The position numbers and the translations under genes are program-made. Below are positions 1 to 64,000 of a DNA stretch of 64,000 nucleotides, in pieces. The stretch comes from Thermoplasmata archaeon (lineage in GTDB: Archaea; Thermoplasmatota; Thermoplasmata; Thermoplasmatales; GCA-001856825). The notes under the pieces are model-generated. The model saw nothing but the letters and a program-made list of their open reading frames with translations. It had not been told where the DNA came from and searched no databases. The DNA is taken from NCBI GenBank assembly GCA_021792255.1, contig JAJYUZ010000002.1, positions 349,071 to 413,070 on the forward strand, read 5' to 3'. Every line of letters begins with the position of its first letter. Position 1 is the first letter of the stretch.

Positions 1-1
1 G

Positions 2-367
2 GCGCTTGAGGAAGTCGACTTTGTCTTGGTAAACGTCAAAGGAACAGATGTTGCAGGACACGATGGAAACGGTATAGTCAAGAAAGAATTCATAGAAAAA
101 ATAGACAAGGTACTCGGAGAGACTATCATGAAAATAAGGAGTGATATCTTAATATGTTTCACGGGGGACCACTCTACCCCCGCAAGCGTAAAGGAGCACA
201 CTTCCGATCCAGTTCCAATTCTCCTTCACTACCCTGGATGCAGGAGAGATGGCGTGGGAGAGTTTGACGAAATCAAGGCAAAGGATGGATACCTAAGGCT
301 AAGAGGAAGTGATCTCATGAACGTTCTATTGAGTTCTGCAAACAGGTCAGAAAAATATGGAGCTTAA
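2..367 (+). CDS. apgM: 2,3-bisphosphoglycerate-independent phosphoglycerate mutase, archaeal type (5'-truncated at window edge)
   Basis: Frame open from position 2; C-terminal apgM-like motifs VNVKGTDVAGHDGN and ICFTGDHSTPASVKEHTSDPVPILL. Confidence 0.85.
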   Translation, partial: ALEEVDFVLVNVKGTDVAGHDGNGIVKKEFIEKIDKVLGETIMKIRSDILICFTGDHSTPASVKEHTSDPVPILLHYPGCRRDGVGEFDEIKAKDGYLRLRGSDLMNVLLSSANRSEKYGA

Positions 368-1035
368 GAGATAGTCTCCTCCAACATCTTCTTGATCTCT
401 TCGTCTCTGCTCTCTACTTTAAGCAGCAGATCTCTCGCCTTTTCCTTTTCACCAGAATTGAGATAAATTCTGGACAGTATGATTATGGCATTCCTGTCCC
501 TCTGATCTATCTTCAGGGATACTTCGCAGGATTCCTTGGCGTCATTTATTCTCTGGAGCTTCATCAGACTCTCCGCTCTCTGATTCCAGTAGTATGGGTT
601 CCTGTTTTCCATCTTGATTGCTAGGTCAACAGAAGCTAACGCTTCGACATATCTGGACATCGAAAACAAGAGGCGCGACTTGTCATAATAATAGACGGCT
701 TTCTTCAACAGATTGATTGCCTTGTTGATGTAAGTTAGCGCTTCATCTTTGTTGGAGTCAAAGTTCGAAAGGAACATTCGCCGGTAGGCATCGGGATTTG
801 TAGGGTAATCTTCGAGAAGCATCTTTTGATAAGGAACCGAGTCTTTACTTTGTTTTTCCAGGACATCTATCAGCAATATGATGGCCTCTATGTTCTTCTT
901 AATTTCTATAGATTTTCTTGCATGTTTCTCTGCTTCCTCGAAGTATCCATCTTCAGAAAGCTCTACTGCAGCCATGTACTCGTCTGTACTCTTTGCGAGA
1001 GATGGGAGCACCCTATCTTCGCTCATGATTGACAA
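364..1035 (-). CDS. TPR-repeat protein
   Basis: 223-aa ORF with repeated TPR-like helices (AKESCEVSLKIDQRDRNAIIILSRIYLNSGEKEKA). Confidence 0.7.
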   Translation of the reverse strand: MSIMSEDRVLPSLAKSTDEYMAAVELSEDGYFEEAEKHARKSIEIKKNIEAIILLIDVLEKQSKDSVPYQKMLLEDYPTNPDAYRRMFLSNFDSNKDEALTYINKAINLLKKAVYYYDKSRLLFSMSRYVEALASVDLAIKMENRNPYYWNQRAESLMKLQRINDAKESCEVSLKIDQRDRNAIIILSRIYLNSGEKEKARDLLLKVESRDEEIKKMLEETIS

Positions 1036-1108
1036 TTAAATTACGACAATTTAACATTTCTGCTAGAAACTAAATAAAAGTAATAATACCAATCACTATA
1101 TTCTTCCC

Positions 1109-2080
1109 ATGAAGGTCCAGTTGATCGGTTTGGGTTCAATTGGAAAAAATTTGTTGAGACTTATAGGTCAGAAAGGAAACAGCATAAGGCAGACGATTGG
1201 AGAGAATATTGAGGTCGTTTCAGTAAGTGACACGACAGGTACGGTCATCACGGACGGAATGCCGCTGACTAGTATCATTCAGGCAAAGGAAGGGGGAGGG
1301 CTTAAAACTCTTGATTCTTTTGAGAAAATTAGTGCAAAGAGTGCTATTGCGGACCTCGAATCCGATATCGTAGTGGAAATTACCCAGAGTACGAAGGATG
1401 GGGAACCTGGAATAGCACACATCGTGACCGCCCTAGAAAACGAGAAGAATGTTGTCACGGCCAACAAGAGTACGTTGGTTTCAGGCGTAGACCTCTTTAA
1501 AATGGTAAAGGAAATGAAAAGATCCCTAAGGTACGAAGCAACCGTTTGTGGAGGTCTTCCAGTGTTCAATCTGATGGATTACTGCATGAAACCAGCTAAG
1601 ATAATTTCGGTCGATGGAATTTTCAACGCTACGAGCACTTTTGTGATTTCTCAGATGGAGAGAGGGAAGAGTCAGTCACTGGCAAGGGCCGAGGCAATCA
1701 AACGGGGGTTATCAGAAAAAGACCAAAGAGACGATCTTGCAGGGATCGACTCGGCAAGGAAGGGTACAATTCTTCACAGGAGGATATTCGGATCCTCCCT
1801 GGTTTTGAAAGATGCGACTATTTCTGCAAGAGAGAGTGAAATCTCCGTTGGCTTGAGACAAATCACAGAAGTGACGTCAAGTGGTGTCAAGGTCGGATAT
1901 GAGAAAATAGATGGAAAGAGCATCTATTCAAATGCTGTCGGGCCATCCATGATCATAAGATTCAACACGGACATAATGGATCATCTCACGTTATATACCG
2001 ACCACGATGGTCCACTGGAATCAGCAGCAACAGTATTAAATGACATAATACTGTCGAGGTCAGAAAAGGTAGGCCAATGA
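1109..2080 (+). CDS. hom: Homoserine dehydrogenase
   Basis: N-terminal GLGSIGKNL Rossmann motif, VVTANKSTLV and NATSTFVISQM motifs. Confidence 0.85.
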   Translation: MKVQLIGLGSIGKNLLRLIGQKGNSIRQTIGENIEVVSVSDTTGTVITDGMPLTSIIQAKEGGGLKTLDSFEKISAKSAIADLESDIVVEITQSTKDGEPGIAHIVTALENEKNVVTANKSTLVSGVDLFKMVKEMKRSLRYEATVCGGLPVFNLMDYCMKPAKIISVDGIFNATSTFVISQMERGKSQSLARAEAIKRGLSEKDQRDDLAGIDSARKGTILHRRIFGSSLVLKDATISARESEISVGLRQITEVTSSGVKVGYEKIDGKSIYSNAVGPSMIIRFNTDIMDHLTLYTDHDGPLESAATVLNDIILSRSEKVGQ

Positions 2081-3144
2081 ACAAGGGATATGTCGCGTTA
2101 GTAGCAGTCCTCTCAGTGCTCTGGGGGGTCATGATGGTAATAGATTTAGTGATGTCTATCCTTCTATTTAAGCCGAATTTTTCTGATTTTCTGAACACCT
2201 TGTTCCCTCTCTTCATAATAGTACCAGTACCGCTTCTTTTGGTTTATCTTCCAGGCACTTTTACTGCAATCTGGCTCGGAGTCGTAGTCGTTGTGGTGAT
2301 CGTCTTCTTCACTTTTGCCATCTATAAATCATCAATGAAGTTCGAGAACTCTTCTCTGTACAGACTCGGAGAATTCTTTGCACTCAATTATTTTCTCTCC
2401 ATTGTCTACATCGAGCTAATCGCTTTGGCGGGCTATCCTATTGTCAGTCCTATCACTAATACTACTCCATTTTATCTGAATTTTATCACCATTACAAATG
2501 CTGGTCTGTACGAAGAGCTCATTTCTAGAGTGTTGTACATCGGTATTCCTCTTTTTGTTTACTACGCCTGGAGTGCCCACGGAAAAAAGTCCCATTCCAG
2601 GCCAAACAAACTTCCGCTGTACAGAATGATCTGGGGGGGCGGTTACAAGTTTGGGAAACCAGAAATCACGTTACTAATAATTTCGTCAATCATTTTCGGA
2701 TTTGCTCACGTCACGTCATGGGATATCTCGAAGGTGCCACAGGCAGCCCTGGGGGGGTTATTACTTGGAGTACTGTACCTGAGGTTTGGACTGTATGCAG
2801 ATGTGTTATTGCACTTCTCCATCGACTCTCCATCCCTCTTATTGCCGCTTGGCACGGGAGATCCACTGGCTTCAGGATATACCAACTCCTTCATCAACGC
2901 AGCTATCATAATTGCGGTCGTAGCAGGGGCCATAGTACTAATCTCCTACATAATTCAAGCAAGAGCAATCTATAGATCAAGAAAGCTAAACCCTCAACTT
3001 ATCGTCGCCCAAGTCTCAGGAGATCCAAGCACTTCGAGGAAAGCACTGGCATGCACCAAATGTGGCTCTAGCAGGGTGACTTTCTTTTATGACGATATTT
3101 ATCGATGTGACGACTGCGGAACAGTTTTCAAATGGGATCAATAA
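2077..3144 (+). CDS. CPBP-family intramembrane metalloprotease with C-terminal zinc ribbon
   Basis: Multi-TM ORF with EELISR (EExxxR) and FGFAHVTS motifs; C-terminal CTKCGSSRVTFFYDDIYRCDDCG. Confidence 0.75.
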   Translation: MNKGYVALVAVLSVLWGVMMVIDLVMSILLFKPNFSDFLNTLFPLFIIVPVPLLLVYLPGTFTAIWLGVVVVVVIVFFTFAIYKSSMKFENSSLYRLGEFFALNYFLSIVYIELIALAGYPIVSPITNTTPFYLNFITITNAGLYEELISRVLYIGIPLFVYYAWSAHGKKSHSRPNKLPLYRMIWGGGYKFGKPEITLLIISSIIFGFAHVTSWDISKVPQAALGGLLLGVLYLRFGLYADVLLHFSIDSPSLLLPLGTGDPLASGYTNSFINAAIIIAVVAGAIVLISYIIQARAIYRSRKLNPQLIVAQVSGDPSTSRKALACTKCGSSRVTFFYDDIYRCDDCGTVFKWDQ

Positions 3145-4340
3145 TTTGCCATTTCATCTACTCTCATAATTTCCCTAAGAACTGATGTCGCGTATCCCCC
3201 TGGTAGAAGAGAAAACCTGACCGTCGAATCAGAGCATTCAAAATCCTTGAATCTCAAGAATAAATCTCTTCTTTCTCCCTTTGAACTCAACCCGAAAGGA
3301 AGCTTAAAATCAGATTGCTTAACGCCCTCCTGACTCAGGATTTGGCTCTCGATCGCCCCCATTTTTCCTCTGGCAAATTCAGTATCGAATCCCACAACAA
3401 GACCCGTTGGAGACCCATCTCCCTTTGCAAAAGAAGAGGACACTTTTTCGATGTTCAGATTATTGACCATTATGAATTCGTCATTGATACTGAAGATGTC
3501 GCCAGGAATGATCGACTTGGCCAATTCCAACCTATTGCTGAGAATTCTGTTGAAGATGTATCCCTGATAAGCATGTATGAACATAGAAACTAGGTTCTCT
3601 GGAAGCTCCTTAATTGCGCCAACGTAATCTTCTTTCTGACTGACAAGATGTACCATAACTTTTCTCTCAAGATCTAGTGATTCTGGAAAGATTTCCAAAC
3701 CTCTTACTGGATCCGGCTTATCAAAGTACTCCTTTCTGACTTCAGCGAATCTATCCTCTCCAGGATATCCCACGAACACCCTAACGGCCTCTTCATAGTT
3801 TCCTCTAACAATCTCCCTGCCGACGACGTGGGTGATGGGTCTCAGAGAACCGAACCTTTGTGGTCCATAGTAGTTCGGTACTTTTCCCTCTCTCTTGGCC
3901 TCTTTGCAGTTAGAAGTGAATGTGGATGAATCGGTATCTGAAACCTTAATCTCGAATAGGTTCTGGGAATGGCTGCCTATAGTCAATGGAGAGTCGAGGT
4001 AGAAATGCTCTAGTATCTCAACATCATTCAACGAGAAGTCCCTATATTTAATCCCCGGAATGCTAAAGTACTGAACTTTCACGCTTCTCCTATCCTTCGT
4101 CCCTGCGAAATAAACTCTCTTTGGTGAGACGTGGTTGCTCCTTGCCAAGAATCTTATGAGCCTGTTGTGCTCCCAGTTCTTGGCTTTCAACTTAAGCACT
4201 AAGACCTTTCCATCATCTTTCTTGTCTAGATTTTCGAAGCGTTCTTCCACGTAGAAATCTTCAGATTCCTTTCTGAGTTTTCCCCCCGAAGGAGGCAGAT
4301 CTAAGTAATAACTGGAGACACCAATTTCCGAGAATTTCAC
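3138..4340 (-). CDS. truD: tRNA pseudouridine synthase D
   Basis: TruD-like motifs NHVSPKRVYFAGTKDRRSVKVQYFSI and VPNYYGPQRFGSLRP. Confidence 0.9.
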   Translation of the reverse strand: MKFSEIGVSSYYLDLPPSGGKLRKESEDFYVEERFENLDKKDDGKVLVLKLKAKNWEHNRLIRFLARSNHVSPKRVYFAGTKDRRSVKVQYFSIPGIKYRDFSLNDVEILEHFYLDSPLTIGSHSQNLFEIKVSDTDSSTFTSNCKEAKREGKVPNYYGPQRFGSLRPITHVVGREIVRGNYEEAVRVFVGYPGEDRFAEVRKEYFDKPDPVRGLEIFPESLDLERKVMVHLVSQKEDYVGAIKELPENLVSMFIHAYQGYIFNRILSNRLELAKSIIPGDIFSINDEFIMVNNLNIEKVSSSFAKGDGSPTGLVVGFDTEFARGKMGAIESQILSQEGVKQSDFKLPFGLSSKGERRDLFLRFKDFECSDSTVRFSLLPGGYATSVLREIMRVDEMANY

Positions 4341-4395
4341 GATTGTCGAAGAGCATCAACAACATTAATTAACTCTTTTCTCCTTCTCGCCCTAA

Positions 4396-5214
4396 ATGTG
4401 GGAAGGTCTCACTGGAAAGAGAAAAAAAAATGGGCTATTCGGGATGGTAATAGGAATAGTGGTATCTTCTATTCTTCTCTATCTTTCGTTTTCCGTCTCA
4501 TCATTTTTGTACCTCTTGATACCTGTTCTTCTTCTGGTCATCTTTCATTACACCAAGGCGTGGCGATTTTCTGACCGGGCAGTTTATGGATTTATCGCAA
4601 TAATCCTTGCATTTTTCATAGCCATGGGAGGAATATCGATATCAATCGAAGGCGCCCCTCACCAATCGACGGCAACCCTTACTGAGTCATCTGTTTCGTC
4701 CTACATTCATTTCGGTTATTACAACAACAGTGGAAGTTACATTTTCAATTTCAGCTTACCCGCAAAGAGCATTACTAGCACTGCCCAAATAGGACTCATA
4801 GACCTGTTCACCAATGAAACGATTCTATCAACGAACGCAACTTTCTCGAATTCTGGGAATAACTATTCGTACTCCTGGAATGCAGGACAGTTATCTTCAC
4901 ATGCATACGTAGTGTTATTGACCCTTCACTTCATAGAGAACAACACTACGGTAAGTCAAGAAGTCGAATTCCTCGGGCCTGTACTCATTTCGGGAATAAA
5001 TGTGATGTTCTACCTTGTGGAAAGATTGATCGCGACCTATCTCCTTATAACGTTCTTGTTCTTTTTGGCCTTCGCTTTCTTTGCTAGAGCTTTATCGATG
5101 TCCAAGCAGAGAAGGAGGACGGACGGAAATCAGAATCCTCCCACACCTACAGAGCAGCCTGTAATGGAAAGTGATCAGCGGAAGACCGGATGGTTTGGTC
5201 GTAGAAAGAATTAG
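4396..5214 (+). CDS. Hypothetical membrane protein
   Basis: 272-aa ORF with N- and C-terminal TM segments and an N/S/T-rich extracytoplasmic domain. Confidence 0.6.
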   Translation: MWEGLTGKRKKNGLFGMVIGIVVSSILLYLSFSVSSFLYLLIPVLLLVIFHYTKAWRFSDRAVYGFIAIILAFFIAMGGISISIEGAPHQSTATLTESSVSSYIHFGYYNNSGSYIFNFSLPAKSITSTAQIGLIDLFTNETILSTNATFSNSGNNYSYSWNAGQLSSHAYVVLLTLHFIENNTTVSQEVEFLGPVLISGINVMFYLVERLIATYLLITFLFFLAFAFFARALSMSKQRRRTDGNQNPPTPTEQPVMESDQRKTGWFGRRKN

Positions 5215-5666
5215 GCCTCTAGGCCTAGCTCTCTGATTTTACCTAGGACTTCTTGGGCGTGCTCCTTTGGGCTCACCTTCGGAAAGATGTATGCGATCTT
5301 TCCCTCTCTGTCAATTATGAAAGTGACTCTCTTGGCAGTCCCGAGTCCCAGCGCATTGTACTTCTTGGAAATATCCTTAGATCCATCGGGCGCCAGTGGG
5401 AAGGGTAGGTCGTACTTTTCGACAAATTTCTTGTGAGAATTTTCCGAGTCGACGCTGACTCCTATCACTTCTATCCCTCTGGACCTGAAATCATCGAAAT
5501 TGTCCCTAAAATTGCACGCTTCCGTCGTACACCCTGGTGTAAAATCTCTTGGATAAAAGTAGACGACCACAACCTTTCCTCTGTGATCCGAGAGTCTCCG
5601 TTTTCCGCCATCTATTGTCAGCTCAAAATCTGGTGCACCGTCTCCGACTTTTAATTCGTTGTCCAC
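5211..5666 (-). CDS. Peroxiredoxin, Bcp/PrxQ type
   Basis: VVVYFYPRDFTPGCTTEACNFRD peroxidatic/resolving Cys motif. Confidence 0.92.
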   Translation of the reverse strand: MDNELKVGDGAPDFELTIDGGKRRLSDHRGKVVVVYFYPRDFTPGCTTEACNFRDNFDDFRSRGIEVIGVSVDSENSHKKFVEKYDLPFPLAPDGSKDISKKYNALGLGTAKRVTFIIDREGKIAYIFPKVSPKEHAQEVLGKIRELGLEA

Positions 5667-5767
5667 GTATTTTCAACTCAAATCTATTTAAATATTTTTT
5701 CTGACTAAGATCGCTTTATTTTCTGATCGAATCGATCAAACTGGTTCGTGTTCGGTGCCGTAAATGA

Positions 5768-7771
5768 CTACTTAATTCCACCGTCAATAGGGATCATTGT
5801 CCCGGTCGTTGCACCAAACAAGCTTTCCTTTATCAGCGCAATCACCATGTTTGCTACTTGCTCCGGAAGGACTTCAACATGAAGTAAGTTTCCTTTTTTG
5901 TATTCATCAGGTGATATTCCCTTTGCCCTCGCTCTGTTTTCCAAAACACCACCTTCCCATATCTTTGATTCTCTGAATATTTTGTCCGGATTGATGACGT
6001 TGCTCCGAATCCCGTACCTTCCACCTTCGATTGCCACGTACCTTGAGAGCTGAGCTGCAAATGCTTTAGAAGTTCCATATGCCGTCATACCCTCGCCCGG
6101 GTTGGTAACATTCTTCGTGACATTGAATATAAATGACCCACCCGAGCCTTGAGATTTCATTATTTTAAATGCTTCCCTCGTGACCAAGAAAGTGCCAACG
6201 GAATTTATTTCGACATGTTTTCTCAGATCTTCCAGAGAAGTGTCCTCGAGCGGTGATGGTTTGAGGTATCCAGCATTGTTGAAAACAACATCAATTCCCC
6301 CAAAATTCTTTATGATATCCCTAAAAGCCCCCTTGACTGAAGTCTCATTCGAAATGTCAAATTTTATTCCATAAGCATCTTCTCCTATTTCCTTCGAGAC
6401 TTCTGATATTCTTTGGTCTACGTCTCCTCCTGCTGTGAGTATTCCTTCCTTCACGAACCTCTGAAAGGTGACCTTACCTATCCCGCTCGCCGCTCCCGTC
6501 ACCAAACCGATGTATCCTTCAAGTTCCTTCCTCTTCTTCTTCGCTAGTTTAGCTTCCTGGAAGGGCCAATACTCCATGTCGAAGCACTGCTGATCTGTGA
6601 TAAATTTGTTCTTTGCGATTGCACCTGCAGCACTGGCTACTCTGAATGAATGCATTGCCTCATCTCTCAATATGTCAGCCTCTTTCTTCGTACTAGCGGC
6701 AGTTACCACCCCATATCCTCTGAAAACCAGCACGGATGGATAGGGGTCGTGCATCTCTCGCCCCGAGGGGACATATCTCTTGTAGTCTCCTTCGTAGGAC
6801 CTTACAAAATCATCGATGTCAGATTCTATTTTCGCAATGTCATCCGAGAAAAGAAACCTCTTTTTCATTCTTACCAGCATATCTGGCGTTGCTGGACCAA
6901 GGTCCTGGAATTTCTCTGCCTCCGGACTGAAGGAGAATCCTACTGCCTCTGAAGAATAATCCCAGGTGAGAATCTTTTTCTTCTCAGTGCTCAGAAGACC
7001 CCTCAATATTGGAAGAAAGCCTAGGAAAGAATCTTCTTTTTCCTTTTCGAACTCCTTTGAGGCGATTCCCTTCCACTTGCTCTCAATGTGTCTCTTCGCT
7101 TCTTCCACGAGCTTGAGATGCATCTCATAACTCTCTCTTGCAGTTTTTCCCCAAGTCACAAGCCCATGATTTCTCAAGATGACCCCTGCGAAATTTGAGA
7201 GGTCCCTTTCACTTATGATATTGAGGAAAAATCTTGCAAGTTGAAATCCAGGAGGGGCATAGGGTATCACCAGTACTTTTTCTTTAAAAATATCGGTTAT
7301 TTCATTATCTCCAAGATCCGTGTTGGTAAGAGCAACAATGAAGTCGGAATGTGAATGATCGACAAATTTTGAACTAATAAAGGCGTGGATGAATATTTCG
7401 ACCGACGGGAATGCTTGGTCCGTATCTAGCATGCACGTCTTTATGAAGGAGGACATTTCCTGGTCATTCATGCTTTCCAAAAGTTTCGCTTCCATCAGGC
7501 CATCCATCCGAAGACCCGTAAAATCTTCTGCATTTATTGTGGCCAAATCGGATCCAGAACTTTTCACAAATATGGCTGAAATGTCTTTCCCAGTCACGCT
7601 GCGAACTTTGAGTTTGACACTGGTGTTTCCACCCCCGTGAAGAACAAGGTTATGGTCAGACCCTAGAGATCTGGAAGTAACGACTCTCTCGTCCAATAGC
7701 TTTCTTTCCTGATCCGGGATGGCAAACATCATCATTTGCGAATACCAACCGGATAAAATATGTTTATCCAC
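5768..7771 (-). CDS. Bifunctional class II aldolase / short-chain dehydrogenase (RhaD-like fusion)
   Basis: 667-aa ORF; N-terminal class II aldolase motifs (HGGGNTSVK, HSHSDF, LRNHGLVTWG), C-terminal SDR motifs (GAASGIG, NNAG, YGTSKAF). Confidence 0.85.
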   Translation of the reverse strand: MDKHILSGWYSQMMMFAIPDQERKLLDERVVTSRSLGSDHNLVLHGGGNTSVKLKVRSVTGKDISAIFVKSSGSDLATINAEDFTGLRMDGLMEAKLLESMNDQEMSSFIKTCMLDTDQAFPSVEIFIHAFISSKFVDHSHSDFIVALTNTDLGDNEITDIFKEKVLVIPYAPPGFQLARFFLNIISERDLSNFAGVILRNHGLVTWGKTARESYEMHLKLVEEAKRHIESKWKGIASKEFEKEKEDSFLGFLPILRGLLSTEKKKILTWDYSSEAVGFSFSPEAEKFQDLGPATPDMLVRMKKRFLFSDDIAKIESDIDDFVRSYEGDYKRYVPSGREMHDPYPSVLVFRGYGVVTAASTKKEADILRDEAMHSFRVASAAGAIAKNKFITDQQCFDMEYWPFQEAKLAKKKRKELEGYIGLVTGAASGIGKVTFQRFVKEGILTAGGDVDQRISEVSKEIGEDAYGIKFDISNETSVKGAFRDIIKNFGGIDVVFNNAGYLKPSPLEDTSLEDLRKHVEINSVGTFLVTREAFKIMKSQGSGGSFIFNVTKNVTNPGEGMTAYGTSKAFAAQLSRYVAIEGGRYGIRSNVINPDKIFRESKIWEGGVLENRARAKGISPDEYKKGNLLHVEVLPEQVANMVIALIKESLFGATTGTMIPIDGGIK

Positions 7772-7844
7772 TTTTAAGATTATTTTGCCATTTGAATTTG
7801 CCCGTTCATAAAAAAGAATAAATTGGGATTGAAATTATAGTGGC

Positions 7845-9410
7845 ATGGATTCGTTTTCCAACAGAGACAAGGACGTATTCTTAATCACGTGTGAAAAAAT
7901 GATAGACAGGGGGGCCCTGATGTCGAGATATAGCAGGACCAAAGAACTTGATATCAGAACGTTGTGGGACAAGGAGTTCGCGGGAGTAGAGGACCGGGCT
8001 GAGAAATTTTACGAAAGAGTTTTTTTAGAGTACGGGGACGAATCCGTTGCTGAGCTAGCGACGGCTCAGATGGGTATCCAAAACGTCAGCAACGTCACTT
8101 CAAAGATCATAGAGGAGAGCAGAATAGGTCTCTCTTATCTTGAAAAGAGTTCGAGATACGTCTCATACAAAGAAAAAAGGAATGGAAGGTTTCTCTACTT
8201 GGATCCAGAAAGGGCAGGCATTCCCAAGAAATATTACGAAAGATATGAAGAATTCAACACTTCGCTCTTTGAACTCTACGAAAGGATATTTACGGGAGTC
8301 ACAAGTTACATCAAGGAGAATAATTCATTTGAAAGAACCAGGTTTTACCTTCCAAATGGAAAGGAAGTTAGATTGGGGGAGGAAGGGGCTTCGGAGGAAG
8401 TTTTAAAGAAGGCATACGATAACTCCGTAAGAAGTAGAGCTTTGGACGAAACTAGGTTTATACTTCCGGCTTCCACTCTTACTAACATAGGAATCAGCGG
8501 AAATGCAAGGGCTTTTTCACATTTGCTGGAGAGACTAAAGGTGAGCGGACTTACGGAAGCCGATAGGCTGTACGAAGAATTGTTGACCGAGCTGAAACTA
8601 GTGTTTCCTAAGCTCATCGAAAATGTCCAAAATCCACACGGAATTGAGAACGTGGAGTACCTTAAAGCGATGAAAAATTTCGTTCCCGACAAAATCTCTC
8701 CCCTAGGGGAATCAAAGAGTACCACCGTAAATCTGGTCTCCTGGGAAAACGATGACACTGCCCTTAACAAGATACTGTCCTCCTACTTCTTCGAAAGAAC
8801 CGAAGAAGATTATGAATCTCTCTTCAGACGCTTTTCGTCTCTTGGCATCCAACAAAAGACGGAGATCTTAAACAAAATAGCAGATTCGAGAAAAAACAGA
8901 CGGAACAAGCTTGACAGGAGTTTCGAACACGTTCACTACTCATTCGAAATAAATACCAACTTTGGGGCTTTCAGGGACCTGCAGAGACATAGATCCTTGA
9001 CGATTCAAAGAAAGCCATTGAGCTCCGAACATGGATTTGACGTTCCTCCTATAATTTCAAAAATCGACGACCTTTTGAAGCAATACCTAAGAGCGATCGA
9101 AGAATCGAAAAGACTCTACAATGAAATAAAATCTGAAAATCTGAAGGCAGCCCAGTACGTAGTAATATTTGCCCACAAACACCCAACCCTAGTCACAGTC
9201 GATCTGAGAGAACTGGTGTACCTAACCGAGCTCAGATCCACTCCTCAAGCTCACTTTGACTTGAGAAACATCAGCAGAGAGATGGTCAGGCAAGCAAAAG
9301 AAGTCAATCCTTCTTTAGATAGATTGTTCACATTCCTTAATGTGAAAGAAGAGGAACTCGGGAGGCTGAGTGCTGAACTCAGGAAAGAAATAAAACTCAA
9401 GAGTGCTTGA
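7845..9410 (+). CDS. ThyX-like protein with two ThyX-related halves (FAD-dependent thymidylate synthase family)
   Basis: C-terminal half has RHRSLTIQRKPLS resembling the ThyX motif; N-terminal half has ARAFSHLLERLK and EYGDESVAELATAQ ThyX-like segments. Confidence 0.7.
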   Translation: MDSFSNRDKDVFLITCEKMIDRGALMSRYSRTKELDIRTLWDKEFAGVEDRAEKFYERVFLEYGDESVAELATAQMGIQNVSNVTSKIIEESRIGLSYLEKSSRYVSYKEKRNGRFLYLDPERAGIPKKYYERYEEFNTSLFELYERIFTGVTSYIKENNSFERTRFYLPNGKEVRLGEEGASEEVLKKAYDNSVRSRALDETRFILPASTLTNIGISGNARAFSHLLERLKVSGLTEADRLYEELLTELKLVFPKLIENVQNPHGIENVEYLKAMKNFVPDKISPLGESKSTTVNLVSWENDDTALNKILSSYFFERTEEDYESLFRRFSSLGIQQKTEILNKIADSRKNRRNKLDRSFEHVHYSFEINTNFGAFRDLQRHRSLTIQRKPLSSEHGFDVPPIISKIDDLLKQYLRAIEESKRLYNEIKSENLKAAQYVVIFAHKHPTLVTVDLRELVYLTELRSTPQAHFDLRNISREMVRQAKEVNPSLDRLFTFLNVKEEELGRLSAELRKEIKLKSA

Positions 9411-9487
9411 TTCTTTCTAGGTTTGGAAAGGAACAGCAGTACTTTAAGAATACTGTTTTACGTCCTGAGATTCATGGGGCCTAGGGC

Positions 9488-10279
9488 TTATTTCCTCTTG
9501 TTCTCCTCAAATATTCCCATAGCCTCTTTGACCGTTGCCTTTTCGTGAACTATAGCTCTAATCGATTTGATCATCCCGACTGGGTTATCGTTTTGCCAGA
9601 TGTTTCTCCCCATATCGACTCCGACCGCACCCTCTTGAAGAGCATTGTAGACCAGGTTAAAAACGTCCAATTCTGTGTTGAGTTTTGGTCCGCCGGCAAC
9701 AACGAGAGGAACAGGAGACCCATCTGCCACTTTCCTGAAATTATCGCAGTAGTAGGTTTTGACTATGTGTGCTCCTATTTCAGCTGCGAGCCTGCAGGAA
9801 AGGGCAAGATATTTTGCATCTCTCTTTTCGAGTTCCTTTCCTACCGCAGTGATTGCCATTACGGGCATTCCAATCTCTTCACCATCATTTACCAGCTTTG
9901 ACAGGTTTATCAAAGATTGCTTCTCGTGATTTGTTCCTACGAATATGGAAAGAGCAACCGCGGAGACATTCAGCCTCACTGCGTCTTGCATTGAAGTAGT
10001 AATTTCCTCATCGCTCAAGTCTTCCTTTAAAACGCTCGCCCCCCCAGACACTCTTAAGAGAATCGGGGTATCCCATTTCGGGTCTATTGACGTCCGAAGT
10101 ACTCCTCTAGTAACTGCAATCGTATCAGCGTAGGGTAGCAGAGGTTCGAGAGTCTTTCTTGGATTCTCGAGTTTGTGGGTTGGTCCCATAAAATATCCAT
10201 GGTCTGCAGCCAGCATCACCGATCTTCCGGTAGCCGGTTTGATCATTCTTGAAAGTCTGTTCTTCATTCCCCAGTCCAT
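9488..10279 (-). CDS. DeoC/LsrF/archaeal class I fructose-bisphosphate aldolase-like protein
   Basis: LAADHGYFMGPTHKLENP, Schiff-base-region HIVKTYYCDNF, VVAGGPKLNTE, GAVGVDMGRNIWQ. Confidence 0.8.
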   Translation of the reverse strand: MDWGMKNRLSRMIKPATGRSVMLAADHGYFMGPTHKLENPRKTLEPLLPYADTIAVTRGVLRTSIDPKWDTPILLRVSGGASVLKEDLSDEEITTSMQDAVRLNVSAVALSIFVGTNHEKQSLINLSKLVNDGEEIGMPVMAITAVGKELEKRDAKYLALSCRLAAEIGAHIVKTYYCDNFRKVADGSPVPLVVAGGPKLNTELDVFNLVYNALQEGAVGVDMGRNIWQNDNPVGMIKSIRAIVHEKATVKEAMGIFEENKRK

Positions 10280-10455
10280 ATATTTCGCCTTCTACAGCAC
10301 TCACGGATGTTATCTTAGTCTAATAATATTTCTATGGTCAGCCACTCGCAATTTAGGCATCATTTACGAGGCATTTCCAGATACATCGCATCAAGAGAGT
10401 CGATGATGAAAACCCAGACTATGGTCATTCTTTTATAAGGAAACAAGTTGGAGAA

Positions 10456-12315
10456 TTGATGTCTTCACTAAAGATTGAAGATTTCTACGACTTAAGATTT
10501 CTCGCAAATTTGAACGTAGCAAATGGAAGGATTTTCTTCGAAGTATTCAGGCCCGTCGAAAAGACAAACAAGTACGAATCTGAAATTTTTGAGCTGAAGG
10601 GAACGAACGTAGTGAGGTACACGCGGGGAAACGAAGATCGCGATAGCGTGGTAGACATTACGGGATTTCTAATGGCGTATCTCATCAGGGAGGACAAGAA
10701 GACTGCCGTGCTGATAAAGGACATCGAGACTGGAGAAGAGAATAAGATATGGGAGACTGATCTGAAAGTTAAGAAGATGGCATGGGACAGGTTGTCCAAG
10801 GGCCTCTACCTTATAGTCCAGGACAAACCGAAGGATAAAGACTTCAGGGTTATCGAAAAATATCCAATTTACTTCAACGGTGAAGGATTCTTCCCTTCCA
10901 TAAATCATAAATTTATCCATCTGGGACTGAGGGGGAAGGTTCAAACCATACTGGAAGGAGATGCAGAAATTATTGATTTTGCGATAAATTCTTCAGGACC
11001 AGACATTGCGATAGTTGAGAGACCAGAAAAATGGGATGTATATGACTCAAGGATAGGAGTTCTTCTTCCAGGCACCGAAGAAATCGACTATATCAAAGGA
11101 GCGAAGGGGGGAATAAGCAGCCCGGTGTACGATCACGATGGGAAACTTTACTTCCTCTTGAACAGGCATGAAAAGAGTATATTCGAAAGTCCAAAAATTT
11201 ACTGCTATGATGGCGGGAGATTGGAAAATCTACTCGAAAGCTATGACATCACTCCTGAGAATACGATGAATTCTGATTCGAGGATGGGAAATACGAAAAC
11301 CATAATTCCGCACGAAGGATTTCTCTACTTCGTAGCGACCGTGCAAGGAAGATCCGGAATCTACAAAATCGGGGCGAATAAGAAGCTGGAGAGTGTGGTG
11401 AGCGGTGATTTTACCATAGATTCATTTGACTTCAACGAAGATGTCATTTACTATATTGGTCAGTCATCAGTCCTTCCTCAAGAGATCTATCGATACGGTG
11501 AACGAAGCCAGAGACTAACGACAATAAACTCCAAATTGGAAAGAAGAACCCTTAAAAAGGCCAGGAATTTTAGCATGATCGCAAGCGACGGTGAGGAAGT
11601 AGAAGGGTGGTTGTTGAAGGGGCAGAAGAAGGCTACAGTCTTAGAAATTCATGGTGGTCCCCGAACTTCTTTTGGGGAGGCATTTTCCTTCGAGTTCCAT
11701 TTATTGAATTCTCGCGGGTTTAACGTCATTTATGCCAACCCCAGGGGGAGTGACAGCTATGGAGACAACTTTGCACTGGAAATAAAGGAAAGGTTCGGAG
11801 AAAGGGACTACCAAGACTTGATGGAGGTCGTTGATTACTCCTCAGACAAGCTGGGAATCAACCCGAGTAATATTGGAGTCATAGGGGGTTCATACGGCGG
11901 ATTCATGGTCAACTGGATGATAGGACACACGAATCTGTTCAAGGCCGCAGTTACGGACAGATCCATAAGCGATCAGATATCCTTTTACTTCTCAAGTGAC
12001 ATCGGACCAAGATTCAATTCTGATCAGATGGGTGGTACTCCGTACGACAATCTGCAGCACTTCTGGGATAAGTCCCCAATCAAATTCATAAAGAATGTGA
12101 AGACTCCTCTCTTGATAATACACTCGGAAGAGGACTATAGATGCCCAGTCTGGCAGGCGTACGAACTCTTTACGCAGCTTAAGAGGCAAGGCTCTGAAGT
12201 CAGGATGGTAATTTTTAAGGAAGAAAACCACGATCTCTCGCGGGGCGGTAAACCCAAGGACAGGATAAAAAGACTTGAAGAAATTCTAGATTGGTTTGAG
12301 ACTAAGCTTGACTGA
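10456..12315 (+). CDS. S9-family (prolyl oligopeptidase / acylaminoacyl peptidase-like) serine peptidase
   Basis: GGSYGGFMVNW nucleophile elbow, HGGPRTSFG, C-terminal HSEEDYRCPVWQA and ENHDLSRGG. Confidence 0.88.
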   Translation: MMSSLKIEDFYDLRFLANLNVANGRIFFEVFRPVEKTNKYESEIFELKGTNVVRYTRGNEDRDSVVDITGFLMAYLIREDKKTAVLIKDIETGEENKIWETDLKVKKMAWDRLSKGLYLIVQDKPKDKDFRVIEKYPIYFNGEGFFPSINHKFIHLGLRGKVQTILEGDAEIIDFAINSSGPDIAIVERPEKWDVYDSRIGVLLPGTEEIDYIKGAKGGISSPVYDHDGKLYFLLNRHEKSIFESPKIYCYDGGRLENLLESYDITPENTMNSDSRMGNTKTIIPHEGFLYFVATVQGRSGIYKIGANKKLESVVSGDFTIDSFDFNEDVIYYIGQSSVLPQEIYRYGERSQRLTTINSKLERRTLKKARNFSMIASDGEEVEGWLLKGQKKATVLEIHGGPRTSFGEAFSFEFHLLNSRGFNVIYANPRGSDSYGDNFALEIKERFGERDYQDLMEVVDYSSDKLGINPSNIGVIGGSYGGFMVNWMIGHTNLFKAAVTDRSISDQISFYFSSDIGPRFNSDQMGGTPYDNLQHFWDKSPIKFIKNVKTPLLIIHSEEDYRCPVWQAYELFTQLKRQGSEVRMVIFKEENHDLSRGGKPKDRIKRLEEILDWFETKLD

Positions 12316-12338
12316 TCCATACTGACGGTTACTGGTCC

Positions 12339-12539
12339 TTATTCTCTGCCAGCAAACAGGTAGAATTTCATCTTTTTGAGCAAATCATCGCTGAACTTTT
12401 CAGGAAAAGAGGCTCTATAGCCGAAGAGCTTCGCTGCGAGAACCCTGTTCGTCGAGAATATTTCATAGTACTCAAATCTGAGAGCTGCAATTCGTCGGTT
12501 CAATGACCACAATTTGAACTTGTCGTCATGATCGTTCAT
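12339..12539 (-). CDS. Hypothetical protein, 66 aa
   Basis: ORF overlapping the upstream small coiled-coil ORF; no recognised domain. Confidence 0.4.
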   Translation of the reverse strand: MNDHDDKFKLWSLNRRIAALRFEYYEIFSTNRVLAAKLFGYRASFPEKFSDDLLKKMKFYLFAGRE

Positions 12540-12669
12540 TTTCGACCTCCTTGAGTTTTCTTTCGAACAATTCGTAGTCCTCTTTCGCTTGATTGATGAC
12601 CTCGCGGAGCAATCTCAATTGCTCCTCGCTTTCCTGCAATTCTTCTTCCATTTCATTCACAAATTTCAC
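12526..12669 (-). CDS. Small coiled-coil protein (~47 aa; alternative ATG start at 12656)
   Basis: Manual translation VKFVNEMEEELQESEEQLRLLREVINQAKEDYELFERKLKEVENERS; absent from the ORF track because of length; overlaps the start of the next ORF. Confidence 0.4.
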   Translation of the reverse strand: MKFVNEMEEELQESEEQLRLLREVINQAKEDYELFERKLKEVENERS

Positions 12670-12851
12670 CCTATTAGCAGGAATCATCATTCATTAGAAG
12701 GTTCGGCTCTGAAAGCGCGGGAGGATTCCATCTCCATTTTCTCAATATTTGGAACAGTATTATACTTTTCCAGACGATCCCAATTTTCTTTCTTTGACGC
12801 AGTACGGTGACCTCTCTCGTACGTTACCGTGTTTCATAGATCAAAAGAGCT

Positions 12852-14321
12852 TCAAGAGTAATAAGTCGCGTAGTATGGTCCTCTCTCGAAGTTGATCAGC
12901 TTGGCTGGGACCTTGTCTATCCTTCTCGTATCTTTGAAATAAAACAGGATTCCCATACTGGCCCTTCCAGAGTCCGCAACTCCGCTGATTATATCCTTCC
13001 TCTTGTTGGAAATGTCTCCCCCTGCAAATATTCCAGGGTAGCTCGTCATGTTGTACTGATTTACCAAGAGATCTCCAGCCGGGGTAACGTTGATCTTCTT
13101 CATTACTTCAGATGGAATGAAAGAAAGATCTCCTTTCTGTCCGGTCGCCTCTATTATGGTGTCGACTTCAACTGTGTATTCCTTGTCCTTGATGGGGACA
13201 GGTTCTCTTCTTCCCTTTCCGTTATCAACCATCTGGTTTTTCCAATACTTGATTCCCTTTACTTTGCCATTTTCCCCTAAGTACTCGGTCGGAGTCACTT
13301 CCCAGATAAACTGAACTCTCTCTTCCTCTGCCTCGTCCAGTTCCTCTTCTGCATTGCTCGAAGGATATCCGGGTCTATCGGTGACCGCTCTTCTGTACAT
13401 AACTATAACTTTCTTTGCACCCAATCTCAGGGATATTCTCGCCGCGTCGAAAGCTGTGAAGCCACCACCAATTATTGCCACAGTGTTTCCGAGCTCTATC
13501 TTCTTGCCATTATTGATTTGTCCTAGAAAGTCAATTGCGTGATAAACTCCTCTGAGACCAACCCCAGGAGTCCTGGTCTTGGACGGTTTCCAGTTTCCTA
13601 TTGCAATGTATATCGCGTCATATTTGTCCATCAGATCATCAAACTTTACGTCCCTTCCTACCTTCTTGCCGTAATAGATGTTCGCGCCATAAGAAAGAAC
13701 GTGATCGGCCTCTTTCTGTACTGTTTCCCTCGCCAGTCTGAAATTGGGTATTCCATGGACCATCATTCCGCCAGGTCTGTCCGTCGCTTCAAATACGTCC
13801 ACCTGAATCCCGTTTATCGAAAGGTAAAAAGCTGTCGATAGCCCGGATGGTCCTCCCCCAATAATCGCAACCTTAGGGTGTCCTCCCAGATCGTTCTCGA
13901 CGACTTCTAGCGTCTCCCTATAATTGCTCGTGTTTTCGGATATGAATTTCTTGACTTGTCTGATGGCGACCGGTCCCTTATTATCGTCAAGAACGCAGTT
14001 GTCTTCACAAGGGTGGGGGCAAACGCTGCCACAGACCCCTACGAACGGAAGTTTCTCGAAATTGATTTTCAAACCCTCTTCCAAGTGTCCGTTTCTTACA
14101 GCTATCTGATAGCCCGGGACGTCTATTCTCGCTGGGCATCCCTCTATACAAAGGCCGCAGCCGAGACATCTTGAAGCTTCAGCGGTCACTTCTTCAATAG
14201 TGTATGGAACTAGCGTCTGAATTTCTAGGCTCTTGACTCTGTCTGTCGGGTTAAAGTGCTTTATAGGTACTCTCGAATAGTTCACACTGTTCAAATAGGT
14301 CAACCAATTACGATAGTTCAT
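12852..14321 (-). CDS. NAD(P)H-dependent FAD oxidoreductase, glutamate synthase small subunit-like
   Basis: N-terminal CLGCGLCIEGCPARIDVP Fe-S motif, GGGPSGLSTAFYL FAD motif, second GGGFTAFDAAR motif, GIFAGGDIS. Confidence 0.88.
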   Translation of the reverse strand: MNYRNWLTYLNSVNYSRVPIKHFNPTDRVKSLEIQTLVPYTIEEVTAEASRCLGCGLCIEGCPARIDVPGYQIAVRNGHLEEGLKINFEKLPFVGVCGSVCPHPCEDNCVLDDNKGPVAIRQVKKFISENTSNYRETLEVVENDLGGHPKVAIIGGGPSGLSTAFYLSINGIQVDVFEATDRPGGMMVHGIPNFRLARETVQKEADHVLSYGANIYYGKKVGRDVKFDDLMDKYDAIYIAIGNWKPSKTRTPGVGLRGVYHAIDFLGQINNGKKIELGNTVAIIGGGFTAFDAARISLRLGAKKVIVMYRRAVTDRPGYPSSNAEEELDEAEEERVQFIWEVTPTEYLGENGKVKGIKYWKNQMVDNGKGRREPVPIKDKEYTVEVDTIIEATGQKGDLSFIPSEVMKKINVTPAGDLLVNQYNMTSYPGIFAGGDISNKRKDIISGVADSGRASMGILFYFKDTRRIDKVPAKLINFERGPYYATYYS

Positions 14322-14402
14322 ACAATATTATAATGATTTTCAACTACAGAAAGAGCCCTCGAATCCTTCATTTGGACCAGGCGAAATATCCAGTATTCTA
14401 AT

Positions 14403-14939
14403 CTATCTGAGTCGCATATGTTCTAAACTGTTGGTGGCCCTATAAAAACCAGGATCAATGTCTAGACTCTTCTTGTACATCTTTGCCGCAAGCTTTTCCT
14501 TTCCTATGCTCTCCAATATTTGCCCTTTTACAAAGTAGAAGTCCGCTTTTGGCGGTTTTACGCTTGTTATCGCTTTTAGATCGTCCAACGCCACTTTAGG
14601 ATATCCCATCATTGCCAACGCTATTGCTCTGTTAAAATACGAGTCTACTGCCTTCTTGTTTCCTGCCTTTCTAAGCATGGCAATTGACTTGGTGTAGAGA
14701 TCGATAGCCTCCGAATACTGAGAGTCTTCGACCATTCCGTTGGCAAGTTCATAATACTTCCTGGAGATTCTCGAGATGATTTCTATTTTCTCCTTCTTCT
14801 TGCTCGGGGTCGAAAAAATGCTCTCCAGTTTTTCTGTCTCTTTTTCGATTTCAATCTCCTGCTTATCCCTCTCGAGAATCCTCTCCATTCTCTCTGGGTC
14901 TACAGCCATTGCTAGCGTCGGATGGACACCATCTTTCAT
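14403..14939 (-). CDS. TPR-repeat protein
   Basis: 178-aa ORF with TPR-like repeats (YSEAIDLYTKSIAMLRKAGN; KEKLAAKMYKKSLDIDPGFYRA). Confidence 0.65.
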   Translation of the reverse strand: MKDGVHPTLAMAVDPERMERILERDKQEIEIEKETEKLESIFSTPSKKKEKIEIISRISRKYYELANGMVEDSQYSEAIDLYTKSIAMLRKAGNKKAVDSYFNRAIALAMMGYPKVALDDLKAITSVKPPKADFYFVKGQILESIGKEKLAAKMYKKSLDIDPGFYRATNSLEHMRLR

Positions 14940-15061
14940 TGGCGAACAATGAGAAATTTGATATTAAAATATTTCGTACATGGTTAAATTCATTCGGCGA
15001 ACTTTTCTTTCTTAGCTTTGATAAAGTTAAACACTTCAAAATAACAAAAATGCAATCAGTT

Positions 15062-15388
15062 TCAGATGCTGTCTCTCCTGAATTCTATTCTGCCTTCTTC
15101 GAATGTGAGCGAGTAGATATCATTCACCTCGAATTTTATTCCTAAGGACTCGTATTCTTCGTCGGTGAGTCTGAGAATCAGCTTCTGGTTGGGTCGTGCC
15201 TGAATACCGACGGTCTGGGAAATACCTTTCATTAGGTCATTGACGAAATCAGGTCCAAAGTTAAAGCTTTGAACGGGTCTGTCTCTTTCTGTGACATATT
15301 CGTCGAGGTCTACCTCCCTTCCTCTGGTTCTCGTTTCTTGATCGTAAAATGACGATATGTTTATGACGATTACCTTCTTGTTCAGCAT
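15062..15388 (-). CDS. Hypothetical protein, 108 aa; possible arcadin-1-like
   Basis: ORF with resemblance, from memory only, to archaeal arcadin-1-type proteins (VIVINISSFYDQETRTRGREVDL). Confidence 0.45.
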   Translation of the reverse strand: MLNKKVIVINISSFYDQETRTRGREVDLDEYVTERDRPVQSFNFGPDFVNDLMKGISQTVGIQARPNQKLILRLTDEEYESLGIKFEVNDIYSLTFEEGRIEFRRDSI

Positions 15389-15539
15389 AAGTCAGCAACG
15401 TAAATTGATATATTTATTTGTGGTGAGGCACACTTTGCAAGTGAAAAGTGCTGACATAAAGCAAAACGCTGCCATTGATGTTGGTCAGGAATGATTTTAA
15501 CGTTTAGATCAATTCCGTCGCCCTGAATTCTGACAGAAG

Positions 15540-15794
15540 CTATCCCTCAAAAGCTATCAAAAGGTTTTCCAATATAGTAACAAAAAGGTTCTCTCCTATC
15601 AACACACTCAAAAATGCCAAAAAGATCCCGAAGACGAAAACTTCAGTCAAAATTAGCATTGCAGCTATCGCAAAAAGACCAATTATGTAAATAAAGGAAC
15701 CATTCACCAAAACTACGAGGATTAGTAATAGCCATAGCTCTAAACTCCTCAGTTTTCTATCTCTCTCAGATCTGGGATTTCTGACTATTATCAT
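15540..15794 (-). CDS. Hypothetical membrane protein, 84 aa
   Basis: Two long hydrophobic stretches. Confidence 0.5.
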   Translation of the reverse strand: MIIVRNPRSERDRKLRSLELWLLLILVVLVNGSFIYIIGLFAIAAMLILTEVFVFGIFLAFLSVLIGENLFVTILENLLIAFEG

Positions 15795-16078
15795 CTTCGA
15801 TTCTCTTCTAATTTACCATGGAAGTTAAGCGAAAGTCGGTCTGGTTTGTGCCTAACACGACGATGGCACCAAACACATCTGCTTGCGCTTAATAGCCAAC
15901 GGTGTTGGTCTCCCATAAAATAACGTTGAACGACCTTATAAATGTTGGGAAGATTCGACCGGTACAGATTTTCGAGGACTTGGAAACCGGTTTAAAAGAG
16001 TCAAAAGAGAAGAACCTAACATCTTATTTCTGTTGAGATATTCTGCGTCACAGATTCAAAGCTCCTCAACTCCACTCG

Positions 16079-17086
16079 CTACCTCGATTGATCATCGAGA
16101 AGCAACAGTGCTTGATCTCTTCTGAGGTCTGTGAAATGTCTCGCGACTTCCCTCACCAACTCCTTCTGTCCTGAATTGTAGAGGGCAATTAGTGCATTTC
16201 TGGCAAATCCTTCGTGCGTTGCCCTCTTTATCGCACTCCCTCTGTAGATTTCGTTGAACGATTCTTTGTCAATGAACGCTATGTCTTCAAGCTTCATTTT
16301 GGGGGGATATGATTCCTGTCGCACTTCGACTAACGAAGAATCTCTTTTTCCCGCGTTCCATGGACAGACGTTGTTGCATATGTCACATCCGAAGATCATG
16401 TCATCCATCCTTGCAGAGACTTCCATCGGAATTATTCCCCTATTCTCTATTGTGTGATAAGAAATACAGAGGTTAGAATTGAGAGTTCTATCTAGGTTTA
16501 TGGCTCCAGTGGGACAACTTTCGATGCACTTGGTACATTTTCCACACAAGTCAGAAGAGGAAGGACTGAAATTGTCAATGCACAAGTCGGTAACAGCAGC
16601 TCCTATGAAAGTAAACGATCCCATAGCCGAGTTGATTAACATGGAATTCTTCCCTACCCAGCCCAATGAAGAATTCTTGGCTAAGCCCCTTTCAAGCAGA
16701 GGGCCGGTATCAACGTACGTTTTGAAATTACTGACAAACAGTTTGTTTTCTGTCATGAACTTATCAATCAACCGAGGAAAGAACTTGTGATAATCTCCGA
16801 AGCTTGCATAAGTAGCTATTCTTCCATAGCCTTCTCTAAAGGAATTCTTTCTCCTATAATTCAACAAGAAGACAATAATCGATTTTGAATTCTGCATTAA
16901 GAGGGACGTATCGTTGCTCTTCATAACTCTCTCACTCCTCGCAAGATAACTCATCGAAGCGTGATACCTGCTGTTAATCCAATTGGAATAGGTCTCAGAA
17001 TACAGACTTCCAACCCGGATCGAAGAGAATTCAAGGTCAGGAGGAATAGAAAGATCCTGATCCAGCAACACATGCGGAAATATCAA
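16079..17086 (-). CDS. Epoxyqueuosine reductase (QueG)-like iron-sulfur protein
   Basis: Two 4Fe-4S clusters CGKCTKCIESCPTGAI and CDICNNVCPWN plus YVDTGPLLERGLAKNSSLGWVGKNSMLI. Confidence 0.85.
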   Translation of the reverse strand: MIFPHVLLDQDLSIPPDLEFSSIRVGSLYSETYSNWINSRYHASMSYLARSERVMKSNDTSLLMQNSKSIIVFLLNYRRKNSFREGYGRIATYASFGDYHKFFPRLIDKFMTENKLFVSNFKTYVDTGPLLERGLAKNSSLGWVGKNSMLINSAMGSFTFIGAAVTDLCIDNFSPSSSDLCGKCTKCIESCPTGAINLDRTLNSNLCISYHTIENRGIIPMEVSARMDDMIFGCDICNNVCPWNAGKRDSSLVEVRQESYPPKMKLEDIAFIDKESFNEIYRGSAIKRATHEGFARNALIALYNSGQKELVREVARHFTDLRRDQALLLLDDQSR

Positions 17087-17138
17087 AGGAACTCTAAAAC
17101 TTAACCATATTTATTATTTAAGGGGTAAATTACCAGAA

Positions 17139-18059
17139 GTGAAAATCGGGAAGGCCACAACGAAAGAGATCGACCATATTTTGACCAAGAACAGAGATGT
17201 AATGCTGGAAAGTAATGTTCTGGGCTCGGACTTCTCTTTCCTCAAGATAAGGACGTCGGATCTCGTTTTCAAGATGGAACCAATGGTGTTTTATAAATTC
17301 CTGACTGCTCAAGAAAATGCTGCTCTTTCAGTAACGTTCCCGATCAACGATTTCATTGCTTCTGGGACCTGGCCGTCCATTGCGATGACAGACTTTGAGA
17401 AGCCCAAGGGTGTCGGAAAAGAATTCTTTGATTATGTTACTCAGGTCCTCAGGAATCTAGGGGAGAGAAAAATCAGGATAGCTTCTGGTCACACCGGATT
17501 CTACGGTAACGTGGGTCATGGTGTGGTTGGATCCATGGCCTTGATAGGTCTTGAAGGACCAATTTTCAGTTTTGCCAGAATAGAGAAGGACGACTCTTTC
17601 TATTCTGTAGGCTACCTCGGCACAGAGTTATCATATTTTCGTGGCAAACAGGAACGCAAGAGCAACACTAAACCGTCCGATCTCTCGATCGAGAAGTATG
17701 TAAAGGAATTTCTCAAGATGAGAAGAACTGTCCATTATGTTCACGATATGTCAGAGGGAGGTCTTATAAGGGCTATCGGAGAAGTTTCAGAATTAATTAA
17801 ATCGGGTTTTAATGTCGGGTCAGAGCATCTTAAAAGCATATCGGCGAGAGGGGCTGAAGATTATGGGGTAAACGTGCTCTCTGCAAGCTCTTCCGGGTCG
17901 GTGATCGTCTCGGTGGAACGGGGTCGAAAAGAGGAATTTGAAGGAAAAATGAAAGAGAATGCATTCCCCTTCATTGAGATTGAAAAGAGAAAAAAAGGAG
18001 TAACCGTTGACGGAAAGAAATTCAGTCCCAGAGATAGTGTCGTCAATTTTCTAAAATAG
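17139..18059 (+). CDS. AIR synthase-related / HypE-like protein
   Basis: FPINDFIASGTWPSIAMTDFEKP, HDMSEGGLIRAIGE and SGSVIVSVE motifs. Confidence 0.65.
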   Translation: MKIGKATTKEIDHILTKNRDVMLESNVLGSDFSFLKIRTSDLVFKMEPMVFYKFLTAQENAALSVTFPINDFIASGTWPSIAMTDFEKPKGVGKEFFDYVTQVLRNLGERKIRIASGHTGFYGNVGHGVVGSMALIGLEGPIFSFARIEKDDSFYSVGYLGTELSYFRGKQERKSNTKPSDLSIEKYVKEFLKMRRTVHYVHDMSEGGLIRAIGEVSELIKSGFNVGSEHLKSISARGAEDYGVNVLSASSSGSVIVSVERGRKEEFEGKMKENAFPFIEIEKRKKGVTVDGKKFSPRDSVVNFLK

Positions 18060-18130
18060 CCAGTCCAATCTTCCAGATCAAAGCGACTTTGGAGACCAAC
18101 TAATTTATATCACTTTTTACTTTCAGAACG

Positions 18131-18958
18131 ATGAAAATAGATGGGCTGGAGCTGAGCCTCGCAAGCGATGGAGTTTTCAAGTTGGACGGCGGGGCGATGT
18201 TTGGGATCGTGCCGAAACCCGTGTGGGAAAAATATTTCTCTCCAGATGTGAAGAACAAGATTACCTTGGGAACAAATGTACTGGTAATCAGAGCTGGAAA
18301 GAATGTGGCACTTGTCGACCTGGGAATAGGCGATAAATTCGACAAGAGGTTGTTCGACATCTACGAAATCAGCAGAGAGAGGAACCTATTGGAAGATCTC
18401 AGAGCCAAGGGAATCGAGAGAACTGACGTGACCCATGTCTTCATAACACACGGACATCTAGACCACACCGGGTGGGCTACCACCTACCATCACGAAAAAA
18501 TTGAACCGACATTCCCAATGGCAAAATATTACATGCAAGAAGAAACTCTCAAAGAAATCAAAGAGCCCAACCAGAAGACCAAGCCCAATTACAACTATCT
18601 TAACTTCGAAAACCTTAGTGAACATCTGGAACTTCTGAATGGGGATGAGGAAGTACTGCCAGGTATCCGGCTCGTAAAGTCAGGAGGACACACGAAGGGG
18701 CACCAGATTGTGGAGGTTCGTGTCGGGAACAATACTTTCGTTTATTTCGGAGATCTGATACCAACTTCTGCGCACATCAAACCAGCGTACGTCATGGCGT
18801 ACGATCTCTACCCAATGGACACCTTCTACAAAAAGAGGGAAATACTAGAAAAGGCGTATGAAGAATCCTGGACAATCTTTTTTGAGCACGATCCTACTAC
18901 TCCAGTGGCAAAGTTGAGCGATGTCGAGAACTATACTCTGAAAAAGATTTCATTCTAA
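18131..18958 (+). CDS. MBL-fold metallo-hydrolase
   Basis: HVFITHGHLDHTGW (HxHxDH) and SGGHTKGHQIVEV. Confidence 0.88.
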   Translation: MKIDGLELSLASDGVFKLDGGAMFGIVPKPVWEKYFSPDVKNKITLGTNVLVIRAGKNVALVDLGIGDKFDKRLFDIYEISRERNLLEDLRAKGIERTDVTHVFITHGHLDHTGWATTYHHEKIEPTFPMAKYYMQEETLKEIKEPNQKTKPNYNYLNFENLSEHLELLNGDEEVLPGIRLVKSGGHTKGHQIVEVRVGNNTFVYFGDLIPTSAHIKPAYVMAYDLYPMDTFYKKREILEKAYEESWTIFFEHDPTTPVAKLSDVENYTLKKISF

Positions 18959-20088
18959 AAAGATGGCATTCCTTTTTTCAAAATTTCACGGGCTATGATC
19001 ATTCTCTGGATCTCGTTTGTGCCTTCATAGATTTGAGTTATCTTTGCTTCCCTGAACCTTCTTTCCAGTGGGTATTCTTCGGACATGGCGTGATATCCGA
19101 GAAGTGAAATGGCATCTGAAGTGATCTGTACCGCTGAGTCTCCTGCCTGGAGCTTTGACAAGGAGCTCATTAACGTAGCCTCCTTTCCTGTCTGTGCGTA
19201 ATGAATCGACTCGTTGTATTTTGCCACGGAAGAATGCAACTGGTTGACCATGTCAGCAAGCCTGAACTGCTTGTTCTCTCCGTTAATACCTCCCAATTCC
19301 TCGTTGAAACGTATCACGTCTCTGATTGCACCCTCAGAGATACCGATCGCTTGAGAAGCGATTCCAATTCTTCCAAGATTTAGTGTGTCCATTTCTATCT
19401 TGAATCCTTCGTCCAGGTTGCCTACTATCTGCTCTTTATCAACCTCCACGTTGTCAAGCAGTACTTCTGTAGTACTGGTTCCCCTTATTCCCATTTTCTT
19501 GAATTCATTTCCGATCGATAAGCCGTCCATTTCTCTGTCTAGAGCGAACAGGGTAATGCCGTGGTGCTTCTTCTCAGGAGAAGTCACCGCAGAGGCAAGA
19601 TAAAACTCCGCTTCGTCCCCGTTCGTGATGAAAGTCTTCCCTCCATTCAGCACGTAACCTGCTCCCTTTTTGCTTGCCGTAGTCTTGATGGCAGCAGCAT
19701 CAGAACCCGCCCCAGGCTCAGTTATTGCAAGGGCCCCGATGGTACCTTTTGCAATTTTTGAGAGGTATTTCCTTTTCAAAAATTCAGATCCGTACTTAAG
19801 TATAGGTTCTCCGAAGAGGGATATCGTGACGTCTGGAATCAAGGATGTGGAGGCACACTCTCTCGATATGATTCTTATGCTTTCCATCAAGGAGTTGAGC
19901 GAGAATGCCAAACCTCCATATTTTCTGGGGATGTAAAATGAGAACACTCCAATACTCCCCATCTCTCTCACTAGATCAGACGGGAAAGTGGCCAGGTCGT
20001 CTATCTCAGACGCTCTCTTTCTTACCTTTGAAACTGCAAATTCCTCCACTTCCTTCAGTTTTTCGTGTTCAGAAATGTCTAAATCCAT
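18955..20088 (-). CDS. Acyl-CoA dehydrogenase
   Basis: ALAITEPGAGSDAAAIKTTA, YVLNGGKTFITNGDEAE, ITQIYEGTNEIQRMIIAR; start set to the internal Met so it does not overlap the divergent xerA ORF. Confidence 0.88.
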   Translation of the reverse strand: MDLDISEHEKLKEVEEFAVSKVRKRASEIDDLATFPSDLVREMGSIGVFSFYIPRKYGGLAFSLNSLMESIRIISRECASTSLIPDVTISLFGEPILKYGSEFLKRKYLSKIAKGTIGALAITEPGAGSDAAAIKTTASKKGAGYVLNGGKTFITNGDEAEFYLASAVTSPEKKHHGITLFALDREMDGLSIGNEFKKMGIRGTSTTEVLLDNVEVDKEQIVGNLDEGFKIEMDTLNLGRIGIASQAIGISEGAIRDVIRFNEELGGINGENKQFRLADMVNQLHSSVAKYNESIHYAQTGKEATLMSSLSKLQAGDSAVQITSDAISLLGYHAMSEEYPLERRFREAKITQIYEGTNEIQRMIIAREILKKGMPSF

Positions 20089-20179
20089 CAATTTCCAGTA
20101 TGAAGCGCTGAAAATTAAGTTTCTCTCCTCCAGTATATCTGACAAAAGTCTTATATTTGTCTTATGTATATATTCAGAA

Positions 20180-21043
20180 ATGAACGAAATAATCACTGAA
20201 CAATTGAACAGCAACGTGACAGACAACTTTAGAAATAGACTGTACGCTAACGGTAAAAGCAGGAATACCGTCAAGATGTATGGATATATAGTGAATCAAT
20301 TCTTGGATTTCATTAAATTTGATAAGGAAGCTATAACTTTTGAGAACATAGAGGCGTTCAAGGAATATCTCTCGATTGAAAAGGGGTACTCAAAGTCGAC
20401 AATTTATCTCTACATCAGGGCGATACAATCATTTCTCACCTACATAGGTCTGGACAGCCTCGGGCATCTCAGTGCACCAAAGAGACCACAGACGGTCCCG
20501 AACTATCTGATGAACGACGAAGTTACTGCAATAATAATGAACTGCAGAAACCTGAAGGAGAGACTCATAGTGAAACTCCTTGTGTACACCGGAATCAGAG
20601 TCTCCGAGCTCTGTTCGATCAGAATCCAGGACATCGACATAAATAGTAAAACTCTGAAGATAAGAAATGGTAAGGGCGACAAAGACAGGTTGGTCGTATT
20701 CAGCGAAAAAGTCGTTCCCGATTTGAGACTGTACCTTATGGGGGTAAGGGATGGTAGGGGGAAAGGAGATTTCCTGTTTCCTACTTCAAAGAGCAGAAAG
20801 ATTTCTCCAGTAACGATAGAGAGAGTCGTCAGAGACATCGTAAAGAGGTCAGGCATACCAAAAAAGATCACTCCGCATACTTTTAGACACACTTTTGCTA
20901 CGTCCCTTCTCAGGAACGGTGCTGACCTGAGGATCATTCAGCTGCTATTGGGTCATTCAAGCATCAGCACGACGCAAATATACACGCACATGGATGATAG
21001 GGCTCTCAAGATGGGTTACGAGAAGTTCATTCCCAGTTACTGA
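20180..21043 (+). CDS. xerA: XerA-type tyrosine recombinase
   Basis: Tyrosine-recombinase catalytic motifs (YTGIRVSELCSI, HTFRHTFAT, LLGHSSISTTQIYTH); start at ATG 20180, about 22-30 nt after a TATA-like box. Confidence 0.88.
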   Translation: MNEIITEQLNSNVTDNFRNRLYANGKSRNTVKMYGYIVNQFLDFIKFDKEAITFENIEAFKEYLSIEKGYSKSTIYLYIRAIQSFLTYIGLDSLGHLSAPKRPQTVPNYLMNDEVTAIIMNCRNLKERLIVKLLVYTGIRVSELCSIRIQDIDINSKTLKIRNGKGDKDRLVVFSEKVVPDLRLYLMGVRDGRGKGDFLFPTSKSRKISPVTIERVVRDIVKRSGIPKKITPHTFRHTFATSLLRNGADLRIIQLLLGHSSISTTQIYTHMDDRALKMGYEKFIPSY

Positions 21044-21125
21044 GCTATCCAGGTTTAGGAAATTCTCTCTTAAAATAGGAATGTAATAATACTTTCAGTA
21101 CATCACAAACTTGAAGGGTCTAGTG

Positions 21126-21776
21126 ATGGACAAAAAAGAACAGGTCGCAAGAGAAGCACTAAAGTTCATTGTTCAGGGGAATGTGGTCGGACTTGGTTCC
21201 GGAACCACTGCTTCTCGATTTATAGAGATACTAGGCGTAAGTGATATCAGGGACAAGATCGTGGGGGTCTCTACCTCAATCTCGTCCAGCAAACTAGCCA
21301 GGGAAGTGGGTATAAAGACTGTGGATATTGATACCGTGGACTGGATAGATATCACCTTCGATGGAGCAGATGAAGTGGACAAAAACCTGAACATTCTCAA
21401 GGGAGGTGGAGGGATGCTCACCAGGGAAAAGAAAGTCAGAAACAAATCTAGAAATTACGTCGTTATGATTTCTGACGAAAAATTAGTAGACACTATACCA
21501 GCTAAATTTCCAATTCCGGTCGAAGTTCTCTCATTTGGTAAAGACACGACCCTAAAAGAGATTGAGGCTATAGGGATGGCGTGTCATTTTAGGGAGGACT
21601 TTGTCACCGACAACGGTAACCTGATCTGCGACTGCAAGCCATTGGATAAGTTCGATTTGCAGGAGCTGGATCACCGGATAAAAGCGATAACGGGAGTAGT
21701 GGAAACGGGTCTTTTCCTTGGAGGGAAAAAGACAGTTTTGGTCTCAGATGGACGGCAGGTTAGGGTACTTAAATAG
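21126..21776 (+). CDS. rpiA: Ribose-5-phosphate isomerase A
   Basis: VGLGSGTTASRFIE, DIDTVDWIDITFDGADEVDKNLNILKGGGGMLTREK, VSDGRQVRVLK. Confidence 0.92.
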   Translation: MDKKEQVAREALKFIVQGNVVGLGSGTTASRFIEILGVSDIRDKIVGVSTSISSSKLAREVGIKTVDIDTVDWIDITFDGADEVDKNLNILKGGGGMLTREKKVRNKSRNYVVMISDEKLVDTIPAKFPIPVEVLSFGKDTTLKEIEAIGMACHFREDFVTDNGNLICDCKPLDKFDLQELDHRIKAITGVVETGLFLGGKKTVLVSDGRQVRVLK

Positions 21777-21842
21777 CGTCAACTTGAATCAATACATATT
21801 CTTTCCAAAGGAGAAAATTGGACACTACTGGATTCGGTCTGT

Positions 21843-22244
21843 TTAGAGAACTAAGTTTTGTATTTGACCCAACACGTTCTGCATGTCTGAAATCTTTCGT
21901 CTCTGCTCTTCCTCAAGTTCCTTCACGATCTCGTTGAATTGTTTCGCCAGTCTGTAGCCATGGACTGGTCTTCCCTTACCCTCTTTCTTTATATCTCTCT
22001 TCATTATCCAACCGTGTTCTTTCAGGATCCGCATTGCAATCGAAACTTCAGGCTGTCTGAGATTTGCATTCTTCTCGATCTCTACTGAGGTGGTCTCCTG
22101 TCGTCCTTTCATATAGACTAGAGCCTTGGAGACGTTTCTAGGCACGCCCATCTGGATCAGCAATCCAGCTAGCTTCTCATCCTCAGCCGTAAATCCCTCT
22201 ATCATACGAATCATCATAAAAATTCTATATTTATATTTTATCAA
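21843..22244 (-). CDS. Winged-helix transcriptional regulator (TrmB/ArsR-like)
   Basis: Winged-helix pattern ALVYMKGRQETTSVEIEKNANLRQPEVSIAMRILKEHGWIMKRD; start codon uncertain. Confidence 0.7.
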   Translation of the reverse strand: MIKYKYRIFMMIRMIEGFTAEDEKLAGLLIQMGVPRNVSKALVYMKGRQETTSVEIEKNANLRQPEVSIAMRILKEHGWIMKRDIKKEGKGRPVHGYRLAKQFNEIVKELEEEQRRKISDMQNVLGQIQNLVL

Positions 22245-22470
22245 ATTTATTAAGCTTCTTTTTTAAGATATTTCCCTTTATTATTTCTTATAGATTATTT
22301 TATAGAAACCGGATATGTGCTTTAAAAATAAAGAAAGGGAAAATTACATAGGTCATTTATCCAGTAACGAACTAGTTTTTGCTGGTAATATAGGTGACTA
22401 TTTTGATAAAGACTCACTCACAAAAACCTTTTAGTACAACTAACGTTAGTAGCGAAGTACAGTGGTTTGA

Positions 22471-24777
22471 ATGAGTGCGGAAGGCGACGAAATTTTAAAA
22501 GAGATTCCTGTTGAGGTTCCTGCAGAAACTCTTGTCAGATTTAACAACGACGAGCTTAGGGCTAGAGTTTTCATCGACAAGTATGCTATTAAAGACAACA
22601 ACGGCATCCTCCTAGAAAAGGTACCAGAAGAAATGTGGAGACGAGTCGCGAGGGAAATTTCTTCGGTAGAAAGTGGCCCACTGATGGCAGAGTGGGAGAA
22701 CAAGTTCTATTGGTTGCTGGAAAACTTTAGAATGATTCCCGGTGGGAGAATATTGTTTGGTGCTGGTCAGGAAAAGTTCAAGAGAAGGGCCACGCTGAAC
22801 AACTGCTACGTCATTCCGATTAGAGACGATTCTCTGGAATCGATATTTGAATGGACTAAGGAAGCAGCGAGAACATACTCCCTTGGCGGAGGAGTCGGTA
22901 CAGACATAAGCATCCTTAGACCAAGAGGTGCGCCGGTCAATAACGCCGCACTGAAATCTACAGGAAGTGTCTCTTTCATGAACATAATGTCCGAGACCAC
23001 CGGGACGATTGGGCAGTCAGGAAGACGCGGGGCACTTATGATCACTATCAGGGTGGATCATCCCGACATAATGGACTTCATTAAGGTCAAGAGAGATTTG
23101 AACCACGTTAGACACGCCAACATATCGGTAAAGATCACAGATGAATTCATGAAGAAAGTGGAAGACGACGAAGAATTCACCCTCCATTACGAGAGCAGTA
23201 AGGTGAAGAGAATAGAGAGAGTAGTCAGAGCGAGAGAGCTGTGGGGGGAGCTCATAGAGTCGGCTAGAAACTGGGCAGAACCGGGATTAATCTTCTGGGA
23301 CACTATGAAGAAGGAAAGTACTTCAGAATACAACGGGATGGATATTCTTACCACAAATCCGTGTTCCGAAATTCCACTCGAAGGCTACGGAGCTTGCAAC
23401 TTAGGAAACGTCAATCTTGCTCTGTTCGTAAAGAATCCCTTTGAGAACGCTGAACTCGACTGGGATGATCTCGAGAGAGCGGTCAGGTTCACAGTTCGCT
23501 TCTTGGATGACGTGGTTGATTACAACCTATACAAGCATCCCCTAAAATCTCAGACTGACGAGGCGGGAAAGAGTAGGAGAATCGGAGTAGGTTTTACCGG
23601 ACTGGGAGACATGCTTATAAAGTTAAAGATCAAGTACGATACTTCGGAGTCCGTCAAATTTGTGGGATCAATGTTCGAGAAGATAATGAACATAATCTAT
23701 GACGAAAGTGCGAACATTGCTACAGAAAAGGGGACTTTCCCTTCCTTCGATCTTGAAAAACACTTGAAGTCGCCTTTCATATCAAAACTCGGATCGGAGG
23801 TCTTGGGAAAGATAAAGAAAAATGGGCTGAGGAATGTCGCCCTAATAACGGTACCTCCGGTAGGGAGCGGATCGGCTCTCGCGGGGACTTCTAGCGGAAT
23901 AGAGCCTGTGTTCGCGTTTTCCTACACCAGGAGAAGTGAGTCGCTTTCGAAGCAAATGTTCAAGGTCTACCACCCACTAGTAAGAGAATACATGGAACTG
24001 TACGGAGTAAAGGAAGAAAAAGACCTCCCGGAATATTTCGTGGAGGCTCACAAGATCGATCCGATGTTTAGGATCAAGCTTCAAGCCACAATCCAGAATT
24101 ACGTAGATCACTCTATCTCGTCGACAGTAAATCTTCCATCAACGGTCACCACTGAAGAAGTTGGTAAGATATACTTTGAAGCCTGGAAAGCGGGCTGCAA
24201 AGGGGTTACAGTCTACAGAGAGGGATCGAGGGAAGGCATACTCCTCACTAAGGAAGCAACAAAGAAGAAGGAGAATAAGGAATTTGAAAGATCGACCATT
24301 CTCACTGGGAGAACCATAGTGTTCCCACTATTGGAAACTGGAAAACTCTACACGACAATCAACTTCGATGACTCCGGCAATCCCGTAGAGATATTCGTCA
24401 ACGTGGGAAAGTCAGGATCTGAGGAAAAAGCGTACTCCGAGGCGATAGGGAGACTGCTGTCACTATATCTTCAACAGGGAGGGGACATATCAAAGGTAGT
24501 ACGGGCCCTGACGGGCATAAAGGGAAAGACCACTACATTCGTTGGAGGTACCAAGATCACCTCGGTTCCCGATGGCGTTGCAAAAGCAATAGATATAGCA
24601 ATGAAGGGAGAACAGCCACAATCCACTCTAACTGGAGAATTTCTGGTCACGACAATAAAGACCGAGGAGAAGAAGGAAAAGACTTTCTCAACCTGTCCGA
24701 GATGCAGCAACGACACTCTCGCTGTGGAGAACGGCTGCCTGACCTGTAAGACGTGTGGATACTCAAAATGCGAATGA
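22471..24777 (+). CDS. nrdJ: Adenosylcobalamin-dependent (class II) ribonucleotide reductase
   Basis: MIPGGRILFGAG, TNPCSEIPLEGYGACNLGNVNL, VPPVGSGSALAGTSSGIEPVFAF, C-terminal CPRCSNDTLAVENGCLTCKTCGY. Confidence 0.92.
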   Translation: MSAEGDEILKEIPVEVPAETLVRFNNDELRARVFIDKYAIKDNNGILLEKVPEEMWRRVAREISSVESGPLMAEWENKFYWLLENFRMIPGGRILFGAGQEKFKRRATLNNCYVIPIRDDSLESIFEWTKEAARTYSLGGGVGTDISILRPRGAPVNNAALKSTGSVSFMNIMSETTGTIGQSGRRGALMITIRVDHPDIMDFIKVKRDLNHVRHANISVKITDEFMKKVEDDEEFTLHYESSKVKRIERVVRARELWGELIESARNWAEPGLIFWDTMKKESTSEYNGMDILTTNPCSEIPLEGYGACNLGNVNLALFVKNPFENAELDWDDLERAVRFTVRFLDDVVDYNLYKHPLKSQTDEAGKSRRIGVGFTGLGDMLIKLKIKYDTSESVKFVGSMFEKIMNIIYDESANIATEKGTFPSFDLEKHLKSPFISKLGSEVLGKIKKNGLRNVALITVPPVGSGSALAGTSSGIEPVFAFSYTRRSESLSKQMFKVYHPLVREYMELYGVKEEKDLPEYFVEAHKIDPMFRIKLQATIQNYVDHSISSTVNLPSTVTTEEVGKIYFEAWKAGCKGVTVYREGSREGILLTKEATKKKENKEFERSTILTGRTIVFPLLETGKLYTTINFDDSGNPVEIFVNVGKSGSEEKAYSEAIGRLLSLYLQQGGDISKVVRALTGIKGKTTTFVGGTKITSVPDGVAKAIDIAMKGEQPQSTLTGEFLVTTIKTEEKKEKTFSTCPRCSNDTLAVENGCLTCKTCGYSKCE

Positions 24778-24815
24778 AGCGGAACGCCCGGGTAAGAGTT
24801 TAGCTCGTTTTTAGT

Positions 24816-25140
24816 TTCTTATATATGAGTTTGGAAGTAGAACTGGCAGACCCTCGCCACTAAGACCAGTTGTTCAGGAGTCTTTGAAAGTACAATTACC
24901 TGTCACCTTGGAGCAGGGTTCAAGGTTTCATTATGTCGGTTGGTCGGTACATATAAGAGTACTTCAGAAGAGTTTTGAGCTGGGCGGAACAGGCTCGCCC
25001 TTTGTGGTAAGAGACTCTTTGGAAGAGGCGTACCTCGAATGAGAATTCGGCAGCCGTACCGTATAGATCATACCTCTGAACGGCAATACTAAAATCAGAA
25101 ATTAGGATATTACCTCGCCTGAGCGGAAGCGGGAGAGATA
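24816..25140 (+). ncRNA. Candidate structured RNA or long structured 5' leader
   Basis: Non-coding stretch after TATA-like TTATATATGA; hairpins read by eye include AACUGG..CCAGUU, CCUUG..CAAGG, GGGCG..CGCCC, CGAAU-GAGA-AUUCG, GUAU..AUAC. Confidence 0.3.
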
Positions 25141-25144
25141 ATCG

Positions 25145-25354
25145 ATGGGTAAATTGGAAGTTGAGATGAAACTAGATAAATTGCGAGGAATGACAAGATA
25201 TGCAAGTTATTATTCGGGGCCTCCTCCATTAGGACTAAAGCATATAGACAGTACCGCGACGATGCAACTCTTTATAAAAGAATTGGAAAGCGTCGCTGGA
25301 GGGATTCCACTGAAAATAAATGTCACCATTGAGTGGGAGGGCCCGTCAGACTAA
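25145..25354 (+). CDS. Hypothetical protein, 69 aa
   Basis: ORF immediately downstream of the structured region; no recognised domain. Confidence 0.45.
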   Translation: MGKLEVEMKLDKLRGMTRYASYYSGPPPLGLKHIDSTATMQLFIKELESVAGGIPLKINVTIEWEGPSD

Positions 25355-25971
25355 GCAAGTGCGACAGGTGTGTGTATACATGCCCGAGAGACTCAAAAGC
25401 TATTAGAGCTTCGGGGATTCGGAATAGAATGAATAGACCGCAAGGAGGAACTCGTCTCCTAAATCGTTCACTGATGAGCGCAATAATTTCTGCAGTTCTA
25501 GCAGTCGCGGCAGTAATCATGCTGATATTGCTCTCCTTCACTCTATTCTTGGTCACGGACAGCTCTTTCTTCAAAAACTTACCCGTACGGCCATATGCAT
25601 ACTACCTCATAGGAGGCATATCTGCTTCGGTGGCTTTGCTCGTCATTTCTTTTATCTTTCTTTTCAAAAACATAAATGCTATTTCCTTGGATATTGATGA
25701 AAAAATAACTGAAGAACCAAAGGCGAAGGGAACAAAGGGGGAGGAGGGAGTCGAAGACGTAATGAAATATCTAGACGCGAGTGAGAGAGAGATATATGGT
25801 CTGCTAGTAGACGCGGGCGGAATGATTTTGCAACGGGATATTACGAGCGTAAAGGGATATTCCAAAGCTACAATAACGAGAATACTCAATCGTCTGGAAG
25901 CGAAAGGAGTAATAGAAAGGATGAGACACGGAACGACAAATCAGATAATCCTGAAACGAGTTTCGAAATAG
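25333..25971 (+). CDS. Membrane-anchored winged-helix regulator
   Basis: Two TM segments followed by wHTH: EREIYGLLVDAGGMILQRDITSVKGYSKATITRILNRLEAKGVIERMRHGTTNQIIL; start codon uncertain. Confidence 0.7.
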   Translation: MGGPVRLSKCDRCVYTCPRDSKAIRASGIRNRMNRPQGGTRLLNRSLMSAIISAVLAVAAVIMLILLSFTLFLVTDSSFFKNLPVRPYAYYLIGGISASVALLVISFIFLFKNINAISLDIDEKITEEPKAKGTKGEEGVEDVMKYLDASEREIYGLLVDAGGMILQRDITSVKGYSKATITRILNRLEAKGVIERMRHGTTNQIILKRVSK

Positions 25972-26045
25972 ATTTCACAAGAATGAAAACTGTTTCAACA
26001 TAGATTTAAGAGCTTTTTCATCTTTGTACATGGTAGGGTGAAAAC

Positions 26046-26420
26046 TTGAGAAATCACATGATGAGGTTCTTCTGGGTGTTCCTCGGGGTAATCGCTGCGG
26101 TCGTAGTAGTTTCAGTTGTGCTCAATGCGATATTCTTTCGCGCATACTATCCCACCGGATCTAGTCCTTACTATTATGGGATGATGAATTGGGGGTATGG
26201 TGGATTCTGGGGAATAGGCGCTTTAATGATGATCGTGCCTTTTGTCCTTCTGGTGCTATTCATACTATGGATAGTAGATGTGACGAGAGACCATCACTAT
26301 GTGGAGCATAATGAATGGCACGGCAGAAACGCATTGGACATCCTGAACGAGAGATATGCAAACGGCTCAATAACGCAAGAGGAATACATAAGAATGAAGG
26401 AAGAGATCAACAAGCACTAG
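26046..26420 (+). CDS. Membrane protein with C-terminal SHOCT-like domain
   Basis: Two TM segments and ALDILNERYANGSITQEEYIRMKEEINKH. Confidence 0.75.
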   Translation: MRNHMMRFFWVFLGVIAAVVVVSVVLNAIFFRAYYPTGSSPYYYGMMNWGYGGFWGIGALMMIVPFVLLVLFILWIVDVTRDHHYVEHNEWHGRNALDILNERYANGSITQEEYIRMKEEINKH

Positions 26421-26900
26421 GCGATCAGAGTCATCTTTTATTCTATCAGAGGGGGTATCCATTTTCTGATTAAACGCCCCCTCAAGAAATTATTCTGACA
26501 TCACATCTGACTTTAGATTGTGACCATAATTAAATACAAACTGAGGTCTTGGGACAAAATGGGTTTTGGTACCTTGACTCCTCTCACACGGGGGAGGGGG
26601 TGAAAGAGTAGCTATACAGGAAGCCCGGTACCTTTCCCGATTCTCCTTTTTCAGTTTTACCCCATCTCACAGGGAAATGCTGAAGAGAGTGATAATTCTC
26701 AGGGTGATGACGTAGATAGGGTACTGGAATTCCCGGGACACTATTCCCTGATACTTCACGGGAGAGATAAGACTGACAAAGGGGATGGAAATATCTTCAG
26801 CAGGGGCATACCTTAATACTGTCCAAAGCTGCGCGTTGCGATCGCTTTATATATGAACAGGTGCTGTCGAACGAGCATTAGCCACACGTCTCTGGCAATA

Positions 26901-26957
26901 ATGCCTATGATGGTTCTGCAATTAAGAACTCATCAAGACGCAACGGCTGTGCAATAG
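26901..26957 (+). CDS. Candidate 18-codon upstream ORF in the rpl3 leader
   Basis: MPMMVLQLRTHQDATAVQ*; stop TAG overlaps the GTG at 26957 that can open the rpl3 frame. Confidence 0.25.
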   Translation: MPMMVLQLRTHQDATAVQ

Positions 26958-27955
26958 TGGTAAGTATGGCAACGCCAAATCATTCAAGACACGGGTCTAT
27001 GGGATACTATCCCAGGAAGAGGGCAAGATCAGAAATACCCCACATCAGGTCGTGGCCCCAAGCCAACGGCGGTCCGAAGCTTCAGGGCTTCGTCGGATTC
27101 AAGGCTGGGACTACGCACGCACTGTTTGTGGATTACAGAAAGAGCAGCACGACTGCGGGTTCGGAAGTTGCATCATCTGTAACAGTCATAGAAGTCCCAC
27201 CTCTCAAAGTTGTAGGTATACGGCTCTATGGAAGGGATGCATACGGAGAGCACACGATTGGAGAGACTTTTGACGCCGGTTCTCTGAACGAACTCAAGAA
27301 GGTTCTTCCAATCTCCAAGGAGTACAAGCCCAAGGAGCTGGATGGTACTGATGCAGTGGACGTTAACGTTCTAGTGCTGATTCAGAACGACAAGGTGAAA
27401 GCAATTTCAAAGAAAATTCCAGACATCACAGAGATCAGAATCGGAGGAGGCTCAATCAAGGAGAGACTTGATTATTCAAAGTCTATCCTCGGGAAGGAAG
27501 TGAGTTTTGATTCCTTTTCTAAGTCTGGAAAATTCGTCGATATAATAGCTGTTACAAAGGGCAAAGGATTTCAGGGTCACGTCAAGAGATGGGGGGTCAA
27601 GCTTCTTCCGAGAAAGAACAGGAAGCACAGGAGAATGATCGGAACCCTCGGTCCCTGGCACCCAGACTGGGTAAGGAACACAGTCCCACAGGCGGGTCAG
27701 ATGGGATATCATCAGAGAACTGAATTCAATAAGAGAGTGCTGTTTTACGGTAAGCCTGATGAGAAGGCAATAACACCGAAAGGTGGGTTCCTGAATTATG
27801 GCGAGGTAGTAAACAGTTATATTTTGGTCCATGGCTCAGTCCCAGGAGCAACTAAGAGAATAATCAAGCTAAGGGACCCAACGAGGCAAGTGGTCTCAGA
27901 TGTGGAGAAGGTAGGAATGACTTACGTGTCGCTAGAGAGCAAGCAGGGGGTGTAA
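26957..27955 (+). CDS. rpl3: Ribosomal protein uL3 (start may be ATG 26966)
   Basis: L3 motifs RHGSMGYYPRKRA, KGFQGHVKRWGVK, GTLGPWHP, QAGQMGYHQRTE. Confidence 0.97.
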   Translation: MVSMATPNHSRHGSMGYYPRKRARSEIPHIRSWPQANGGPKLQGFVGFKAGTTHALFVDYRKSSTTAGSEVASSVTVIEVPPLKVVGIRLYGRDAYGEHTIGETFDAGSLNELKKVLPISKEYKPKELDGTDAVDVNVLVLIQNDKVKAISKKIPDITEIRIGGGSIKERLDYSKSILGKEVSFDSFSKSGKFVDIIAVTKGKGFQGHVKRWGVKLLPRKNRKHRRMIGTLGPWHPDWVRNTVPQAGQMGYHQRTEFNKRVLFYGKPDEKAITPKGGFLNYGEVVNSYILVHGSVPGATKRIIKLRDPTRQVVSDVEKVGMTYVSLESKQGV

Positions 27956-27956
27956 G

Positions 27957-28715
27957 ATGACGAATTTATTTTCCCTAGATGGAAAAGTAGTGAAGAGCGT
28001 CGAACTACCTGAGGCATTCAGATTCCCAATCAGAAACGATCTGATTATCAGATTCACAAATGCATACCAGTCGAATGGACGAACTCCGTATGGAAGCTAC
28101 TGGTTCGCAGGCAACAGGAGGGTCGGACATAATATGGGCCCAAATCACGGTATCTCAAGGTATCCGAGGGTTTCAGGGACCTCAAGGGGAGTTCTCCTGA
28201 GCAATGCCAGGGGAGGCAGATCCGCTCACCATCCAGTCACGGAGAAGAACTGGGACATGAAAGTCAACAAGAAAGAGAAGGTGTACGCAAAACTGTCCGC
28301 GCTTTCTTCGACGGTGTCTCCAGAATTAGTCAAGAAGAGAGGACACAAGTTCACGGTCGAATCCCTTCCAGTCGTACTCGAGGACAAGTTCGAAGAGATA
28401 GAGAAGACCAAGGAAGCAACGGACGTTCTCGTGAACGTGGGCATTTTTGGAGATATTTTAAGATCGAAGGAAGGGACAAAGATTAGGGCGGGAAGGGGAA
28501 AGAGCAGAGGAAGAAAGTACGTTACTCCCAAGAGCATCCTGTTCGTCGTAAAGGACAAATCCCACATTTCCAAGGCACTCAGCAATCTTCCAGGCGTGGA
28601 TATAGTTAAGCCAGAGGAGCTCAATGCCTATGTCCTAGCTCCAGGAGGGCATCCGGGAAGACTGCTCGTCATAACGGAGGGAGCATTGAACGATGTGAGG
28701 GGGTGGAAGTTTTGA
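27957..28715 (+). CDS. rpl4: Ribosomal protein uL4
   Basis: L4 archaeal motifs YGSYWFAGNRRVGHNMGPNHGISRYPRV, GRGKSRGRKY. Confidence 0.96.
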   Translation: MTNLFSLDGKVVKSVELPEAFRFPIRNDLIIRFTNAYQSNGRTPYGSYWFAGNRRVGHNMGPNHGISRYPRVSGTSRGVLLSNARGGRSAHHPVTEKNWDMKVNKKEKVYAKLSALSSTVSPELVKKRGHKFTVESLPVVLEDKFEEIEKTKEATDVLVNVGIFGDILRSKEGTKIRAGRGKSRGRKYVTPKSILFVVKDKSHISKALSNLPGVDIVKPEELNAYVLAPGGHPGRLLVITEGALNDVRGWKF

Positions 28716-28972
28716 AGAGTCCATATGACATTCTTCTGAAGCCATTCGTTACAGAAAAAACGATGTTGCAGATAGAGAGGGACAACAAGATATGGTTCAT
28801 CGTCAACGAGAAAGCAACGAGGGACCAGATAAAGAGAGCGGCCGAGGAGATTTCTGGTATGAAGATAACAAACGTAAACATTCTGAGGGACAAGGAAGGA
28901 AAGAAAGCAGTCGTCAAGATTTCCAAAGATTTTTCTGCGGAGGAGCTGGCTACAAAGCTGGGGATATTCTGA
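28703..28972 (+). CDS. rpl23: Ribosomal protein uL23
   Basis: KPFVTEKTMLQIERDNKIWFIVNEKATRDQIKRAAEE. Confidence 0.95.
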   Translation: MEVLKSPYDILLKPFVTEKTMLQIERDNKIWFIVNEKATRDQIKRAAEEISGMKITNVNILRDKEGKKAVVKISKDFSAEELATKLGIF

Positions 28973-28981
28973 GGTGAAAAC

Positions 28982-29695
28982 ATGGGAAAGAGAATAGTTG
29001 TTCAGAGAAGAGGAAAGGGCGGACTCATGTACAGGAGTCCGAGTCACAGGCATTACGGTCAAATCAAGTATCCGACTGAAAAGAACTGGGAAGGAAGAGT
29101 CGAGAAGCTGGTCAGGGATCCAGGTCACTATGCACCAGTTGCTGTCGTCAGGATGAATGACGAGAGCAACAGGAATTTCATAGCTCACAGTGGTATGTTC
29201 ACTGGACAGAAGATAAGGGGAGGTCTGGACGTTCCCTCTGGAGTTGGCAATACCCTACCACTCGGTTTGATCCCCGATGGTTCTACAGTCTTCAACGTAG
29301 AGGTCAGACCAGGATCCGGTGGCAACATAGCCAGGACTCCGGGGGCGTACTGTACGGTCGTAGCCCATGGGGAAAATGTCACACTCAAACTTCCCTCAGG
29401 AAAGATGAGGGACATCAAGCCGTCGTGTCTAGCGACGATCGGCGTCACCGGTGGGGGAGGAAGAAATTCAAAGCCGTTCCTGAAGGCAGGTAAGAAGATA
29501 CACGCTTACTCGAGCAGAGCAAAGCGCCCATTCTCTGTCAGAGGAATTGCGATGAACGCAGCCAACCATCCGCACGGTGGCGGAAACCATCAGCACGTGG
29601 GAAGGCCATCCACGGTGGGTAGAAATACTCCTCCTGGAAGAAAGGTAGGAAGACTTTCCCCGAGAAAGAAGGTGAAGACAAATGCCGGAAGATAA
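28982..29695 (+). CDS. rpl2: Ribosomal protein uL2
   Basis: GMFTGQKIRGG, GVTGGGGRNSKPFLKAGKK, RGIAMNAANHPHGGGNHQHVGRPSTV. Confidence 0.97.
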   Translation: MGKRIVVQRRGKGGLMYRSPSHRHYGQIKYPTEKNWEGRVEKLVRDPGHYAPVAVVRMNDESNRNFIAHSGMFTGQKIRGGLDVPSGVGNTLPLGLIPDGSTVFNVEVRPGSGGNIARTPGAYCTVVAHGENVTLKLPSGKMRDIKPSCLATIGVTGGGGRNSKPFLKAGKKIHAYSSRAKRPFSVRGIAMNAANHPHGGGNHQHVGRPSTVGRNTPPGRKVGRLSPRKKVKTNAGR

Positions 29696-30137
29696 GAGAT
29701 TGAGATCACAGAAAGCGATTAAGAGGTCCAAGAGGAAGGCGACGAAGGCAATATCGGAGAGAGGGAAGGAGATACTCTACAGAGGCAAGACGCTGGATCA
29801 GTTACTTGCTTTAGATTTTCCCGAACTGCTCAAGACGGTGCCAGCCAGGGCAAGAAGATCCCTGAAGAGGGGGTACAACGTCGAACAGCAGAGACTTCAC
29901 GACAGGCTGCTGGAGGAAGACTCCGTGAAGACGAGAGTCAGGGACCTGATCATAATTCCTCAGTACGTGGGGAAGACGATATCCGTTTACAACGGCCACC
30001 TTTATCAGACATTCACGATTAAGGAAGAGATGATTGGTCATTACCTGGGGGAATTCTCCCAGACGAGGAAAGAAGTGAAACACTCCGGACCCGGAGTGGG
30101 GGCTACTAGAGGATCGAAGTTCCTCCCCCTGAAGTGA
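29682..30137 (+). CDS. rps19: Ribosomal protein uS19
   Basis: VRDLIIIPQYVGKTISVYNGHLYQTFTIKEEMIGHYLGEFSQTRK. Confidence 0.96.
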   Translation: MPEDKRLRSQKAIKRSKRKATKAISERGKEILYRGKTLDQLLALDFPELLKTVPARARRSLKRGYNVEQQRLHDRLLEEDSVKTRVRDLIIIPQYVGKTISVYNGHLYQTFTIKEEMIGHYLGEFSQTRKEVKHSGPGVGATRGSKFLPLK

Positions 30138-30146
30138 GGTCTTGAA

Positions 30147-30599
30147 ATGAAATACGTAATAGAAACTGATAAGAAAAAAAGTGCAAGGGCGACGTCAGTG
30201 AACACTCCCATCTCCCCGAGGGACGCTCTAGAGGTGGTCAGGACGGTCAAGGGGATGAAACTCGAGACGGCAAAGGATTACCTGGAGAAGGTCATATCCA
30301 AGACCAATGCAGTCCCGTACAGAAAATTCCTGGACTCGGTATCCCACAAGAGAGGAATCGGCTCCGGAAGGTATCCAGTGAGGGCTGCGAAATATGTTCT
30401 CGAAACATTGACTAATGCCGAAAATAATGCAGAATTCAAACAGCTGGACTCGGAAAAGCTAGTGATAAAGAACGCAGTCGCGCAGCCAGCACCTCCCATC
30501 AAGTACTACACGTACAAGGCGTTTGGATCTAGTGGACACTTTTACAGGGAGAGGGTACACATCCAGATTATTCTAGAAGAGTTGGAGGAGACAGAATGA
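30147..30599 (+). CDS. rpl22: Ribosomal protein uL22
   Basis: Operon position and L22-like sequence (KYVLETLTNAENNAEFKQLDSEKLVIKNAVAQ). Confidence 0.95.
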   Translation: MKYVIETDKKKSARATSVNTPISPRDALEVVRTVKGMKLETAKDYLEKVISKTNAVPYRKFLDSVSHKRGIGSGRYPVRAAKYVLETLTNAENNAEFKQLDSEKLVIKNAVAQPAPPIKYYTYKAFGSSGHFYRERVHIQIILEELEETE

Positions 30600-31249
30600 A
30601 GGAATTGAAGTTTCTTAAGGAAAACATCAGAAGGCAGCTTATCAAGGAATATCTAATTCAGGAAATCGGGGACGCGGGATTTGGAGGAGTCGACATCCAG
30701 AGGACCCCCCAGAACACTATAGTCATGCTCAGGGTAGAGCGACCCGGTCTAGTCATCGGAAGAAGAGGATCGAAGATAAAGAACATGGAGGCTACGCTGG
30801 AGAAGAAGTTTAGCCTGACGAGCCCACTGATCAAGGTCGAAGGAACCGAGGAACCCGGACTGAACGCCCAGATAATGGCACAGAAACTGGCGAGATCGAT
30901 AGAAAAAGGGTGGCACTTCAGGAGAGCGGGACACAGCATCCTCAAGAGGATAATGGACTCGGGAGCTAGAGGGGGACAAGTGAGGATGGGAGGTAAGCTG
31001 ACTGGAGAGAGGTCCAGGACCGTCAAGTACACATCCGGCAAGGTCATATCGTCCGGTTACCCTTCCGAATCTATCGAGAAGGGGTTTGCGGTCGCAATGA
31101 CGAAACCCGGTATCATAGGCATCACGGTAAAGATACTCAGAAAGAACGTAAAGCTGCCAGACGACATCCAGGTTCGCAAGGTCAATTTTGGGGAGGTGAC
31201 GGGCATTGGAGGAAATGAAGGCAAAATCGATCCGCAAGATGAGCAGTGA
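30596..31249 (+). CDS. rps3: Ribosomal protein uS3
   Basis: KH domain RPGLVIGRRGSKIKNM, SGARGGQVRMGGKLTGERSRTVKYTSG. Confidence 0.96.
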   Translation: MKELKFLKENIRRQLIKEYLIQEIGDAGFGGVDIQRTPQNTIVMLRVERPGLVIGRRGSKIKNMEATLEKKFSLTSPLIKVEGTEEPGLNAQIMAQKLARSIEKGWHFRRAGHSILKRIMDSGARGGQVRMGGKLTGERSRTVKYTSGKVISSGYPSESIEKGFAVAMTKPGIIGITVKILRKNVKLPDDIQVRKVNFGEVTGIGGNEGKIDPQDEQ

Positions 31250-31406
31250 AGAGATGAAGAAGAAATACAACGATCTGCGAGAGGAACTGATGAGGGAGAG
31301 AGGGATATCAGCTATGGGAGGAGCTCCTCCGAGTCCTGGAAAGATAGAGTCACTGCGAAGACAGCTTGCCAGAATGGAAACGGTGATGAGGGAGATAGAA
31401 AAATGA
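31206..31406 (+). CDS. rpl29: Ribosomal protein uL29
   Basis: KAKSIRKMSSEEMKKKYNDLREELMRERG and operon position. Confidence 0.93.
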   Translation: MEEMKAKSIRKMSSEEMKKKYNDLREELMRERGISAMGGAPPSPGKIESLRRQLARMETVMREIEK

Positions 31407-31687
31407 AGGACGACAAGATTTTCAGAGACTTGACCCCACTCGACGAGATAGCCAGAGAATCTCAGGTCATAACGATCGAAACAGACAAAAGGAGATACGG
31501 GAAGTGGATGACAATAGTGTCTGGATTTGACCCGCACTCTGAAGACGTCAAAGAGCTGGCGAAAACGCTCAAGAAGAAAACGGCGACTGGTGGAACGGTC
31601 AAGGGAGAGAAGATAGAACTGCAGGGAGACCAGAGGGAAAAGGCAAAGAAGGTTCTCGAGGAAATGGGTTTTAAGGTCGAGGTCTGA
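31403..31687 (+). CDS. Translation initiation factor 1 (SUI1 family)
   Basis: RRYGKWMTIVSGFDPHSEDVKELAKTLKKKTATGGTVKGEKIELQGDQREK. Confidence 0.95.
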   Translation: MKDDKIFRDLTPLDEIARESQVITIETDKRRYGKWMTIVSGFDPHSEDVKELAKTLKKKTATGGTVKGEKIELQGDQREKAKKVLEEMGFKVEV

Positions 31688-31689
31688 GA

Positions 31690-31947
31690 ATGAACGCTTA
31701 CCTTACCGATGTAATCGGTTACAAGATTAGAGTGATAAAACACACCGATCCGACTCTCGTTGGATTGGAGGGAAAAGTAGTGGACGAGCGAAAGAACATC
31801 CTGACGCTTGAGACGGAGAATGGCAAAAAGATTCTCCCCAAGACGAAGGGAATTTTGATGATTAATGATCAGAGCATGGACCTCGAGAAAATGAGGTTCA
31901 GGCCGGAAGACAAGATGAAAAAGATTAGGAGGAAGGGAAGGCAATGA
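31690..31947 (+). CDS. rnp1: Ribonuclease P protein component 1 (Rpp29)
   Basis: VGLEGKVVDERKNILTLETENGKKILPK and operon position. Confidence 0.92.
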   Translation: MNAYLTDVIGYKIRVIKHTDPTLVGLEGKVVDERKNILTLETENGKKILPKTKGILMINDQSMDLEKMRFRPEDKMKKIRRKGRQ

Positions 31948-32270
31948 GGAACATAGGCATAGAAGTAAACGAACCCAAGGAAGAATGCACCGATTCGAAG
32001 TGCCCATTTCACGGGGAACTGGGAGTGAAATCCCCTGTCATAGAGGGGAAGATCACGTCGGTTTCCATGAAGGGTACGGTGACGGTCTTGAGGGAATATC
32101 TGAAGAAGAACGAGAAGTACGAGAGATACGAGAAGAGACGGAAGAAGTATCACGCACACCTCCCGGGTTGCATACACGTCAAGCTGGGAGACGTCGTCAA
32201 GATAGCATATGCAAGGCCACTGGCCAAGTCAGTATCGTTCGTGGTAATAGAGAAGGAGGAGAGACTGTGA
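31944..32270 (+). CDS. rps17: Ribosomal protein uS17
   Basis: CPFHGELGVKSPVIEGKITSVSMKGTVTVLREYLKKNEKYERYEKRRKKYHAHLPGC. Confidence 0.95.
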   Translation: MRNIGIEVNEPKEECTDSKCPFHGELGVKSPVIEGKITSVSMKGTVTVLREYLKKNEKYERYEKRRKKYHAHLPGCIHVKLGDVVKIAYARPLAKSVSFVVIEKEERL

Positions 32271-32665
32271 AGGGACTGGCAGGAGTACAGATGAGGGGTC
32301 TCCCGCTGGGGGCAAACCTTGAGTGCGCAGATAACTCCGGTGCGAAGATGCTTTCTTTGATCAACGTGAAGGCATACCACAACACCAAGAGAAGAGTCCC
32401 GGCCGCGTCTGTCGGTGACATGATCGTTGCCTCAGTAAAGAGGGGATCTCCAGAAATGAGAAGAAAGGTGGTCTACGCTATCGTGATCAGACAGAGAAGG
32501 ACGTTCAGGAGACAGGATGGAGTGATGGTCGAATTTGAAGACAACGCAGCGGTACTGGTTCAAGACAACGGCGAAACCAGAGGGACCGAGATAAAGGGAC
32601 CGGTGGCGAAGGAGGCCGCCGAGAGATGGCCGAGGGTTGCCGCCCTCGCGAGTTCCATCGTGTGA
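32267..32665 (+). CDS. rpl14: Ribosomal protein uL14 (GTG start)
   Basis: LGANLECADNSGAKMLSLINVKAYH; start corrected from the longer ORF in the track to GTG 32267. Confidence 0.95.
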   Translation: MKGLAGVQMRGLPLGANLECADNSGAKMLSLINVKAYHNTKRRVPAASVGDMIVASVKRGSPEMRRKVVYAIVIRQRRTFRRQDGVMVEFEDNAAVLVQDNGETRGTEIKGPVAKEAAERWPRVAALASSIV

Positions 32666-32675
32666 GGTGAAAGAG

Positions 32676-33134
32676 ATGAAAAACGTTAGCGTTCATCTGT
32701 CAAAGGACCTGATTTCAAAGTATGGAATCAAGAATTTTCCAGTAAGGAAGGGAGATCTCGTCAGGATAGTCAGAGGAGATGCTGAGAAGGACGAGAAACT
32801 GAACATCGTGGGAAAGGAGGGAAAGGTGATCAAGATAGTCACCGATGAGGGCAAAGTCATCATCGAAAACATAAACATAGCGAAGGCAGACGGAAAGATG
32901 AAACCGAGAAAACTTGACCCCTCTGCCGTCGTTCTTACCAAGCTTATCCTGGAAGACAAGAAGAGGAAGGAGAGGCTGACCAGGCTCGCATCCCTCAGGA
33001 ACAAGGTCGTGGAGGACGAGCCAGAGCCTGAACCCAAGGAACCAGAAAAGACTGAGGAGAAAGGCGAAGAGCCAGAGGCTCCCGCAGAAAAAGAGACAGA
33101 GGAAGAGGAAAAGGAGGAAGAAGAAAATGAGTAA
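32676..33134 (+). CDS. rpl24: Ribosomal protein uL24 with acidic C-terminal extension
   Basis: KYGIKNFPVRKGDLVRIVRGDA..VGKEGKVIKI; tail EPEPEPKEPEKTEEKGEEPEAPAEKETEEEEKEEEENE. Confidence 0.94.
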   Translation: MKNVSVHLSKDLISKYGIKNFPVRKGDLVRIVRGDAEKDEKLNIVGKEGKVIKIVTDEGKVIIENINIAKADGKMKPRKLDPSAVVLTKLILEDKKRKERLTRLASLRNKVVEDEPEPEPKEPEKTEEKGEEPEAPAEKETEEEEKEEEENE

Positions 33135-33831
33135 GCACGTCAAGAGACTTGCGTCGCCGACGACCTGGAAGCAACCGAGGAAGAAGTTCGCCTGGTCCGT
33201 CCGTTCCCGGGCAGGACCACATCCGCTCAAAGCGAGCGTTCCTCTCATGGTCGTGATAAGGGACGTACTGAAGTTTGCCGACACATCCAAGGAAGCGAGA
33301 AACATAATAACCAAAGGAAAAGTGGAAGTGGATGGCAGAGTCGTGAAGGACTACCAGAGACCCGTTGGATTCATGGACGTTCTGTCCGTGAAGGATTCAG
33401 GGGTCGCAAAGAGGGTACTGATGGATAAGAAGGGTACGCTGATTCTTGCTGATCTGAACTCACAAGAAGTTAACTGGAAACTGGTAAAAGTGACAGGGAA
33501 GACTATAGCAAAGGGTGGCAAGATACAGATCGCAACCCACGACGGGAGGGTAATTCTCTCCAGCGAGGAGAACGTAAAGAGGGGAGACACCCTGAAGATC
33601 AGTATTCCGGACCAAAAGATACTGGAAGTCTATCCGATGGCAAAGGAAACGTCCGTATATGTTACGGGCGGAGCTCACAAGGGGACGATAACGACGATCA
33701 AAGAAATTAACGTCTCTAGAAGCTACCAGGAGAATACGGTGGAGAGCAACGACAACTTTACGACCACCATGTCAAACGTATTCGTGCTTGGAAAATCCAA
33801 GGGCGAGATAACGATCCCAGGAGGCGCTTAG
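33127..33831 (+). CDS. rps4e: Ribosomal protein eS4
   Basis: KRLASPTTWKQPRKKFAWSVRSRAGPHPLKASVPLMVVIRDVLKFADT. Confidence 0.97.
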   Translation: MSKHVKRLASPTTWKQPRKKFAWSVRSRAGPHPLKASVPLMVVIRDVLKFADTSKEARNIITKGKVEVDGRVVKDYQRPVGFMDVLSVKDSGVAKRVLMDKKGTLILADLNSQEVNWKLVKVTGKTIAKGGKIQIATHDGRVILSSEENVKRGDTLKISIPDQKILEVYPMAKETSVYVTGGAHKGTITTIKEINVSRSYQENTVESNDNFTTTMSNVFVLGKSKGEITIPGGA

Positions 33832-33832
33832 A

Positions 33833-34351
33833 ATGGTGGACATGAGAGACGTAGTAATCGACAAAGTCACGATAAACATAGGTGTGGGAGAATCGGGAGA
33901 AAAGCTGGAGAAGGCAAAGAGCGTCCTCAAACTTCTGACCACCGGAAATCCCACGATCACAAAGGCAAAGAGAACCAGCAGAGAATTCGGATTGAGAAGG
34001 GATCAGCCTATCGGGGTCAAGGTCACTCTGAAGGGAGAGGAGATGGACAGGTTCCTCAAGACCGCCCTGTGGGTCAAGAACAACAAGTGCCTGAGCTACT
34101 CCTTTTCGGAGCAGGGAAGCTACAGCTTTGGCATCGCAGACTACACGGATTTCAAGGGTATGAAGTACAACCCGGAGATCGGAATTTTCGGGATGGATGT
34201 GGTCGTCACTTTCAAGAGAAGAGGTGGCTACAGGGTAGCGAGAAGATGGATAACTCCGCGCCCAGTTCCGAAGAAGATCAGGGTCAAAAGGGAAGAAATG
34301 ATGAAATTCATGAAGGAAAACTACAACGTAGAGATTCTGGAGGTGGGATGA
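33833..34351 (+). CDS. rpl5: Ribosomal protein uL5
   Basis: IDKVTINIGVGESGEKLEKAKSVLKLLTTGNPTITKAKRTSREFGLRRDQPIGVKVTLKG. Confidence 0.96.
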   Translation: MVDMRDVVIDKVTINIGVGESGEKLEKAKSVLKLLTTGNPTITKAKRTSREFGLRRDQPIGVKVTLKGEEMDRFLKTALWVKNNKCLSYSFSEQGSYSFGIADYTDFKGMKYNPEIGIFGMDVVVTFKRRGGYRVARRWITPRPVPKKIRVKREEMMKFMKENYNVEILEVG

Positions 34352-34513
34352 GTGACGCAGACTAAGCTTGCCCCAAAGAAGAAGTACGGCAGGAAGGAAG
34401 GGTGCGAAAGGTGCGGAAGGAAGAGGGGTCTAGTGAGAAGGTATAACCTTCATCTCTGCAGGCAGTGCTTCAGGGAGATAGCTCCCGAGCTGGGGTTCGA
34501 GAAATATTCGTGA
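34352..34513 (+). CDS. rps14: Ribosomal protein uS14, zinc type (53 aa, GTG start)
   Basis: Manual translation [53 protein letters not shown]; missing from the ORF track because of length. Confidence 0.95.
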
Positions 34514-34522
34514 GGTGAAAGA

Positions 34523-34906
34523 ATGGGAGATACGTTAAACGATGCATTAATTTCCATTAAGAACGCTTCTAAGCTGGGAAGACAGGAACTTGACGTCAGG
34601 GCGTCAAATCTAGTTGGAAGGGTACTTCGCGTGTTCCAGAAGTATGGCTACATCGAGGAGTACGAATACGTGGAAAACGGGAAGGGTGGATTATTCAAGG
34701 TAAAGGTTGCGAAGACCGTCAATAACTGCGGAGCCATCAAGCCAAGATTTTCAATAAAGAGGGACGAACTGGAAAGGTGGGAGTCGCGATACCTTCCGGC
34801 CCAGGATATAGGAATCCTGGTCATATCCACCACTTCTGGTGTGATGAGCAACGCGGAAGCGAAGAAAAAGGGAACCGGAGGAAAGGCGCTTGCCTTCATC
34901 TACTGA
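34523..34906 (+). CDS. rps8: Ribosomal protein uS8
   Basis: DTLNDALISIKNASKLGRQE, ILVISTTSGVMSNAEAKKKGTGGKALAFIY. Confidence 0.96.
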   Translation: MGDTLNDALISIKNASKLGRQELDVRASNLVGRVLRVFQKYGYIEEYEYVENGKGGLFKVKVAKTVNNCGAIKPRFSIKRDELERWESRYLPAQDIGILVISTTSGVMSNAEAKKKGTGGKALAFIY

Positions 34907-34916
34907 GGTGATATGA

Positions 34917-35450
34917 ATGGAAAGAATAATAGAGATTCCCCAGGGTGTGAAGGTGAAGATACAGGGTTTCGAATTCGAAGCCCAGGGTGCGAGGGGTAAG
35001 GTCACGAAAACGTTCAGGAACGAATACGTTTCTGTCGAAATGAAGGACAAGAAGATCAGGGTATTCACCAAGAGAGAAAAGAAAACGGATACGGCAGTCG
35101 TCGGCACTTGGGAGAGCATAATTAAGAGCTCCTTTACTGGAGTCACGAAGGGCTTCATTTACACGATGAAGATCGTCTATGCCCACTTCCCGGTGAAAGT
35201 GACGGTCAAGGGAAATCAGGTGCTTCTAGACAACTTCCTCGGGGAGAAGAGTCCGAGAAAGATAACGCTCGGACCAGACACAAAGGTCACAGTCAAGGGA
35301 GATCTCGTCACAGTCGAAGGGAGTGATCTCGAAGTGACAGGTAATGCCGCTGCAAGGATAGAAAAGATGAGCAAGATCAAGGGATTCGATCCTAGGGTAT
35401 TCCAGGATGGAATCTACATTGTAAGGAAGGGTGATGTTATTGAAGGCTGA
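34917..35450 (+). CDS. rpl6: Ribosomal protein uL6
   Basis: L6-like sequence (SFTGVTKGFIYTMKIVYAHFPVKVTV) and operon position. Confidence 0.95.
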   Translation: MERIIEIPQGVKVKIQGFEFEAQGARGKVTKTFRNEYVSVEMKDKKIRVFTKREKKTDTAVVGTWESIIKSSFTGVTKGFIYTMKIVYAHFPVKVTVKGNQVLLDNFLGEKSPRKITLGPDTKVTVKGDLVTVEGSDLEVTGNAAARIEKMSKIKGFDPRVFQDGIYIVRKGDVIEG

Positions 35451-35835
35451 ATTGGATAAGGAAGGAAAGAGACTGTTAGGAATCAGGAACAAAATGAACA
35501 GGAAGAGACCCGAATTTCACAGACAGGAATGGTTCAGGTATCAGAGGCTCGGAACGTCTTGGCGGAAGCCGAGAGGAAAACACTCAAAGCTGAGGGAAAA
35601 GAAGGGCTACAGGCACGCCTGGGTGGAGTCTGGGTACAGAGGACCCGTCAGAGTCAGGAATCTGCATCCGTCTGGATTCGAGGAAGTGTACGTTACCAGC
35701 ATCACAGATCTGGAGAAGATCAACCCTAAGCTGCAGGCTGCGAGAATCAGCTCGACGATAGGGATGAGGAAGAGAAGATTCATACAGGAGAAAGCAAAGG
35801 CTGCAGGCATAAGACTCCTCAACGAGGTGAAATGA
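35431..35835 (+). CDS. rpl32e: Ribosomal protein eL32
   Basis: RPEFHRQEWFRYQRLGTSWRKPRGKHSKLREKKG. Confidence 0.95.
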   Translation: MMLLKAELDKEGKRLLGIRNKMNRKRPEFHRQEWFRYQRLGTSWRKPRGKHSKLREKKGYRHAWVESGYRGPVRVRNLHPSGFEEVYVTSITDLEKINPKLQAARISSTIGMRKRRFIQEKAKAAGIRLLNEVK

Positions 35836-36290
35836 TGGCGACCCTTAGTCCACAGAAGAGAATGGCCGCATCTATTCTCAAGTCCGGAATGTCAAGAGTC
35901 TGGATGGACACAAAGAGTATCGACGACATTGCTGAGGCGGTTACGAGGGACGACATCAGGAAGCTCATAAAGAAAAACGTCATCCAAAAGAGGTCCGCAA
36001 AGGGTAACTCTAGGGGCAGGTTCAAGGTCGCGAAGGCCCAGAGAAACAAGGGACGAAGAAAAGGTCCCGGATCGAGAAAGGGAACCAAGAACGCAAGGGA
36101 TCCCAGAAAGAGGAAATGGATAAGGAGCATAAGATCGATGAGAAATTCCCTGAAGGAGATGAGAGATTCCGGGAAAATAACGAGGACCGACTACAGGGTA
36201 TTCTACAAGAAGATCAAGGGAGGCGCGTTCCGGAGCAGAAACGCCCTGCTGCTTCACATGAGGGAAGAGGGAGTTCTCAAGGGTGAGTGA
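35832..36290 (+). CDS. rpl19e: Ribosomal protein eL19
   Basis: QKRMAASILKSGMSRVWMD, GRRKGPGSRKGTKNARDPRKRKWI. Confidence 0.95.
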   Translation: MMATLSPQKRMAASILKSGMSRVWMDTKSIDDIAEAVTRDDIRKLIKKNVIQKRSAKGNSRGRFKVAKAQRNKGRRKGPGSRKGTKNARDPRKRKWIRSIRSMRNSLKEMRDSGKITRTDYRVFYKKIKGGAFRSRNALLLHMREEGVLKGE

Positions 36291-36291
36291 A

Positions 36292-36789
36292 ATGAGATCA
36301 AGATACGTTATGCCGCTGAAGCGGAGAAGGTTGAAGAAAACCGATTACAAGAAGAGGCTCGCACTCATCAAGGGCGGTATGCCCAGGGCGATCGTAAGAA
36401 GGTCGCTGAAGAACATGAATGTCGATATAGCAGAGTACGCCGTCAGTGGGGACAAGATCGTGGCCCACGGGTCTACGGTGGAACTGAAGAAGTTCGGCTG
36501 GAAGAGCCCGACGGGAAACACTCCGTCTTCGTATCTTGCGGGGTATCTCGCGGGATTGAGGGCAAAGAAGAAGGGGATAAAGAAGGTGATCGTGGACCTT
36601 GGCAGGCAGAAGGTGATAAAGGGTGGCAAACTCATGGCCAGCGTCCAGGGTCTGCTGGACTCGGGACTGAAGGTCCCGGTGAGCAAGAAGTTCCTGCCCA
36701 ATAAGGACAGGCTTGCAGGAAAACACCTTAAGACAATTCAGGAAAATGCGATGGATGAAGTGAAGAAAGCGATGGAGGAATCACTGTGA
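36292..36789 (+). CDS. rpl18: Ribosomal protein uL18
   Basis: [44 protein letters not shown]; start set to ATG 36292. Confidence 0.95.
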
Positions 36790-37472
36790 CTAAAGACGCA
36801 ATTGAGTGGATACCCAAAACGAGACTTGGAAAGATGGTCAAAGAGGGCAAGATCAAGTCAATATCCGAAGTCCTTGGCACGCACATGCCGATAAGGGAAT
36901 CCGGAATCGTTGACACCCTTGTTCCCAACCTGGAGGATGAGGTAATCGAGATCAAGATGGTCCAGAAGATGTCAGACTCAGGAAGAAAAGTCAAGTTCGC
37001 TGCGACCGTCGTAATAGGAAACAAGGACGGATACGTGGGCATGGGTCACGGCAAGGCAAGGGAGACGGGCGACGCAATACAGAAAGCCATAGAAAACGCA
37101 AAGATAAATCTCATCGAGATAAAGAGGGGGTGCGGATCCTGGGAGTGTGGATGTGGAAGGAGCCACACGCTTCCTTTCGAAGTTCTGGGAAAGTCGGGCT
37201 CGGTAAGAGTCTATTTGAAGCCAGCTCCGCAGGGAGTTGGACTGGCCATTGGTGACATACCGAAGAAGGTTCTGACTATCGCAGGAATCCAGGATACGTG
37301 GGGGTTTTCAGAGGGGCACACCAAGAGCACACTGAACTTCGCTTATGCAACGTTCAATGCCCTCAAAGAGACGTCTAAATTCAAGATAAATGAAAAGCTG
37401 AACCTCAGTACCCCGATATACAAGGGAGGTGTGATGAATGTTAGCAGTGATAAAAATCAGGGGAAGCAATAA
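36786..37472 (+). CDS. rps5: Ribosomal protein uS5
   Basis: [42 protein letters not shown]. Confidence 0.96.
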
Positions 37473-37920
37473 AACGGAAGTTGGAATTAGAAGGGCATTC
37501 CAGGAGCTGAGACTCACGAGGAACAATCACCTCGTCTTGGTGGACGAGTCTCAAATAGGGCAGATCAAGAAAGCAAAAGATTACGTGACGTGGGGAGAGG
37601 TTGACGAGGAACACGTGGTCAAGCTACTCCAGGAAAAGGGAAGAATGACGGGCGGAAAACCCCTGGACGACGCGGTTTTGAAGGAACTCGGGTTTGCCAC
37701 GATTAACGAGATGGCATCCAAGCTTCTCGACGGCAGTCTCAGGGTAAAGGACATAGAGGGCATGAAGCCAGTCTTCAGAATGAACCCTCCCAGAAGGGGA
37801 TATCATTCGACTAAAAGGACCTACAAGCTCAAGGGCGCCCTGGGATACAGGGGAAAGGACATAAACAAACTCATAGACGCTATGCTGGAAGGTGGTAAGA
37901 GTGGTCAAGGAGAAAACTAA
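37438..37920 (+). CDS. rpl30: Ribosomal protein uL30
   Basis: [64 protein letters not shown]. Confidence 0.95.
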
Positions 37921-38341
37921 GAAATACAGAGGAACGTACTACGGGAGGGGAAAGAAGGCCGGTAGGGGGAAGGGAAAGAGAGGAGGAAAAGGAATGGCTG
38001 GCCTGGGAAAGCACAGGTGGATCTGGATGGTTAAGAACATGCCTGACCACTATGGCAGCCATGGGTTCGTGAGGCACTCCCAAAAGGTAGAAGTCAAGGC
38101 GATAAACGTGGGAGATCTTGACAGGACCTCGGAAAGACTGATCGAAACCGGAATGGCACGGATGGAAGAGGACAAGGTCAGAGTGGATCTCGAAAAGATG
38201 GGGTATGCAGTCCTTCTCGGAGGAGGACAGGTTGGGAAACCATTGCTGATCAAGGTAGGAAGGGCAACAGAAAAGGCTAAAGAAAAAATTAAGAGCGCAG
38301 GGGGAGAGGTAGAAACTAATGGCGGAGATAAAGAGGAATAG
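37892..38341 (+). CDS. rpl15: Ribosomal protein uL15
   Basis: KYRGTYYGRGKKAGRGKGKRGGKGMAGLGKHRWIW. Confidence 0.94.
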   Translation: MVRVVKEKTKKYRGTYYGRGKKAGRGKGKRGGKGMAGLGKHRWIWMVKNMPDHYGSHGFVRHSQKVEVKAINVGDLDRTSERLIETGMARMEEDKVRVDLEKMGYAVLLGGGQVGKPLLIKVGRATEKAKEKIKSAGGEVETNGGDKEE

Positions 38342-40076
38342 ATTAGTTTCCATACCTCTGATTCTCATATTCGCGCTCAACGTATACATTGACTACAGGT
38401 ACGCCCATTACAACATACCTTACACGGTAATCATATCGGTCTTCGTATCGCCGCTTTACTATCTCGCATACCTGCTAGTCTCGTACACGGGAGAAGGGTC
38501 TAAACTCTACGGCTGGAAGAATCTAGTGGAGAGGCTTCCGGCGGTCAAGAGACCCGGAAGGCACGTTCGTTTCAAAGAAAAATTCCTGTGGACCGCGCTG
38601 GTACTGTTAATCTATTTCGCACTTTCAAACATATTCGTCTACGGTCTGGAGAAGACGCAGATCATCGACGTGTTCGCGCAGTTCCGTACGATCTTCGCGG
38701 GACAGGCAGGCTCTATCATGGACTTGGGAATAGGTCCTATTGTCACTGCAAGTATCATAATGCAGCTCTTCGCCGGAGCCAAGATCATCAACATAGATCT
38801 CACGAAGGCCGAGGACAAGGCTCTCTACCAGGGCGCACAGAAGCTTCTGGTCATAATCATGATCTTCGTCGAGGCGATACCGCAGGTGTTCGGTTATCTG
38901 CCACCAGATCCAGCCATAATATCAGCACTGAATGGATCGGTTCCAGGGTACGGTCTGATGCTCGCCAGGATGCTGATAATCTTCCAGATATTCATGGGTT
39001 CTTATCTGCTCTTCTTCATGGACGAGCTTGTCTCGAAGTGGGGCATAGGCTCTGGAGTCTCTCTGTTCATAGCCGCGGGAGTCTCGCAGGCTCTGATTCT
39101 GGGTACGCTCAACTGGGTTCCCATATCTACTAGCTCCGTTCTTTCTGTCGCGAATCCTCCAAGCGGTGCCCTACCTAAGACGTTCTATCTGCTGGGTCAC
39201 TTCAGCTCCTTTCAGCTATTCTCGGGAGGGTTGGAGAGGATAGTGTTTGCGGCACCCAATCCGCTCATCGCGCTAGCAGGTACGATATTCATCTTCTTCC
39301 TCGTGGTGTGGGCCCAGACGGTAAAGGTAGAACTACCCTTGGCTCACGAGAGAGCGAGAGGCGCAAGGGGAAGGTATCCGATACAGCTGATGTACGCTTC
39401 CAATATACCTGTCATCTTGGCAGCAGCGGTTCTCGCAAACCTCTCGATGTGGTCCCTGCTCTTCTGGACGAACCCGACTCTTTCTCACGTTCCTATCTTA
39501 GGACACGACTTCTTCTTGGGTGCATATCCAAGTTCCTCTCTCGCATCTCAACTCAACATTCAACAGACTACTCCACTAGGTGGACTAGCTTGGTACCTTG
39601 CGAATCCAAACGGGATAGCAAACTGGTTGTTCCCGATGCTACAGCCTTCGGTCTACCAGACCCAGCTGCTCAGTCACCCACCATGGGAGATGGGAATCCA
39701 CGTCCTAGCGTACGTCACTTTTATGGTCGGAGCTTCGATAATGTTCGCAAAGTTCTGGATCGAAACAACGAACATGAACTCCGAGGGGGTCGCGAGGCAG
39801 ATACAGAGTTCCGGCATGCAGATACCTGGATTCAGGCGTGACCCAAGAGTCCTGAAACGCGTTCTTGATAAGTACATACCAGCCATCACAGTATTCAGTG
39901 GTGCAGCCGTGGGTGCCCTCGCTGCCGGAGCCGATCTTATCGGCACGGTCGGGAATGCATCAGGTACCGGCGTGCTACTGACGGTAGGTATCGTCATCCA
40001 ACTGTACCAGGCAATGGGCAAGGAACAGATGACCGAAATGTATCCATTCATGAGGGACTTCTTTGGAGGGCTCTGA
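38319..40076 (+). CDS. secY: Protein translocase subunit SecY
   Basis: IMDLGIGPIVTASIIMQLFAG, SKWGIGSGVSLFIAAGVSQ, ~10 TM pattern. Confidence 0.96.
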   Translation: MAEIKRNRLVSIPLILIFALNVYIDYRYAHYNIPYTVIISVFVSPLYYLAYLLVSYTGEGSKLYGWKNLVERLPAVKRPGRHVRFKEKFLWTALVLLIYFALSNIFVYGLEKTQIIDVFAQFRTIFAGQAGSIMDLGIGPIVTASIIMQLFAGAKIINIDLTKAEDKALYQGAQKLLVIIMIFVEAIPQVFGYLPPDPAIISALNGSVPGYGLMLARMLIIFQIFMGSYLLFFMDELVSKWGIGSGVSLFIAAGVSQALILGTLNWVPISTSSVLSVANPPSGALPKTFYLLGHFSSFQLFSGGLERIVFAAPNPLIALAGTIFIFFLVVWAQTVKVELPLAHERARGARGRYPIQLMYASNIPVILAAAVLANLSMWSLLFWTNPTLSHVPILGHDFFLGAYPSSSLASQLNIQQTTPLGGLAWYLANPNGIANWLFPMLQPSVYQTQLLSHPPWEMGIHVLAYVTFMVGASIMFAKFWIETTNMNSEGVARQIQSSGMQIPGFRRDPRVLKRVLDKYIPAITVFSGAAVGALAAGADLIGTVGNASGTGVLLTVGIVIQLYQAMGKEQMTEMYPFMRDFFGGL

Positions 40077-40640
40077 GTGAGGGTCATAATAGGAGGAATA
40101 CCTGGGGTCGGCAAGACCACAGTCCTCGACGAGCTCGTGAGGGAAGGGTACAGAGTAGAGAATTACGGAGATGTGATGTTGAAGGAAGCCATTTCAAGAG
40201 AATATGCAAAAAATAGGGATGAGCTGAGAAAACTTCCCGTGGAAGAGCAAAAGGAGATCCAGAAGATCGCAGCAGAGAAGCTGTCACAGTTCGACGATGT
40301 GATAATTGACACTCACTTCTCGGTAAGTACGAAGGATGGCTACCTCCCGGGACTACCAATTCCAGTACTTAACGTGCTCCATCCCGACTTACTCATCTCA
40401 ATGGAAGCAGATCCCCTTGACATATTTGAAAGGAGAAAGAACGATCCTATGCGAAACAGGGACAAGGACTCGCTGGAGAGGATCAGGGCTCATCTAGAAG
40501 CCAACAGGAGTTACGGGATAACTTATTCTGCAATGACGGGCTCTCCGCTTCTGGTAGTAATGAACGAGAACGGGAAAGCCAAAGAAGCGTCTGAAAAGAT
40601 AGCTTCCGTTGTGAGGCAATGCAACGGAGGCAACCTATGA
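40077..40640 (+). CDS. adkA: Archaeal adenylate kinase
   Basis: IGGIPGVGKTTVLDEL P-loop; position after secY. Confidence 0.9.
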   Translation: MRVIIGGIPGVGKTTVLDELVREGYRVENYGDVMLKEAISREYAKNRDELRKLPVEEQKEIQKIAAEKLSQFDDVIIDTHFSVSTKDGYLPGLPIPVLNVLHPDLLISMEADPLDIFERRKNDPMRNRDKDSLERIRAHLEANRSYGITYSAMTGSPLLVVMNENGKAKEASEKIASVVRQCNGGNL

Positions 40641-41359
40641 GTCAGAGGACACGACCCCCACAGCAGACGAGAGAGCAGCAACAAGCAATGTCGTCTTCTA
40701 TGAGGACGCAGATGCTGTACTTTATGATAATGATCCTTCTCCTTTTCGTTTATACGGTACCGACCCTACGGAACCTGTTTGCGATACCGATGACATATAT
40801 TCTTCAGCCCGTCATCGGATTTGATTTCAAGTATCCATTATTCACTATTCTCGGAGCGGCCCTGTTGACCGGTTTTGTCAACACGATAGCGCGCCATTTC
40901 TTCACGGACTACTTTGGAATGGCAGAAATGCAGCACAAGAACAAGAAGCTTCAGCAGAGATACAGGGAGGCTATACACTCCAAGGACAAGACAGAAATGG
41001 ACTCGGTCAGGGCCGAACAATCCAAGTCGATGCAGGAATCCATGAAGTACACACAGCAGCAAATGAAACCTACTTTCGTGACATTGTTGCTGACTGTTCT
41101 GATCTTCGCGTGGCTGATAGGGTTCATGTTCCATGCTTCCCATCTCACTCCACCCACAACTATGATGGCCTATCCGTTCAGCAATGGATCCACCGGCGAT
41201 ATGATGCATCCATTCTTCGGGTTCTATATCTGGATAGGGCTGTATTCGCTATTCTCGCTCGTGATTACCTATCCCCTTCAGTACTCGATCAAACTTTGGT
41301 ACATGACTCGGAGTGTAAAGAATGAAGGTAACTATATCCGGTCCGCCGGGCAGCGGTAA
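40619..41359 (+). CDS. DUF106 / EMC3-like membrane protein (Oxa1 superfamily relative)
   Basis: TM topology and position between adk and cmk; MKYTQQQMKPTFVTLLLTVLIFAWLIGFM. Confidence 0.82.
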   Translation: MQRRQPMSQRTRPPQQTREQQQAMSSSMRTQMLYFMIMILLLFVYTVPTLRNLFAIPMTYILQPVIGFDFKYPLFTILGAALLTGFVNTIARHFFTDYFGMAEMQHKNKKLQQRYREAIHSKDKTEMDSVRAEQSKSMQESMKYTQQQMKPTFVTLLLTVLIFAWLIGFMFHASHLTPPTTMMAYPFSNGSTGDMMHPFFGFYIWIGLYSLFSLVITYPLQYSIKLWYMTRSVKNEGNYIRSAGQR

Positions 41360-41876
41360 GACAACGGTCGCCGAGATGGTCAGCAAGAGGCTGTCTTACG
41401 ATCTCGTGACCGGAGGCAAGATTTTCAGGGAGAAAGCCAACGAGATGAAGATATCTCTTGCTCAACTGGGGACGGCAGCGGAAAGTGAGGATAGGTACGA
41501 CAAGATGTTGGATGGATTTCTGCTTGAAGTTCTGAGAAAGAAGGAGAATGTGATAGTGGAATCGAGACTTTCTGGCTGGCTTTGCCATCTCAACAAGATA
41601 AGTGCGTTCAAGGTATTCGTTTACGCGGACGAGGAAGTCAGACTGGAAAGAATAAGAAACTCCATTCACTCCAGAAAGGAAGAGATGGGAGACAACATAT
41701 TGACGCAGATGAGGGAGAGAGAGGAGAGCGAATGGGAACGCTACAAGAAATACTATGGCATAGACTACAGGGACACTTCCATATATGACCTGGTCCTGGA
41801 TGCCAGTTTTGAGGGAGCAGAGGAAATTGCAGAGGTGATAATTTCTGGCCTCGATATTCGGAAAGGAACCCTCTGA
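41322..41876 (+). CDS. cmk: Cytidylate kinase
   Basis: VTISGPPGSGKTTVAEMVSKRLSYDLVTGGKIFRE. Confidence 0.9.
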   Translation: MKVTISGPPGSGKTTVAEMVSKRLSYDLVTGGKIFREKANEMKISLAQLGTAAESEDRYDKMLDGFLLEVLRKKENVIVESRLSGWLCHLNKISAFKVFVYADEEVRLERIRNSIHSRKEEMGDNILTQMREREESEWERYKKYYGIDYRDTSIYDLVLDASFEGAEEIAEVIISGLDIRKGTL

Positions 41877-42735
41877 GAGAACGATCGAAGAGAGGATAAA
41901 TTACGGTTTCGTCGTGATAGACAAACCACGAGGGCCGACCTCTCATCAGGTCTCTGCGTGGGTTAAGGAAATATTGGGAATAGCAAAGGCCGGACACGTA
42001 GGCACCCTCGACCCAAACGTCACGGGAGTGCTTCCGGTAGGTCTGGAAAAGGCCACTAGACTTGCCGACTTCCTACACGAACAGGGAAAGGAGTATGTCA
42101 CCCTGATGCTACTCCACAAACAGGTAGATAGGCAGAATTTGGAAGATGTGCTCAAGGAATTTACAGGGGAAATATTCCAGTTTCCACCCCTGAGGTCTGC
42201 TGTAGCAAGAAACCTCAGGAAGAGGACGATATATTCGCTGAAGTTGATGGAGATAAAAGAAAGGCACGTTCTTTTTAGAGCGGATGTAGAGTCTGGTGTG
42301 TACATCAGGACCCTATGCAGGGACGTTGGAGATGCCCTCTTGGTGGGAGCAAACATGGCCGAGTTGAGGAGAACGAGAAGCGGACCCATCACTGAGTCGA
42401 ACCTCTCTACTCTTCAAAAACTCAAGGATGCCTATACCCTCTACAAGGAAGGCGACGAAAAATTACTATCCAGTATGCTCATTGATCCGGAAGAGGTCAC
42501 AAAGGACTATCCCAGGATTGTCCTGAAGGAAAGCGCAATCGACGCTATGGCTCACGGAGCTACCGTCTTCAGGAAAGGTATAATAGAAGATTTTGGCGAA
42601 GGCAAGACCGTGAGGATATTGAGTCCAAAAGGCGAATTACTCGGCATGGGGAACAGGGAAGGGGAGAACGTGAAACCAGAGGTCGTTCTGATAGACAGAG
42701 GAGTATATCCCAAGGGTTGGAAAAGTAACAAGTGA
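41842..42735 (+). CDS. cbf5: tRNA/rRNA pseudouridine synthase Cbf5/TruB (start codon unresolved; frame open from 41842, first GTG at 41914)
   Basis: VIDKPRGPTSHQVSAWVKEILGIAKAGHVGTLDPNVTGVLPVGLEKATR; upstream in-frame FLASIFGKEPSERTIEERINYGFV looks conserved. Confidence 0.85.
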   Translation, partial: FLASIFGKEPSERTIEERINYGFVVIDKPRGPTSHQVSAWVKEILGIAKAGHVGTLDPNVTGVLPVGLEKATRLADFLHEQGKEYVTLMLLHKQVDRQNLEDVLKEFTGEIFQFPPLRSAVARNLRKRTIYSLKLMEIKERHVLFRADVESGVYIRTLCRDVGDALLVGANMAELRRTRSGPITESNLSTLQKLKDAYTLYKEGDEKLLSSMLIDPEEVTKDYPRIVLKESAIDAMAHGATVFRKGIIEDFGEGKTVRILSPKGELLGMGNREGENVKPEVVLIDRGVYPKGWKSNK

Positions 42736-42775
42736 CCTAAAATAAAGATTTTAATCACCCGATTATTGTAGATGG

Positions 42776-44008
42776 GTGTACAGTTTCCTCGCTCCTATAC
42801 TCATTGCGCTCACTCTGGGGTACCTAGCCACACTGATAGCCAGGCTGACGGGCACTGTATATATTCCATATTTGCTGTTGCTGGGTATAGTAGTGGGACC
42901 GGTTTTGTACCTCATAAGACCAAGTGAAGCGGAGGTCCTATTTTACAACTATATTGGTCCGATTGGCGCCGCATTTGTCATTCTTGCAGAATCTGCAAAG
43001 ATTCCACGATACTTATTGAGGCGTATACTCAAGCCTCTTTCAATGATGCTGACTTTCGTCCTCTTTGTCACCGGAATCACGACTGGAGTAATCCTGGTAT
43101 TTCTGCTCAGGGCTCCTGTCTGGGTTGGATTTATGGTGGGAGCAATAATTTCGTCCACCGATCCCGCATCTATAATAACCTCACTGAGAAAGACGAAGGT
43201 GTCAGAGGTTCCATCGACCCTGCTTATCACAGAATCGGTCTTCAATGATCCCTTCTCCTATCTGTTCCTGGTGACAGTCATACTGGTGTTTTTCCCTAAA
43301 AATATCACTTACATACAGACGTCCCTCTTCACTTCCAGCAACATTTTCATTTACATCCTAATGACCCAGGGACTCTTTCCTGTTCTTACTTCGGGAGCGC
43401 TTTTTGGTCTTCTCTATTTGCTTAGAGTCAAACTTCCAAAAGACTTCAAGGAGTACTACACAGCCATGTTCCTGCTGTTCGGATTGTCTGCCTACTCAAT
43501 CACCGTAGTAGTAGGTGGATCGGGGTATATGGCTGCGGCAATCTTCGGTGTGCTTTCAGGAAATTTCATGCCTAGAGACACCGAATTCGAAAATTACAAA
43601 CAATTCATGGATAACATCTCCACATTTGCTGCCATCCTAATTTTTGTGTTTTTGGGTGCCTCAATCAATCTATCGATTCTATTTGAGTTTGTGGTACCGG
43701 GGGTCCTAATCTCGCTAATCTTGATTTTTATAGTTAGACCTCTTGCTGTAGTCCTTGCCGGATCCATTGATGTGGAACTGAAATACGGAGATCTTGTGTT
43801 CGTGGGTCTTGAGGGGACTAGAGGGATCTTTCCTGCGATTCTAGCACCAACAGTCCTCATAATGGGTAACACGACGGGAAACGTCTTGCTGCAATACTGG
43901 GGGCAAGCTATAGAGTCTCTGGTTCTTGTCATAATATTTACGTCGCTGACCATTCAGCCTCTCCTAATGGGAAGAATTTACAAGGCCCTTCACAAGGATG
44001 AGACTTAG
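42776..44008 (+). CDS. Cation:proton antiporter (CPA family)
   Basis: ~12 TM; VGAIISSTDPASIITSLRKTKVSEVPSTLLITESVFNDPFSYL. Confidence 0.88.
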   Translation: MYSFLAPILIALTLGYLATLIARLTGTVYIPYLLLLGIVVGPVLYLIRPSEAEVLFYNYIGPIGAAFVILAESAKIPRYLLRRILKPLSMMLTFVLFVTGITTGVILVFLLRAPVWVGFMVGAIISSTDPASIITSLRKTKVSEVPSTLLITESVFNDPFSYLFLVTVILVFFPKNITYIQTSLFTSSNIFIYILMTQGLFPVLTSGALFGLLYLLRVKLPKDFKEYYTAMFLLFGLSAYSITVVVGGSGYMAAAIFGVLSGNFMPRDTEFENYKQFMDNISTFAAILIFVFLGASINLSILFEFVVPGVLISLILIFIVRPLAVVLAGSIDVELKYGDLVFVGLEGTRGIFPAILAPTVLIMGNTTGNVLLQYWGQAIESLVLVIIFTSLTIQPLLMGRIYKALHKDET

Positions 44009-44071
44009 GGAACACTTCTGCGACATCGCGTCTCTCGTGACTCAGAAGAATTAATGTCAGGCTTCAATGTC

Positions 44072-44236
44072 TCAAATATTTTCGAATTCTTCGCTTACAT
44101 CTATTATTACCTGTTCCATTAGTTTGTCAATATTCCTAGCGGAAAATTCCCTTAGGCCCCCCATTTCGCTTTTGACCTTTGCAAAAAATTTTGAATTCTC
44201 TGTGAAAATGTCGAAGTGAACGAGCAGTTCTTCCAT
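44072..44236 (-). CDS. Small hypothetical protein, 54 aa
   Basis: Manual translation MEELLVHFDIFTENSKFFAKVKSEMGGLREFSARNIDKLMEQVIIDVSEEFENI. Confidence 0.45.
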   Translation of the reverse strand: MEELLVHFDIFTENSKFFAKVKSEMGGLREFSARNIDKLMEQVIIDVSEEFENI

Positions 44237-44675
44237 GGCTGTTAATGAACACTCTGTATAAATTCTTAACTCATTTTGCTGGTCAATTCGCCGCTGAAGA
44301 GTTTGCCGAAGGAATTGAGTTATGGGATGTCATATCATTAGTATGACAATATGATACCACAGGGTGCCAGAAACAAGCCATAAATCTAGGTTAAATTTGC
44401 AGGACAATTCAGGAAAAGAGAGAGGAGTGGAAGTACACATACTATTCTACAAATCTCAGATGTGTTGAATTGATCAAGACAATCTTGTCGCAGTGAATAG
44501 AGCAATTCGGGGATTTCTTAGGATAAATCTCCGGTGACAAAGGAATTGCTTCTTACGCTAAAGTCCTTTATAGCGAAGACTACCACATCATTTGTTTCAC
44601 TGTTGAAATTATTAATGAACTAGTTTAGATATATTCTTTCTTGAGATTTCCTTGCTCTGCTCTAGGCAGACCGGT

Positions 44676-45446
44676 TCAACCGAAGTATCCAAGGTCTTCT
44701 TTCCTTTCCTCTGGAGGCTGGTTCTCAATCATTCTGTTGGTTATGTCCTCTATTTCCTTAATCCGTTCGTCAAGGCTCGAAGTGTCCGTTCCGAGTTTTA
44801 GGTAATCGACCAGTACTCTCGTGACCTGCTTGGCAGATTTTGGGTCTGTGAAATAGCCCGACGTTTCACCCATCAGGCACACTCCCGGGAGTTCGAACAA
44901 TTCTAATCCCATCCCAAGGAATAGTCCTGCTCCGCCGACAATGCCTCCTCCTGGTTCGTTCTTTGAGAATATCACACCGAGTTTCTCCACTTCCTCTTTC
45001 ACTTCTTTCGAGGTGTAAGCTCCGAGCACTCTCGGGATTTCCATAAGCTTCCCTATCTGGTACCCGCCCAGCGTGATTATCTGCTTGACATCGAAATTCT
45101 TTCCTAATTCAAGGACCTTATAGCATATTTCATATTGTCCCTGTGAAGTAAGTCCCTGGAAATCTCCAGTGAAAAAGATAAGATCGCCTTCCTTCCTTTT
45201 CTTGTAGTACAGCTCGTTTCTGACCAGTCGTGCGAGAGCATCCTCGTTCATTAACACTTGAGGTGGAAGGTGGTGCGAAAAAACGTCTGCGAGTTTTTTG
45301 GCTTTCAGATTTTCTATCAGGAAATCAGCCGTTATCTTTCCTACATTACCTATCCCGGGTAATCCTACAATAAGCACCGAATTCTTCAATTTCACGTTAT
45401 CTGCCATTCTGACGATTACGCTTTCCATGTTTTCACTCCTTACCAT
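44676..45446 (-). CDS. PAC2-family protein (proteasome assembly chaperone-like); start probably ATG 45428
   Basis: VLIVGLPGIGNVGKITADFLIENLKAKKLADVFSHHLPPQVLMNEDALARL. Confidence 0.88.
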   Translation of the reverse strand: MVRSENMESVIVRMADNVKLKNSVLIVGLPGIGNVGKITADFLIENLKAKKLADVFSHHLPPQVLMNEDALARLVRNELYYKKRKEGDLIFFTGDFQGLTSQGQYEICYKVLELGKNFDVKQIITLGGYQIGKLMEIPRVLGAYTSKEVKEEVEKLGVIFSKNEPGGGIVGGAGLFLGMGLELFELPGVCLMGETSGYFTDPKSAKQVTRVLVDYLKLGTDTSSLDERIKEIEDITNRMIENQPPEERKEDLGYFG

Positions 45447-45594
45447 ATAGCATCTTCATCCTGTACTTTCCAAATCTGTCTTGCGGCGAGAACCTGGGTG
45501 GGATAGTGGATATGGTGGAGGATCCACACTTTGGACACTTGCTTTCTAGAGTGTAATTACCACACCCTGTACACTTGAATATGAGAGTCTTCAC
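45433..45594 (-). CDS. nop10: Nop10 (H/ACA RNP protein), 53 aa
   Basis: Manual translation VKTLIFKCTGCGNYTLESKCPKCGSSTISTIPPRFSPQDRFGKYRMKMLYGKE; GTGA overlap with aIF2-alpha. Confidence 0.93.
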   Translation of the reverse strand: MKTLIFKCTGCGNYTLESKCPKCGSSTISTIPPRFSPQDRFGKYRMKMLYGKE

Positions 45595-46349
45595 TCTTTC
45601 ACTGGTCCCTCTCCTATCCCTCCGTGTTTCTTGAGGTAGGATATTATGTCTTCGCTACTTTTTTTCATGTTTTCTTCTGCTATTTTAATGTCATCAGCTT
45701 GCGAGATGATCCTGTACTGCGGTGCTCCTAGGTACGTGATCTCGATACCCTCTCGCTCCCCCGCTTGAAGGGCTTTCTTGATTACCTCAATGCCATTGCC
45801 AGAGCCGTCCTTCAGCTTTATTATGCCCCTCACCTCAGCCACTGGTGGCTTGAGATTTTCTCTCGCATAGTCGATTATGACCGCTGCCCATTCCTTGTTC
45901 TTAAGATCCGTTGAGAATTGTTCGGGTTCAACTGCGGCCAGATCGAGTGCGTATGCTAGAGAACCGAATTTTTCCTCCATCTCTTCAATGACAATGCTCG
46001 TGTCAGGCTTTCCAGGGAATTGGAGGGAAAGATTTGCGAGTATCTTCTCTGCCCTTTGTTCGTTTTTCCATTCCTTCAGTTTTTCTCTTTTTTGATGATC
46101 ATTGACCCTTCTCAGGGAAAGATCAAATCTTCCTCTAGATGGATTCGCGTCTAGGACTTTGCAGACGACCCTCTTTCCTTCTCTTACGTAGTCTCTAATG
46201 TACTTGATCCAGCCTGATGAAACCTCTGAAATGTGAATGAAACCTTCCTTGCCAGTGTATTCATCCAAGTTGCACGTTGCCCCAAAGTCACGAACATCTT
46301 TGACCGTGCAAACCACGAGATCTCCAATCTCCGGATCCGTCTTCTTCAT
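45591..46349 (-). CDS. Translation initiation factor aIF2 subunit alpha
   Basis: S1 domain GDLVVCTVKDVRDFGATCNLDEYTGKEGFIHISEVSSGWIKYIRDYV. Confidence 0.95.
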   Translation of the reverse strand: MKKTDPEIGDLVVCTVKDVRDFGATCNLDEYTGKEGFIHISEVSSGWIKYIRDYVREGKRVVCKVLDANPSRGRFDLSLRRVNDHQKREKLKEWKNEQRAEKILANLSLQFPGKPDTSIVIEEMEEKFGSLAYALDLAAVEPEQFSTDLKNKEWAAVIIDYARENLKPPVAEVRGIIKLKDGSGNGIEVIKKALQAGEREGIEITYLGAPQYRIISQADDIKIAEENMKKSSEDIISYLKKHGGIGEGPVKE

Positions 46350-46534
46350 TTGAATTCTCCGCTGATCTGTCCACTGACCTCATACTTGCCGCCCGTTGGC
46401 TTTGCAAGTACAGTGTTGCAGACTGGACATTTCACTTCGGTAGAACCTCTTGCATATGTCAAAGTCTCGGTGCCACAGTCAGGACACTTTACCTTTACAA
46501 ATGACTTGTCCATTCCTTTGATCTTTGTAGTCAT
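46346..46534 (-). CDS. rps27e: Ribosomal protein eS27
   Basis: FVKVKCPDCGTETLTYARGSTEVKCPVCNTVLAKPTGGKYEVSG. Confidence 0.95.
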   Translation of the reverse strand: MTTKIKGMDKSFVKVKCPDCGTETLTYARGSTEVKCPVCNTVLAKPTGGKYEVSGQISGEFK

Positions 46535-46822
46535 TTATGCCTCAACCTCCGCGAGTTCAAACTTCTTTGCTCTCCAGGTCGGGGTGTGATAGGATTTCTT
46601 GCAATCCAAGCACCTGTACCTTATATTGATTCTCTTTGTCGGTTTTTCCCTTCCTTCGTAAACGGGTCTTGGAAAACCTCCATAACCCGAAGTAACTCTC
46701 CTGAAGCGCCTCTGTCCTTTTCGAAGCTCGCTTGCCTTCTTTTTCTTGACTCTCTCTATTTCCTGTAGAGTATGTTTCTTACAGTGAGGACAATATCTCA
46801 TAACCTTTCTAGGTAACTTCAA
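46535..46822 (-). CDS. rpl44e: Ribosomal protein eL42 (L44e)
   Basis: VMRYCPHCKKHTLQEIERVKKKKASELRKGQRRF, RYRCLDCKKSYHTPTWRAKKFEL. Confidence 0.95.
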   Translation of the reverse strand: MKLPRKVMRYCPHCKKHTLQEIERVKKKKASELRKGQRRFRRVTSGYGGFPRPVYEGREKPTKRINIRYRCLDCKKSYHTPTWRAKKFELAEVEA

Positions 46823-46988
46823 TCATACCACCGGTGTTGCAAGCTGAATTTGAAATGCATATTTAAGAATTTGTCACTTATATCTGGTGCAGAGGGTCCA
46901 AATTTAACTTTTAAATAGGTAATGCAGGGGCTGCAATCCCATTCCAAATCCCATATATGGAGAAAAATGGACAAAAATTATCAATCTG

Positions 46989-49900
46989 ATGCACATAAAG
47001 TTGCTTATGCTGGACGAAGTTCCTCAATCCTTCGACTCGCTGCAGATTGAAAAAGAAGTCTATAAGTACTGGGAAAGCGAAGAGATTATGCAGCAATCCT
47101 TCGAAATCAATAGAGGTAAGCGAAGGTTCTCTTTTGTCGAAGGTCCACCGACCGCCAACGGTCCGCCCCACATCGGGCACGCAGAGACTAGAGCCGTAAA
47201 AGATCTATTCCTGAGATACAAGACAATGAAGGGGTTCGACATTTATCCTAGAATCGCTGGGTGGGACTGCCACGGCCTTCCGGTCGAGATTGAGGTAGAA
47301 AAGAAACTTGGTATAAAGAACAAGGCAGAAATTGAAAAAATGGGAATTTCCAAATTCAATAACCTCTGCAAAGAGAGTGTCTTTGAGTACCTAAAAATAT
47401 GGGCGGAAGCGTCCAAGCGGCTGGGGTTCTGGGTAGATTATGACAAGGCTTACATAACGATGAAGGACGAGTACATTGAGAGTGAGTGGTGGGCCTTAAG
47501 AGAACTGTACAAGAAGGGATTACTCTTCAAGGACTTCAGGATATCTCCCTATTGCCCAAGATGCGGTACTACTCTCAGTGCGCACGAAGTTTCACAGGGT
47601 TACAAGGAAGTGGAGGATTTCTCCGTATATGTGAAGTTCAAGTTGCTGGATAAGGACGAATATTTCCTCGTCTGGACTACCACGCCATGGACACTGCCAG
47701 CCAACGAATATCTTGTGGTCAATCCGAATTTCAACTACTCACTGGTTGACTACCGGGGAGAAAAACTTTGGGTAGTGGAGGAAAGGGCCAAGACAGTTCT
47801 GAAGAAGTACGTAGTAATAGAGAGCAGACCGGGTTCTTCGTTCGTGGGTACGAGATATGAGCAACTCATTCCCTTTTTAAAGGTGAATACAGGACTCTAT
47901 GTGGTCTCTGGAGACTTCGTCACGAAGGAAGATGGATCAGGAATAGTCCACGCTGCCCCTGCATTTGGCGCGGACGATTATGTGGTCATGAAGAGGGAGA
48001 AAGGGGAGCTCTACGTGACAGTAGATGAAGCCGGAAAGATCGCTCTAGAATCCCCATGGAAGGGATTGGACGTCCAGACAGCAAGTGACAAGATCAATGA
48101 ATATCTAAAGGAGACTGGCAAGCTCCTCAAGATAGAGAAAGCGGCTCATTCGTATCCATTTTGCTGGAGGTGCGAAACCAGACTGATTTTTTACCCGGTA
48201 GAATCTTGGTATATTGGAGTCTCCAAAGAAAAGGATAAAGTCGTGAAATACAACAAAATGGTCAACTGGAAGCCAGACTACATAAGAGATGGAAGGTTTG
48301 GGAATTTCTTGGAAGAAGGGAAAGACTGGGCACTTTCTAGGAATAGATTCTGGGGCACCCCTCTTCCAGTATGGGTGTGCAAGAACAAACACACATTCAT
48401 TCCTGGCAGCAAGAAAGAGCTGCTCGACAATTCTACAGAAATCCCTGAGAATTTTGAACTTCATAGACCCAAGGTCGACGAGATAAAGGTCAGGTGCAAG
48501 GAATGCGGGTTGAATATGGTTAGAGAACCGTACCCAATAGACACTTGGTTCGATTCAGGTTCTGCCTTCTTTGCTCAGTTTCACTATCCGTTTGAAAATG
48601 CTGAACTGTTTAAACAAAATAATCCTGTAGACTTCATAAGCGAGGCAATGGACCAGACCCGAGGGTGGTTCTATTCGATGCACGTTATTTCATCTCTTCT
48701 CTTCGAAAGAAACGCTTACAACAATGTCGTCGTGATGGAATTTATCCTGAATTCAAGGGGAGAAAAGATGAGCAAGTCGAGGGGAGATAAGGTAGATCCA
48801 CTCGAATTGATGGATAGAATAGGTACGGATTCCCTAAGGTTATTCTTTTTGCAGGGGCCGCCGTGGAAGCCTAAGAGGTTTTCAGAAGAAGTTGCGCTGG
48901 AGTTTTCAAGGAAGCTACTGGGAACACTCTATAACTCTTATCTCCTGTTCTCCACGAATGCAAGACTGGATAACTGGAAGCCGAAGAAGGAAGCAATCTC
49001 CTCAGATCTTGACACATGGATGCTCAACAGAATCAATGAGTGCATAGCCTCCGTGACAAAGCATATGGACGAATACGATCCTCACCTTGCGCTGGATGAC
49101 ATAAAAGATCTGGTCCTAGATCTGAGCCAGTGGTATCTTAGGCTCTCGAGAGACACTTTTTGGAGCGGCGAAGTCACTGAAGGCAAGAGATCTTCGTACT
49201 ACGTCACTTACCACGCCCTTATCAGCATTTCAAAAATGCTAGCTCCATTTGCGCCCTATTTCTCTGAATACCTGTTTAGGAAGTTGACAGATGAAAAATC
49301 GGTTCATCTCTCCGGGTTTCCTGAAGCAGAAGAATTCGATCATTCGCTGATAGAGGAAATGAATTATGTAAAGGACACAGTGGAGTCTGGAAGGAGAATA
49401 AGGCAGAAGAATGGCTTGATACTAAGAAGACCGGTCAAGGAAATAGTTATAACCGATCCCAAGCACAGAGAAGTCGTCCGCAAGTACTCTCGATTAATTC
49501 AGAAAGAGTTGAATGCAAAGGAAATAGTAGTGGATGATCTGAAATCGTACATGATTCAGAGTTTTGTCCTAAACAAGAGAGCAGCAGGCAAGATATTTGG
49601 GAAGGAACTGAACAACGCTGAAAAGGAATTCGAAATGGAAGCAAAACAAGACGAACTGAAGAGAACAGGTGAGACAAGGATCTTGGGGAAGGTAATAGGA
49701 GATTTGGAAGTAAATTCCAAGGAACACCTCGATGAGAGGTATGTCTCTGACGATGTTTCCGGCAACAAGATCCTCATAAACAAGGAGTTCGACAAGAATC
49801 TGTACCTGGAGGGTCTAGCTAGAGAGATGGTTCGAAGAATCCAGAGCATGAGAAAGGATGCCAATCTCGATTACACAGACAGGATTTATCTGCACCTAGA

Positions 49901-50057
49901 GGGAGACGAGCCCCTGATGGAGGCATTCTTATCCTTCAAAAAATATATCCTCTCCAGTACCCAGGCTGAGGAGAAAACATCAGTCAACGGATCAGACAAG
50001 AACTGGGACATATCAGGGCTTGGTCTTAAGGTGAGCATAGAAAAAGCGCATAGGTAA
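46989..50057 (+). CDS. ileS: Isoleucyl-tRNA synthetase
   Basis: EGPPTANGPPHIGHAETR (HIGH), GWDCHGLPVEIEVEKKLG, NSRGEKMSKSRGD (KMSKS). Confidence 0.96.
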   Translation: MHIKLLMLDEVPQSFDSLQIEKEVYKYWESEEIMQQSFEINRGKRRFSFVEGPPTANGPPHIGHAETRAVKDLFLRYKTMKGFDIYPRIAGWDCHGLPVEIEVEKKLGIKNKAEIEKMGISKFNNLCKESVFEYLKIWAEASKRLGFWVDYDKAYITMKDEYIESEWWALRELYKKGLLFKDFRISPYCPRCGTTLSAHEVSQGYKEVEDFSVYVKFKLLDKDEYFLVWTTTPWTLPANEYLVVNPNFNYSLVDYRGEKLWVVEERAKTVLKKYVVIESRPGSSFVGTRYEQLIPFLKVNTGLYVVSGDFVTKEDGSGIVHAAPAFGADDYVVMKREKGELYVTVDEAGKIALESPWKGLDVQTASDKINEYLKETGKLLKIEKAAHSYPFCWRCETRLIFYPVESWYIGVSKEKDKVVKYNKMVNWKPDYIRDGRFGNFLEEGKDWALSRNRFWGTPLPVWVCKNKHTFIPGSKKELLDNSTEIPENFELHRPKVDEIKVRCKECGLNMVREPYPIDTWFDSGSAFFAQFHYPFENAELFKQNNPVDFISEAMDQTRGWFYSMHVISSLLFERNAYNNVVVMEFILNSRGEKMSKSRGDKVDPLELMDRIGTDSLRLFFLQGPPWKPKRFSEEVALEFSRKLLGTLYNSYLLFSTNARLDNWKPKKEAISSDLDTWMLNRINECIASVTKHMDEYDPHLALDDIKDLVLDLSQWYLRLSRDTFWSGEVTEGKRSSYYVTYHALISISKMLAPFAPYFSEYLFRKLTDEKSVHLSGFPEAEEFDHSLIEEMNYVKDTVESGRRIRQKNGLILRRPVKEIVITDPKHREVVRKYSRLIQKELNAKEIVVDDLKSYMIQSFVLNKRAAGKIFGKELNNAEKEFEMEAKQDELKRTGETRILGKVIGDLEVNSKEHLDERYVSDDVSGNKILINKEFDKNLYLEGLAREMVRRIQSMRKDANLDYTDRIYLHLEGDEPLMEAFLSFKKYILSSTQAEEKTSVNGSDKNWDISGLGLKVSIEKAHR

Positions 50058-50093
50058 ATCACTCGCTCTGAGCACGGATGGGAGTTAATGCGT

Positions 50094-50486
50094 CTAAATT
50101 AGGTGCACAAAGGGCAGCACAATTCCCACAACAGCCAGCAATAAGAGCAACACCGCGTATACAATAAAAGTCAAAATCGCCATTACGAACGCCTTTGTGA
50201 GTCCAATCTGAAAAACGATCATTAATACAAACAGAATTCCTACGAACCCCATGATGAGACCCATAGGAGGGAATAAGAAGGAGAACAGAAATAAAAAAAA
50301 CAAAAAGGTGGCCGCAGAAAAGAATGTTCCCGCTAATGCTCTAACGATTTGAGATCGCTCGTGTACGAGTATCTTTGAAGCGAGATAGAGGGGGAATGAG
50401 GTCAATATCCACAAAATAATGAACACTGCAATTGCAATTATAGCATCAAATGCCCCTGAAGGGGATATTAAGGGCCCAGGTTGCAT
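50094..50486 (-). CDS. Hypothetical membrane protein
   Basis: 130-aa ORF with about four TM segments. Confidence 0.55.
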   Translation of the reverse strand: MQPGPLISPSGAFDAIIAIAVFIILWILTSFPLYLASKILVHERSQIVRALAGTFFSAATFLFFLFLFSFLFPPMGLIMGFVGILFVLMIVFQIGLTKAFVMAILTFIVYAVLLLLLAVVGIVLPFVHLI

Positions 50487-50642
50487 TTATCAACAATATT
50501 GGATCGAATTTAATTCTTCTCGTGCAGATGAGTCATAGGAATTCAAGTGATTTTTTTGAATTAGTCAAAACTCTAACAATCTCGAATGCTCAGTCACGGC
50601 CGGTCGAGAATCAAGGAGTCAAAGATAGCTTCTATGGCTGGA

Positions 50643-51614
50643 TTATTCAGAGGGGACGACGAAAATTTCACCTTCGATTTTGACTACTTTGACTTTGTCA
50701 TTCCCTTCTGACTCGACTACTGCCCTCTCCTTGAAATCGAAGGGATCAAGAATGTAGGCAGTACCTTCCTGCCTGTAAAGCACATCGGCTTCCCTTATGT
50801 CCTCTTCTCTTTTGTATACTACGTATTCTTTTAAGTCGAGTAGTTTCTGCTTTACCCTAGATCCTGATTTGAAATCAAGCAGCGTAACTATGTCAGATTT
50901 AATAGAAATGACCAGAAAGAGATTCTTTTCAATCACCAGGACGTCAGATTTTTGGAAGTTTGGGATTCGGACTGACACGGTTATCCGGTACAGCTCACTT
51001 CCATTCTTCATCCCTACCAAGTGCGATGTTTCTTTTAAAGTTCCACCAAAGCGTTCGATCGCCTTTCTAGCTATCGTCCGAGTGTACTGTTTTTCGGAGA
51101 CGAGCAGATCGTAGCCTTCTTTAATTCTCTCCATTTTGGTAAGAAATATGTCTTTGGAAGGTGCATCTTCTAACATTTCTACCAGGTAATTCAGGATGAA
51201 ATCTAGGCGCTCTCCCTTTTCTCCTCTGAGTTGGAGAATTGCTTCGTAATAGTTACCCAGTTTCTTGGTACAAACAGGACACGTGGATAGAGAAGTCTGC
51301 AGAAAGAATTCCCCTTTCCTAAGTTCTCCGTCTTGATCAGAAATACCTTGGAATGAGATTTTTCTGTTGTACTCGTCTCCACTGACTTCGAAAGTGGGCT
51401 CACTTACATTGAACACCTTCTGAATCGTGGAATGTATAACGTCCTTTTCCTTGATCGATTTTTCTGACCAGGTTCCTGTAAACACTGCCCCACAGTGAGG
51501 GCACTTCTTGACTCTAACTGATTTGACGTAGCCCTCTGTCTTGGTTCCCTTCTTGCACTCATCGCATATGATTGTCGATCTATCGACTTCCTTTCCGCAG
51601 ACTATACACTTCGT
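50643..51614 (-). CDS. NMD3-like protein (start codon non-canonical or unresolved; annotatable GTG start at 51485)
   Basis: In-frame N-terminal zinc-finger TKCIVCGKEVDRSTIICDECKKGTKTEGYVKSVRVKKCPHCGAVFTGTW lies upstream of the GTG used in the ORF track. Confidence 0.75.
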   Translation of the reverse strand, partial: TKCIVCGKEVDRSTIICDECKKGTKTEGYVKSVRVKKCPHCGAVFTGTWSEKSIKEKDVIHSTIQKVFNVSEPTFEVSGDEYNRKISFQGISDQDGELRKGEFFLQTSLSTCPVCTKKLGNYYEAILQLRGEKGERLDFILNYLVEMLEDAPSKDIFLTKMERIKEGYDLLVSEKQYTRTIARKAIERFGGTLKETSHLVGMKNGSELYRITVSVRIPNFQKSDVLVIEKNLFLVISIKSDIVTLLDFKSGSRVKQKLLDLKEYVVYKREEDIREADVLYRQEGTAYILDPFDFKERAVVESEGNDKVKVVKIEGEIFVVPSE

Positions 51615-51640
51615 AGCGGCTTATTGTTACAAGGCTAAAA

Positions 51641-51889
51641 TTATTTTGTTCGTTCGACTGCTTTCGGAACCTCAGGCGGTGACTCAAAATATTCTCTGAA
51701 AAATACACAGTTGTCTTTCCCCTTGCAGGCCAGCAGATTGAGTTTCGAACATCCGTGGACGTCCAGGTAAACGCACTCTTTTTCCAGTGCGTTGAAATGT
51801 CCCCACACATCGCACTCTTCCTGAATGCACTTGTATCCAGGATATTTAAAATGACAAACGTCTTTCAGATCAGAGAAAACGCACCGCAC
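51641..51889 (-). CDS. Small cysteine-rich protein, 82 aa
   Basis: ORF with 9 Cys (CVF..CHF..CIQEEC..CVYL..CSKL..CKG..C). Confidence 0.55.
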   Translation of the reverse strand: MRCVFSDLKDVCHFKYPGYKCIQEECDVWGHFNALEKECVYLDVHGCSKLNLLACKGKDNCVFFREYFESPPEVPKAVERTK

Positions 51890-52021
51890 GTAAGTTGATA
51901 AATAGCTTGAATAAAAATCATGTCAGTAAATTTCTGCAACTTCCAACGACATTCAAGCAACTCACCGCAGAATAAGCCCTCAAACACCTCGAATCCTCAG
52001 GATTGTTGGTGTTTCACTGTT

Positions 52022-53308
52022 CTACGGTTTGAGTCTTCTGATAGTCCTAGGGAATGGAATTGCTTTGTTTATGTGATCCAAACCCGCAAGCCAAGTCAGA
52101 AGTCGGTCGACTCCAAGTCCGAATCCCGAGTGTGGAACGCTCCCATAACTTCTTAGGTCTACGTACCACTGATAGTCTTCGGGGTTGAGATTGTCACTCT
52201 TCATTCTGCTTATCAGCTCATCCTTGTCCCAGATTCTTTCCCCTCCTCCTATAACCTCTCCATAACCCTCTGGAGCAAGGAGATCATGGTTGAGAACGTG
52301 AGAAGGATCCTCTGGGTCCTGCCTGTGATAGAATGGTTTGAGTTGAGTCGGGAAATTGTATACGAACATAGGTTTGTCGAAATCTTCAGTTATTGCTCTC
52401 TCTTCCTTTTCTCCCAAATCTGCCATATCGCTCAGCTGCAACCCCTTCTGCCTACCAATGTCGATCACCTTTTCGTACCTGTATCGGTAAAACGGCTTTT
52501 CGATCGCCTTGACCTTATTGAGATCCCTCTTTACCACTTCCAGTTCTTCCTTATTTGAACTCAGGAGACGCTGCGCTATGAAGACGATCAGTTCCTCCTC
52601 AAGATCCATCATTTGCTGATTTTGGACCCATGCCGCTTCTGCCTCATAATGAGAGAACTCGGTGACGTGCCTTCTCGTCCTAGATTTTTCAGCCCTGAAA
52701 GAGGGAGAAATCGTGTAGACACTCTCAAGAGAAAACATGAAGGCCTCCAAGTAAAATTGAGAGGATTGGGTGAGATAGGCTTTTTCTCCGAAGTAAGGGA
52801 CCTCGAACAGCGTCGAGCCACCTTCGACCATTCCTCCGACGAACATAGGGGGGTCCACTTCGTGGTAATCTTTCTCTCTCATGAAGTCTCTGATTGAATC
52901 CAGGATTGTATCCCTCATCTTCATTATTGCAGTCATCTCTCTGCTTCTCAGCCAGAGATGCCTTATGTCGAGCAGAAATTCATCGCTCTTGTCCTTGGTT
53001 ATTGGGAAATTCTCTGCTATCTGGTATATCCTGATTTTAGTTGCGTGTATTTCATATCCAGTCACCGCCTTAGGTTCCTTCGAGCACTTTCCTTCGACTT
53101 CGATAGAACTTTCTATGGTGGCTCTCTTTGCGAGCTCAAATTCTTCGGAGGAAACTACGCCTTTCTCGACCACGACCTGAACGATGCCGGTAGAATCTCT
53201 AATGACCGTGAATATAAGTCGTCCAGATTCTCTTGATCTATAGACCCAGCCTCTGACACTGACTATAGTATCTACGCACTTATCGTTCAGGATATCGCCT
53301 ATATGCAT
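52022..53308 (-). CDS. asnS: Asparaginyl-tRNA synthetase (class II, AsnRS-like)
   Basis: Class II motifs SPSFRAEKSRTRRHVTEFSHYEAE, YLTQSSQFYLEAF, GFGLGVDRLLTWLAGLDHINKAIPFPRTIRRLKP; start set to the MHIGDIL Met. Confidence 0.88.
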   Translation of the reverse strand: MHIGDILNDKCVDTIVSVRGWVYRSRESGRLIFTVIRDSTGIVQVVVEKGVVSSEEFELAKRATIESSIEVEGKCSKEPKAVTGYEIHATKIRIYQIAENFPITKDKSDEFLLDIRHLWLRSREMTAIMKMRDTILDSIRDFMREKDYHEVDPPMFVGGMVEGGSTLFEVPYFGEKAYLTQSSQFYLEAFMFSLESVYTISPSFRAEKSRTRRHVTEFSHYEAEAAWVQNQQMMDLEEELIVFIAQRLLSSNKEELEVVKRDLNKVKAIEKPFYRYRYEKVIDIGRQKGLQLSDMADLGEKEERAITEDFDKPMFVYNFPTQLKPFYHRQDPEDPSHVLNHDLLAPEGYGEVIGGGERIWDKDELISRMKSDNLNPEDYQWYVDLRSYGSVPHSGFGLGVDRLLTWLAGLDHINKAIPFPRTIRRLKP

Positions 53309-53395
53309 ATTTTCCCTAATTTGTCTCTGTATAAATACTGTATATCCCTGATAATGACAGTACTTTGCGTGAACTATGCTCAAGTCGACCGATAG

Positions 53396-54190
53396 CTATA
53401 GGTGAGCCTGAGACACGAGCGATTCAAAAGTCTCCACGAATTTGGGCGGTGTCTTGTAATCCTTGATCTTTTCTAGAGGAATCCAAGTATACCCAGAATT
53501 CTCAAAATTCAATTTCACTTCTCTCGTTTTTGTCTCCATCAGCATAGGGGTGATTTCATAGAGAATGTCGTTGCTTCTGACATAAATCTCCCCGCCGATT
53601 AGTCTTAAAGACGCTTCTCGAATTCCACACTCTTCTAGCAGCTCCCTTTCTCCCGTCAATTTCGGGGTCTCTCTATTCTCGACGTATCCCGAAACTCCAC
53701 TGTACAAGCCAGGGAAAGACGTTGCATCTTCTGACCTCTTCAGTAAAAGGAGCTTCCCTCCATGTACCAGATACACAGTTGCCACTTTCTTTTCTTGAAC
53801 ACCAAAAATCGAAACTTCCCCCGAAGATCCGTCGATTGATATCTTATCTCCTTTCGAAAAAATATCGAGGGGTACACTATCGACCATAGGTATTTCAGAA
53901 ATTATTGCACCAGTAACAACCATCTGTTCAGCAGACTCGTTAATTAGACCCGTCGGAGCAATGTTCTTACTCTTCAGTTCGAGGAAGGTGTAGGAGCCTA
54001 CAGTAGAGCCCCTTCCCCCTTTGAAAGCCAGGATTTTACCAGTTATGCTAGTGTTTTCACAAGGTCCGGTGGTCACGAACCCCTCTCTGCTAATCTCTCC
54101 TAGTGGAGAGATAAGCTGATTGCAGACCACTACCTCAGAAGAAGCTTTTCCTGGTGACAGACCTCGACCCTTTATCAAGCTATCACCCAT
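53396..54190 (-). CDS. AcnX-type (phosphomevalonate dehydratase-like) small subunit fused to C-terminal Nudix hydrolase domain
   Basis: N-terminal DUF126/AcnX swivel motifs (LISPLGEISREGFVTTG, GGRGSTVGSYTFLEL, APTGLINESAEQMVVTGAIISEIPMVD); C-terminal complete Nudix box GYVENRETPKLTGERELLEECGI at 53621-53689. Confidence 0.85.
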   Translation of the reverse strand: MGDSLIKGRGLSPGKASSEVVVCNQLISPLGEISREGFVTTGPCENTSITGKILAFKGGRGSTVGSYTFLELKSKNIAPTGLINESAEQMVVTGAIISEIPMVDSVPLDIFSKGDKISIDGSSGEVSIFGVQEKKVATVYLVHGGKLLLLKRSEDATSFPGLYSGVSGYVENRETPKLTGERELLEECGIREASLRLIGGEIYVRSNDILYEITPMLMETKTREVKLNFENSGYTWIPLEKIKDYKTPPKFVETFESLVSQAHL

Positions 54191-55356
54191 TTCAGAAGGT
54201 CCATTATTCCCATAAATGCAACTTTCTGGTTGCCGTATCCTTTGAGTGGGAGATAGAATGTTGCCTTTCCAGAGTTAGTGCCAGTGCTGTTGTACTTGTT
54301 GCTTAATGGAGAGACGACCATACAAGTATCAGAAAATACCTTCCCCCCAAAATTCTCTATTATCCTCACTGCTTCACTCGAGTTCGCTTTCACTTCCCTC
54401 GATGTAAAAAGAAATAGGTCAGGTCCCACCTTCTTCTTTCCATTTAAAAGATGAGCTATGTAGTCCAGTTCTTCCGACGATAGGTGCGGACAACCTATTG
54501 CGATTAGTTCCGGTTCCTCTTTGGTCGAATTCTTTTCAATAGTCTCCTCTATCTCCTCTTTTCCTACGTCTATGGTTTCAGGAGAATCTGCTAGGAGTCC
54601 TGATTCTCTGGTAACTCTGTCGACGTGAAACATTGGTATGGAGGAAGTTGCCGAAAGCGCTGCTGAAAATGCCTTCAGTTCAATTCCTTTGGCTTTTTCC
54701 TGTCCCTTGACGAGCGGGATGCTCTTGTTCAGCTTTGGACCCAGGTACAGACCCAAAGCAGCAAACTTTGTGTAGTCTAGGGGTTCGCTGACATTTACTA
54801 CTACCGTCGCTTTTCTACCTTCGTCCTTGTGGAGTCCATGGTTTGGTGTTTTTCCAATAATGGCAGAAGCTAATGCCGATGGGCCGCTTTCACGATTTGT
54901 CCTTGCACCTATGAGCGAATTTACATAAATAATAGCAGAGCTCTCCGCCCAAGAAATGTGGTCGCCAAAACTAGGCTCATTGTAATAGTAGTATGGAGTG
55001 CAAGTGAAACTGTCCATTACACCCATCTTCTGATAGAGTTCAACAATCTCCATTTGCTTCTTGTGAAAATTTTCGTCGATTGTGACGGGTCCGCCATTTT
55101 CGATATCAAATCCGAGCGGGTTCAGCGAAGTGGGTACAGACACTTTATGAAACATTTTTTTAAGGAACTGTATCCCTCCCTCTCCCACATTCTTGTAGGA
55201 TACCCCCGAAATATGGGCGGACTTGATCGATATAAGTTTGTCTGCTCCACCCAGCTCCCCGAGTGAGTAGAGAAGCCTGATCGCCATACTTAAGGCTTCT
55301 CCTTGCTTTCCATCGAATATTTCCTCTTCCTCTCTAGTAAGCTGCAACCGCTTCAC
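54175..55356 (-). CDS. AcnX-type (phosphomevalonate dehydratase-like) large subunit
   Basis: AcnX catalytic-domain sequence (ISIKSAHISGVSYKNVGEGGIQFLKKM, CTPYYYYNEPSFGDHISWAESSAIIYVNSLIGARTNRE). Confidence 0.87.
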   Translation of the reverse strand: MKRLQLTREEEEIFDGKQGEALSMAIRLLYSLGELGGADKLISIKSAHISGVSYKNVGEGGIQFLKKMFHKVSVPTSLNPLGFDIENGGPVTIDENFHKKQMEIVELYQKMGVMDSFTCTPYYYYNEPSFGDHISWAESSAIIYVNSLIGARTNRESGPSALASAIIGKTPNHGLHKDEGRKATVVVNVSEPLDYTKFAALGLYLGPKLNKSIPLVKGQEKAKGIELKAFSAALSATSSIPMFHVDRVTRESGLLADSPETIDVGKEEIEETIEKNSTKEEPELIAIGCPHLSSEELDYIAHLLNGKKKVGPDLFLFTSREVKANSSEAVRIIENFGGKVFSDTCMVVSPLSNKYNSTGTNSGKATFYLPLKGYGNQKVAFMGIMDLLKWVIA

Positions 55357-55970
55357 CGTTGTGACAGTAATTCTTTAATTTTTTGTTTTGGGTCTGGAGA
55401 CAATATGATGCTCCTACCTATAATTAGGTAGTCCGCTCCGCTGTCCAGCGCCTCTTTATAGCTTCCTCCCTGAGCTCCTACTCCGGGGGAAAGTACCTTG
55501 AGTCCAGAGATGCGTTTCAGAACCTTTATCCTCTCTGGATGAGTGGCAGGAGCTACTATCCCGTCCGCTCCCTCTTCCTTGGCGATTATTGCTATCTTCT
55601 CTGATTGACCAGTAATGAAATCTGCATTTCCCGGATGAGACATTTCAGCTACGACGTATAGGCTTTCAGCTACTTTTCTGACTTCCTTCACCACGTCCCG
55701 TCCCACGAATCCTTGAACTATAATGCCAGATGCGCCGTGTGAGGTCAGAGTCTTGGCGATGCTTTTGGACACCTCAGGTATATCCGCAATCTTGATATCG
55801 ACTATAACTTCTCCAATTTTTGATACCCGATCTATGACTCCTGCACCTTCGCTGAGAATCAAAGGATACCCTACCTTGTAAGCGCTGACGTAGCCTCTTA
55901 CTTCCTCCGCTATTCTCAGTGCCCTGTCGGTTTCCTCCACATCCAGTGCTAGAATGATGTTGCTGTCCAT
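55353..55970 (-). CDS. pyrF: Orotidine 5'-phosphate decarboxylase
   Basis: IILALDVEETDRAL, VIVDIKIADIPEVSKSIAKTLTSHGASGIIVQGFVG, GAQGG, DYLIIGRSII. Confidence 0.93.
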   Translation of the reverse strand: MDSNIILALDVEETDRALRIAEEVRGYVSAYKVGYPLILSEGAGVIDRVSKIGEVIVDIKIADIPEVSKSIAKTLTSHGASGIIVQGFVGRDVVKEVRKVAESLYVVAEMSHPGNADFITGQSEKIAIIAKEEGADGIVAPATHPERIKVLKRISGLKVLSPGVGAQGGSYKEALDSGADYLIIGRSIILSPDPKQKIKELLSQR

Positions 55971-56093
55971 CTCTCACTAATGCGATCGCAAAATAAAATA
56001 TTGTTCCTTCTTCCAGAAAATTGATCTTATAAATGGAGGCGACAATGCGATAAGTATTTTAGTAGCGTTAAATGTCCGTTTGATAAAAAATAG

Positions 56094-56936
56094 ATGGTCC
56101 AAGACGGAGGATTACTGGGTGGAAGGCTTTTCCAATATTTGGACGAGCTGCTCGTGAAGCTACGCGGTACTATAATTCTCTTTATGCTGCTTTTCTTTGC
56201 GATGTTCCTCCTTGGACCGGTTACTTTCAAGTTCGACGGATTCACTCTATTTTACCTTATCCCGTCCTTCTATCACAGCTTTTCAGTTATCCTGCTTCAA
56301 CTATTGGAAAAGAGTCTTGTACCGCACAAGATGATACTCATCAACATCTCTCCCTTCGACATAGTCGTAAGCGTCGTGTATATTTCACTCGCGGTCTCGA
56401 TTTCAGTGATCATTCCGATACTCGCTTTCCAACTAATAAATTTCTCTAAGTCTGCGCTATATCCAAAAGAAAGGAAAATTGTAAGTTTCTCCATATTTCC
56501 AATAATTCTACTGTTTATTGTCGGGGTAATTTTTGCACTAAGGTTGATAATACCGATTCTCTTCAGTGTGATATTTCTATTCGCAATCGATGTGGGGGTC
56601 CTTCCAACCCTTGGGATACTGCAGTTCGTCTCGATTGTTGTACTGATCACTGCAGGAATGGGGGCAATATTCGAAACACCAGTTATCGTGTTTTCCCTAT
56701 CATACGTAGGCGCTGTGCCGCCATCACTCTGGTTCAAGAATTGGAGATACGCCATTATTGGAGCTTTTTTTATTGCGATGCTGATTTCTCCCGGAGCAAC
56801 GGGCGGTATAATGGAAGTGACAATTGCACTGACGATAATTGGTCTTTATTTTTCAGGTGCGATCCTGGCCAGATGGATTGTAAATGAGAAGACTAAGTCT
56901 GACGAAAAAGGAATAGGGACAAAGGGTGAAGAATGA
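56094..56936 (+). CDS. tatC: Twin-arginine translocase subunit TatC
   Basis: LFQYLDELLVKLRGTIILFMLLFF N-terminus, six-TM pattern, FETPVIVFSLSYVGAV. Confidence 0.85.
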   Translation: MVQDGGLLGGRLFQYLDELLVKLRGTIILFMLLFFAMFLLGPVTFKFDGFTLFYLIPSFYHSFSVILLQLLEKSLVPHKMILINISPFDIVVSVVYISLAVSISVIIPILAFQLINFSKSALYPKERKIVSFSIFPIILLFIVGVIFALRLIIPILFSVIFLFAIDVGVLPTLGILQFVSIVVLITAGMGAIFETPVIVFSLSYVGAVPPSLWFKNWRYAIIGAFFIAMLISPGATGGIMEVTIALTIIGLYFSGAILARWIVNEKTKSDEKGIGTKGEE

Positions 56937-57004
56937 AAGACAAGATTATTAGACGGGTAATATTCGAGAATGTGGAAAATGAACAGGGGAGTTCCTTGAA
57001 ATGA
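56933..57004 (+). CDS. Candidate 23-aa mini-ORF bridging tatC and the next gene
   Basis: MKDKIIRRVIFENVENEQGSSLK; ATGA overlap with tatC stop and overlap with the next ATG. Confidence 0.25.
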   Translation: MKDKIIRRVIFENVENEQGSSLK

Positions 57005-57669
57005 CCCACAAATCTTCAGCTCCATCCGTCGAGGGCTTCAGCAAAGTTTCTTTCTGGAGAGAAGACACCGTTGGCGTGGTCTCGCTACTTTCTCCGGGAC
57101 ACATCAACAACGCACTTCTGGACGAGCTAATCCGTGTTTTTTCCATTGCGGCGCTCGACGATAAGGTCTCTTCTATTTTAATAACAGGATCAAATTATGT
57201 CTTTTCCAGGGGTTTAGCCATCCCTGAGAATAGAGCCTATGCGGATATGAGGGATTTCTACAACAGGATTCAAAGTCTAGTCCTATTCTGGATATCGCTT
57301 GAAAAACCTATCTTTTCAGCGATCAACGGAATAGCAACAAACAACGGTCTATCGCTCGCTCTCTTGGCCGATGAGGTATTTTACTCGGCAAACAGTAAGT
57401 TTGTTTTGGATAAGGAAGAGCCAACTATCTTGTTAGGCAGTACGACCATACCGGACAAAGTCTTGCTACCTGCAGGAGACCTGAAAATTAAAGGTATCGA
57501 AGTGAAAAAAGAGGAAATGATGGAAGATGTATTCGAGAAGACAAAAAAACTTCAAAGCATTCTATATCATAGAGCGAGAAGGAAGAGGTTCCAAAATATA
57601 GACCAGGTATTGCTGCAAGAAGAGATAGATTTCCTCGATTTTTACCTCTGGTGTGAAGGTTGCAAATGA
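57001..57669 (+). CDS. Enoyl-CoA hydratase/isomerase-like protein
   Basis: Crotonase-like pattern (SILITGSNYVFSRGL, KPIFSAINGIATNNGLSLALLADEVFYSANSKFVLDK). Confidence 0.65.
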   Translation: MTHKSSAPSVEGFSKVSFWREDTVGVVSLLSPGHINNALLDELIRVFSIAALDDKVSSILITGSNYVFSRGLAIPENRAYADMRDFYNRIQSLVLFWISLEKPIFSAINGIATNNGLSLALLADEVFYSANSKFVLDKEEPTILLGSTTIPDKVLLPAGDLKIKGIEVKKEEMMEDVFEKTKKLQSILYHRARRKRFQNIDQVLLQEEIDFLDFYLWCEGCK

Positions 57670-57744
57670 GGTCAATATCCAGCCAAAAGAATAATGACTA
57701 ACGCCCTGCTTTTTGAACGCATCGAGCGATATTTTATTATAATT

Positions 57745-57987
57745 CTACTTCTGAGGAGCTGGGGTTGCTGTCTCTAGCTTCGTGGCCTCGTTTATTTCCC
57801 GTTCCACTTCCATTTTTCCTTTCCGAAACTCGCCCATCGCCCGACCCATTGCTTTTGCGACCTCAGGTATCTTCTTCGCTCCGCCAAGAACAAGCAGAAC
57901 GACCACAATGAGTATGATCCAGTCTGTTGGACTTTCTAGCACCGATATCGGATTTAAGCCGTCTATATTAACGTAATGGTAACTCAT
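57745..57987 (-). CDS. tatA: TatA-family translocase protein (80 aa)
   Basis: TDWIILIVVVLLVLGGAKKIPEVAKAMGRAMGEFRKGKMEVEREI. Confidence 0.9.
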   Translation of the reverse strand: MSYHYVNIDGLNPISVLESPTDWIILIVVVLLVLGGAKKIPEVAKAMGRAMGEFRKGKMEVEREINEATKLETATPAPQK

Positions 57988-58285
57988 GTCATAAGGTAGG
58001 AATCACCAAAATCTTTACTAGACCTCACGATGCTGCTCTGATCGATGATCTGCTGCTAAATACCTAAAACAAAGGATAGGAAGCACGAGTACTCATCTTT
58101 TCTTCTAGTGATTCAAACGAATAGACCTAAATGCACATTTCTACGTAAAAACATACTGCGTTCTTCAATTTGTGATAGTCAAAAATCAAAATTTTTGATA
58201 TGTTGCTCTCAGTCACTCCCTTAGATAAAGTGAGAAAAATTGCTGATAGGCTATTTAGCAGACTTCGGTACTGTAGTTAAAGACA

Positions 58286-58453
58286 TTATTTTTCTATCTG
58301 TTCCAGCTCTTTTTCGACTTCTTTCTTTCCCTTGTCGAATTCGCCTTTTGCACGACCCAGACTCTTTGCCAATTCCGGAATCTTCTTTGCGCCCCCAAGT
58401 ACGACGAGGGCAACTACTATTAGTATTATCCAGTCAGTGGCACTTCCTATCAT
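58286..58453 (-). CDS. tatA: Second TatA-family translocase protein (55 aa)
   Basis: Manual translation MIGSATDWIILIVVALVVLGGAKKIPELAKSLGRAKGEFDKGKKEVEKELEQIEK; not in ORF track. Confidence 0.9.
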   Translation of the reverse strand: MIGSATDWIILIVVALVVLGGAKKIPELAKSLGRAKGEFDKGKKEVEKELEQIEK

Positions 58454-58830
58454 CTTTTCTCCAATGAGCTATCATTAATTCTTATTTAATCCTAAGTTTT
58501 GTTTCTGAAGATCGCTAAGAGAATGTTGAAGAGATGAATGACGGAGAGTTATCAACGAAGTCCGGACCTAAGTTTCAATGGAAGATTTTCCTAAGTCCAA
58601 GATAATAAATGTAAATCAAAAAGGTTACCTAACTTATGTCTAAATAGGGATCCTATCTGGGATGTCAAAATCGTATTCTAAACTTTAGATCTAAAAAGCT
58701 GATCGGGCTTGCTTCAACCGTTTAGAGAAACACAGATATCGAGACGTGCGCTCGTACGCTACGGTGCATAAATTTTGTCACCCCAGAATTTAGGTTAGTC
58801 GATCATTAAAGTTCTTCACAGATACGTCTG

Positions 58831-59394
58831 TCATTGAGTACCTTTAATTCTGACGTATCCTTCACCTAATTGTTGTTCAAATTCTTTATAGCCGTATACA
58901 GTAAGGAAGCACTTCGCTCCTTCTGCAGTCAACTTGGAGGCAGTGATGCTATAACCGCTTCCTATCATTAAGACTTCCACGTCATCATCGACTCTCCTTA
59001 TTTCGAGTCTGTCAGTGGGGAGAAAGGACTCAAATTCTTGAACGAGTTTGGATAAGTCGTCGATGCTTTTCGCAATTCCCTTGACCAATTCTCCGAATAT
59101 CCTTCCCCTATCGCACCACATCTTCATCATATCTTCTTCAGCACATTTAACGGCTGCGGTCACGCTTAAGTCCAACATAATCGCTGAAATTGGGACCGCA
59201 CCAATGGACTTGGATATTTCGTGAAATCTTATCATGCTTTCAATCTGATCTTTACTAATGTGATTCTTCTTCAATTTCTCGTACAGATCTACGGATTCAG
59301 TTATAACAGACCCGATGGTCTTACCTTCTTCTTTGCTCAGTTCTTGAATTCCTTTTGCTTGTTCGTTTGAGAGAGAAATATTGAGTCTTGCCAT
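58831..59394 (-). CDS. Protein with N-terminal ribbon-helix-helix-like domain (putative regulator)
   Basis: MARLNISLSNEQAKGIQELSKEEGKTIGSVITESVDLYEKL. Confidence 0.6.
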   Translation of the reverse strand: MARLNISLSNEQAKGIQELSKEEGKTIGSVITESVDLYEKLKKNHISKDQIESMIRFHEISKSIGAVPISAIMLDLSVTAAVKCAEEDMMKMWCDRGRIFGELVKGIAKSIDDLSKLVQEFESFLPTDRLEIRRVDDDVEVLMIGSGYSITASKLTAEGAKCFLTVYGYKEFEQQLGEGYVRIKGTQ

Positions 59395-59533
59395 TTTAGA
59401 TAATTATATCTAAGAAGCCTAAAAAAGTTGTGATATCTTCTAATGTACTTGTTTGCACCCATGCGTGCATTGCAGTGCGCACATAGGTGCACGATACGTA
59501 ATATACTGTTTAAACTTGTTTAGTCGACCTAAG

Positions 59534-60979
59534 ATGATTCCAGAAAAGACATTTTACGCGATTGTGGTTGCCTTGATAATTGTGGGAGGAGTGGGTATAG
59601 GAGTTGCGTACGATCACGCAGTTTCTGTTACCACCCAACCTAATCCCAATAATCATGGAAATCAAACAACGCAAAGTGCATACTACCCACTGACCATCGC
59701 GATAACTACTAACAACCAGTTTAACAGTACGATCGGAGCCCAACCTGCGTTCTTTGTTTTAAAAGACGGTAAACTTCTGTCAACAGCTAATATCAGCCTT
59801 CCCGCAAATAAGCAGATAAATCTGACCATCATAAACTACGATGACGGAAGTGCCCCAACTCCAGCTCAATACGACAAGGTTGTCGGAACGGTTAACAGTC
59901 AGATAACGATATTTAACAATACCAACGTCAACTCGACTTTCAATGGACAAAGCATTAATGTTGTAGGTGGCGAGAAAGTTACAATAGTTCCAAACGGCAC
60001 TGTGGCCCACACATTTACGATACTGAACGGGTCAACTACAGTCGTAAACATCCCCATAACACCCTCCTCAATAACACAGACCTCATTCACACTCAGTTCT
60101 GGTAGCTACACCTGGCAGTGTGAAGCTGCCTGCGGTTCAGGCTCTTCTGGATGGGAAGGAGCTATGTCAACTCCAGGATGGATGGCAGGAACGGTCTACG
60201 TTTCTGGATCTGTACCTGCACCCATATCCCAGATATACTACGCGACTCTCGTAATCACCACGGAAAATTTCTATAACTCTACGGTTGGAAACCAACCAGC
60301 CTTTTTCTTGCTACAAAATGGGACCTTGTACTCAACGGCCGTGCTGAATTTTCCTTCCAATAAGGAAATAGGACTCACTATAATCAATTATGATGATGGT
60401 AATGGATCCACTCCAGCACAGTTTTCCAATGTGACAGGAACAACCGGTAATCAGATATCGATTGTGAACAATACAAACGTAAATTCTACCGAAGGTAGCG
60501 GCAGTATTAACGTGGTTGGAGGGGCCTCGGTCTCTCAAGTTCCGGATTCAAACATTGCTCATACGTTCACAGTTCTAAGTGCGAGTAACAGTGTCGTATT
60601 GAACATTCCAATAGTACCTTCTAGCACAGAATTTGCAACTTTTACTCTGAACTCAGGAAACTACAGCTGGCAGTGTGAAGCAGCTTGTGGCTCAGGCTCT
60701 TCCGGATGGGAAGGAGCTATGTCAACTCCAGGATGGATGGCAGGAACGGTCCTAGTATCGGCTTCCTTGTCTGCACAAGCATTCTACAATACGCCTGCTG
60801 TGATTCAATCATTATCTCACCTCTTCGAAATTAATGATCTGCTATCTTCTTCGACAGGTCTGAGTCTACTCGTGCACTCAATGATCCTGATCCACTCAAC
60901 TGTGGCCTCATTCAACATAGGCAAAGCAGCTGTCGCGACTCAGTCTCTAAATATGCAGAGCGCGGTCCACGTTTCATGA
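59534..60979 (+). CDS. Secreted/membrane-anchored tandem cupredoxin-like protein
   Basis: N-terminal TM; two homologous domains each ending in (V/I)AHTFT..WQCEAACGSGSSGWEGAMSTPGWMAGTV; start set to ATG 59534. Confidence 0.75.
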   Translation: MIPEKTFYAIVVALIIVGGVGIGVAYDHAVSVTTQPNPNNHGNQTTQSAYYPLTIAITTNNQFNSTIGAQPAFFVLKDGKLLSTANISLPANKQINLTIINYDDGSAPTPAQYDKVVGTVNSQITIFNNTNVNSTFNGQSINVVGGEKVTIVPNGTVAHTFTILNGSTTVVNIPITPSSITQTSFTLSSGSYTWQCEAACGSGSSGWEGAMSTPGWMAGTVYVSGSVPAPISQIYYATLVITTENFYNSTVGNQPAFFLLQNGTLYSTAVLNFPSNKEIGLTIINYDDGNGSTPAQFSNVTGTTGNQISIVNNTNVNSTEGSGSINVVGGASVSQVPDSNIAHTFTVLSASNSVVLNIPIVPSSTEFATFTLNSGNYSWQCEAACGSGSSGWEGAMSTPGWMAGTVLVSASLSAQAFYNTPAVIQSLSHLFEINDLLSSSTGLSLLVHSMILIHSTVASFNIGKAAVATQSLNMQSAVHVS

Positions 60980-60983
60980 GGGG

Positions 60984-61688
60984 ATGCGTCTGAAGTCTAC
61001 CGAAAGAGCACCAGATGAACAAAAAAGAAACTTCCTCAAGATAATGGGGACTCTAATCATAGGTGTCGGAATGGTGGGAACGCTGAGGAGTGTAGTGCAG
61101 TACATTATTCCACCTTCGACGCAGGCTGAAACGTCCTTTCCGGTTTTAACTCTAGTCTTAGCGAACGGTAACCCTATTCACACTTCGGATTTGATTGTCA
61201 ACAATTCTGCGACCGTGACCTTTGATTATCCTCTTCAGGGTGAACCAAATTTTCTCTTGAGACTTGGAGATTCTGGCAACACTGATGTCAAAATCCCGCC
61301 ATCAAAGGTCTCAATACCATCAACCGGGGGGTCGTACCAGTCACCAGGCGGAGTCGGACCCTACGGCTCCGTTGTTGCGGCTTCTGCAATCTGTGAGCAT
61401 CTAGGTTGCGTTCCTCCGGAGATAAAATTCTTTCCTCCGTCTTCCTCGACCACCCCAGGAAAAATACACTGCAGCTGTCACGGAAGCACTTACGATCCTT
61501 ACTCGGGCTTCAGTGTAGTCACTGGTCCGACGAGGATTCCACTGCCGAGTCTGGTGCTATCGTATGACTCAACTCAGGACACATATGCGGCCACAATGAT
61601 GGTGGGTCCAACTCTATACGGTCACACATCTGATCTGTCTGGAGGAAATGCAATCACGACGAAGGGTACCGTCGTGAGCACCACATAA
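60984..61688 (+). CDS. Rieske iron-sulfur protein
   Basis: CEHLGC ... CSCHGSTYDPYSGFSVVTGP; N-terminal EQKRNFLKIMG Tat-like signal. Confidence 0.92.
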   Translation: MRLKSTERAPDEQKRNFLKIMGTLIIGVGMVGTLRSVVQYIIPPSTQAETSFPVLTLVLANGNPIHTSDLIVNNSATVTFDYPLQGEPNFLLRLGDSGNTDVKIPPSKVSIPSTGGSYQSPGGVGPYGSVVAASAICEHLGCVPPEIKFFPPSSSTTPGKIHCSCHGSTYDPYSGFSVVTGPTRIPLPSLVLSYDSTQDTYAATMMVGPTLYGHTSDLSGGNAITTKGTVVSTT

Positions 61689-61699
61689 GAGGGAATGCT

Positions 61700-63304
61700 A
61701 TGGCTAAACAAAATTTGTTAGAAAAGGTGATGAACGAACCGCAGCCTCTCCCTAGGAAAGTTCCGGATTACATGCGAAAGAAGGGAGGGATATGGTACTG
61801 GACAGGAGCAATACTCATGATAACATTTCTCTACGAATCCTTGACAGGTCTCATTCTACTGTTCTATTATCAACCTGCCCATCCATACAGTAGCACCGGC
61901 ACGATCCTAGCTATGCCCTATGGAACAGTGCTGCTGACGACTCACCTCTATGCAGCGTACATAATGATCGCTTTTCTCTACATTCATCTTCTCCGAAATC
62001 TATTCGTTGGTGCGTACAAGAAACCGCGCCAGATGCAGTGGTTGACCGGTATTCTCCTACTTCTAGTCACTATCGGAGTGGTCTATTTCGGATACTCTAT
62101 GTCTGGTGACGTCCTCTCTGCAGACGCCACGGACGTCGGAAGGGGAATAGCTGCTGGAGCTCCATTGATAGGATCATACTTGAGATCAATATTCTTTGGA
62201 TCGGGCACCTCTCTCTCTCTTTTTATGAGACTGGAGGGATGGCACATAGTTTTAGCAGGGGTCATCTTGGCAATGTTTGCACTTCACTTTTACCTAGCGG
62301 AGTACAATACAATTATGCCGTCTCCGAAACATGCGGAATTCAAAGTTCCTGCGGTGGACAATGACGATCCTTCTTACAAGCCATGGTATCCATACAATCT
62401 CCTTTACATGGGTCAGGTATCATTTTTTACGCTGGCAATGATATTCATCATACCCTCTGTCTTGGCTATACTTCCCAATGTTCCCGTACTGTTCTCGCCA
62501 TTTCCTCAGGTTTCGGTTTCTAGCCCACTAGCCTCCTCTGTGCCTGCCTATCCTCCGTGGATTCTCTTGTTTATCTACAAGGAGTTGGATTTTGGTATAT
62601 CCTCTATAATAGGTCCATTCTGGGCTTCCCTTATATTCATAGGTCTCCCAGTGGGTTATCTTCTTTTCATTCCCTATCTGGACAGGAATGATTCTCTCAA
62701 GCTGTCAAGGAGAAAAGCGGTCTTGTACACAGGTATCTTGGGTCTTTTTTATTACATCGGCCTCTCGGTCTGGGGTGCGATGGAACCAGGAGTACCGGTC
62801 AGCAACCTGGTGGGGTTTCTGTTTTTTGCAGTACCAATGCTAGTGGTCATCCCTGTGTCGCTATACATGATCAAGAAAGTCGAAGCAGCGAAATCGAACT
62901 TGGGAAATAACCTGTGGAAACTGTATTCGATCCTGCCGGTCATAGGATTTTTGGCCATACTTGTGGGCATTACGAGCTACATGTTCTTGGATGGTCTAAG
63001 CTATTACGACCTTGCTGCGCTTATCTTTGTCCTAGTACTACTTGCCATTTCTTCACTATATGCATACGGTTGGATATACGGAATCAAGGAAAATACGAAG
63101 AACATCAAGATGAGTGAAAGGGGACACCTTGTATTTGGCGGTATCTACGGTTTCCTTGCCATTGTAATCTTCACCATGATATCAGATATTCCTCCCACAA
63201 AAGTCGAGTACCAAGCTCTCTATGGAATCGGTATCGGGTTGCTGTTCGTCCTTGGAGGTGCCTTTACAAAACTGTATAGATCCTATGCCTATCACGAGGG
63301 TTAG
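61700..63304 (+). CDS. Cytochrome b (bc-type complex)
   Basis: Paired haem His helices THLYAAYIMIAFLYIHLLRN and EGWHIVLAGVILAMFALHFY; multiple TM. Confidence 0.9.
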   Translation: MAKQNLLEKVMNEPQPLPRKVPDYMRKKGGIWYWTGAILMITFLYESLTGLILLFYYQPAHPYSSTGTILAMPYGTVLLTTHLYAAYIMIAFLYIHLLRNLFVGAYKKPRQMQWLTGILLLLVTIGVVYFGYSMSGDVLSADATDVGRGIAAGAPLIGSYLRSIFFGSGTSLSLFMRLEGWHIVLAGVILAMFALHFYLAEYNTIMPSPKHAEFKVPAVDNDDPSYKPWYPYNLLYMGQVSFFTLAMIFIIPSVLAILPNVPVLFSPFPQVSVSSPLASSVPAYPPWILLFIYKELDFGISSIIGPFWASLIFIGLPVGYLLFIPYLDRNDSLKLSRRKAVLYTGILGLFYYIGLSVWGAMEPGVPVSNLVGFLFFAVPMLVVIPVSLYMIKKVEAAKSNLGNNLWKLYSILPVIGFLAILVGITSYMFLDGLSYYDLAALIFVLVLLAISSLYAYGWIYGIKENTKNIKMSERGHLVFGGIYGFLAIVIFTMISDIPPTKVEYQALYGIGIGLLFVLGGAFTKLYRSYAYHEG

Positions 63305-63451
63305 TCGATGGAATGATGGTGTGTACAGACTCTCTAGGAAGGGCGCATGCCTCGAATTGCAATTCCTTGACAGAAATGGAGAGCATCAACGGGTCCTCTT
63401 CCTTGAGCCTATGGAGTCACACTGCTTTCGAATCGTGGAGGATTCTAGTCT

Positions 63452-63631
63452 ATGAAAACTATTGAGATACTCTGTCCAAAATGCGGATCGAAGAGTCTGA
63501 CTGCTAAAGAACCATCGGAGGTCGATTTTGTCTGTGACCTAGCGATTCCTTTCATCTGTAAATCGTGCGGATACAATGGGTTGATAAGTGTTTGCAGGAG
63601 AGACGGGAGCGTCCAGGTTCAGCTAAAGTGA
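63452..63631 (+). CDS. Small zinc-ribbon protein, 59 aa
   Basis: Manual translation MKTIEILCPKCGSKSLTAKEPSEVDFVCDLAIPFICKSCGYNGLISVCRRDGSVQVQLK. Confidence 0.6.
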   Translation: MKTIEILCPKCGSKSLTAKEPSEVDFVCDLAIPFICKSCGYNGLISVCRRDGSVQVQLK

Positions 63632-63769
63632 ACACTGGTCTTAAAACTCTATCAAATCTATCGGCATAGAATCATTACGCCGCTTCCCGATTGCTTTAAA
63701 GGAGATGCTATTCTCGACAAACTTGGTCGTGTTACCCTGTTTGAAAATTGGCCCATATTCAATCTCACC

Positions 63770-63785
63770 AGAAAGCTAATATAGA
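63770..63785 (+). promoter_or_regulatory. Candidate 16S rRNA promoter (TATA-like gaaagctaatatag)
   Basis: A+T-rich TATA-like element about 190 nt upstream of the 16S 5' end; visual match only. Confidence 0.3.
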
Positions 63786-63965
63786 GTGTTGCCCTTACTT
63801 TCTTTTGCCGTTACATGCGACAGGCTAGATAGTCCTTTTGGACAGCATGAAAGTCTGGTTCCTGAGCGGCGAGATGAATGAGGATTCGAACATGTTTATC
63901 GAATCTGAGATGGGAAGAGAATATCCATTCCGCAATCCTATATTTTCATGGTAGAATCAAACGGC

Positions 63966-64000
63966 AACTCCGGTTGATCCTGCCGGCGGTCACTGCTATC
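63966..64000 (+). rRNA. 16S rRNA, 5' end only (truncated at window edge)
   Basis: aactCCGGTTGATCCTGCCGGcGGtCACTGCTATc matches the universal archaeal 16S 5' end (20F-type primer site). Confidence 0.95.

Follow-up and report, generated by a model that had tools for sequence, protein, structure and literature searches.

The 64,000-nt window, by which we mean the whole stretch of DNA analyzed here, carries on its minus strand a single ORF in which a swivel domain of the kind found in the small subunit of AcnX (phosphomevalonate dehydratase [PMDh]) is followed by a Nudix domain (Table 1). The initial annotation had located this uninterrupted ORF exactly, leaving its strand unstated, and the Nudix box that it had called canonical matches the consensus pattern at every position.

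Table 1. Features of the fusion gene and of the adjoining large-subunit gene in the window.
Feature	Position	Strand	Remarks
AcnX (PMDh) small subunit-Nudix fusion ORF	53396..54190	-	264 aa, ATG start
Swivel (small-subunit) domain	53804..54175	-	Residues 6-129
GSTVGSY motif in swivel	53990..54010	-	Residues 61-67
Nudix domain	53438..53779	-	Residues 138-251
Nudix box GYVENRETPKLTGERELLEECGI	53621..53689	-	Exact fit to GX5EX7REUXEEXGU
Nudix-box Glu E183, E186, E187	53630..53644	-	Predicted catalytic/metal-binding
AcnX/PMDh large subunit	54175..55356	-	393 aa; PF04412, E 3e-133

Both halves are recognized above the respective Pfam cut-offs, AcnX_swivel_put (PF01989) at residues 27-103 (E 1.3e-22; 80 bits, cut-off 27) and NUDIX (PF00293) at residues 138-251 (E 6.1e-10; 39.7 bits, cut-off 21.1). 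The order of domains proposed at the outset, swivel then Nudix in one chain, is thereby borne out; that proposal had been made to depend on the C-terminal part matching Nudix profiles, as it does. The NCBIfam model for DUF126 covers residues 6-129 with 114 bits, short of the 163 bits that the model sets for a full equivalog, and the small subunit of the Thermococcus kodakarensis PMDh (PDB 7cnr_B) aligns with the same residues (E 9e-25). The Methanosarcina mazei MutT-related protein (3grn) aligns with residues 143-255 (E 3e-6). The junction is nearly free of linker (residues 129-136), since the swivel match extends to about residue 129 and a Nudix strand begins at about residue 132, so that contact between the two domains is likely. 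An AF2 model of the fusion, based on an alignment of six close sequences, gave blocks with a pLDDT of mostly 70 to 90 for residues 131-260; the swivel half scored below 50, and the domain arrangement is not readable from this model.

The large-subunit gene lies directly upstream of the fusion, its 3' end overlapping the fusion ORF by 16 nt, and is itself overlapped by 4 nt by pyrF (55353-55970). Its product was found to match the large subunit of T. kodakarensis (7cnr_A; E 1e-93), and Cys119, Cys289, and Cys345 align with 7cnr_A cysteines at the cluster-ligand positions. The ligand assignment derives from the Aeropyrum pernix PMDh, for which mutagenesis showed that Cys122, Cys297, and Cys356 are needed (PMC10040528). 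The window thus has the same tandem genes, with matching large and small subunits, as the archaeal PMDhs of type IIb AcnX (A. pernix; T. kodakarensis, 7cnr/7cns), but the T. kodakarensis small subunit has 134 aa and no Nudix domain, whereas that of the window carries one at its C terminus. The single-chain AcnX system has the AcnX large and swivel domains in common with this pair but places the swivel first, holds a different cluster, and has no Nudix domain; the window's large subunit reaches 246 bits against the single-chain model, for which the cut-off is 700. Elsewhere in the window, a secreted-looking protein of 508 aa (59453-60979, plus strand) contains a repeat of about 190 aa in two similar copies, with CEAACGSGSSGWEGAMSTPGWMAGTV in each, and resembles a duplicated cupredoxin-like domain.

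The window belongs to an assembly of 1.59 Mb in 11 contigs that is about 94% complete. In this genome, the genes for isopentenyl phosphate kinase (IPK) and type II IPP isomerase (IDI-2) are neighbors, and two UbiD homologues are present, one of which (420 aa) adjoins a polyprenyl synthase gene; the single GHMP kinase inspected adjoins a threonine synthase-like gene. Because IPK, IDI-2, and UbiD homologues are all encoded, the Nudix domain substitutes for none of them, and its candidacy as a replacement for IPK or the isomerase was rejected; the replacement of a pathway step in general is not supported. The isomerase role that had been considered in the initial annotation also finds no counterpart among the known type I enzymes: no IDI model was among the NCBIfam matches to the fusion protein up to an E value of 0.01, and type I IDI was absent from the 50 best fold matches of the Nudix half.

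A scan of genome contigs returned near relatives only, and the closest named records are from Thermoplasmatales, I-plasma among them. In a set of 40 relatives, the fusion was present in all four sampled genera of the window's family (f1) as well as in families f2 and f3; f4 possesses the small subunit alone (120 to 126 aa), and f6 neither form. A survey across 300 genomes of the class Thermoplasmata returned full-length fusion matches in many families, and reading of the loci provided 91 distinct one-frame fusions with an intact swivel motif, from 91 genomes and 21 families. The fusion is therefore genuine and widespread across the class and not a single oddity. That a frameshift or misassembly has merged two separate genes, a concern raised at the outset, has a negligible probability given these 91 single-frame cases. 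A frame break does exist in the close relative I-plasma (G007/L036), but it is within the Nudix domain, away from the junction. In that record (ATMD01000004.1, L036:5001-5785, the same gene as L012), the frame is broken at about residues 150-182, owing either to an error in the assembly or to the recent disappearance of the Nudix domain from that species.

The swivel GST and the subsequent G are kept in all 91 fusions, and GST is almost invariant across 40 standalone small subunits. All three glutamates at the catalytic positions of the Nudix box are found in 86 fusions (of the five deviating ones, one has an Asp and two have a Gln, and in the other two the box is ruined), and the same triad is present in every degenerate-swivel or standalone Nudix copy that covers this stretch. 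These figures indicate that both halves have been preserved as functional domains in all but a few fusions. Most pairs were saturated in the dN/dS analysis, and the three closest pairs (dS 0.05 to 0.2), although low in dN in both halves, are too few to be of use. In a tree of the Nudix domain (129 columns), the deep branches are without resolution, so one fusion event and several are not separable; its sole informative feature is that the eroded forms of f15 are nested among the f15 fusions. As judged from these sequences, the window's protein is very probably bifunctional, consisting of a PMDh small subunit and a working Nudix hydrolase. Of the interpretation in the initial annotation, the conserved PMDh-type/Nudix fusion with its catalytic residues kept and the downstream modified-mevalonate enzymes in the same genome thus stand, and the isomerase and the replacement of a step do not.

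Two of the deviating fusions, L076 and L078, have kept the swivel intact although their Nudix box is dead. Along with the near absence of a linker and the existence of noncatalytic Nudix domains in multidomain proteins (PMC5389931), they would fit a regulatory sensor, in which the Nudix domain binds, and perhaps slowly hydrolyzes, a nucleotide or prenyl diphosphate and so tunes PMDh activity or assembly. However, such a function is improbable in view of the glutamate triad in the great majority of fusions and in the eroded and standalone copies, and the Nudix domain also persists in lineages described below, family f14 and genus g36 of f15, where PMDh is absent and it could regulate none.

Elsewhere in the phylum, in classes other than Thermoplasmata, separate genes encode a small subunit of about 130 aa and an orthologous Nudix protein of about 130 to 155 aa, and these genes are usually distant from each other, as at C1:630924 and C1:1618638 in genome G411. 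Both genomes read from f56, a family of another class, contain a same-strand run of AcnX large subunit, small subunit, coiled-coil protein, and Nudix protein, in which adjacent genes overlap or sit a few bases apart. The coiled-coil protein in this run has about 300 aa (L240:4292-7337; L243:246-3293). Families f4, f7, f13, f17, f21, and f26, in which the small subunit is standalone, gave weak partial Nudix matches only and no Nudix orthologue, and several of them carry an operon of MVK, a UbiD homologue, a PF21758 protein, AcnX large subunit, and small subunit. The occurrence of PMDh lineages without the orthologous Nudix protein implies that its activity is dispensable. Complete or partial versions of this operon were observed in two classes (L136, L139-L144, L230, L231, L233, L234, L236, and L241). 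The PF21758 protein (PAC_bac, proteasome-assembly-chaperone-like; 105 to 108 aa), encoded between the decarboxylase and dehydratase genes, may be an unrecognized accessory, perhaps a flavin-cofactor chaperone.

Several lineages retain the Nudix domain behind an eroded swivel. Seven of the eight f14 genomes gave matches in the fusion survey of the class (E 1e-44 to 1e-46), and in the two proteins read the swivel motif is gone from the N-terminal part while the Nudix catalytic residues are intact. No real match to the AcnX large subunit was obtained in any of the eight (best E 1e-6). The neighbors of the eroded gene, PPase, RPB7, IleS, and FEN1, some of which we take to be such from reading the sequences, are those of the fusion and large subunit in f35, and the neighborhood is partly common to f24, f33, and f34. 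All seven f14 genomes tested possess a mevalonate-diphosphate-decarboxylase-family protein and IPK; these archaea (L128, L129) apparently have a GHMP-type decarboxylase in place of PMDh. In f15 g36, most genomes are likewise without the AcnX large subunit and with a decarboxylase of the mevalonate-phosphate/diphosphate type, and the eroded-swivel Nudix form is retained in several of them. Six eroded N termini, when aligned, match the swivel profile along its length (hhalign E 3.7e-12). Genome G078 of f15 has complementary copies, L078 with an intact swivel and a ruined Nudix box and L101 with an eroded swivel and an intact box. Of the two species in g41 of f20, one combines an eroded swivel with Nudix and the other has a 152-aa Nudix protein alone; both have the AcnX large subunit, which in the one read is within the MVK-UbiD-PAC-AcnX-small subunit operon. 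Taken together, the unfused genes, the Nudix domain outliving PMDh, and the complementary half-dead copies form a pattern in which two separately selected activities, carried by separable domains, have been joined in most of the class.

The f14 genomes also bear on a possible link to cofactor synthesis. UbiX requires dimethylallyl phosphate (DMAP), and a UbiD homologue occurs in most of the sampled fusion genomes, so that the Nudix domain might make DMAP for UbiX and thereby give the UbiD-type decarboxylase its prenylated FMN. However, a UbiD homologue is absent from six of seven genomes of f14, a family that nevertheless retains the Nudix domain, and this disfavors prenylated FMN supply as its sole role. 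The operon-type lineages, in turn, have UbiD but no orthologous Nudix protein, and we consider DMAP supply very unlikely.

In terms of profile and fold, the nearest relatives of the Nudix half are 3grn, BdRppH, MutT/MutT2, Ap4A hydrolase, and NudI, of which 3grn and BdRppH match best. The best profile match is M. mazei 3grn (E 5e-15), which is also among the best fold matches; it is a single-domain protein only about 25% identical to the Nudix half, and its function is undetermined (PMC5389931). Foldseek identified 3eeu_A with an E value of 1.4e-9, and the plant NUDX1/GPP hydrolases match weakly. Standalone orthologues are found directly behind the genes for PurQ (f48) or PINA ATPase (f37, f60, and f67). 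A few genes away are geranylgeranyl reductase and GGGP synthase in f37 and UbiA prenyltransferases in f48 and f60, a proximity of isoprenoid-lipid genes that is no more than suggestive. AsnS adjoins the fusion in the window's genus (52022-54190), and in f63 the neighbor of the standalone Nudix gene is AsnS-like (L216:3976-6166), which may be a coincidence.

Enzymes of the MutT, RppH, and Ap4A type act on damaged nucleotides, RNA 5' ends, and dinucleotides. The structural relatives and the PurQ and PINA ATPase neighbors would agree with a nucleotide house-cleaning hydrolase whose joining to the small subunit was a chance product of gene order without any metabolic link, as would the retention of the Nudix domain in lineages lacking PMDh and, without swivel, in f20. 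Closeness to nucleotide Nudix structures is nevertheless weak evidence on substrate. If the join were accidental, its reappearance as an operon elsewhere, as in f56, would be surprising, and the fusion has lasted over 21 families with both motif sets intact. House-cleaning appears a serious and only somewhat less likely alternative to the reading favored below.

The reading that we favor couples the Nudix domain to prenyl or mevalonate phosphates, as had been suggested in the initial annotation. The swivel half would pair with the upstream-encoded large subunit to form PMDh, which is predicted to convert mevalonate 5-phosphate to trans-anhydromevalonate phosphate. The Nudix half, as a putatively active hydrolase, might convert IPP/DMAPP to IP/DMAP and so oppose IPK or, alternatively, return stray mevalonate diphosphate to mevalonate 5-phosphate. 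It would then be tethered to the committed dehydratase and serve there as a flux valve or for repair. That the fusion combines a PMDh small subunit with a hydrolase of isoprenoid-precursor diphosphates, yielding monophosphates in this capacity, is a possibility we put at somewhat below even. Of 41 genomes examined, 39 have an IPK match above the cut-off of its family; the IP/IPP pair is therefore available for cycling, although IPK presence does not discriminate between the readings.

This coupling is consistent with the one-frame fusions and their conserved motifs, the adjacent large subunit with all three cysteine ligands, and the placement of IPK by IDI-2 and of a UbiD homologue by polyprenyl synthase in the window's own genome. 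It is strengthened by the f56 operon of PMDh and unfused Nudix and by the isoprenoid-lipid genes near standalone orthologues. The retention of the Nudix domain where PMDh is lost cuts both ways: the presence of a decarboxylase in f14 and f15 g36 fits a role in precursor metabolism, yet survival without PMDh, like the PurQ and PINA genes as closest neighbors of the standalone form, weakens a tie to the dehydratase. Further points against it are the nucleotide enzymes as nearest relatives, the six families with PMDh but no orthologous Nudix protein, and the altered catalytic residues in 5 of the 91 fusions.

Precedents for such a substrate are available. The plant enzymes AtNudx1 and AtNudx3 dephosphorylate IPP and DMAPP opposite IPK (PMC6779861), and the arrangement proposed here would be analogous in placing a Nudix hydrolase alongside IPK, but the plant enzymes have no dehydratase fusion and are not close in sequence to the window's Nudix domain. 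Escherichia coli NudB, a single-domain dihydroneopterin triphosphate diphosphatase, promiscuously dephosphorylates IPP and DMAPP (PMC4459108); the window's protein is only weakly similar to it (21.5 bits), far below the family cut-off of 103. More tentatively, we propose a dedicated Nudix domain for IPP/DMAPP or mevalonate diphosphate that is built into PMDh, is kept free or with an eroded swivel in lineages whose upstream pathway has changed, and might do in archaea what the IPK/Nudix control point does in plants.

The initial annotation knew of no description of this fusion, and our literature search agrees. Among open-licence PMC papers, none was found on aconitase X or phosphomevalonate dehydratase with Nudix, and DUF126 with Nudix returned one paper, which is unrelated. 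The main text of a 2024 survey of archaeal isoprenoid pathways (PMC11052028) mentions neither Nudix nor a fusion. Domain databases presumably display the architecture.

Many archaea build their membrane lipids through the modified mevalonate pathway, the control of which is poorly understood. The class-wide fusion, the unfused operon, and the repeated splitting point to one testable second activity tied to the dehydratase. If the Nudix domain acts on IPP/DMAPP or mevalonate diphosphate, a balance point between monophosphates and diphosphates would have been located in archaea, and the enzyme would be available for isoprenoid engineering.
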